Of a stretch of 35,667 nucleotides of DNA, positions 1-35,667 are shown one piece after another. The notes under the pieces are model-generated. The model was not told the origin of the DNA. It made no database searches and was given only the letters and a program-made list of their open reading frames with translations. Each line of letters begins with the position of its first letter. Position 1 is the stretch's first letter. A program made the position numbers and the translations under genes. Source of the DNA: Deltaproteobacteria bacterium (GTDB taxonomy: Bacteria; Bdellovibrionota_F; JAHFAK01). The stretch is from assembly GCA_023250585.1 (NCBI GenBank), contig JAHFAK010000009.1, forward strand, positions 1-35,667. The letters run 5' to 3'.

Positions 1-1297
1 ACGCTCTTCCTTGTACTTGAGGGTGAAATTCATCTACATCATTTTTAAAGACATACCGAGGTTGTTTATTGTGAATAAAAAAGTCGTGATCAATGATACA
101 TTGACTGAGATTCTTCATTGTTGGAACTTCGTACATCAGTTCAAGCATTTTCTTTTCCATAATGGAACGAAGCCCACGAGCGCCTGATTTACGCTGTAGA
201 GCAAGATTTACAATTTCTACAAGAGATTCCTGTGTTAATGCCAATTCAATCCCTTCTTGTTTAAAGAGCTTTTGATATTGTTTAACCAACGCATCTTTTG
301 GTTCAGTAAGAATGCGGAGTAAAGCATCGTGCGTAAGTTCTTCTAGAGCAACAACAACTGGTACACGGCCGATAAACTCTGGAATCATTCCATAGCGTAA
401 AAGATCTTCCGGTTCAACCTCATGCAGAATGCGTGTTTTTTTATCAAGGACAGAATTAATTGGAGTTCCAAAGCCAAGGCTCTGTGCGCCAAGCCTTCGC
501 TCAATTAATTTTTCGAGCCCAACGAAAGCTCCACCACAGATAAAAAGAATATTTTTTGTATCAAGTTGAATAAATTCTTCATGCGGATGTTTCCGTCCTC
601 CCTTAGGAGGTACCGAAGCTTTTGTTCCTTCCATTAACTTAAGAAGAGCTTGTTGCACACCTTCACCAGAAACATCGCGAGTAATGGACATATTCTCAGT
701 TTTTTTTGCGATTTTATCTATTTCATCAATATAGACAATTGCTCTCTCAGCTTTCTTTACATCGTAATTACACGACCGTAATAAATTGAGTAAAATATGT
801 TCTACATCTTCCCCGACGTACCCTGCTTCAGTTAATGTCGTAGCATCAGCAATGGTAAAGGGAACATCTAAAAATTTAGCTAATGTTTCTGCAAGCAATG
901 TTTTACCAACTCCTGTTGGACCAATCAAAAGTACATTGCTTTTTTTAATTTCAACATCAGCAAATTCTGAAATCTGTTTTCCTTCGATCCGTTTATAGTG
1001 GTTGTATACCGCAACCGCGAGTACTTTCTTTGCTTCTTCTTGGCTAATGACAAAATGATCCAAATATTTTTTTATCTCATGAGGCGTTGGAACTCGTCGA
1101 TCGCCATTTTTGTCCACAAAACGCACCGATCGTTTATCCTGTTCAATCATGTCATTACAAACATTCACACACTCATCACAGATAAAAATACTTGGCCCTG
1201 CGATAAGTTTCCTCACATCTTTTTGGGTTCTTCCACAAAAAGAACAAAATAAACTCGCATTTCGCTGATTGATATCTTCTTTGGTAAATTCAGTCAT
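1..1297 (-). CDS. clpX: ATP-dependent Clp protease ATP-binding subunit ClpX (C-terminus cut off by window edge)
   Basis: My reverse-strand translation from ATG at 1297: [28 protein letters not shown]...CDECVNVC zinc finger, [11 protein letters not shown] Walker [21 protein letters not shown]; open through base 1. Missing from the ORF track because it runs off the edge. Confidence 0.97.
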
Positions 1298-1302
1298 AGG
1301 TT

Positions 1303-1884
1303 TCAATTTTTAATATTTTTTACAACCTGATCAATAACACCATATTTTAATGCTTCCTCAGCGCCTAAAAAATAATCGCGATCTGTGTCAGCTGCAATTT
1401 TCTCAAATGATTGCTGGGTATGTTTTTCTAAAATACTATTTAATATATTACGAATTTTGAGAATTTCTTTAGCATGAATTTCAATATCAGTAGCCTGGCC
1501 TTGAAATCCACCCATTGGCTGATGCAGGAGAATACGACTATGCGGAAGTGCAAAACGTTTTCCTTGTGTTCCACAAGCCAAAAGCAACGCACCCATACTT
1601 GCCGCCTGTCCAATACAATAAGTAGCAACCTTACATGAAACATATTGAATTGTATCATAGATTGCAAGTCCTGCAGTCACGCTTCCACCGGGTGAATTAA
1701 TGTAAAAATGGATATCCTTCTCTGGATCTTCCGTTTGTAAAAAGAGCATTTGAGCAATAACAATATTAGCAGAATAGTCGTTAACTTCACTGCCTAAAAA
1801 AATTATACGATCTTTAAGAAGCCGCGAATAAATATCATATATACGCTCACCTTGGTGAGTTTGTTCAATAACATACGGAATCAT
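1303..1884 (-). CDS. clpP: ATP-dependent Clp protease proteolytic subunit ClpP
   Basis: [31 protein letters not shown]..., catalytic region [14 protein letters not shown] and HQPMGG; adjacent to clpX. Confidence 0.97.
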
Positions 1885-1889
1885 AAAAT

Positions 1890-3161
1890 TTATTTAGTAA
1901 GTGCTTTAGTATAGAGAAATGCAAAAGTTTTATCTTCAACAAGCTTACCACGCATAGATTCTAAAAGATTATTTTTTGTATAATATGCTTTGAGTCGCGA
2001 AACATCCATTTTAGTATTGTGTGCCATAGTTTCCAGTTTTTTATTGAGCTCATCATCTTCTACACGAACATTTTCTTTTTGAGCAATTGCTTCAATGAGA
2101 ATGAGTTTTTTGAGATTACGTACTGCGCGATTTTCTAATTCTTTTTCATCCTCATGTTGATGTTCGTGCTGATGATCATGTTCATGGTCGTGATCATGGT
2201 GATCATGGCCCTGATGTAAATGAGCAGCAGATTGTTTATAATAAGCTATTTCTTGTACAACTAATGCAGAGGGAACCATAAAGTTATTTTTTTCAATAAG
2301 CTGATCAGTAATATTTTCATACATTGTACTCATCTCTATTTCTTCTTTATGTTGTAAAAGATCTTTTTTAAGTGATTCCTTAAGCTCTAAAAAATTCTTA
2401 AATTCTCCTAAACCTTTTGCAAATTCATCATCGAGTTGAGGAAGTTCTTTATATTTTATAGCAATACAACGCACATTTCTGCCTTTGTCTAAGGCAAGTT
2501 TCACAACATCGCCTTTCTTAATATTGAGTAATTGCTCGAGAATATTTTTAGGCAAGCGTTCATTTATCTCGAATGACATAGGGGCTTTTGTCCAATCTTC
2601 TTTTTGTTCAAGATATTCAAGCTCAATGATATCACCTTTTTGCGTGCCTCGATCTTCAGTAATTTCTTTTAAAACTGCACAATTGTTAGCAAGAGCTTTA
2701 AGTTTTGCTTCAATTTCTTCTTCCTTAATTTCGACTTGAGACTTAGAAACAGTGAGACCATCATAATGAACCATATCGAGCCGAGGTTTTATTTCAAATG
2801 CACCGGAATAGGAAAACGGTTCTCCTTCGGTGAGTTTTGAAAAATTCGTATCATCTAGTTTTAATGGACTAATAGGGGTAATACTATTTTCAATACATGC
2901 TTTTTTATATGATTCTTCAATAAGACTCTGCGCTACACTTTCTGTAATAGGCTTTCTGAATTGTTCTTTAATAAGCGATTTTGGAACGTGCCCTTTACGA
3001 AAACCTTTTAAATGAGCATGCTTTTTGAACTCAGCATATGCGGATTCGAATTCCTTCATAACATGTGCTTGTGAGATTTCAACGAAAACTTTCTTTTCTA
3101 CACTTGAAATATCTTCAATATGAATTTTAAACCCGTTATTTTTTTCATTATTATCCGTCAT
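1890..3161 (-). CDS. tig: Trigger factor (peptidyl-prolyl isomerase) with His-rich insertion
   Basis: N-terminal ribosome-binding region ([24 protein letters not shown]), PPIase-like middle, tig-clpP-clpX order; insert [28 protein letters not shown]. Confidence 0.93.
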
Positions 3162-3343
3162 ATATACCTCTTAATCTTACCCAATAGTAAAATCAGGCAT
3201 TTTTGTAAAGTATATTTTGATCTTCAGAGGGGCCCTTTAGTTGCAAATTTGATTTCCTTATTTCAATCTTGTATTCTATACACAATGACAAAAGAAATTG
3301 CGTCGTGTATAAAAATATAATTTAATGAATACATGAGGAAATA

Positions 3344-3622
3344 ATGCCTAATAAATATTCCCAATGGAAAGAGATAAAGCATGCGTATCCAAAACAATGG
3401 GTATCTATTATCGAACCTGAAACTAAAGATGGAAAAGGGGTTTCACGAGGAATTGTTATTGCGCATAATAAAGATAAAAATAAAGTTATTAGCAAAACAA
3501 AAAGCCTTATTGATGCCGGATTAAAATTTAATAAACATATGCTCGCATATACCGGTGACATCCCTTATATAGTTGGTTTAGCTACATTGGAAATTCAGAA
3601 TGTACAAGCTCGAACGTCTTAA
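3344..3622 (+). CDS. Small conserved hypothetical protein (paralogue of 11381..11635)
   Basis: WKEIKHAYPKQWVSIIEPE...RGIVIAHNKD...LAYTGDIPYIVGLATLEIQNVQA aligns with the ORF at 11381; overlaps the next ORF. Confidence 0.75.
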   Translation: MPNKYSQWKEIKHAYPKQWVSIIEPETKDGKGVSRGIVIAHNKDKNKVISKTKSLIDAGLKFNKHMLAYTGDIPYIVGLATLEIQNVQARTS

Positions 3623-3998
3623 AGAAATCTTTATTGTTCATGCCAAAATTCCTTTCAAAAATAGAATAAAAGAAGAAGAACTTCGTTTGGTCTTTGATCC
3701 TGGTTGTGCAGTTACTTTAGTAGATACATCAATTGTTGATTTATTAGGATATTCAGCACAAATTGATAGTATTCGGCTATCGCACCTCGAGGGTGCAGGT
3801 GGTAGGTCAAAAGGTTATATTATCGAGATGCCTCGTTTTAAATCTCTTAATCAAGAACTCCACAATTTTGAAATAGCTTGCCATGATTTAGATTCACATC
3901 TAGGAATTTCAGGTTTACTCGGAATGAACTTCTTTAAACATTTCAAAATGGACATAGATTTTTCAAAAGGACTTATTTGCTCAATTCATAAAGTGTAA
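3600..3998 (+). CDS. Retropepsin-like aspartyl protease family protein (putative)
   Basis: LRLVFDPGCAVTLVDTSIVDLLGY (hydrophobic-D-x-G motif) and late hydrophobic GLLGMNFFKHFKMDIDFSKGLI typical of bacterial retropepsin-like proteins. Confidence 0.7.
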   Translation: MYKLERLKEIFIVHAKIPFKNRIKEEELRLVFDPGCAVTLVDTSIVDLLGYSAQIDSIRLSHLEGAGGRSKGYIIEMPRFKSLNQELHNFEIACHDLDSHLGISGLLGMNFFKHFKMDIDFSKGLICSIHKV

Positions 3999-4051
3999 AG
4001 TATATTTTCATTGACCCAATCTCTTTCTTTCGTTACGTTTTTCCTTCAATC

Positions 4052-4173
4052 AAAAGGCAATCAAAAGGTGGGGACCGACATGTGAGCTCATTTAGTAGGA
4101 GGCATTTTATTATCACATATTGATGCCTGCTCAATGCGTTCATATGTCGGTCCCCACCTTTTGATTGCCTTTT
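4052..4173. repeat. Long hairpin element (30-bp arms 4052-4081 / 4144-4173), singleton type in window
   Basis: AAAAGGCAATCAAAAGGTGGGGACCGACAT and its exact reverse complement; pairing continues imperfectly inward (TGAGCTCATT..AGGAGGCAT vs ATGCCTGCTCAATGCGTTCA). Confidence 0.95.
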
Positions 4174-4187
4174 TAAGGAGAATAACG

Positions 4188-5126
4188 ATGGAAAATATAA
4201 TTATTATAGGCTCAGGTCCAGCAGCACACACGGCAGCAATTTATAGTGGAAGGGCAAAACTTACCCCACTTATATATGAGGGACTGCTTGCTGGTGGAGT
4301 TGCAGCGGGTGGACAACTCACCATAACAACAGAAGTCGAAAATTATCCTGGATTTCCTGAAGGAATTCAAGGTCCAGAATTAATGGATAAAATGCGTGCA
4401 CAATCAATAAAGTGTGGAGCACGGATTAAAACAATAACGGTTAATAAAGTTGATCTGTCAAAAAGGCCTTTCATCGTATCTGCGGAAGAAGAACGTGTAG
4501 AAGCCAAAGCACTCATTATTGCAACTGGTGCAACAGCAAAACGATTGTATATTACGGGAGAAGACCGTTTATGGCAAAAAGGAATGTCTGCGTGCGCAGT
4601 CTGTGATGGAGCACTTCCCCTGTATCGCAATAAAATTCTTATTGTCGTCGGTGGCGGTGATACAGCAGCAGAAGAAGCATCATTTCTTACAAAATATGCC
4701 AGTAAAGTTATAGTCATTCATAGACGAAACACATTACGCGCTTCTAAAGTTATGCAAGACCGACTCTTTCAAAATAAAAAAATCGAAATTATATGGGATA
4801 GTGTTGTCACAGAAGCTTTAGGAGATAATCTTTTGGATGGAGTAAAAATCAAAAATATAAAAACAAATCAAGAATCACGTATTGAAGCAGGCGGACTTTT
4901 TTACGCCATCGGACATATTCCCAATACCGCCTTTCTCGAAGGCCAAATAGAACTCGATGAAACCGGCTACATAAAAACAAAACCAGGAACAACCAAAACT
5001 AATATTCCAGGCGTCTTTGCTGCTGGCGATGTTCAAGATAAAATCTATCGTCAAGCCATTACCGCTGCCGGTACTGGGTGCATGGCAGCACTGGAAGCAG
5101 AAAAATTTCTTTCTGAAAGACATTAA
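4188..5126 (+). CDS. trxB: Thioredoxin-disulfide reductase
   Basis: [29 protein letters not shown] redox motif, [26 protein letters not shown] before ATG 4188 (ORF track starts at 4134 inside the hairpin). Confidence 0.96.
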
Positions 5127-5127
5127 C

Positions 5128-5254
5128 CCGAAACGTGCCCGGCAACTTTCGGTCCATTTTCCGACCAAATGGTACCCTCACTTTACCCCATCTTTTACAT
5201 ATGGGTGTACCTTTTGGTCGATTTTTCGACCGAAAGTTGCCGGGCACGTTTCGG
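5128..5254. repeat. Long hairpin element (27-bp arms 5128-5154 / 5228-5254) with nested inner stem
   Basis: CCGAAACGTGCCCGGCAACTTTCGGTC and exact reverse complement; inner CGACCAAAtGGTAC / GTACCttTTGGTCG. Confidence 0.95.
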
Positions 5255-5256
5255 CC

Positions 5257-6015
5257 TTACTGAATATTATAACTTATGCTCGTGCTTTGCGGATTTTGCA
5301 TAATAAGGACAAGAGGAAGATTATCGATTGTATCACCAAGTGGTTCACGTAAGATAATAGTTAAAAATTCCGTATCATACCGAATGACTTCTTGAATAGT
5401 TACATCAAGAATTTCTATTTTTATTCCTTCAAAGAAATTTTTTCCACGCAACGTAAGCTCTGTGGTGTCTCGTGATAAACTCGTTTCGGGGTATGGATAA
5501 ACATATTCGAGAACTGGCACATCGCTCGTTTGTATTGTTTCTTCTGGCGTTTGTTCTCTGACAAATTTCACATGTTTACTTAAATACTTCAGATATCCCG
5601 AAAGCTCTGCGGGAACATATGACCCTGAGGAAAGAGTCGCATCATTTTTGAGTGATGTTTCTGAATAAAAACGTGGCTCAACAACAAATTCAGAACCGAA
5701 ATATTCAGTCGGAGATATTTCAAAAAGCTTTTTATCAGCAATATCTGTTTTAGCATAATAAAGAACCGTTACCATATACTCCGGAGGAATATCAGTATAG
5801 GACAAGTTAAATGTGTTTGCTTCAACTAATGATGTTGGTTCGGTATTTGTAATGACTCCATTTTTATCAGTAAGGAGTACTAAAACCATATAATTATCCG
5901 TATCATCTGGTCCTGAAATAAATAATTCTTTATTCCCTAAGGTACTATTGCCACATGATACAATAGAGATGAAGAGCCCCAAGGAAAACAACGTATGAGC
6001 TATCTTGCGTATCAT
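5257..6015 (-). CDS. Lipoprotein, possible IPT/TIG-like C-terminal domain
   Basis: MIRKIAHTLFSLGLFISIVSCGNST lipobox; C-terminal YVYPYPETSLSRDTTELTLRGKNFFEGIKIEILD resembles IPT/TIG pattern. Confidence 0.65.
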   Translation of the reverse strand: MIRKIAHTLFSLGLFISIVSCGNSTLGNKELFISGPDDTDNYMVLVLLTDKNGVITNTEPTSLVEANTFNLSYTDIPPEYMVTVLYYAKTDIADKKLFEISPTEYFGSEFVVEPRFYSETSLKNDATLSSGSYVPAELSGYLKYLSKHVKFVREQTPEETIQTSDVPVLEYVYPYPETSLSRDTTELTLRGKNFFEGIKIEILDVTIQEVIRYDTEFLTIILREPLGDTIDNLPLVLIMQNPQSTSISYNIQ

Positions 6016-6911
6016 GGTACCCCCTTGATGGTGACAGTTTCATAATGCTCTTGTTGATTATTGATATAGTAATACGCAGCATACGCTGAAATACTTCCGG
6101 TAACAATTGATCCCACAATAGTTAATGGCCAATATGATCTATCCCATACTGAACGTTGTTTTTTTTCGCTTTGAATTGACCTACTGGGGACCTGAGTATC
6201 GGCACGGAACTTTTCATCTAAACTCGTTGAAGCAACGACAACAGGAACAATAGATTTCTGAGATGGTTTTCTCAATTCTTTCGGTTCAATTTTTCCACTA
6301 TAAAGGGCTATTAAATTTTTTCCAAAGCCTGTTTCTTTTTCAATAACAGGCTCTTGTTTTACTTTAGCCACACCCTCATTACTTCTATCAATTGAGCCAA
6401 CCGGAATACCCGATGATCTCTTTGCAATAAGAATTTTTTGTAACATTGGTTTATAGAATATACCTTGTTGCAGTTCGTCCGCCTTAGTATATTCTATATA
6501 TTCAGGCGCTTTATCAAAATCTAGTTTTTCGATTTCGCTTTTATGAATATACTTGAGTTTAAAAATAATGTTCTCACCCATCTTTACTAGCTTGGCGACG
6601 ATGAGGCTATCTAAGCGAAGACGAGCAAAAATGCGGATGATAAATCGTTTCTCTCTAAAATTTGATTCAGGAAATTCATATTCATCATCGAATCGAAATG
6701 CAACTTCTTCAATGGGCACTAATTCATAACCTGCGCCTAATTCAGTCAATTCGCTATTAATAACTTTTTTTATATTCTCTGCATTCTCTTCCGAAAACAG
6801 TGAACGTTCAGTAAAAAATATTGCTATTTTGGGCATTGCCCATACACCGGTAGAAATCAAACAGAAGAAAATGAAAATAATTATGCGTGAAAGTTTCGTC
6901 ATAGAGTACAT
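6012..6911 (-). CDS. Hypothetical secreted/membrane protein with N-terminal signal and C-terminal TM segment
   Basis: Signal-like MTKLSRIIIFIFFCLISTGVWA; near-C-terminal WPLTIVGSIVTGSISAYAAYYY; 4-nt overlap with the downstream lipoprotein gene. Confidence 0.7.
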   Translation of the reverse strand: MYSMTKLSRIIIFIFFCLISTGVWAMPKIAIFFTERSLFSEENAENIKKVINSELTELGAGYELVPIEEVAFRFDDEYEFPESNFREKRFIIRIFARLRLDSLIVAKLVKMGENIIFKLKYIHKSEIEKLDFDKAPEYIEYTKADELQQGIFYKPMLQKILIAKRSSGIPVGSIDRSNEGVAKVKQEPVIEKETGFGKNLIALYSGKIEPKELRKPSQKSIVPVVVASTSLDEKFRADTQVPSRSIQSEKKQRSVWDRSYWPLTIVGSIVTGSISAYAAYYYINNQQEHYETVTIKGVP

Positions 6912-7065
6912 AAATTACAAGATTCGTGCCAAAAACTGAGAAAAGTCGAATGATTCTAACATATGATAATTACTAGGGTTATACTATTAATCGTTTTTCA
7001 AATACTTTACGTAACCAAAGAATGTACAAAAACTTTCCATTTAGTTTGCAAACTTTGCATATATC

Positions 7066-7440
7066 TTATGCTACATTAAAAAAATAGTATATAATTGCAG
7101 CGGTGATAAGAAAAATAATGATAATAAAAACAGGACCCCACGTACTCTTTTTATTTGGAGATGATAGGATTTCTTCTTTAGGATGTTTATGAGATTCAGG
7201 CATTTCAGCATTTTCGAAATCTAAATAACGAGTAATAACTTCTTCTTCATCCAGGCCAATATACGCCGCATAATTTTTTAAAAATCCCATTACAAATGCT
7301 TTGCCTGGAAGCAATTCAAATTGGTCAGCTTCAATCGCCTCTATATAACGGATATTAATTTTTGTTGCTTCTGCAAGATCGTTGAGTGATATATCGCGAA
7401 GTTCTCGTTCGCGTTTTAAATGTTGACCTAATGATTCCAT
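7066..7440 (-). CDS. RodZ-like helix-turn-helix protein with C-terminal TM helix
   Basis: MESLGQHLKRERELRDISLNDLAEATKINIRYIEAIEADQFELLPGKAFVMGFLKNYA (HTH_25/RodZ type), GPVFIIIIFLITAAIIYYFF. Confidence 0.85.
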   Translation of the reverse strand: MESLGQHLKRERELRDISLNDLAEATKINIRYIEAIEADQFELLPGKAFVMGFLKNYAAYIGLDEEEVITRYLDFENAEMPESHKHPKEEILSSPNKKSTWGPVFIIIIFLITAAIIYYFFNVA

Positions 7441-7454
7441 TTTATTTTTTTATT

Positions 7455-8360
7455 TTACTCCATTGAAATTAACTTTTCAAATGATTCTAATCTTTTGCTA
7501 ACATCCCTTTCAGTTAAGCTCATGAGACGTTCAACTCCAAAACTCTCAATAGCAAATGAAGCCATAATAGTTCCGTAGTGCACACCCTGTGTAATAGATT
7601 CCGCAGTTATGGTATCATTTTGTGATATCCACCCCACAAGCCCACCGGCAAATGAGTCCCCTGCTCCGGTTGTATCAAACACATCAATATCTTTATATGC
7701 AGGTATTGAAACAACCTGATTATTACATGACACAAGGGATCCTTGCGCGCCTTGTTTCAAAACAATATAACGAGGCCCCATTGCATGAATAAGCGGCAAA
7801 GCATCATGTGGATTTTTATGACCGGTGAGAAGATACGATTCATCATCATTGATTAAAAAAAGATCCGTCTTTTGAAGAAGCTGTTGAAGAGCAACTGACC
7901 GATCTTGTATAAAACATTCTCGAGTGTCGAGCACAACAAACTTAGGTTTTTTTATTTGATTGAGAACGCGCAATTGTAACTCAGGATGAATAGCCGCTAA
8001 AAACACATAATCTAATTCACGATATTCATGGGGTATTGTAGGATTAAATTCACTAAAGACATTGAAATGTGTTTCGAGATTTTTTGCCTGGCCATTATCG
8101 GTTAAATACGTTCCTTTCCAGCGGAAAGTCTTTCCTGACAATACTTCAAGGCCTTTGGTACAAATATTATTTTTTGTAAAAACTTCGAAATCTGTTTTTC
8201 TAAAGTCATCTCCAACACAAGCAACCACATGAACGGGAACAAAACAACTCGCACTCAACGAAAAGTAACTCGCCGATCCACCGAGCTGATCAGCACGATG
8301 ACCTTTGGATGTTTCCACATCATCGTATGCAATTGAACCAACGACTATAATGCTCATCAT
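7455..8360 (-). CDS. PfkB-family carbohydrate/nucleoside kinase
   Basis: IVVGSIAYDDVETSKG...LGGSASYFS; C-terminal DTTGAGDSFAGGLVG signature. Confidence 0.9.
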   Translation of the reverse strand: MMSIIVVGSIAYDDVETSKGHRADQLGGSASYFSLSASCFVPVHVVACVGDDFRKTDFEVFTKNNICTKGLEVLSGKTFRWKGTYLTDNGQAKNLETHFNVFSEFNPTIPHEYRELDYVFLAAIHPELQLRVLNQIKKPKFVVLDTRECFIQDRSVALQQLLQKTDLFLINDDESYLLTGHKNPHDALPLIHAMGPRYIVLKQGAQGSLVSCNNQVVSIPAYKDIDVFDTTGAGDSFAGGLVGWISQNDTITAESITQGVHYGTIMASFAIESFGVERLMSLTERDVSKRLESFEKLISME

Positions 8361-8378
8361 GTTCTCCTTATTAAAAAG

Positions 8379-9251
8379 TTAAACCGTATACTTTGCAATC
8401 AGTAATGTATATTTGTCTCTCAACTGAGCATCAATGCAATCAGGATGAGTCATAATTGCATATTTTAAACTTTCTTGGCAACTACAATGCGCATCTTCAT
8501 CAATCAGAGGAATCACGTGCTTGATAACTGTTTTTGCCTTTTTTATATTTTGTTTAAGGACTTCTACAATTTCTTCAACACTCACCCCTTCTTCAGATGT
8601 TCTCCAAGAATCATAATCTGTCGCAAGTGCAAGAGTACCATAGCATATCTCTGCTTCGCGCGCAAGTTTTGCTTCGGTAAGATTGGTCATGCCAATAACA
8701 TCTACTCCCCAACTTCTATAGAGATTTGATTCGGCTCGTGTAGAAAACTGTGGGCCTTCCATATTTAAATAGGTCCCATTTTTTTGTACGTCTTTCGTAA
8801 CTTTCGTAGATGCAGTATAAAGATACGTTATTATAGATTTGCATAAGGGATCAGCAAAAGGAATATGCGCAACAATTCCTTCATTAACAAAGAAACTCGA
8901 AATACGTTTTGTTGTTCGGTCGATAAATTGATCAGGAATTACGAGCATGCCCGGAGCAATATTTTCTTTCATACTGCCTACAGCACTGACCGAAATAATC
9001 TTTTGAACTCCAAGTTGCTTCATTCCCCATATATTTGCTCGATAATTAATACTCGAAGGATCCACACGGTGTCCCCGTCCATGACGAGATAAAAATGCAA
9101 TTTTTTTTCCAGAAAGAGTACCAATAATATATTTATCAGATGGCTTTCCAAAAGGTGTTTCCACCGCTACTTCTTCAGCGTGCTGAAAACCTTCAATTTC
9201 ATATAATCCACTCCCGCCAATAATTCCAATACGTGCTTTTTCCATAACCAT
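8379..9251 (-). CDS. mtnP: S-methyl-5'-thioadenosine phosphorylase (MTAP/PNP family)
   Basis: IGIIGGSGLYEIEGF, TPFGKPSD, LSRHGRGHRVDPSSINYRANIWGMK, MEGPQFSTRAES, GMTNLTEAKLAREAEICY. Confidence 0.93.
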   Translation of the reverse strand: MVMEKARIGIIGGSGLYEIEGFQHAEEVAVETPFGKPSDKYIIGTLSGKKIAFLSRHGRGHRVDPSSINYRANIWGMKQLGVQKIISVSAVGSMKENIAPGMLVIPDQFIDRTTKRISSFFVNEGIVAHIPFADPLCKSIITYLYTASTKVTKDVQKNGTYLNMEGPQFSTRAESNLYRSWGVDVIGMTNLTEAKLAREAEICYGTLALATDYDSWRTSEEGVSVEEIVEVLKQNIKKAKTVIKHVIPLIDEDAHCSCQESLKYAIMTHPDCIDAQLRDKYTLLIAKYTV

Positions 9252-9449
9252 TTCTCCTTATCATCAAAAACTTCTCTTACGAACTTTTTGCATTCTAAGT
9301 CAAGTTACTCATATTTTATACGCAATGGTTAAAGGAGTAAAAATAAATTCCTTTGATTTCAAATAGTTATTTTCATAAAAAAAAGCTATGTTTGGCATGG
9401 ATCTTGCTAATATTATGATTGGATACAGTAATGAATGTGGAGTTTTACA

Positions 9450-10391
9450 ATGCAAAAAAAATATAATGCTTTAATTTTATTGTTTATTTCTCTCTTTTTC
9501 CTCTCGTGTGGTGAGGACAAAGCGCCTACCCCGCCGGATGATAATGGGACAGATGATACGCAAACGGTCGCTTCGTATACGCGTAATTTTGAACTCATTG
9601 CAAATTATAACAACGATGAATGCTTCAATAAACTCTTTGATTCAGTATCATTTATCACGTGTTCAATAATCAGTGTGCCAACAGTTTCATTCGAAGAACC
9701 ACCTCCAGAAACTGCAGCCGTTTTAAAAAATATTGAAGACAAAACATTTTTCTTAAGTGGCCGGGAAGTTATTGGAGAAGTTCTTCACCTTAACCATGAA
9801 GAAAAAATTGATTCAAAACTCTATAACGATGCCCTTCCTCAATACGACCAAGATGCTATTAAATATATTAACGACTTAATTGGTTACACTATTATGAATA
9901 CTGCAGGAGATAATGTGCCACTTGATGATTTTATCTATGACCAACATATTGAATTCACCAATTATGATTCTCAGTTTCGTGATACACATGTGGTAAAAAC
10001 CGAAAGTTCTATTTCCCGAACATACGATGTGATTCCTAACTATAATAATGACGCTTGTTTTACGACTACTTTTACTGATCAAGATTTTTTATCCTGTACT
10101 TTTATTGCAATAAATTCAATTCGTATTCCACCAGTAGATGAAGAAGACTCAGTAAAATTTTTAAGCGGACGAGAAATGCTTGCTCAAACAATTGAGGGAA
10201 GCCTTGATCCAACAACGCTCACTGATAAAGAACTCTACGAACTCGCAAAGGATGCATTTGAGAATCACGGTTTGTTTTTACAAACATTTAAAGATTTAGG
10301 ATATGAGGTAATTACGAATGCAGAAAATTTTGATCTCTATGAAGTGTTGGTAAACCAAACCGAGGAATATAGATTATACCGAGAGGAGTAG
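9450..10391 (+). CDS. Lipoprotein with two copies of an uncharacterised repeat module
   Basis: MQKKYNALILLFISLFFLSCGED lipobox; two modules with NYNNDxCFxxxFxxxxFxxCxxI...FLSGRE; RBS-adjacent in-frame ATG at 9450 preferred over 9435. Confidence 0.8.
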   Translation: MQKKYNALILLFISLFFLSCGEDKAPTPPDDNGTDDTQTVASYTRNFELIANYNNDECFNKLFDSVSFITCSIISVPTVSFEEPPPETAAVLKNIEDKTFFLSGREVIGEVLHLNHEEKIDSKLYNDALPQYDQDAIKYINDLIGYTIMNTAGDNVPLDDFIYDQHIEFTNYDSQFRDTHVVKTESSISRTYDVIPNYNNDACFTTTFTDQDFLSCTFIAINSIRIPPVDEEDSVKFLSGREMLAQTIEGSLDPTTLTDKELYELAKDAFENHGLFLQTFKDLGYEVITNAENFDLYEVLVNQTEEYRLYREE

Positions 10392-10394
10392 TAT

Positions 10395-11291
10395 ATGAAA
10401 AAACGAATATTTATAATCAGTATTATCTGTTGTCTCGCTATTATTCGTTGTGGAGATGACATAGGCCAAGACACATCTGGGCAAAGCACAAAGACTGATA
10501 GTGATAAAGATGGAATAGTCGATGCTCAAGATAACTGTCCTAATACAGCTAATAAGGATCAAAAAGACACTGATAAGGATGGAACAGGAGATGAGTGCGA
10601 TGCTGCGCCGAGTGATGCTTCGAATGATACTACAATTCCAACGCCAACTCCGCCTTCTAATGAAGGAATTACTCCACAACGTGAACATCTGGTGTCACCT
10701 GCATGCGAGAATGATTCATGCTTTAATTTAACAAATAAACAAGATTTTTTGACGTGTTCTGTAATTTCCTGCGATTCAGTTCTCATTGCCGCCTATCTTG
10801 ATGAAGGATACTTCAGTACCTATGACAAAAAAAATGATGAGAAAAGAGACTTTGTATATCCGCATTATGCAGACGACAATAAAGAAACACGAAAATTTAT
10901 TACCGGCCTTGATGTGATTGAAGATGAATTACAAGAAAAAGATTCAAGTATTAAAGATGGAAGCTTACAAGAAATGAATAGCCAAGAAATTTATTCTCTC
11001 ATCAGAACATACTTCACCTCATATGATGAGTTTATTTCTGAGTTGAAAAATATTGACACCGTCGATGTTAAAGTAACCATAACTACTATTGCAGAAGATG
11101 GAACTGAAACAAAAGAAACAAAAGTCATAGACGAAACAGAAGATCTCGAACGACATCGAATCATCACCGCTGCATCAAGCGCTCAAGATGCCTATCCTGG
11201 AGCTGATGAAAGCGATCTCTATTGGACCCTTGATACCTATATGGAAGGCCAATTAGATGATTACGTGGTAACGCAGGGATTACCGAATTAA
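10395..11291 (+). CDS. Lipoprotein with TSP3-type calcium-binding repeat and third copy of the module
   Basis: SIICCLAIIRCGDD; DSDKDGIVDAQDNCPNTANKDQKDTDKDGTGDECD; ENDSCFNLTNKQDFLTCSVISCDSVLI. Confidence 0.8.
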   Translation: MKKRIFIISIICCLAIIRCGDDIGQDTSGQSTKTDSDKDGIVDAQDNCPNTANKDQKDTDKDGTGDECDAAPSDASNDTTIPTPTPPSNEGITPQREHLVSPACENDSCFNLTNKQDFLTCSVISCDSVLIAAYLDEGYFSTYDKKNDEKRDFVYPHYADDNKETRKFITGLDVIEDELQEKDSSIKDGSLQEMNSQEIYSLIRTYFTSYDEFISELKNIDTVDVKVTITTIAEDGTETKETKVIDETEDLERHRIITAASSAQDAYPGADESDLYWTLDTYMEGQLDDYVVTQGLPN

Positions 11292-11380
11292 AAATCTTTT
11301 ATTTTCACTGTACATACCTTCATTTCTTGAAAATAGACCCATTTTATGGTTTATTAATGAAAAATACTTTTGGAGAATCC

Positions 11381-11635
11381 ATGAAAAAAACAATTAATTG
11401 GAAAGAAATCAAAAAACAGTATCCTAATCAGTGGGTTTCGTTAGTAGAAGTAGAAAATAATGAAGATGGAACTGTTCGTTGTGGAGTAGTTGTGGCTCAT
11501 GGTCCCGACGTAGGTGAAGTAACAGCACAACTAAAAAAACAACACCGACTTGCTGATCGTTTAGAATACACAGGCACCATAAAGAATTTTCTTGGATTTG
11601 GAAAATGGGCTATCAATGATGTTCAAGCTAAATAA
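11381..11635 (+). CDS. Small conserved hypothetical protein (paralogue of 3344..3622)
   Basis: MKKTINWKEIKKQYPNQWVSLVEVE...GVVVAHGPD...LEYTGTIKNFLGFGKWAINDVQAK. Confidence 0.75.
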   Translation: MKKTINWKEIKKQYPNQWVSLVEVENNEDGTVRCGVVVAHGPDVGEVTAQLKKQHRLADRLEYTGTIKNFLGFGKWAINDVQAK

Positions 11636-11736
11636 ACAAGGAGAGCTCTTTTCGATGAAAGTTTCCGTGCCTTTTAAGGTCTCATCCGGGAGATTTTAAT
11701 TCCCTCGCCTTTAGGCGAAGACTTTAGTATTTATTT

Positions 11737-11809
11737 GTCATTCCGCGGCTTGACCGCGGAATCCAGTCGTAAATGGAATATGGACCCCGCGATCAAGTCG
11801 CGGGGTGAC
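11737..11809. repeat. Two inverted copies of a 29-nt palindromic repeat (GTCAT-stem-CTTGA-stem-ATCCA family)
   Basis: GTCATTCCGCGGCTTGACCGCGGAATCCA at 11737-11765 and reverse complement of GTCACCCCGCGACTTGATCGCGGGGTCCA at 11781-11809. Confidence 0.93.
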
Positions 11810-11893
11810 GCATAGATTCATCTATGATTAATCTATATTTGTTGTCAAACACATATCAGAATTTTTTAGCTGACTTTAGTCAGATTATAAATT

Positions 11894-11913
11894 CTGTGCG
11901 TTTTAGCGCACAG
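11894..11913. terminator. Small hairpin CTGTGCG-TTTTAG-CGCACAG between convergent genes, possible terminator
   Basis: Perfect 7-bp stem just downstream of the aldehyde dehydrogenase stop; no strong T-tract. Confidence 0.35.
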
Positions 11914-11917
11914 TAGG

Positions 11918-13471
11918 TTAATGTCCTCTTAAGAAGCTTGTAAATTTTTCAAGCCATCCGCTTCGGATAAACAACTGCGCATATCGTTTAATTCGACTAT
12001 ACATTTTTTTCGAATACGGCGCCCAAAAGAATTGCGATACGGCAAAAGGAATTGCATCGTAATGAACATGATATGCATGTGAGAATTGGCGGAGATGTTC
12101 TTTTGTGTAGATTCTACCAATGCCGCTCTGTTTTTCTCCTCCCCATGGAAGATCGGGAAGTGCGTTGTTGATAAAGCTTTCATTTATAATCACATTGCCT
12201 GCGACAACTTGTTCAGCTATTTTTTTTGCTTTATGTGCGTCCTGTGAAAAAACATAGGCAGAAAGACCATATACTGAATCATTTGCATATGTAATTGCTT
12301 CATCAATATTTTTTACTTTGACAATCGGAAGTATCGGTCCAAAAAGTTCGTATGTAACCGCAATCATATTTTGTGTTGCATTCGTAATGACGGTTGGTTC
12401 AAAAAAATTGCCTCTGCCATCAATGGTTATGCGTTTTCCGCCTACAGCAATCTGAGCTCCTTTTTCTTGAGCATCTTTTATTGCACTTTCAAAAAGCTCA
12501 AAGCTTTTTGAATCAGTAATTGCTCCCATTGAAGTTGTGTAATCAAGCGGATTACCACAATGAATCTTATGCACACGATCAAAGAGACGCTCAACAAATA
12601 CATCATAAATTGCTTCTTCAACATATACACGGCCACAGGCAGCGCATGTTTGTCCAGCATTACCAAAAGCACTCATGGTAATTGCACCCGTAGCAAGTTC
12701 GATATCAGCATCTCGAGCAACAATGGCAGGATTATTTCCTCCTAATTCCATTGCACACGGAATAAGATTTCGTCCACATTCAGCGGCAACTTTTTTACCC
12801 ACTGCTGTTGATCCAATAAACGTAAGACTTTTTACCTCTTCCATACTAATCATATTAAATGCATTTTCTCCGCTCGTGGTAACAACGCTCAAAACATTTT
12901 CGGGAAATCCTGAAGTCACAAAAATCTTTTCAATATACTTTGCCGTGAGTGGCGTTAAACTGGATGGTTTTAAAATTACACTGTTGCCAGCAAGTAAAGG
13001 CGCAATAATCATGGACACCGGAAGAAAGAATGGATAATTCCACGGACTGATAGCACAATGAATTCCTAATGGTTTGTAGTGAACATAGCTTTTTCTATGT
13101 TTAAACAAGTGAATCGACAGAGATTGATTTTCTAACGCTCGTTGGGCTTCTCTACAAAAATAGTCGATAAAATAAGGAACAATGATTACTTCAAATGAAA
13201 GCGCTTCAAAAACCGTTTTGCCATTTTCTTGTGAAATAAGCTTACACAACTCATCGGTATTTTCTATAATAGTATTTTTTACTTTCTGTAGATAGACGAT
13301 TCTTTCTTTAATAGATAATGCTTGCCACATTTTTCCTGCTGTAGCCACTTTTTGAACTATTTCAGAGATAGTTTCACCTGTCATATTCGGTACTTCACCT
13401 AATAATTCACCTGTAGCTGGATTATAACTTTTTATGGTTCTTTCAAGATTATCCATACGATGTATCCTCAT
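11918..13471 (-). CDS. NAD(P)-dependent aldehyde dehydrogenase family protein
   Basis: SPWNYPFFLPVSM, FIGSTAVGKKVAAEC, MELGGNNPAIV, NAGQTCAACGRVYV catalytic Cys. Confidence 0.93.
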   Translation of the reverse strand: MRIHRMDNLERTIKSYNPATGELLGEVPNMTGETISEIVQKVATAGKMWQALSIKERIVYLQKVKNTIIENTDELCKLISQENGKTVFEALSFEVIIVPYFIDYFCREAQRALENQSLSIHLFKHRKSYVHYKPLGIHCAISPWNYPFFLPVSMIIAPLLAGNSVILKPSSLTPLTAKYIEKIFVTSGFPENVLSVVTTSGENAFNMISMEEVKSLTFIGSTAVGKKVAAECGRNLIPCAMELGGNNPAIVARDADIELATGAITMSAFGNAGQTCAACGRVYVEEAIYDVFVERLFDRVHKIHCGNPLDYTTSMGAITDSKSFELFESAIKDAQEKGAQIAVGGKRITIDGRGNFFEPTVITNATQNMIAVTYELFGPILPIVKVKNIDEAITYANDSVYGLSAYVFSQDAHKAKKIAEQVVAGNVIINESFINNALPDLPWGGEKQSGIGRIYTKEHLRQFSHAYHVHYDAIPFAVSQFFWAPYSKKMYSRIKRYAQLFIRSGWLEKFTSFLRGH

Positions 13472-13486
13472 TAAATCTTACCGTAC

Positions 13487-13643
13487 GTAACAGCTCAGTT
13501 AATGGGGGAGTAAGGGAGTAGGAATGTTCTCACAAAGAATTTCTATCGACGTCGCTTCCATAATACTATTAAGAACGGGGTAAGCGCGCTCGATAGAAAT
13601 TCTTTGTGAGAACATTCCTACTCCCTTATAACTGATGGATTAC
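13487..13643 (+). repeat. Family A hairpin element copy 1 (38-bp perfect arms 13512-13549 / 13590-13627)
   Basis: AAGGGAGTAGGAATGTTCTCACAAAGAATTTCTATCGA and exact reverse complement around core CGTCGCTTCCATAATACTATTAAGAACGGGGTAAGCGCGC. Confidence 0.97.
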
Positions 13644-13699
13644 TACAGTACATACCGCCTCTTGACGGACTACCCATTCGGTATGATATACTATTTAAT

Positions 13700-16624
13700 A
13701 TGCAAGGTCCAAATATAAATACTCTACGAGAAAAAGCGATGAATTCTTATAATTTAAACCACAAAACAATCTTGACTCAAAAACAAATCGATTTCATTCT
13801 CGAATCCATTATCAAAAAAAATACTTTTTCAAAAGAAACTGTTATTGCAAATGCGGAATGGTTTTTTGATAACCTCCAATTTGCTGATTACTATTTTCAA
13901 ACAACAAGTATTGAAATGATTGCCAATCATCTTGAATGCATTATTGCATCACGTATTTTAGCTGAATCACATCCTGACAAAAAATTTCAAATCGATTTTA
14001 AAAATGAATTGCCGGATAAAGCCATCTATATTGTTAATGATTCGTATGATAAGACAGCGGAAACTGAACGCCTTATTGAAAAAAAATATAGTGCCTATCG
14101 ACTTGAGTCATACAGAACAACAGAAAATTCGCTCGCTTATCAAGAATGTTTGCGTATGTATTTTGTATCAATGCCAAAGTTTAAACATACGTCTTGGGAG
14201 TCACATTACCAATTTGATGATGCCTGTGAAGTTGAATTTAAAACAAAAACATTATCTGAAACCTATGAACGATACAAAAAAGTATGGACTGAATCGCAGG
14301 GTTATTACACACCATATATTTATGTATCAGAAAAAGAAGACACCAATGAAATGCGCATTATGATTGCGTTGAATAAAGATAATGTCAAAAACTTCACCTC
14401 TCGATTTTCTGACGTCATGACTTCGTATGATGTGTATACGCAACGAAAATATGTAGAACCTTTTCTTGATGGAAAAGTTATTTTTTCATTCTACTTACGT
14501 AAAACACTCGTAGAAAATATACTTGAACATCTGTTAGAAGATATATCTCTTATTTCGATTTTGCCCGAAACATCTCTCAATAACTTGATGCTCAAAAGAG
14601 AACTGAATGCAAAAGAAACACTCTATTGTGTAGCGGCACTTCACTTTGTTCATCAATTCATTTCTACATTTAATGAAGAATACATACGTGTTTCAAAATC
14701 CATTAAAGATAATCCAGAAGTGCTGGGAACATTACAAAATCTAAAAACACATCTCGTGAAAGACACCTATACATTTAATAAAATTAAAGACACGGTTGTT
14801 GATTATCGCGGCATTGTTAAAGAACTCTATGAGCATTTTCGTCTGCGGTTTCATCCTCATTTAGCGGAAAGAAAAATCAATGAATTAGAAGACAAAATCG
14901 GAAAACAGATAAAAAAAGAAGTAAGCTCAGATCTTGATCGTGAAATTCTTTCTACGTTTTTAATTTTTAATAATTCAATACTTAAAACTAATTTCTATAA
15001 ACACGATAAAAACGCATTGGCTTTTCGATTGGATTCTTCATTTTTAAATCAGAATGATTATTCCCTCAAACCTGTTGGCTTTTTCTTTATTTGTGGAACA
15101 GAATTCTTTGGCTTTCATATTCGCTTTCGTGAAATTGCTCGCGGTGGAGTCAGGATTGTTAGATCTCGGAATCTAGAAAGCTTTTACAGCAACGCTGATT
15201 CAATATTTGATGAAAATTATGATTTAGCACGAACCCAAGAAAGTAAAAATAAAGATATTCCTGAAGGTGGCGCAAAAGGAACAATTCTCTTGCGAGCCTT
15301 TGATCAAGATAAAGGCGAAATTGCATTTAAGAAGTATATCGATGGTTTACTCGATGTACTTTTACCATCAAAGACTATTGTTGATTACTACAAAAAAGAA
15401 GAGTTGATTTTTCTAGGCCCAGATGAAGGCACAGCTGGCTATATGGATTGGGCTGCCCTTCATGCGCGTGAGCGAGGTTATAAATTCTGGAAAGCGTTTA
15501 CAACGGGAAAATCAAAACTCTACGGAGGAATTCCACACGATGAATATGGAATGACGACACAAGGGGTGCATGAATATGTGCTCTGTATTTTGGATAAACT
15601 CAATCTTAAAGAAGAAAATACCACCAAATTTCAAACCGGTGGCCCTGATGGAGATCTTGGCAGTAACGAAATAAAAATTTCTAAAGACCGCACAATTGCC
15701 GTTGCAGATGGAAGTGGTGTACTTTGTGATCCACAAGGAATAAATCGCGAAGAATTAGTAAAGCTTGCCAATAAACGCATAATGATTAAAAATTTTGACC
15801 GGACAAAAATTTCAAAAAATGGTTTTTTGGTAACTGTTGAAGACCAAAATTTAAAACTTCCCGATGGAACACTTGTTGAAAACGGCGAGGACTTTAGAAA
15901 TAAATTTCCTCTTTTCTCTTATGCCCGGGCTGATCTTTTTGTTCCATGCGGTGGCAGACCGCGCTCAATTAATATTGGAAATTGGAGTTCTTTACTTAAC
16001 AAAGAAGGAAAACCGGCATTTAAATATATTGTCGAAGGCGCTAATTTATTTATTTCTCAACCAGCACGCTTAAGACTCGAAGAACATGGCGTAGTACTCA
16101 TTAAAGATTCTTCAGCAAATAAAGGAGGCGTTACCTCTTCATCATTTGAAGTTCTTCTATCGCTCTCTCTCAGTGATGCTGAGTATGATAAACTTGCCAC
16201 CGTAAACAAAGATGGAAATATTTCAGAGTTTAGAAAGAATTATATTAAAGATGTAATTGCAACCATTAAAAAAAATGCGCGGTTAGAATTTGAACTCATG
16301 TGGTCTGAACATACAAAAACAAAAATTCCTATGAGTATTCTTTCAGATACTATTAGTAACAAAATAAATGATATTGCTCATGCCCTTGAGAATTCTGCAC
16401 TGTTTGAGAATGAAAAAATCAGGAAGGCCCTTCTTACTCATTATCTTCCACCATCTCTTCTGGAAATTGCTCCATATGCAACGATCAGTAAACGTATACC
16501 ACAAGCCTATATACAGGCTATTTGTTCTTCGTTCCTGGCGCAATTGTATATTTACAAACATGGCCTTAATGCAAATGAAATTGATTTTTATCAATTTGTG
16601 AGTGATTTAGAAAATCGACTTTAA
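13700..16624 (+). CDS. NAD-specific glutamate dehydrogenase, large (~115 kDa-like) type
   Basis: GFHIRFREIARGGVRIVRSRNLESFYSNADSIFDENYDLARTQESKNKDIPEGGAKGTILL, LGPDEGTAGYMDWAALHARERGYKFWKAFTTGK, TGGPDGDLGSNEI. Confidence 0.93.
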   Translation: MQGPNINTLREKAMNSYNLNHKTILTQKQIDFILESIIKKNTFSKETVIANAEWFFDNLQFADYYFQTTSIEMIANHLECIIASRILAESHPDKKFQIDFKNELPDKAIYIVNDSYDKTAETERLIEKKYSAYRLESYRTTENSLAYQECLRMYFVSMPKFKHTSWESHYQFDDACEVEFKTKTLSETYERYKKVWTESQGYYTPYIYVSEKEDTNEMRIMIALNKDNVKNFTSRFSDVMTSYDVYTQRKYVEPFLDGKVIFSFYLRKTLVENILEHLLEDISLISILPETSLNNLMLKRELNAKETLYCVAALHFVHQFISTFNEEYIRVSKSIKDNPEVLGTLQNLKTHLVKDTYTFNKIKDTVVDYRGIVKELYEHFRLRFHPHLAERKINELEDKIGKQIKKEVSSDLDREILSTFLIFNNSILKTNFYKHDKNALAFRLDSSFLNQNDYSLKPVGFFFICGTEFFGFHIRFREIARGGVRIVRSRNLESFYSNADSIFDENYDLARTQESKNKDIPEGGAKGTILLRAFDQDKGEIAFKKYIDGLLDVLLPSKTIVDYYKKEELIFLGPDEGTAGYMDWAALHARERGYKFWKAFTTGKSKLYGGIPHDEYGMTTQGVHEYVLCILDKLNLKEENTTKFQTGGPDGDLGSNEIKISKDRTIAVADGSGVLCDPQGINREELVKLANKRIMIKNFDRTKISKNGFLVTVEDQNLKLPDGTLVENGEDFRNKFPLFSYARADLFVPCGGRPRSINIGNWSSLLNKEGKPAFKYIVEGANLFISQPARLRLEEHGVVLIKDSSANKGGVTSSSFEVLLSLSLSDAEYDKLATVNKDGNISEFRKNYIKDVIATIKKNARLEFELMWSEHTKTKIPMSILSDTISNKINDIAHALENSALFENEKIRKALLTHYLPPSLLEIAPYATISKRIPQAYIQAICSSFLAQLYIYKHGLNANEIDFYQFVSDLENRL

Positions 16625-17727
16625 AAAACTAACGGTTCATATTTTTCGCCAAGAGCTTCGGCAACACGTTGGTAGGTAATCTTACCATTGTAGGTGTTGA
16701 CTCCCCAAAAAAGTGAGCGATCATTATCGATAGCTTTTTTAAAACCAAGATGAGCAAGTTTCAATGCATACGGCAGTGTAACATTCGTTAGTGCGTAGGT
16801 ACTCGTTTTTGCCACTGCACCTGGAATATTCGTTACACAATAGTGAATTATATTATTTACTTCATATATTGGCTCATCATGGGTCGTCGGCTTCGTTGTT
16901 TCAAAACATCCTCCTTGATCAACAGATACATCGACAACGACTGAACCTGGACTCATTTGTTCAATCATAGCACGTGTTACAAGCTTAGGAGCTTTTGCCC
17001 CAGGAATCAGTACTGCGCCAATCACCAAATCAGCTTCAGCTACGGAATGTTCGATGTTAATTGAATTAGACATAAGCGTGGTAATGTTGTTCTGAAAAAT
17101 ATCATCTAAATACGTAAGCTTTTTTAAATTAATATCCAGAACTTTCACTTGTGCACCAAGCCCAAGTGCCATTTTTGCTGCATTAATACCGACAATTCCT
17201 GCACCGACGATAGTCACCATCCCACGACGAACTCCGGGAACACCCCCAAGTAATATGCCCTTTCCACCATTTTCTCGCTGTAAATAAATTGCTCCAATTT
17301 GCACGGACATACGACCTGCAACCTCACTCATAGGTGTTAATAGAGGAAGTGAGCCATCCTGGATCTGGATTGTATCATATGCAATGGCAGTTATATTCTT
17401 ATGGATCAGCACCTTTGCAAGTTTTGGGACTACTGCAAGATGAAAAAAGGCATAAATAATTTGTCCTTTTTCAAATAATTCAAATTCTTCTTCTTGAGGT
17501 TCTTTGACCTTCATAATCATTTCAGCATTTTTATACACTTCGGCTTTTGTCGAAACAACTTTTGCTCCTTCATTCGCATAATCGTCATCACGAATCCAGC
17601 TTCCAAGCCCTGCTCCTTTTTCAATAATAACTTCATGTCCTGAAGCAACAAGGGCACGGACGCCGGAAGGCACAATACCGACACGGGATTCATTGTTTTT
17701 AATCTCTTTTGGAACGCCAATGATCAT
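16621..17727 (-). CDS. ald: Alanine dehydrogenase
   Basis: [95 protein letters not shown]. Confidence 0.95.
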
Positions 17728-18044
17728 AAAACACTCCTTACCCAATTTTTATATTGTCTCGAACTTTCAATAACCGGTAGAGCAATAATTTCTGGTACTT
17801 CATACGAATGCAACTTTTGTATCCTTTTTTCAAGTTTTTTAAAAAGACCATGCCGCGTCTTAAGTAAACTGAAGCATTCGGTGTCTTTAACAAATGCGTT
17901 ATTCCAAAAATAATATGACGATATATGCTGAATAATTTGAGCACAGGCAACGAGTTTTTCTTTGACAAGAATTTGGAGTGCTTTGTCCGCCTGCTTTTTA
18001 GTTGGCCATGTCACATACACGACAATAAGATCATTAGGTCTCAC
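17724..18044 (-). CDS. cutA: CutA-like divalent-cation tolerance protein
   Basis: IVVYVTWPTKKQADKALQILVKEKLVACAQI...HSYEVPEIIALPV; ATGA overlap with ald. Confidence 0.9.
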   Translation of the reverse strand: MRPNDLIVVYVTWPTKKQADKALQILVKEKLVACAQIIQHISSYYFWNNAFVKDTECFSLLKTRHGLFKKLEKRIQKLHSYEVPEIIALPVIESSRQYKNWVRSVL

Positions 18045-18060
18045 TGTTTGAAATTATCAT

Positions 18061-18660
18061 ATGAAAAACGTGAAAGTAAAGTTTGACAAACAAACCATGG
18101 CTTTGTTAGGCATTGATTCAATGGAAACACTCTATAAACAATTACTTGAAGCAGTTGGCGAAAATGTAAATCGGCCGGGATTAAAAGGCACACCAAAACG
18201 GGCAGCAAAAGCTTTTGAGTATCTTACACATGGGTATAATCTTGATATAACAAAAATCATTAATGGAGCTGTTTTTCCTTCTGATAATGATGAGATGATT
18301 ATTGTAAAAAATATCGAGATGTATTCTTTGTGTGAACATCACCTGCTTCCTTTTTTTGGTAAATGTCATATCGGCTATCTTCCAAAAGGAAAGATTATAG
18401 GGCTTTCGAAACTTGCGCGCATTGTAGATGCATTTGCACGGCGACTGCAAATCCAAGAAAATCTTACCAAACAAATTGCTGAAACCATCATGAAACATAC
18501 CGGTGCAATCGGCGCAGGTGTCATTATTGAAGCACAACATTTGTGCATGATGATGCGAGGGGTTGAAAAACAAAATTCGCTCATGAAAACTTCCTGTATG
18601 CTCGGGTCATTCCGAGAACATAATGCAACAAGGACTGAGTTCTTAAGTCTCATTAAATAA
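18061..18660 (+). CDS. folE: GTP cyclohydrolase I
   Basis: [78 protein letters not shown]. Confidence 0.95.
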
Positions 18661-18664
18661 CGTC

Positions 18665-19021
18665 ATGGCAACTATACGTATCAATGATCTCAGAACAGAA
18701 TCTATTATTGGTATTCATAAACATGAACGAAAGAAAAAGCAGCCGCTCATCATAAATATTACATGTACGTATAATTCAACAAAATCTGAAAGAACTGATA
18801 CTATTACCGATGCTGTTGATTACGATACACTCACAAAAAAAATTCTTGCCCATGTTTCAGCATCGCACTATTTTCTTATTGAACGTCTGGCTTCATCTAT
18901 TTTAGAAATTGTTATGGAAAATAAAAAAATAAAAGAAGCAACCGTCCATCTCCATAAACCCCAAGCAATTAAAGAGGCTCGATCAGTGTCAATTGAGCTT
19001 CATGCACAGAGATCACGATGA
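18665..19021 (+). CDS. folB: Dihydroneopterin aldolase-family protein (FolB/FolX)
   Basis: MATIRINDLRTESIIGIHKHERKKKQPLIINITC...TDAVDYDTLTKKI...FLIERLASSI; downstream of folE. Confidence 0.82.
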   Translation: MATIRINDLRTESIIGIHKHERKKKQPLIINITCTYNSTKSERTDTITDAVDYDTLTKKILAHVSASHYFLIERLASSILEIVMENKKIKEATVHLHKPQAIKEARSVSIELHAQRSR

Positions 19022-19962
19022 AATCCTGTGATGTCGGTGTTATTGGAAGTGGGGTAGCAGGAATTTCTGCGCTTATCTGGCTTAAACGGCTCGGCTTGCA
19101 TGCAGTTATGTTCGAAAAAAATTCTTCAATTGGTGGGCAATTAATCAATGTTCATAATCGCATTATCGATTACCCTGCGTTGTATGGTCTTACGGGTAAT
19201 GAAATGATTACACAACTAACAAGCCATCTTGAAGCTTTACAATGTGAGTGGCAAACAAATGTGCATGTTCTTTCGCTTGATACTGAAAAAGAACACGTTA
19301 TACTCAAGCTTTCACGAAACTCAGGAACTACTGAAATGATTTCCTCGCGTTATGTAATTATAGCAACAGGAGCACAAGAACAAAAATTATCTATCCCCGG
19401 AGAAGATAAGCTCGATCTCTATCAGGGAAGCCTTTCAACATCTAAAGATATTTCGGTATTTAAGAATAAAAAAGTTATTATTATCGGCGGTGGAGATAGA
19501 GCATGTATTGGAGCCAATAGAATTAAAGACATTGCCCAAGAAGTTATTCTCATTCATCGACGAGCTAGTCTTACTGGACGCAAAGAATTGATAGATCCCC
19601 TCTTACAAAGTTCTCGTATAACCATTAAACCTCATTCAGTAGTGACTGAAATTATATGGAAAAATAAAAAAATTGAATTGGTAAAAATTAAAGATCTATC
19701 AAATCAAAAAGAAGTCATGATCCAAGCTGATATTGTATTAATTAGGATTGGAATAGAGCCAATTCTAGGCCTTCTAAAACAGTATCTTTCAAAAGAAGAT
19801 ACAATAATTCCCACGAATAATTATGGAAAGACACAATTCTCTGATAGGATTTATGCGATTGGAGATGCAAGCCATTCCCCTCACTATTCAAGCATTAGTG
19901 CTTCAGTTGGAGAAGGTATGCTTGCAGCAAAAGATATTTCACTGCACATCAGAAAAGAATGA
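19018..19962 (+). CDS. FAD-dependent pyridine nucleotide oxidoreductase, TrxR/ferredoxin-NADP reductase-like, lacking redox CxxC
   Basis: VGVIGSGVAGISALIWLKRLGLHAVMFEKNSSIGGQL, VIIIGGGDRACIGANRI, YAIGDASHSPHYSSISASVGEGMLAAKDI; no CxxC before the second Rossmann motif. Confidence 0.85.
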   Translation: MKSCDVGVIGSGVAGISALIWLKRLGLHAVMFEKNSSIGGQLINVHNRIIDYPALYGLTGNEMITQLTSHLEALQCEWQTNVHVLSLDTEKEHVILKLSRNSGTTEMISSRYVIIATGAQEQKLSIPGEDKLDLYQGSLSTSKDISVFKNKKVIIIGGGDRACIGANRIKDIAQEVILIHRRASLTGRKELIDPLLQSSRITIKPHSVVTEIIWKNKKIELVKIKDLSNQKEVMIQADIVLIRIGIEPILGLLKQYLSKEDTIIPTNNYGKTQFSDRIYAIGDASHSPHYSSISASVGEGMLAAKDISLHIRKE

Positions 19963-19968
19963 ATGTTG

Positions 19969-20124
19969 AATCCCTCAGTTATTAGGGAGTAGGAATGGTT
20001 CTCACAAAGAATTTCTATCGAGCGCGCTTTCGTGTTCTTAATAGTTTTATGGAAGCGACGTCGATAGAAATTCTTTGTGAGAACCATTCCTACTCCCTTA
20101 CTCCTCCATTAACTAAGCTGTTAC
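19969..20124 (-). repeat. Family A hairpin element copy 2 (38-bp perfect arms 19984-20021 / 20061-20098)
   Basis: AGGGAGTAGGAATGGTTCTCACAAAGAATTTCTATCGA and exact reverse complement; core in opposite orientation to copy 1, slightly diverged. Confidence 0.97.
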
Positions 20125-20131
20125 TGAATGT

Positions 20132-20764
20132 TTATTTCTTTTTATTCATTCGTGTATAGGTCATTGCCATTGTCATGAACTCTTTACCAGCTTCGTCCTT
20201 GGCCCACATGGTATAGGTAAGTTCATCTTTGCCTATCTTAAATTCACTGCGGAACCATTTATCTTGTTCACCAGTCATTGGACAGCTAGCACTTCCACTC
20301 TCTTTTATTGTCTTTGTAGCTGCATCATATTGCCCTGTTGATTTAAAAATACCGGTCATCATGTCATCCATCCAAATTGAATTATACTCTTTCTTTACTT
20401 TATCATAACCACAAAATCCCATGCCTTCGAATTTCTGACCAGCCCAATTGCCTTTGAATTCTTGTTTGATAAAACGTCCACCCAAAACCCAAGACATGGT
20501 GCTTGTGCCTTCGGATTTTTCTTCTGGAGCGCCTGGCTTCATCCATGATTTACTGGTAACTTTCCATTTTCCTACTACATCATTAAATACTGCATGTTCA
20601 GCACCGGGTGTGCCCATTTCTTTCATTTTAGCCATTTGAGCTTGCATCTCGGGAGTCATTTCCATTTTTCCCATGGCTTTTTTGTCAGCTGCATTGACTG
20701 CTGTAGCTAAGAAAATTGCCAGAATTAATCCTTGCATAAGTGTCTGTAATCGTTGTGTCTTCAT
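20132..20764 (-). CDS. DUF1579-type secreted protein
   Basis: Signal peptide LMQGLILAIFLATAVNAA; VGKWKVTSKSWMKPGAPEEKSEGTSTMSWVLGGRFIKQEFKGNWAGQKFEGMGFCGYDKVKKEY. Confidence 0.8.
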   Translation of the reverse strand: MKTQRLQTLMQGLILAIFLATAVNAADKKAMGKMEMTPEMQAQMAKMKEMGTPGAEHAVFNDVVGKWKVTSKSWMKPGAPEEKSEGTSTMSWVLGGRFIKQEFKGNWAGQKFEGMGFCGYDKVKKEYNSIWMDDMMTGIFKSTGQYDAATKTIKESGSASCPMTGEQDKWFRSEFKIGKDELTYTMWAKDEAGKEFMTMAMTYTRMNKKK

Positions 20765-20899
20765 GTGATCCTCCTAATAAATTGTTAAAATTTTAAATTA
20801 CACCAACGTCGAATGAATTGGTTTAGACATAACTTTTTCGATATAAATAATTGTCTAACAATACCAAAAGGTCAAGACAAATCTCTGAATTGACGTACC

Positions 20900-20986
20900 A
20901 TACTCAGTCGCATTCAAAATGATAACGAAGCGGCGAGGAGCTTCCGATGAAGCCAACGAAGTTAGCGTTTGAATGCGACTGCGTAT
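20900..20986 (+). repeat. Family B hairpin element copy 1 (19-bp arms 20900-20918 / 20968-20986, one mismatch)
   Basis: ATACTCAGTCGCATTCAAA vs reverse complement ATACGCAGTCGCATTCAAA; core ATGATAACGAAGCGGCGAGGAG...GAAGCCAACGAAGTTAGCG. Confidence 0.93.
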
Positions 20987-21029
20987 CAATTGACTTCTCA
21001 TCTCACCTGTATTATCAGTTTTAGAAGCT

Positions 21030-22139
21030 ATGAATCAACATGAGACATACATGCAAAAAGCCTATGTATTAGCTCAAAAAGCTAAAGGTTTGACGAGTCC
21101 TAACCCGACTGTTGGGGCAGTTTTAGTAAAGAACGGGACTATTATTGGAGAAGGATTTCATCAAGGTGCAGGAAAAGATCATGCTGAAATTGAAGCCTTA
21201 AAAAATGTTCATGAATCGCTTGAAGGAGCAGTTCTTTATTCGACGTTGGAACCGTGTTCAATTCAAGGCAGAACACCCCCTTGTATTCATGCCATTAGGG
21301 AATCAGGAATCAAAGAGGTCATTATAGGCTCCCCTGATTTTAATCCTAAAATTAATGGACAAGGAATAGCTTTTTTACAAAACCATGGGATTACAGTGAC
21401 TCAAGACGTTTTAAAAGAACAATGTGTACAACTGAATGAAGATTTCTTTACCTATATAACGCAAGCGCGGCCTTTTGTTAATCTTAAAGTTGCAGCAACA
21501 CTCGATGGAAAAATCGCAGATGAGAATAAACATTCCAAATGGATCACCAATGAAAAGGCACGCAATCATGTTCATAAACTCCGCAAAGAAGCCGATGCAG
21601 TCATTACGGGTATTGGAACAATCCTTGCCGATGATCCGAAGCTCAATATTCGTAATCAAACAGGAGCGCTTAATAAAAAGTATCGAATTGTTGTTTTAGA
21701 TAGCAGCCTCCGCATTCCGCTGACTGCAAGTATTTTTACGTATAATTCCCCCTCTTCTATTTGTATTTTTACAACCAATAAAAAAGATAGTGATAAAGAA
21801 GAAAAACTTAAAGCTAAAGGGGTCGAAGTTATTTCATTCGGTGATGAGCTTAATTTGCGTAAGGTTTTGTATACCCTTGGAACAATGTCAGTTATGAATG
21901 TACTTGTCGAAGGCGGTCAAACTATCACCTCAGCTTTTTTACGAGAAAAATTCGTTGATAAAGCGTATCTTTTTTATGGTAATAAAATTCTGGGGGGACA
22001 GACAAGTTTGTCATTTGCTGAGCATTTAGGAATTAAGACTCTCGATGATTCTCTTACCTTAGACAAGATAGCTATTCAACAATTTGATGATACTATTTTA
22101 ATTGAAGGATATTTAAAAAATGTTTACCGGACTCATTGA
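21030..22139 (+). CDS. ribD: Riboflavin biosynthesis protein RibD (deaminase/reductase)
   Basis: TSPNPTVGAVLVKNGTIIGEGFHQGAGKDHAEIEAL, YSTLEPCSIQGRTPPC; C-terminal reductase SKWITNEKARNHVHKLRKEADAVITGIGTILADDPKLN. Confidence 0.96.
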   Translation: MNQHETYMQKAYVLAQKAKGLTSPNPTVGAVLVKNGTIIGEGFHQGAGKDHAEIEALKNVHESLEGAVLYSTLEPCSIQGRTPPCIHAIRESGIKEVIIGSPDFNPKINGQGIAFLQNHGITVTQDVLKEQCVQLNEDFFTYITQARPFVNLKVAATLDGKIADENKHSKWITNEKARNHVHKLRKEADAVITGIGTILADDPKLNIRNQTGALNKKYRIVVLDSSLRIPLTASIFTYNSPSSICIFTTNKKDSDKEEKLKAKGVEVISFGDELNLRKVLYTLGTMSVMNVLVEGGQTITSAFLREKFVDKAYLFYGNKILGGQTSLSFAEHLGIKTLDDSLTLDKIAIQQFDDTILIEGYLKNVYRTH

Positions 22140-22746
22140 AACAATCGGTACAATTGAAAGTGTCAGCACGTTGTCTCATAATGAACGACAATTTTCTATT
22201 GTATCTCCATATAACAATGTAACTGAAGGCGAGAGTATTGCAATCAATGGTGTCTGTTTAACGGTCATGGAATTTTCTGACAAACATTTTAAAGTATATG
22301 CGTCGGAAGAAACATTGCAACGTACTAATCTTGCAATCTTGCAATCCCAGGATAAAGTAAACTTAGAGCGTTCATTACGTCTCGATTCTTTTGTCGGCGG
22401 ACATTTGGTAATGGGACATGTTGATGAAACAACAAACATCATCTCGCTTACTCCCCAAGGAGAATCTATCGACGCAGAATTTCTTTTGACGGAAAAGATA
22501 CGAAATATCGTTATAGAAAAAGGATCCATTTCGATTAACGGAGTCAGCCTAACTATTAATGCAGTTTCTTCGAAGAGCTTTCATGTTAATCTTATTCCAA
22601 CAACACGTAAAAAAACGACATTTAATTTTAGTAAAATTGGAGATGTCGTTAATATTGAAATAGATGTCATTACACGATATGTACATGGCATACTCAAAAG
22701 TTCTGTCATTCCTGCAAAGACTGGATCACCAACTTCGCGGGCATGA
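22120..22746 (+). CDS. ribE: Riboflavin synthase alpha chain
   Basis: [15 protein letters not shown]; two lumazine-binding repeats ([12 protein letters not shown] / [12 protein letters not shown]); tail [15 protein letters not shown] appears repeat-derived. Confidence 0.95.
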
Positions 22747-22750
22747 GAGA
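22705..22750. repeat. Degenerate copy of the GTCATTCC(Y)GCGAAG palindromic repeat across the ribE/ribBA junction
   Basis: GTCATTCCTGCAAAGACTGGATCACCAACTTCGCGGGCATGAGAGAC: inverted-repeat ends, translated as [13 protein letters not shown]. Confidence 0.7.
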
Positions 22751-23969
22751 CAAAAAGGCAATTATGAAAAAAATCACACACGCACTGGACGACTTAAAGA
22801 AAGGCAAACTCATAATTCTCGTCGATGATGAAGATCGAGAGAATGAAGGAGACTTTGTTGTCGCCGCTGAATTCGTTACACCTGAGATTATCAACTTCAT
22901 GGCTAAATATGGGCGAGGCCTTATTTGCCTTGCCATGGAAGGACATTTAATTGATCAACTCGACTTACCGATGATGTCTGAACATAATACCAGCCTCTTT
23001 ACTACTGCATTTACCGTATCGATTGATGCACACAAAAAGCATGGAGTAACAACTGGTATTTCTGCCTTTGATCGTGCAAAAACAATTCAAGTTGCTGTTG
23101 ATTCTGCGTCGACAAAATTTGACATTGTTACACCAGGTCATATTTTCCCGTTACGAGCAAAAGATGGTGGAGTGCTTGTTCGAACAGGACAGACCGAAGG
23201 TTCAGTTGATCTTGCAAAGCTTGCCGGCTTAAAAGGCGCGGCAGTTATTTGTGAAATTCTTAAAGACAATGGTGCAATGGCTCGGATGGCAGAATTAGAA
23301 AAAATAGCAAAAGAACATGATATTAAAATTGTATCAGTCGCAGATATTATTTCCTATCGTCTGAAAAATGAATCACTCATTACCTGCGAGGCAACAGCAA
23401 AACTTCCTACCGAAACGGCAGGTGATTTTACCATTCAAGTTTTTAAAAGCAAAGTTGATACCAAAGAACATGTGGCTTTAATTAAAGGAGATTTGACGAG
23501 CGTCGATGCTCCTCTTGTACGGATGCACTCTGAATGCCTAACAGGAGATACTTTTGGATCATTCCGTTGTGACTGCAGAGCACAACTCCATGATGCGATG
23601 AAAATCATCGAGCAAGCAAAAGTTGGAGCAATTATTTACATGCGCCAAGAAGGACGAGGTATTGGACTTGCTAATAAAATAAAAGCCTATGCATATCAAG
23701 ACCAAGGACTCGATACCATGGAAGCAAATATTCGGCTGGGATTTAAAGAAGACTTACGTGATTACGGAATTGGAGCACAAATCATAAAATATTTAGGCAT
23801 TTCAAAATTGCGCTTGCTTACGAACAATCCAAAGAAAATTAAAGGCCTTCAAGGTTATGGGCTCGAAATACTTGAACGCGTTCCTATTGAAATAGAACCA
23901 AATGGAACGAATAAAGAGTATCTCAAAACAAAGAAATCAAAAATGGGGCACCTTTTAAAAAGCATTTAA
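22743..23969 (+). CDS. ribBA: Bifunctional 3,4-DHBP synthase / GTP cyclohydrolase II
   Basis: [84 protein letters not shown]. True start may be ATG 22764. Confidence 0.96.
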
Positions 23970-23979
23970 GGAGATTATC

Positions 23980-24450
23980 ATGATAAAAACATATGAGGGA
24001 ACGTACGAAGGTAAAGGTCACAAAATTGGTATCATCATGAGCCGCTTCAATGATTTTATTGGAAATCAATTACTCGAAGGAGCTGTAACTGAATTACATC
24101 GTCAGGGAGTAAATGAAGCTGATATAACAATTATAAAAGTCCCCGGCGCATTTGAAATTCCCGGGACACTTTCATTAGTTCTCAAACAAAACCGTTTTCA
24201 GGGAATCGTTTGCCTTGGTGTTCTTATCCGTGGAAACACACCCCACTTTGAATATATTTCAAGCGCTGTTACCAATGGTATTGGGCAGTGTACCATCGAA
24301 AGTAAAATTCCTGTTACCTACGGAATCCTGACAACTGATACCGTCGAGCAAGCCATCGAACGCGCAGGCACTAAAGCTGGCAATAAAGGAGCCGACGCCG
24401 CACGCACACTTGTTGAGATGATCAATCTGTATAAGAAGCTTGAAGGATAG
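23980..24450 (+). CDS. ribH: 6,7-dimethyl-8-ribityllumazine synthase
   Basis: IGIIMSRFNDFIGNQLLEGA, VPGAFEIPGTLSLV, CLGVLIRGNTPHFEYISSAVTNGIGQ, NKGADAARTLVEMINL. Confidence 0.96.
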   Translation: MIKTYEGTYEGKGHKIGIIMSRFNDFIGNQLLEGAVTELHRQGVNEADITIIKVPGAFEIPGTLSLVLKQNRFQGIVCLGVLIRGNTPHFEYISSAVTNGIGQCTIESKIPVTYGILTTDTVEQAIERAGTKAGNKGADAARTLVEMINLYKKLEG

Positions 24451-24482
24451 GAATAATATAACTTAAGAGTTGTATTGAGGTG

Positions 24483-25034
24483 TCATTCCTTTTTACCTTT
24501 ATTTGTAGCAACCAACTTCGCATCTTTTACACTAAGTCGAATAACTTCTTTACCATCTTTTGTTTCGATGACTATGGTAGTAAGCTCAACATTATTGATC
24601 TTTGAAGGAATGAGTGCATGACCTGATAACGTATCGTCACTCGGTATTTCCGTTTTTTGAGAATCATTTTTTGAACTATTTTCTGGATAGTGAATGGGAT
24701 CAATGATTGGCTTGGCAAGATTGAGATACGATTCATAGATGATATTTTGATTTAAATCATACCCTTTCAGATGATAATGATCTTCAGTAAGCGCTTCTGT
24801 ATACTGATTTACATATATTTTATATGCTTTAACATTCTTCGAGAAGTTTTTGTATTTAAGAGTCCCCGTTTTCTTATCAACCCAAAAATCAATAGAATAA
24901 AATTCAGCAGTCTCGATGAGTTTTATGCTCTCCTCACTATTCTTTGACTGTATAGATGACTTTTGTGCCTCGACGTCCTGTTGCCACACTAACAAAGAAA
25001 CAACAATCACTAAGAACCACACTATTTTATGCAT
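24483..25034 (-). CDS. Secreted hypothetical protein sharing a domain with the 25146..28442 protein
   Basis: Signal peptide IVWFLVIVVSLLVWQQDVEAQ; ESIKLIETAEFYSIDFWVDK...YVNQYTEALTEDHYHLKGYDLNQNIIYESYLNLA aligns with DSIELIEANELYSLDCKLDE...WVNKYTKALTDRSYILHGYDAEGEEMYTSYLSFA. Confidence 0.75.
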   Translation of the reverse strand: MHKIVWFLVIVVSLLVWQQDVEAQKSSIQSKNSEESIKLIETAEFYSIDFWVDKKTGTLKYKNFSKNVKAYKIYVNQYTEALTEDHYHLKGYDLNQNIIYESYLNLAKPIIDPIHYPENSSKNDSQKTEIPSDDTLSGHALIPSKINNVELTTIVIETKDGKEVIRLSVKDAKLVATNKGKKE

Positions 25035-25145
25035 ACATACTCCTTACAATCAGTGTATCAACAATGAAAACTCAACAACATACTGATGCTACATCATCAT
25101 TTTGCCATGTAAAACAAAATTATTCATGCAATGAATTCTTCTCTT

Positions 25146-28100
25146 CTATTTCAGTTTCTGATTACATTGATCAGAAGGATAGTAGTAATCGTTTTCTTTC
25201 CCGCTGCTGGCTTCTGTTCGAGTAACGTTGATGGGATACTCCCAGTTACAAGTACACCAAGCGTCTCCTGGTTCGCCATTATCCCATATAACTCGTGCAT
25301 TTGCTTTTTGCAATTGGACGCCCGGATTCATAACAGAAAAGAAATTATCATGCTCAAGATCAATATGAATGTCATATTTTGCCGGAGATGAGCTGTCAGT
25401 CTGATAAGCGCAGGTTATTTTCCATTGCTTAAAATAATCGCAGGTTTTGTCGAGTTCTTCTGAAACACCAATATTTGCACGGTATAACTTTTCATTGATG
25501 TAAAGAAAAGCATTTATATTCCCACATTGAGGCTGACACCAATACATCGCATTGTCTGGAGTTCGTTCAACGTGAAGTTGTGTGCACATCATATTTCCGA
25601 CAAGATCTCTTGCCGAACCATCACTAACTTCAGGGTCATAGAGAGGGTCATAGAATATTTTTAAGCTATTTCCAAGATTTCCTTTTTGTTTATTACAGGT
25701 ATTCTCACATTGTTCTCTTCCTTCAACCGTTGAAGATCCAGAAGCCACCTTTGGAGCAGGAATAGGCCCAGGAATACTAACACTCCATTTTCCTAATAAT
25801 GGACAGCGCTGGCTTGCATATGTTTCGGTAGTAATCTGATTTGCATCATGATCAGCTGCCTCTGCTTGTTTCTTACAAGAAGACCACTTAAGTGATCCCA
25901 CTAAGGATTTATAAGCATTGTCATTAATAACTTTCGTTTTCCACATCATACGAAGTTTTTCTAGGGCAGCAGACGTACGGCACCCTGCTGCAGGCATAGC
26001 AGCCCAACCTTCATAATTAAACAATCCATAAGATAGGTCACAATAATAACTTTGTTCTTGCTGAGGATTTAAATACTTTGAAAAATCATTTTGTACATTA
26101 GAAAAACTTTCAGGAATAAGAAAACTTGTAAAATATTCTGCCGCATCCTCTCCCGATCCTCCGTTTAGTTTCCACATACAAGTACCATACTCGCTTATCC
26201 CGGGCCCATGTGCATTATTAGCTTCATTCCATGGCCCGTATACATAGGATCCAGCAGCATTCCATGCATATGGAATAAGTCTCGTATGAAAATGCCATCC
26301 ATGCCCAAATTCATGAATAACTGTATGCTCGGCCGGCCATAGCATTGTAAAGGTACAGGATGTTTCTTCTAAAAAGACACGCAGCTCTATAGTATCGGGA
26401 TACTTATACCATCCAGAGACTCCGCCAGCCATATCAGAAGTGAAGATAATGACTTGTACCCATTTATGTAAGACAGCTTTATCTAAATTTGTTCTAGAAT
26501 GATTCGTCATACTCAGATAAGCAGTATGAATAGTACAATAGGTGTAGGGATGAACCTCATATTGTTTATCAAGATTTTTTCTTAATAATTCTACACCCCA
26601 ATTCTTTTCCACGCATGCTTCTGTTTGAATCTGACAGCAATCTTCCATCCCCTCTTCTGCTTGCGCTTCCTTCTCCACAGGAAATGCTTTCATCCATTGA
26701 GACCATTTACTATTACGAGGTCCTTGTTCATTCATTGCAGTCTCTATCTCTGCATCACTGGCCTTGAACTCGAACACTTTATTGCCGTTTGTATCACTGA
26801 TATGGATTGTTTCTAATACTTTTGAATCCATAGCAGCAGGAATAAGAGCTGTACCGTATAAAGTAGAATCTGTTGGTATGGTTGTCGGTTGACAATTATC
26901 GGGAGAGTCACATTCTTGATACACTGGATCTATGGTCGCCGCAGCAAAAGATAGGTATGAGGTATACATCTCCTCTCCTTCAGCATCATAGCCATGGAGG
27001 ATGTAAGAACGATCAGTCAATGCTTTCGTATATTTATTTACCCATACCTTATAATCAGGATGTGAATGTTTAATAAAGTCTTCACACTGTATTTGTTCAT
27101 TTTCATCGAGTTTACAATCGAGCGAATACAATTCATTTGCTTCAATAAGCTCTATGCTATCATCGTCATTGTCACTGCTTTCTCCTTGATCTTGGGTACA
27201 AAGACTAACAATAGCGTTAAACTCTTCATCACAACCACTGAGGTTTATATCTTCTAAACTACTGAGGCTACATGTCACATTCTTAACATAGGTATCAACA
27301 CACGAATTTAGTTCTGCTTCTATAGCATTCATCGTTGCTTCATCAGTTGGACAATCATCGGGATATGACTCAGCACAACTCACCGTACAGCTTTGGATAG
27401 AAGCAGTCTTTACTGAATCGGGAAGTGCAAGATTACATTTCTCTATCGTCTTATTCCATAAATCCTCACAGAAATCCTGGCACATTTTTGATTCATTCGA
27501 AGTATCAGGTGTATCACAAACATCACCTATTCCATCATTATCAATATCAGATTGCTGTGGATTTCCTATGTCAGGACAATTATCTTTTGAGTCTTCTATT
27601 CCATCATTATCTGAATCCTTTGGCTTACTCGTATCTGTTCCGTCACATACATTTCCTAGACCATCACTATCTATATCCTGCTGATCTGCATTCGCCGTAT
27701 ATTTGCAGTTATCCTTCTCATTCTCGATTTCATCTCCATCGACATCATTATCACATTCATCACCGAGCCCATCTCCATCAATATCAGATTGACCATTGTT
27801 AGATACTTGAGGACAATTATCTTCGCTATCTTTCTTCCCATCTCCATCGGTATCTGGAATATTCACCTCAGCAGTATCACTTTCTTTCGTTTCTTCCTCT
27901 GTGGCTTGAGTATGAATACGTGCATCGTAGTCAGCTCTGTCCTTATCGTCATTAATGCCATCATTGTCATCATCAGGATCACAGGCATCACCTATTCCAT
28001 CCTTATCAAAATCATCCTGGCTATGATTCTCTACTGTAGGGCAATTATCCACTAAATCATATATTTCATCGCGATCATTATCATCGCAGGCATCACCGAT

Positions 28101-28442
28101 TCCATCTCCATCGCTATCTTTCTGATCCGCATTTACTATTGTTGGACAATTATCCTTACTATCATTTATTCCATCATTATCATCGTCCGGATCGCAGGTA
28201 TTTTTGATCCCATCATTATCGTTGTCTCCATCACTTTGAGAAGATACACATTCCTCAGAAACAACATTCCCTTCAGCCGTTACTTGCGCTTCTGTCTCTT
28301 TTTCGCTGTCTGAATCCCCACCTCCTCCACACGGAAACCCAAATGAAAAGATAATAACAATAAGACCTACGATAATAAAGATGAGCGCTATCGGAAGATT
28401 CTTTCGATGACTTAAAAGATATTTACGACAAAGTAATAGAAT
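25146..28442 (-). CDS. Large TSP3-repeat lipoprotein with zincin-like HExxH motif; probable non-canonical ATT start at 28442 (track start 28052 is a GTG inside the repeats)
   Basis: Frame stays open upstream of 28052 through TSP3 repeats (TCDPDDDNDGINDSKDNCPTIVNADQKDSDGDGIGDACD) and a lipoprotein-like signal (RKNLPIALIFIIVGLIVIIFSFGFPCGGGGDSD) to a TAG; HTVIHEFGHGWHFH motif at 26292-26315. Confidence 0.75.
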   Translation of the reverse strand: MLLLCRKYLLSHRKNLPIALIFIIVGLIVIIFSFGFPCGGGGDSDSEKETEAQVTAEGNVVSEECVSSQSDGDNDNDGIKNTCDPDDDNDGINDSKDNCPTIVNADQKDSDGDGIGDACDDNDRDEIYDLVDNCPTVENHSQDDFDKDGIGDACDPDDDNDGINDDKDRADYDARIHTQATEEETKESDTAEVNIPDTDGDGKKDSEDNCPQVSNNGQSDIDGDGLGDECDNDVDGDEIENEKDNCKYTANADQQDIDSDGLGNVCDGTDTSKPKDSDNDGIEDSKDNCPDIGNPQQSDIDNDGIGDVCDTPDTSNESKMCQDFCEDLWNKTIEKCNLALPDSVKTASIQSCTVSCAESYPDDCPTDEATMNAIEAELNSCVDTYVKNVTCSLSSLEDINLSGCDEEFNAIVSLCTQDQGESSDNDDDSIELIEANELYSLDCKLDENEQIQCEDFIKHSHPDYKVWVNKYTKALTDRSYILHGYDAEGEEMYTSYLSFAAATIDPVYQECDSPDNCQPTTIPTDSTLYGTALIPAAMDSKVLETIHISDTNGNKVFEFKASDAEIETAMNEQGPRNSKWSQWMKAFPVEKEAQAEEGMEDCCQIQTEACVEKNWGVELLRKNLDKQYEVHPYTYCTIHTAYLSMTNHSRTNLDKAVLHKWVQVIIFTSDMAGGVSGWYKYPDTIELRVFLEETSCTFTMLWPAEHTVIHEFGHGWHFHTRLIPYAWNAAGSYVYGPWNEANNAHGPGISEYGTCMWKLNGGSGEDAAEYFTSFLIPESFSNVQNDFSKYLNPQQEQSYYCDLSYGLFNYEGWAAMPAAGCRTSAALEKLRMMWKTKVINDNAYKSLVGSLKWSSCKKQAEAADHDANQITTETYASQRCPLLGKWSVSIPGPIPAPKVASGSSTVEGREQCENTCNKQKGNLGNSLKIFYDPLYDPEVSDGSARDLVGNMMCTQLHVERTPDNAMYWCQPQCGNINAFLYINEKLYRANIGVSEELDKTCDYFKQWKITCAYQTDSSSPAKYDIHIDLEHDNFFSVMNPGVQLQKANARVIWDNGEPGDAWCTCNWEYPINVTRTEASSGKENDYYYPSDQCNQKLK

Positions 28443-28701
28443 ATTCTCTCCTCCTCGTTTTATTCCCTATTTCTATTGTACATCATTTTTAGTGAAAATA
28501 CTAGCTTTTTACTGGAAGCTAAGATGTAACAGAAGCATGACACTGACTTATAAAGATGGATTTAAAAAAAGATGAATAATAACAAATAATTATATTTACT
28601 TAGAGAACTCATTCTCTCGTAATGATTTCTCTGGGAACCAACTCTTTGAAGGCTTAATTACAGTAGTTACTGACAGACACCTCTAATAACTATGTTTTTT
28701 T

Positions 28702-28826
28702 GGGAACCTCTAAAAAGTCTTCAGATACGAGGCGTCCACACATGAACAACCGGAGCGTATATGCCAATACGTGAGGATTGCGAATGTGTGGACAACGAAG
28801 TAGATGGATACTTTTTAGAGGTTCCC
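28702..28826. repeat. Hairpin element (17-bp arms 28702-28718 / 28810-28826) with inner 10-bp stem
   Basis: GGGAACCTCTAAAAAGT and exact reverse complement; inner GTCCACACAT (28734-28743) / ATGTGTGGAC (28784-28793). Confidence 0.92.
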
Positions 28827-28831
28827 TTGTC

Positions 28832-29083
28832 TCATCTATACACATCTTTGCGATGCTCAACATACACAATATCCACATAATGAGAATCAAAGCGATATAT
28901 AATACGATACGGCCAAACTTTTAATGATCTTAATTTTTCTTTTCCAAAATCGCCTTTTAATTTTTTGCCTAAAAGCGGATCGCCAGTAATTTCAAGAATT
29001 GCTTCTTCCAATCGTTCTTTAGTTTTGGAATTAAATTTGAGCAGTGCCCTCGCTGCGACTTTAGAATATCGTATGGTCTTCAT
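28832..29083 (-). CDS. RelE/ParE-superfamily toxin
   Basis: IRYSKVAARALLKFNSKTKERLEEAILEITGDPLLGKKLKGDFGKEKLRSLKVWPYRIIYRFD; ATGA overlap with upstream antitoxin. Confidence 0.85.
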   Translation of the reverse strand: MKTIRYSKVAARALLKFNSKTKERLEEAILEITGDPLLGKKLKGDFGKEKLRSLKVWPYRIIYRFDSHYVDIVYVEHRKDVYR

Positions 29084-29349
29084 GAACGCTTTTTAAAAAT
29101 TTCGCTATGGCTGACATGCTTACCCGATTTCAATTCTTTTAAACCCTTTTTAATTCCTTTAGCTGTCTTTTGATGTGCCATAATTTCTAAAGTTTCAGCC
29201 CATTCTTCAAATTCATCAGCACTCATTATAACAGCTGTTGCAGTCCCTTTTTTGGTTATAGTGAAAACTTGCCGTAACTTTGAAACTTTGTCTAAGATTT
29301 CAAAAAATATTGAACGTGCATTTGCCGCCGTTACTACACGTGTAGTCAT
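29080..29349 (-). CDS. Phd/YefM-family antitoxin
   Basis: MTTRVVTAANARSIFFEILDKVSKLRQVFTITKKGTATAVIMSADEFEEWAETLEIM; start set at MTTR with RBS AAAGGAG (track extends to 29391). Confidence 0.85.
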   Translation of the reverse strand: MTTRVVTAANARSIFFEILDKVSKLRQVFTITKKGTATAVIMSADEFEEWAETLEIMAHQKTAKGIKKGLKELKSGKHVSHSEIFKKRS

Positions 29350-29415
29350 ATGATCTCCTTTATCTATAATGTACATAATTACGTACATCAAGTCAAGACG
29401 AGTATTTACTCATAT

Positions 29416-29572
29416 GTAATGGCTCAGTTAATGGGAGAGTTAGGGGATAAGCATGTTCCCAAAAAGAATTTCTATCGACGTCGCTTCCATAATACTATTA
29501 AGAACGGGGTAAGCGCGCTCGATAGAAATTCTTTTTGGGAACATGCTTATCCCCTAATAACGGAGGGATTAC
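29416..29572 (+). repeat. Family A hairpin element copy 3 (38-bp perfect arms 29441-29478 / 29519-29556)
   Basis: TAGGGGATAAGCATGTTCCCAAAAAGAATTTCTATCGA and exact reverse complement; core identical to copy 1. Confidence 0.97.
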
Positions 29573-29626
29573 TCTCATATTAAATACGTTTGACTGACTT
29601 TTGGTAACCGAATATAGTCAAACAAC

Positions 29627-31093
29627 ATGGATGTCTTTAAAAAAATATACGATTGCATCGTTATTGGCGACAATCTCGGGGGAATTGCACTTGCAACGCT
29701 TCTTGAAAAAAGAGGTGCCAATGTACTTCTTTTAATGAATAAAAATGACAACCATACGTTTTATTACAAAGACTATGAATTAGACATTGATACTCCTTTT
29801 ATTGCGGGTATTGAGCGTGGAGATTTTTTCAAAAAAATTCTTTGTGAAATCAATTATGATATCACTCATGAGTTCAATGATACAAACCCATTATATCAAT
29901 TCATAACACCCGATGTTCGGCTGAATCTGTTTACCGATTTAAAAATGCAGCGAGCTGAGTTTCGACGCGAATTTCATACCTCACTTGACCAGATTTTTAA
30001 AACACAAACGATAGCAAATGAAGTGAATAAAATTTATTGTCTTTTTCTTGAAGCCAATAGCAACATTCTTTGTACGCGAAATATTTTTAAAATTAAATAT
30101 CTCGAGCATAAACTCAAAAAATTACTCGTCGATTTCAAAGAAGTATTACATAAAGAATCTATTCCCGATCAGATGAGTAGCGAATTTTTTGTTCCTATGT
30201 CTAATGCTTTTACATATCTTGCTGACCAGACCGCTAATAATCTTCATTTTTATTCGAATGTATCGTGTAACTATAAAAAAATTACTGAGCGTTTTTTGAA
30301 TTTCTCCATGTTAAAAAACTTTTTTATTGATCACTTTAAAAATTTTCGTGGGGATATTGAAAATATCAATGAATTAGATGGATTCAATTTTAAAGGTACC
30401 TCCTTAAAAGGAATTACTTTAAATAAAGGGGCAAAAGAATTTTTTTGTCGGTATATAGTTTTCAATGGTTCATTTTCTGCTATTGCGAATAAATTGAATG
30501 GAGGGCTCTGGGTTAAAGGTCTTAAAAAAATACTTGCCAGCACTATTAATAAGAATTTCTTCTTCCGCGTTCATTATATTGTTGATCAGACTGTACTACC
30601 AGTTGGGCTGCACAAACGTGGAATTATTATTCCTGATGAAACCAAAAGGCCAATTCATTTTTGTATCACCAATAATACGCATACTCATCAAAAAGCGACG
30701 ATAACAGCTTCTATCGAAATGCCCTTAGACAAAAAATATACTGATGAAGATTACAAACAAGTAATGGCATATATGAGGCAGTCTATACAAAACCTTATCC
30801 CATTTTTTGAGGATTATATCGTTGATGAATTTCCTCGAGAAAATGTTTTTGAAACTGAAGAAAAAGAATTATTTAATAAATATCTCCGGTTTCTTTTAGC
30901 CAGCGATTATAATTACACGGTAGTCAATAAAAGAAATCCAATCTCTCTCTTACAAGGCAGATCAATTTCAACGCCGTTTAGTAATGTTTTCATTCAAGGA
31001 CGATCCATACTTCCCGGATTTGGCGCCACCGGTGAAATTATAGCAGCCCATACAATCGCGGATCATATTACAAATAAAGTGCGGTTTTATTAA
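29627..31093 (+). CDS. FAD/NAD(P)-binding oxidoreductase, phytoene-desaturase-like
   Basis: YDCIVIGDNLGGIALATLLEKRGANVLLLMNK; C-terminal FIQGRSILPGFGATGEIIAAHTIADHI. Confidence 0.75.
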   Translation: MDVFKKIYDCIVIGDNLGGIALATLLEKRGANVLLLMNKNDNHTFYYKDYELDIDTPFIAGIERGDFFKKILCEINYDITHEFNDTNPLYQFITPDVRLNLFTDLKMQRAEFRREFHTSLDQIFKTQTIANEVNKIYCLFLEANSNILCTRNIFKIKYLEHKLKKLLVDFKEVLHKESIPDQMSSEFFVPMSNAFTYLADQTANNLHFYSNVSCNYKKITERFLNFSMLKNFFIDHFKNFRGDIENINELDGFNFKGTSLKGITLNKGAKEFFCRYIVFNGSFSAIANKLNGGLWVKGLKKILASTINKNFFFRVHYIVDQTVLPVGLHKRGIIIPDETKRPIHFCITNNTHTHQKATITASIEMPLDKKYTDEDYKQVMAYMRQSIQNLIPFFEDYIVDEFPRENVFETEEKELFNKYLRFLLASDYNYTVVNKRNPISLLQGRSISTPFSNVFIQGRSILPGFGATGEIIAAHTIADHITNKVRFY

Positions 31094-31150
31094 CTCTTCT
31101 TAGAAATTTTCCTTGCTATATACACATATTATACATATTATATCATTATA

Positions 31151-31390
31151 ATGCCAATTCTCTTTCGAATTAAAAATATTGTTTTCTATTTCTATAGCTC
31201 TGAACATCTTCCCATACATTTACATATAAGAGCTGGAGAGAAAAGAGCAAAAATAGAAGTTGAAACAGGTAAGGTAAATTATAATAAAGGATTTAATGCA
31301 AAAGATATTAAATTATTTCAAATGTTTATAAAAAAAGAACAACCATTTATTAAGGAGTCTTGGAATGAGTACTTTAAAACAACACGCTAG
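31151..31390 (+). CDS. DUF4160-like protein
   Basis: MPILFRIKNIVFYFYSSEHLPIHLHIRAGEKRAKIEVETG; pattern resembles DUF4160 (EHxPPHxH...). Confidence 0.7.
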   Translation: MPILFRIKNIVFYFYSSEHLPIHLHIRAGEKRAKIEVETGKVNYNKGFNAKDIKLFQMFIKKEQPFIKESWNEYFKTTR

Positions 31391-31613
31391 ACCGCTACTT
31401 CGAGAAGAAGATTTTAAAGATCATAATATCAAAGTTCGTGTAAATATTTATATCGATCTTGATATTATCAAAGCTTTAAAACAAGACGCTCACCAAAAAA
31501 AAATTGGTTATCAAACTTTACTTAATCAAAAATTACGAGAAGTAGTATTAGGCCAAGAAAATTTAGAAAACCGAGTTGTACGTATTGAAAAACATCTGAG
31601 GCTTGTTAAATAA
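31365..31613 (+). CDS. BrnA-like antitoxin / small DNA-binding protein (putative)
   Basis: VRVNIYIDLDIIKALKQDAHQKKIGYQTLLNQKLREVV resembles the BrnA/ribbon-helix-helix 'GYQTLLNQxLR' pattern; overlaps the upstream gene by 26 nt. Confidence 0.6.
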   Translation: MSTLKQHARPLLREEDFKDHNIKVRVNIYIDLDIIKALKQDAHQKKIGYQTLLNQKLREVVLGQENLENRVVRIEKHLRLVK

Positions 31614-31663
31614 TCACTGGAACCTATACACAACGACATAAATAATTGCGTATACACGACGCC

Positions 31664-32971
31664 CTAACTCTTCTTAAAAATCACATGCAATGGCACACCA
31701 CTGAACTCGAATGATTTTCGTAATAAGTTTAGAATATATCGCTTATAGCTCTCGGTAATTAAATCCGGATAATTACTCATGATTTGAAAAATGGGCGGAT
31801 CAGCTTTAATTTGAGAAATATATTTCAGCTGTATATTTTTGCCTTGAATAGCTGGATGATGTTTGCGTCTCGTGATTGATTGAAGAAAGTCATTGAGAGC
31901 TGATGTCTTTAGCTTCTGTTTTCTATTCTCGGCTACTTTTTCAATTGCATCAAATATTTTATATACTCGTTGACCGGTCTCTGCCGAAATAAATAAAATC
32001 GGCGCATACTCAACAAAGGTATAGTTTTCTGCAATTTTATCACTGAATACTCGATACGTATTAGTTTCTCGCTCAACTAAATCCCACTTGTTAAAAAGTA
32101 TGATGAGCCCCTTCCCTGCCTGATCGATATAATGGAGTATTTTAGCATCTTCAGTGCTTGGCGTAGTTGATGAATCAAAAACAAAAAGTACAATCGATGC
32201 ATTATCAATAGCTTTTAAGGTCCGCACAGCGCTGTAGATGTCAATAGCTTCCTTTGTTTTTCCTCTCTTGCGTAACCCTGCAGTGTCAACAAGTTGATAC
32301 TGCTTTTTATTATACGTAAAAAAACTCGATGTTGAATCTCTTGTTGTTCCCGGCTTTTCATGCACAATGTGCCGCTCTTTTTTAATAATTTTATTTATAA
32401 GTGAAGATTTCCCAACATTTGGTTTCCCAATAAACGCAATCGGAGTTGCTTCTTTTATTTCTGCAACAGCTTTATTGCGTGGATAATCTTTGAAGATGGC
32501 TTCAAAGAGCTCATCGATATTCTTATTATGCTCTGCTGAAATGCTGTAAAATTCTTGAGTTCCTAAGGAAAAAAAATCACTTTCATGAATCTTATACTCT
32601 TTAACATCTATTTTATTAATGACAAAAAAAATCTTCTTATTATGTTTTTTAAGATACACCGCAATTTCTTGATCAAGAGGATGCAGGCCATTTTTGCCAT
32701 CTAGAAGGAATATAAGAATATCTGCCTCTTCAATTGCAAAACGTGTTTGATCAAAAACATTTTTTCGTATTTCGTCAGCTTCATGAAATACTATACCGCC
32801 CGTATCAATGACCGTAAATGCGATTTCATCGAAGGTGCCTTCTCCATATATTCTATCACGGGTAAGCCCGGGAAAATCATATACAATTGCTTGCTTCTCA
32901 CGAACGAATCTATTAAAGAGCGTTGATTTTCCTACATTCGGTCTTCCTACAATGGCAATTATTGGCTTCAT
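31664..32971 (-). CDS. der: Ribosome biogenesis GTPase Der (EngA), two G domains
   Basis: IVGRPNVGKSTLFNRF...FPGLTRDRIYG; IGKPNVGKSSLINKI...PGTTRDSTSSFF; NKWDLVE; KH-like C-terminus. Confidence 0.97.
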   Translation of the reverse strand: MKPIIAIVGRPNVGKSTLFNRFVREKQAIVYDFPGLTRDRIYGEGTFDEIAFTVIDTGGIVFHEADEIRKNVFDQTRFAIEEADILIFLLDGKNGLHPLDQEIAVYLKKHNKKIFFVINKIDVKEYKIHESDFFSLGTQEFYSISAEHNKNIDELFEAIFKDYPRNKAVAEIKEATPIAFIGKPNVGKSSLINKIIKKERHIVHEKPGTTRDSTSSFFTYNKKQYQLVDTAGLRKRGKTKEAIDIYSAVRTLKAIDNASIVLFVFDSSTTPSTEDAKILHYIDQAGKGLIILFNKWDLVERETNTYRVFSDKIAENYTFVEYAPILFISAETGQRVYKIFDAIEKVAENRKQKLKTSALNDFLQSITRRKHHPAIQGKNIQLKYISQIKADPPIFQIMSNYPDLITESYKRYILNLLRKSFEFSGVPLHVIFKKS

Positions 32972-32982
32972 ATAAACTATTG

Positions 32983-33106
32983 ATACTAAGTTGCATTCAA
33001 ACGCTAACTGCGTTGGCTTCGTCGTCGGCTCCTCAACGTACTCATTACGTACGTTTGCGTCGCCTTCTCCTTGCCGACGTTTATCATTTTGAATGCAACT
33101 TAGTAT
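32983..33106 (-). repeat. Family B hairpin element copy 2 (19-bp perfect arms 32983-33001 / 33088-33106)
   Basis: ATACTAAGTTGCATTCAAA and exact reverse complement; reverse complement of core starts ATGATAAACG and ends GAAGCCAACGCAGTTAGCG as in copy 1. Confidence 0.93.
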
Positions 33107-33113
33107 GAAAACC

Positions 33114-33233
33114 GTAGAGAGGATGTATATGTTCTGTTTTTATTTTGTATCGAGCGCGCTTACCCCGTTCTTAATAGTATTATGGAAGCGACGTCGATAG
33201 AAAATAAAAACAGAACATATACATCCTCTCTAC
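33114..33233 (-). repeat. Family A hairpin element copy 4 with divergent arms (40-bp arms 33114-33153 / 33194-33233, one mismatch)
   Basis: GTAGAGAGGATGTATATGTTCTGTTTTTATTTTGTATCGA vs reverse complement ...TTTTCTATCGA; core is the exact reverse complement of copies 1 and 3. Confidence 0.96.
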
Positions 33234-33258
33234 ACTATCCTAATTAATTGTTTCTTTA

Positions 33259-34149
33259 CTAGTATCCAAACTCCTGTAAACTCGCTATATTATCAGTCCA
33301 ATTTTTTTTCAATTTTACATGAAGATCCAAATATACATGAATATTCAGTTGTGATTCTATATCCTTTCGTGCCGCAATTCCAATCTGTTTCAATTTCTCG
33401 CCACCTTTTCCTATTATAATTTTTTTATGCGATTCTTTTTCTATAAAAATAGTAGCATAAATTTTGAGTAATTTTTTTGTAGTATCTTCAGTGTACTGAT
33501 CAATAATAACACATACTCCGTAGGGAATTTCGTTATGCGTATAATCGAGGATTTTTTCGCGTACAATTTCGCTGATAAAAAACTTTTCTGATTGAGCAGT
33601 CACCATATCTTCTTCATAAATTCTCACACCTTCGGGAAGTCGTTTTATAATTTCATCGAGTACAAGATTTAATCCATCATTGTGCTTTACCGAAATAGGA
33701 ACAATAGTTTCCGTTACATTATATTTTTTTAGTTCATCTATTCGAGAAAGAATTATGCCATGTGGAATAAGATCAATTTTATTGATGACAATGATATGGG
33801 GAAGATGCGCTAGTTTTTTCAGCACCGTTATTTCATCTTCACTTAAGTTCTGGTGAGCTGCAATAAAAAATACAATAAGATCTGCTTCTCGTAATCCTAT
33901 TTTATGAACCTTTTGCATTGACTGATTGAGAAGAGTTTTTGGAATTCCAATACCAGGTGTGTCACAAAAAATGATTTGTGCTCCAGAAACATTTTTAATA
34001 CCAATAATTTTATTTCGCGTGGTCTCACGTTTTCGTGAGGTAATGGAAACCTTCTCATTCAGGATCGCATTTAAAAAAGAAGACTTCCCCAGGTTTGTTT
34101 TTCCAATAAGCCACACGTAACCACATTTGAAAGTATTATTGATTTCCAT
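33259..34149 (-). CDS. era: GTPase Era
   Basis: GYVWLIGKTNLGKSSFLNAIL, ITSRKRETTRNKIIG, FCDTPGIG, NKIDLIP; KH domain IVIGKGGEKLKQIG-like. Start set at MEINN (34149); upstream extension is repeat-derived. Confidence 0.93.
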   Translation of the reverse strand: MEINNTFKCGYVWLIGKTNLGKSSFLNAILNEKVSITSRKRETTRNKIIGIKNVSGAQIIFCDTPGIGIPKTLLNQSMQKVHKIGLREADLIVFFIAAHQNLSEDEITVLKKLAHLPHIIVINKIDLIPHGIILSRIDELKKYNVTETIVPISVKHNDGLNLVLDEIIKRLPEGVRIYEEDMVTAQSEKFFISEIVREKILDYTHNEIPYGVCVIIDQYTEDTTKKLLKIYATIFIEKESHKKIIIGKGGEKLKQIGIAARKDIESQLNIHVYLDLHVKLKKNWTDNIASLQEFGY

Positions 34150-34210
34150 ACTTATGGCGATCTTTATCCTCTTTAGTGATTTTTGGCAAGAAGCTTTCAG
34201 ATGTGAAAAT

Positions 34211-34250
34211 AACAGCTCAGTAAATGGGGGAGTTAGGGAGTACATATGAA
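34211..34250 (+). repeat. Family A solo half-element (left flank plus start of arm only)
   Basis: AACAGCTCAGTAAATGGGGGAGTTAGGGAGTACATATGAA matches the left flank of copy 1 (AACAGCTCAGTTAATGGGGGAGTAAGGGAGTA); no core or right arm follows. Confidence 0.8.
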
Positions 34251-34414
34251 ATTTTTTCTAAAAGATAGAGTGAATGGGGATAGAGTGTCGCAATATTAGG
34301 AATACATCAGAAACAGATAAAATAAAATGCAATTATTTCAATTAGTTAGAATTAATAAAAAAACTGGATTTTGGCATAGCTTTTGCTTTATTTCTTATAG
34401 TGAGGAGAAATTCC

Positions 34415-35371
34415 ATGAAAAAACACATCTACTATACGGCTATTAGTTTAATAATGAGTATACTTTTATGGGGCTGCACGAGTTCTACAACACAGACTCA
34501 ACCAGAGCCTCAAACTACTGACAGCAATTCAAAAATTACCGTCGAAGGTACGTTCACCTCAATTGCATTTACTGATGAAACCGCAATTGATACGTTTGGC
34601 ATTATTGAAAATGTAACGGTAAAAGACGTAGATAAAAAGGTGATTGAAACACACACAAGTTTTCCTGCCTCTAAAGCACTCTTTAATGTAGGCGGAGATT
34701 ATTTTACTATGGAACTTTCTGCTCTCGACTCTTTTGAAAATGAACAATTTAGTTTCACTTTTACGAATGTCTATGATGTACAAAATGACTTAAAATACGG
34801 ATATCATAATCCACCAAGTTTTCTTACCGAAGCAACGTATATAACAAGCACGGGACAACGCTTTAAGGCAAACCCAACGATTAGTGGATCAAGCGGATTT
34901 CTTGTACTCGAAACATTTCCATCGAATACTCTAATTGCAACCTTTGATGATGAGGGCGAGCAACCATACGCTGAAATTAATGGATCATTTGCACTTGAAA
35001 TGGTCTTTCAAGATACGGTTGAACAGGAAAATCCAAGCGACAAAGAAGATCCCGCATATAAAATCAGCTTTTCTAAGGATGTATCACCATCATTTCAAAC
35101 AATGAAATGTACGGACTGCCATAATGCTAAAGATAAATTTGGTAATTTGGTTTTGGAAGGATCAGAAGTTTACAACAACGTTTTAAAAGTCATCGACAAA
35201 AGCTCTCCTGAAGACAGTCTATTGCTTACAAAACCTTTAGTTGAGTCAGAGCTTACCGATGAACAACTCGAAGAATCACGTCAACATCCATACAAACCTT
35301 TCGATTCAATTGAACACAGTATATATAACATGTGGAAACGTTGGATTGAACAAGGCGCAAAAAATAATTAA
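34415..35371 (+). CDS. Lipoprotein with C-terminal CxxCH (cytochrome c-like/planctomycete-type haem motif)
   Basis: MKKHIYYTAISLIMSILLWGCTSS lipobox; FSKDVSPSFQTMKCTDCHNAKDKFGNLVLEGSEVYNNVL...MWKRWIEQGA. Confidence 0.8.
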   Translation: MKKHIYYTAISLIMSILLWGCTSSTTQTQPEPQTTDSNSKITVEGTFTSIAFTDETAIDTFGIIENVTVKDVDKKVIETHTSFPASKALFNVGGDYFTMELSALDSFENEQFSFTFTNVYDVQNDLKYGYHNPPSFLTEATYITSTGQRFKANPTISGSSGFLVLETFPSNTLIATFDDEGEQPYAEINGSFALEMVFQDTVEQENPSDKEDPAYKISFSKDVSPSFQTMKCTDCHNAKDKFGNLVLEGSEVYNNVLKVIDKSSPEDSLLLTKPLVESELTDEQLEESRQHPYKPFDSIEHSIYNMWKRWIEQGAKNN

Positions 35372-35440
35372 TCCGATTTCTATTCGCCTTCGCAGAGTAC
35401 CATTAACTGCGAGATGACAATTTGAGAGTGTTTCCCGTTT

Positions 35441-35469
35441 GTCATCCCGTGGCTTGACCACGGGATCCA
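35441..35469 (+). repeat. Third copy of the 29-nt GTCAT-stem-CTTGA-stem-ATCCA repeat
   Basis: GTCATCCCGTGGCTTGACCACGGGATCCA. Confidence 0.9.
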
Positions 35470-35567
35470 TCTTCATTTTTCCCAATAGCTCAGAAGGTGT
35501 GAAAGAATCAAGAGAGAGCTCCATTTTCTGAAAAAGAGCGATAGGAAACTGAAATGTCCAAATCGAC

Positions 35568-35667
35568 TGTCATTGCGAAAACCTGAAGGGTTTGAAGCAA
35601 TCTCTTCTTACATATCCACGATTGCGGAGTTTATCCCGAACCTGCTTGAGATTGCTTCGTCGGACAA
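35568..35667. repeat. Partial inverted repeat of the TGTCATTGCGA...GAAGCAATCTC / GAGATTGCTTCGTCGGA type at window edge
   Basis: TGTCATTGCGA at 35568-35578, GAAGCAATCTC 35594-35604 and reverse complement GAGATTGCTTC 35648-35658; truncated by window end. Confidence 0.75.

Follow-up and report, generated by a model that had tools for sequence, protein, structure and literature searches.

Family A is a real and new family of palindromic repeats, non-coding, non-autonomous and apparently restricted to one lineage, and the two arms of its hairpins have probably been homogenised by template switching during replication, i.e. by quasipalindrome correction. The process is known, the repeat family is new and the scale is unusual. 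Four copies lie in the window, by which we mean the whole analysed stretch of 35,667 nucleotides, and searches of the host genome show that the family extends beyond it. The host genome (2.24 Mb in 164 contigs, 96.7% complete) holds about 79 copies as counted with a covariance model, and 74 distinct copies were read with their flanks; in these the arms are ~38-54 bp long and the shared hairpin tip is ~45 nt. The model, which was trained on 65 of the 74 copies, recovers the read set and adds three extra copies on contigs C24, C25 and C44. A 22-nt segment of the loop, with up to three mismatches allowed, matches the genome 76 times and the reversed pattern not once. No copy was found with the covariance model in one other genome of the phylum, with an exact degenerate pattern in 84,980 other genomes and viral contigs, or with BLAST in plasmids and phages. 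The range appears limited to one lineage of an uncultured phylum, of which two genomes were compared. RibBA, a riboflavin synthesis enzyme encoded in the window, has unclassified and 'Deltaproteobacteria' MAGs as its nearest named relatives, at ~60-64% identity.

The four copies in the window sit where the original prediction had placed them; copies 1 and 3 carry the core on the plus strand, copies 2 and 4 on the minus strand. Copy 1 (13487..13643, plus strand) belongs to type 1, the MITE form of the family, and ends in GTAACAGCTCAGTTA and TAACTGATGGATTAC; its folding energy is -49 kcal/mol against -9.8 in shuffles (z -16.4). Its left arm, the stretch that evolves in concert, spans 13512..13549 and the complementary right arm 13590..13627, and between them lies the conserved tip (13550..13589; all three on the plus strand), with a CG step, staggered 1-nt bulges, an inner stem of 5-7 bp and a loop of 17-19 nt. 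The target-site duplication to its left, TACCGTAC (13479..13486), is read from the sequence together with the duplication statistics given below, and is matched in 7/8 bases by TACAGTAC on the right (13644..13651). Copy 2, also type 1 (19968..20124, minus strand), is flanked by an 8/8 duplication, TGAATGTT (19960-19967 and 20125-20132), which was read directly from the sequence, the automatic scan having overlooked it with a left end that was one base short. Copy 3 (29416..29572, plus strand, type 1) has the duplication ACTCATAT/TCTCATAT at 29408-29415 and 29573-29580, alike in 7/8 bases. Copy 4 (33114..33233, minus strand) is of type 2, without GTAAY ends and without a target duplication, and has a T-rich inner 5' arm. 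The core said to be common to all four copies is not identical in copy 2 (CCATAAAACTATTAAGAACACGA), and the arm length of 38-40 bp given for the family does not fit copy 4, whose arms measure 48 bp and carry one C.C mismatch.

A solitary type 1 outer end without a core, ATAACAGCTCAGTAAATGGGGGAGTTAGGGAGTA, is found at 34209..34242 (to 34245, plus strand) and overlaps the 5' end of the era open reading frame; the first 38 residues of this frame fall beyond the match to the Era family, and the true start may lie downstream. Another repeated palindromic element, with the ends TTGATACTAAGTTGCATTCAAA, occurs at 32979-33109, where it directly adjoins copy 4, and at 20899-20990, and a related sequence truncates a Family A copy elsewhere in the genome (L078). 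The window also has a long run of a degenerate 99-nt repeat at 27513-28181, as does locus L121, and these runs encode repeats rich in Asp that resemble thrombospondin type 3 repeats.

The arms of each copy change together. Over 32 arm positions, and with no copies excluded, the two arms pair at 96.5% of positions in type 1 and 93.7% in type 2, while the left arm of one copy pairs with the right arm of another at 73% and 58%, respectively, the same as the identity between left arms. Perfect arms are found in 29 of 39 type 1 copies and in 20 of 35 type 2 copies, and the pairing score for type 1 is 1204, against 989 for the best of 1000 shuffles. In the window, the seven arm differences that had been noticed between copy 1 (13512-13549) and copy 3 (29441-29478) are present, and 7/7 are mirrored in the opposite arm. 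An alignment was made of the 65 copies with at most three arm mismatches, nine others being excluded for more mismatches than that or for register shifts. Of the 1625 cells of its 25-bp outer stem, 490 are changed on both sides, four on one side only (all G.U) and 16 are unpaired, where the double-sided changes are not independent events since the copies are related. Type 1 copies that are only one to three arm positions apart show 78 mirrored and six unmirrored differences. That the nearest copies already differ by mirrored changes argues against stepwise compensation, which would give single unmirrored changes first. Some of the excluded copies (e.g. L009, L028, L072 and L099) have badly matched, uncorrected arms, and such copies look like recent recombinants. 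Two of them, L009 on contig C140 and L072 on contig C61, have an identical left flank, a second repeated sequence, which suggests recombination or duplication through Family A copies.

The concerted stretch has limits on both sides. The outermost 15 nt at each end, beyond a 9-nt asymmetry, serve as an internal control, and here the likeness is 0.70 within a copy and 0.74 between copies. The 5-bp inner stem past the bulges has two double-sided, three one-sided and four unpaired changes in the 65 copies, a pattern that differs from that of the outer stem (p = 1.5e-8). As neither the outer ends nor the inner stem are coordinated, the homogenising process keeps largely to the part that is paired without interruption. 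A few tracts do go further: the outer asymmetry has been crossed in L029 and L031, which have become short on both sides, and in L069, which is long on both, and the bulges have been erased from left to right in L013 (minus strand), L016 and L105 and from right to left in L021. The bulges are thus lost in four of the 74 copies and kept in about 70. The tip can also be turned around. With the long and the short outer end of type 1 as reference, 19 copies have it in one orientation and 14 in the opposite one, and two pairs of opposite orientation, copy 1 with L026 and L018 with L088, are just one arm position apart.

We think that template switching would account for these observations. During DNA replication one arm would be used as the template for the other, which would leave the two matching, and an intermolecular version of the same arm-to-arm switch would invert the part that lies between them. 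The copying would act on the uninterrupted paired stretch and would seldom cross the 9-nt asymmetry outside it or the staggered bulges inside it. The comparison of copies indicates that arms are made identical in one step (78 mirrored against six unmirrored differences, and 490 double-sided cells against 20 others), and the spacer is found inverted between otherwise like copies (19:14, and the pairs one position apart). Template switching or gene conversion was the second choice of the original prediction, and it is the one that is well supported, by the mirrored changes in the closest copies, the few G.U intermediates, the inversion of the core and the co-converted asymmetries. Arm homogenisation and spacer inversion are two documented outcomes of template switching. 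The closest parallels are the switching between inverted repeats in yeast, which homogenises the arms and inverts the spacer (PMC8604942), the E. coli quasipalindromes that turn into perfect palindromes (PMC7202029), and the inverted repeats of nematomorph mitochondria, whose perfection is binary (PMC6649704). The case for template switching, which we hold to be the most likely reading, rests on comparing copies within one genome that carries Family A. Several points speak against it. Efficient copying should have lost the bulges in more than four of 74 copies, and to explain why it has not one needs selection or else a switch point that lies beyond the bulges. The arms also diverge much faster than the loop, and some copies have kept arms that match badly.

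The family falls into two forms, type 1 with 39 of the 74 copies, among them copies 1-3 of the window, and type 2 with 35, including copy 4, a split made with a simple motif test that has possibly misfiled some copies (e.g. L010, L056 and L069). Type 1 copies are ~157 bp long, lack coding capacity, and are dispersed and intergenic. They have conserved terminal repeats, GTAAY..CTCAGTTA, which lie outside the arms, and one side holds nine extra nucleotides (ATGGGGGAG). The end motif GTAAYNNCTCAGTTA has 126 matches in the genome against nine for a reversed control. An 8-bp target duplication with at least 7/8 bases alike flanks 25 of the 34 copies that could be measured, whereas shuffles give 0.8 on average and 4 at most. 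The terminal repeats and the 8-bp duplications indicate that type 1 copies were inserted as double-stranded elements, and these copies, including 1-3 in the window, are MITEs. The drifting arms had been taken to set the family apart from MITEs with their conserved terminal repeats, a premise that fails because the real terminal repeats are those outside the arms, and they are conserved. The mover is presumably a transposase that acts in trans and makes 8-bp duplications. No autonomous partner with type 1 ends was found among the paired ends in the 164 contigs; on contigs C60 and C42, where paired ends seemed to enclose such an element, they are separate insertions around host genes. The GTAA ends and the 8-bp duplication had also given the idea of an IS66 transposase, but no IS66-type transposase gene was found in the 164-contig assembly. 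A second and unrelated hairpin, GGATCCCGTGGTCAAGCCACGGGATGACAA, lies between the same ends (GTAAY..ATTAC), again flanked by 8-bp duplications, at seven loci (L114, L115, L116, L118, L119, L120 and L132, on contigs C14, C42, C62, C61, C15, C82 and C144, respectively). As the same ends enclose this hairpin too, the MITE carries palindromes of more than one kind.

Type 2 copies have the same tip and T-rich inner arms, and outer arms that vary among copies, and they are without the type 1 ends. Their arms are more divergent between copies than those of type 1, and the repeats in their flanks are no longer than in shuffles, i.e. no target duplication above chance is seen. Type 2, and with it copy 4, thus has neither the conserved ends nor the target duplication of a MITE. 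The outer arms were considered as copies of the flanks, which was judged unlikely as they have a weak purine-rich consensus, GGAGTR..ATATGTTCT, in common. A short open frame from ATGTTC inside the arms was also discarded, since by eye the frame is not the same in the two types and several copies lack the ATG.

An alternative is that the pairing of the arms is maintained by selection for a folded hairpin, as RNA or as DNA, with each mutation in one arm later compensated in the other. The covariation is very strong, the loop and bulges are conserved, and every copy of both forms is intergenic and often sits tight between genes, type 2 often occupying the short gap that separates two neighbours. 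Transcription of the minus strand would make most of the few transitions G.U (11 vs 4, p = 0.12). On the core strand, however, G.U is rarer than A.C (4 vs 11), and the G.U intermediates that a structured RNA should leave on its transcribed strand are scarce, with one-sided states in only four of the 1625 outer-stem cells of 65 copies. The closest copies differ by changes that are already mirrored, the tip has no favoured direction relative to the neighbouring genes (type 2: ++ 11, -- 8), and no part of the window matches Rfam at the gathering thresholds. We consider hairpin selection quite unlikely as the cause of the matching arms. Mismatch repair of extruded hairpins or cruciforms would be another way than template switching to homogenise arms. 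MutS is present in the genome, and single mismatches vanish while larger asymmetries stay, as this would predict. One-base bulges are good substrates for MutS, and still about 70 of 74 copies have kept their staggered, conserved bulges; nor does repair explain the inversion of the tip, and we regard it as very unlikely. SbcCD cuts long hairpins in E. coli, and in the assembly, which is 96.7% complete, SbcC had no match and SbcD none over the cut-off. This apparent lack may help hairpins to survive and may let many long ones persist.

The first choice of the original prediction was that the family is copied as a folded single strand, by the logic of REP/RAYT or attC. The arms would then be rebuilt at each transposition, one arm serving as template for resynthesis of the other upon integration. 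This would yield perfect arms in each new copy, the conserved part is indeed the bulge-bearing tip, type 2 lacks target duplications, and compensatory changes are seen also in the spacers of REPINs (PMC3116915). Against it stand the 8-bp duplications and conserved double-strand terminal repeats of type 1, and the outer ends, which belong to the same moving unit and are not in concert. For copies 1-3, which are MITEs, the claim found no support. Three RAYT-like genes and one IS200 transposase are present in the genome, none with a Family A hairpin alongside, and there is no reverse transcriptase (no RVT_1 match), which leaves a retron, a DGR or a group II intron without its enzyme. We find rebuilding of the arms by single-strand movement hard to believe in, and to about the same degree as hairpin selection. 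A RAYT as mover of Family A was rejected, since each RAYT-like gene goes with other hairpin families. L135 on contig C32 is flanked by a CCGAAACGTGCCCGGC hairpin of the same family as the one at 5128-5254 in the window (CCGAAACGTGCCCGGCAACTTTCGG...), which is likely a REP pair of this RAYT, and L137 on contig C47 is flanked by AAAGGTGGGGACCGACATATG hairpins, with a family member at 4052-4173 in the window (AAAAGGTGGGGACCGACATRTG...) that is likewise its likely REP pair; L136 contains an internal GTAGGGGCGACC hairpin of its own. The hairpins linked to L135 and L137 thus occur in the window too, and in addition to Family A the genome holds REP/RAYT systems, at least two of them.

The tip evolves differently from the arms. 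Nearly all copies share the consensus GACGTYGCTTCCATAANANTNTTAAGAACNGR..AGCGCGMTC, and loop identity between copies is 91-94%, far above that of the arms, whose divergence is several times that of the loop. The 3x3 internal mismatch described earlier is not what the fold predicted with DNA energies gives, which is a paired CG/CG step flanked by two bulged bases, one of them a T and the other, on the opposite side, C or A. Neutral copying between arms would change pairs at about the rate of single sites, which makes it probable that loop and bulges are constrained, unless the arms hypermutate. It could be, though this is a weaker inference, that the tip stays constant because something recognises it. 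To go one step further, the CG step between staggered bulges and the conserved loop might themselves be the unit of a new mobile system, in which an enzyme that reads structure moves the tip-bearing hairpin as folded DNA, and the MITE captured the tip later. We hold this to be unlikely, if somewhat less so than the alternatives above; were it true, only the tip would need to be conserved and any self-complementary arms would suffice.

If the arms are homogenised by template switching, some 74 natural copies with asymmetries on both sides and unconverted ends are a rare record of the perfection of palindromes, from which the direction, the tract limits and the inversion can be read. It also means that very strong covariation, which tends to be accepted as proof of a functional RNA structure, can come from DNA copying alone, and that the tell-tale of such copying is a shortage of G.U intermediates together with mirrored changes between the closest copies.

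Compared with known systems, Family A has something in common with several. The attC sites of integrons are hairpins with a variable stem and bulged bases. Family A hairpins are alike in this, but have their conserved part at the tip and not at the base, and are scattered singly with no cassette array. Type 1 resembles bacterial MITEs, such as the enterobacterial RU repeats as far as these are outlined in PMC2759123, in being ~157 bp long, non-coding and intergenic, with terminal repeats and target duplications of 8 bp, and differs from bacterial MITEs in general in its variable yet paired inner inverted repeat and in having a second form without terminal repeats. REP and REPIN elements (PMC3116915, PMC3733652) are also numerous intergenic hairpins, with compensatory changes in the REPIN spacers and some REP dimers inside longer palindromes. 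REPs have GTAG- or CGTC-tagged short stems of 5-13 bp at their ends (PMC3733652), whereas Family A has stems of 38-54 bp, variable ends and no cognate RAYT; REPINs keep the ends and vary the middle, and Family A does the reverse, with a conserved middle and variable arms. Quasipalindrome correction shares with Family A the perfect arms, the changes in both arms at once, the invertible spacer and the few imperfect intermediates. The cited cases concern an individual site or one group of genes, while in Family A the process would act on ~74 dispersed copies of a mobile family, with a conserved tip as its limit.

Follow-up and report, generated by a model that had tools for sequence, protein, structure and literature searches.

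A new family of hairpin-bearing MITEs in a deltaproteobacterial genome and the paired change of the hairpin arms

Bacterial MITEs, such as those of Coxiella (PMC5896051), MITEAba12 (PMC6382973), and small mobile repeats (PMC2229807), are short, non-coding, and intergenic, carry terminal inverted repeats (TIRs) and target duplications (TSDs), and occur in tens of copies, and the element described here is like them in all these respects. Long inverted repeats are subject to a further process. Template switching between inverted repeats leads to arm homogenisation and spacer inversion (PMC8604942), has been proposed as a way in which hairpins can be maintained (PMC8794818), and has been proposed for the concerted repeats of nematomorph mitochondria (PMC6649704). 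Here we describe a locus at which a MITE and a long hairpin are combined. The window is the whole stretch of DNA analysed, 35,667 nt of contig JAHFAK010000009.1 from a draft genome of 2.24 Mb (164 contigs, 96.7% complete).

Copy 2 and its relatives in the window

The window holds four long inverted repeats of one family, which start at 13511, 19984, 29440, and 33114. The second of these, hereinafter copy 2, is a hairpin with plus-strand arms of 46 nt at 19984-20029 and 20053-20098, separated by 23 nt. Folded as DNA, the 115-nt hairpin reaches −49.4 kcal/mol, compared with −10.1 ± 2.3 kcal/mol for shuffled sequences (z = −16.9), which excludes a chance origin. The first arm carries an extra G (AATGGTTCTC, versus AATGTTCTC in copy 1) and the second arm carries the mirrored extra C (GAGAACCATT, versus GAGAACATT). 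The one-nucleotide insertion mirrored in both arms that the earlier note had read from these letters is therefore real, and as the 71 other copies examined all lack the extra G that copy 2 has in its two arms, the insertion is derived. The conserved, asymmetric apex of copy 2, TCGACGTCGCTT-N23-AAGCGCGCTCGA, lies on the minus strand at 20018-20064, and the core sequences quoted earlier for copies 1 and 2 hold once both are oriented on the same strand.

The hairpin of copy 2 is not free-standing. It is carried within a MITE-like element of 157 bp on the minus strand, located at 19968-20124, with the ends GAATCCCTCAGTTA on the left and TAACTAAGCTGTTAC on the right and terminal repeats of the form GTAA...CTCAGTTA. 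Of the span 19969-20124 given earlier, the right edge stands and the left edge has to be moved to 19968; the earlier note recognised neither the transposon with its TSDs nor the spread of the family through the genome. The element is flanked by a perfect 8-bp TSD, TGAATGTT, at 19960-19967 and 20125-20132 (8/8; 0% of mismatched control pairs reach 8). The left TSD includes the TGA stop of the plus-strand gene at 19018-19962, and the final base of the right TSD falls within the stop codon of the convergent minus-strand gene at 20132-20764; insertion of copy 2 between the two genes therefore harmed neither.

Copies 1 and 3 are also MITEs, both on the plus strand. Copy 1 (13487-13643) contains a hairpin at 13511-13628, with arms at 13511-13557 and 13582-13628, and has the TSD TACCGTAC / TACAGTAC (7/8). 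Copy 3 (29416-29572) contains a hairpin at 29440-29557 and has the TSD ACTCATAT / TCTCATAT (7/8). Copy 4 (33114-33233, minus strand) is a stand-alone hairpin with neither terminal repeats nor TSD, and it lies between adjacent Der-like and Era-like GTPase genes (31664-34245). Two more long inverted repeats, at 4052-4173 and 5128-5254, belong to different families. Related palindromes occur at C47:4632 (with GGTGGGGACCGACATATG) and C32:7376 (with TTGGTCG...CGACC), and because they share contigs with matches to Y1 (RAYT-like) transposases, these two repeats look REP-type.

The MITE and the stand-alone hairpins across the genome

The terminal repeat GTAAYVSCTCAGTWA has 139 matches in the genome at no more than one mismatch, compared with 5 for the reversed control, and dozens of repeat-bounded elements of 155–161 bp are present. 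Among 68 candidate terminal-repeat pairs, 51 have a TSD matching at 7–8 of 8 positions (35 perfect); among mismatched pairs, 0.6% reach 7 and none reaches 8. The 157-bp element contains no open reading frame of at least 90 amino acids, and hence no transposase gene. With shared TIRs, a fixed 8-bp TSD, and no internal transposase gene, it represents a new family of MITEs that carry an internal hairpin, and it was probably moved by a DDE transposase that makes 8-bp duplications. Its GTAA ends and 8-bp TSD presumably resemble those of IS66. The IS66 transposase families PF03050 and PF05717 are absent from the draft genome at its 96.7% completeness, and we do not class the element as an IS66-type MITE. 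No transposase matching it was found, which speaks against the MITE reading to some extent, although the assembly may simply lack the autonomous element. A candidate autonomous element on contig C60 was rejected, being a chance terminal-repeat match inside a gene together with a shrunken MITE. Contigs C20, C32, C34, C44, C56, C98, C113, and C141 have MITE ends no more than about 170 bp from their termini; these repeats seem to interrupt the assembly, and copy numbers are lower bounds.

A second, unrelated payload is found between the same MITE ends. It consists of nested GGATCCCG...CGGGATCC palindromes, and the total length of the element is equal, at 156–161 bp. Elements of this kind (L049, L050, L054, L062, L066, L073, L079, L082, and L083; contigs C14, C15, C42, C62, C93, C82, C113, C144, and C159) often have 8-bp TSDs, and internal deletions have produced shorter versions of about 106 and 91 bp. 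At L060:2434-2477, a MITE remnant of ~43 bp has lost its hairpin, apparently by deletion between two ATGCC microrepeats, and TTTTGAAC remains on both sides.

A covariance model places the hairpin family at about 77 sites in the genome, nearly all of them matched on both strands because the hairpin is symmetric. Of 72 copies examined, 37 are inside the MITE and 35 stand alone. The stand-alone hairpins have an edge ~36 nt from the apex, beyond which the flanks are unrelated and contain neither a terminal-repeat remnant nor a TSD, and no conserved target or flank motif was found at their insertion points. They are probably not merely old MITEs, since the residual terminal-repeat score is 6.06 versus 6.16 for shuffles and there is no excess of TSDs; great age may still apply. 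Nearly all copies are intergenic, with the next gene often about 10–25 nt away, and a rough hand estimate of how many close pairs of copies would arise at random comes near the number observed, so no clustering is evident. A coding role was rejected, as the apex varies in length by 1–2 nt between copies and reading frames are not kept. Two copies, L022 (C61) and L035 (C140), have arms with strong mismatch and look as though each were a fusion of two half copies; L146 (C159:30960) is a half copy without the left arm.

The family is new and was found nowhere else among the sequences searched. The apex pattern has 8 matches across a wider contig collection, none with complementary arms, and these are taken as chance matches; no member was found in the viral contigs, plasmids, and phages searched; and none was found in 58 other genomes searched with the pattern or in 39 searched with the covariance model, including the sole genome of the same class examined.

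Apex and arms are not equally conserved. The apex, GACGTCGCTTCCATA-N6-TTAAGAA-(CAGGA or CGGGGT)-AAGCGCGNTC, is nearly invariant, with a pairwise difference of 9–11%, and its most variable part is the 6-bp centre. The transposon ends, to which a transposase has to bind, differ by 18–25% between copies and are thus less well conserved than the apex, which is probably held by selection. The arms (~35 nt compared) differ by 20% between MITE copies and by 31% between stand-alone copies, and within a copy they differ by just 1.3% and 2.1%, respectively. Relative to the MITE ends, the apex points one way in 23 copies and the other way in 14, and close relatives have opposite orientations (L094 and L095 versus L109).

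Arm-to-arm copying and its alternatives

The family shows how the two arms change. Between nearest-neighbour copies, 153 arm positions have changed identically in both arms and 18 in one arm, differences that are counted between copies and do not represent independent events. In an alignment of 74 copies, 97.8% of cells are paired, with 772 two-sided and 14 one-sided (G-U) changes, a result reached by 0 of 500 shuffles; registers slid as controls give 38–54% pairing. This alignment was fitted to the hairpin model and so favours pairing, and a model-free comparison of the arms gives the same picture. The family as a whole thus supports arm-to-arm copying, proposed earlier from copy 2; copy 2 by itself contributes less.

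Mirrored changes are not confined to substitutions. Mirrored deletions occur, for example in L150. In L111 (= L019), which is 148 bp rather than 157 bp, the B end has replaced the A end through a switch located in the shared CTCAGTTA, and the arm is extended to 45. L096 (= L001; 147 bp) shows similar overwriting of an end, and L023 shows the reverse direction. A mismatch in the apex has been erased in both directions, giving GACGTC in both arms of L106, L138, and L150 and GAGCGC in both arms of L153. One-sided intermediates are present as well: 26 of 72 copies retain mismatches or indels between their arms. The pattern of quasipalindrome template switching, with changes mirrored in the two arms and the spacer inverted between intact arms, is therefore found here.

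We consider that the element is a non-autonomous MITE of ~157 bp with a hairpin whose arms are homogenised by template switching, with a probability of roughly 0.78. On this view, the MITE inserts and duplicates an 8-bp target, and it carries a 115–118-nt hairpin in which an asymmetric, near-invariant apex sits on a stem of ~47 bp. The long inverted repeat in the chromosome would act as a quasipalindrome, at which the nascent strand could switch to the other arm during replication, copy it, and return. A mutation in one arm would then either spread to its partner, as for the extra G in copy 2, or be erased; a switch across the loop would invert the apex; and the arms would drift as a pair with their complementarity kept. 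Arm homogenisation and apex inversion fit template switching because together they are its published signature (PMC8604942). Polymerase template switching, rather than recombination, probably does the copying. Part of these patterns could also arise by recombination between arms or between copies, and the mismatched arms of L022 and L035, as if two copies had recombined, run against the proposed mechanism. No orthologous copies were found in the relatives searched, and a copying event at one locus is not seen before and after.

Covariation is strong (37 of 45 pairs) and the apex is conserved, as would also be expected if the hairpin were a functional RNA whose stem pairing is kept by selection through ordinary compensatory substitutions. 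We regard this as very unlikely. In copies without indels, 31 of 2108 arm pairs are mismatched, and on the apex-sense strand only 5 of these are G-T (G-U in RNA) and 12 are A-C; wobble is tolerated on neither strand. A stem selected as RNA should be rich in G-U pairs on one strand, so their scarcity argues for copying of DNA. Moreover, the apex is sense to co-directional neighbour genes in 18 cases and antisense in 18 (with genes called as simple open reading frames), mirrored indels and mirrored extension into the transposon ends are unexpected for an RNA, and the window has 0 Rfam matches. Collapse of a palindrome during assembly or consensus building is an extremely improbable source of the mirrored insertion. 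The assembly is a draft in 164 contigs, with several family members at contig ends, but the arm mismatches and indels kept in 26 of the 72 copies indicate that symmetry was not imposed by the assembler, the arm sequence is particular to each copy, and most MITE copies have their own TSD.

Two further explanations concern the movement of the hairpin and its apex. The stand-alone unit might spread as single-stranded or hairpin DNA (HUH or rolling-hairpin), with the arms renewed on moving, one arm templating the other, and the apex flipping in each cycle. Such a cycle would fit the 35 stand-alone hairpins, which end about 36 nt from the apex, lack a TSD, and have unrelated flanks, as well as the four matches to Y1-type transposases in the genome and the two apex orientations. 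It is nevertheless unlikely, since mutated arms are mirrored also in the MITE, which moved with TSDs, an indication of duplex transposition, no hairpin of the family was found beside the Y1 transposase genes, and the insertion points have no conserved target. Alternatively, a site-specific recombinase might read the apex as a duplex (CTTCCATA-N6-TTAAGAA, with a variable 6-bp centre between two conserved blocks) and invert it or exchange it between copies. Such an enzyme would fit the variability of the centre, the occurrence of the apex variants CAGGA and CGGGGT with both arm types, and the chimeric copies L022 and L035 and half copy L146; however, it leaves the perfect complementarity of the arms unexplained, and clear chimeras or half copies number only three in about 77. 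We consider it highly improbable.

Homogenisation of the arms by template switching leaves a strange remainder, namely a near-invariant apex on a stem of almost free sequence, and 35 copies outside the MITE without trace of their arrival. It is possible, if doubtful, that the 117-nt hairpin outside the MITE is a genetic element in its own right, known by its shape, with the fixed apex and a stem of fixed length and largely free sequence, which a protein uses as a cruciform or single strand, which spread without TSD, and which was later captured by the MITE.

Relation to known systems

The process of arm copying is already known. Arm homogenisation and spacer inversion are usually inferred site by site, and ~77 replicates allow their rates, directions, and switch points and the fate of indels to be measured. 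The family also carries a warning. Strong helix covariation need not mean a functional RNA, because this family passes the covariation test, and yet both its strand independence and the scarcity of G-U speak against a function as RNA.

Compared with other bacterial MITEs, the present family has a near-perfect internal hairpin of 46–47 bp whose arms diverge together between copies, an apex in both orientations relative to the ends, and a hairpin that also occurs outside the MITE. Template-switched inverted repeats (PMC8604942, PMC8794818), including E. coli quasipalindromes (PMC7202029), have the same mirrored changes, arm extension, and spacer inversion; they have been described at single sites or in RNA genes, whereas here there are about 77 replicate copies in one genome. 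Concerted inverted repeats of nematomorph mitochondria (PMC6649704) are likewise long hairpins with arms that change together, and sponge mitochondrial repetitive hairpin-forming elements (PMC2800124) are also described as long hairpins. Both are from organelle genomes and are not TSD-flanked transposons with a fixed apex across tens of copies. REP and REPIN sequences associated with RAYT (PMC2817692, PMC3116915, PMC3733652) resemble the stand-alone hairpins in being numerous, palindromic, intergenic, and free of TSDs. However, REPs are 20–40 bp long and mostly have a GTAG or CGTC tag at one end, whereas the hairpins described here are about 117 bp long and have flanks with neither conservation nor motif, and none was found next to the Y1 genes.
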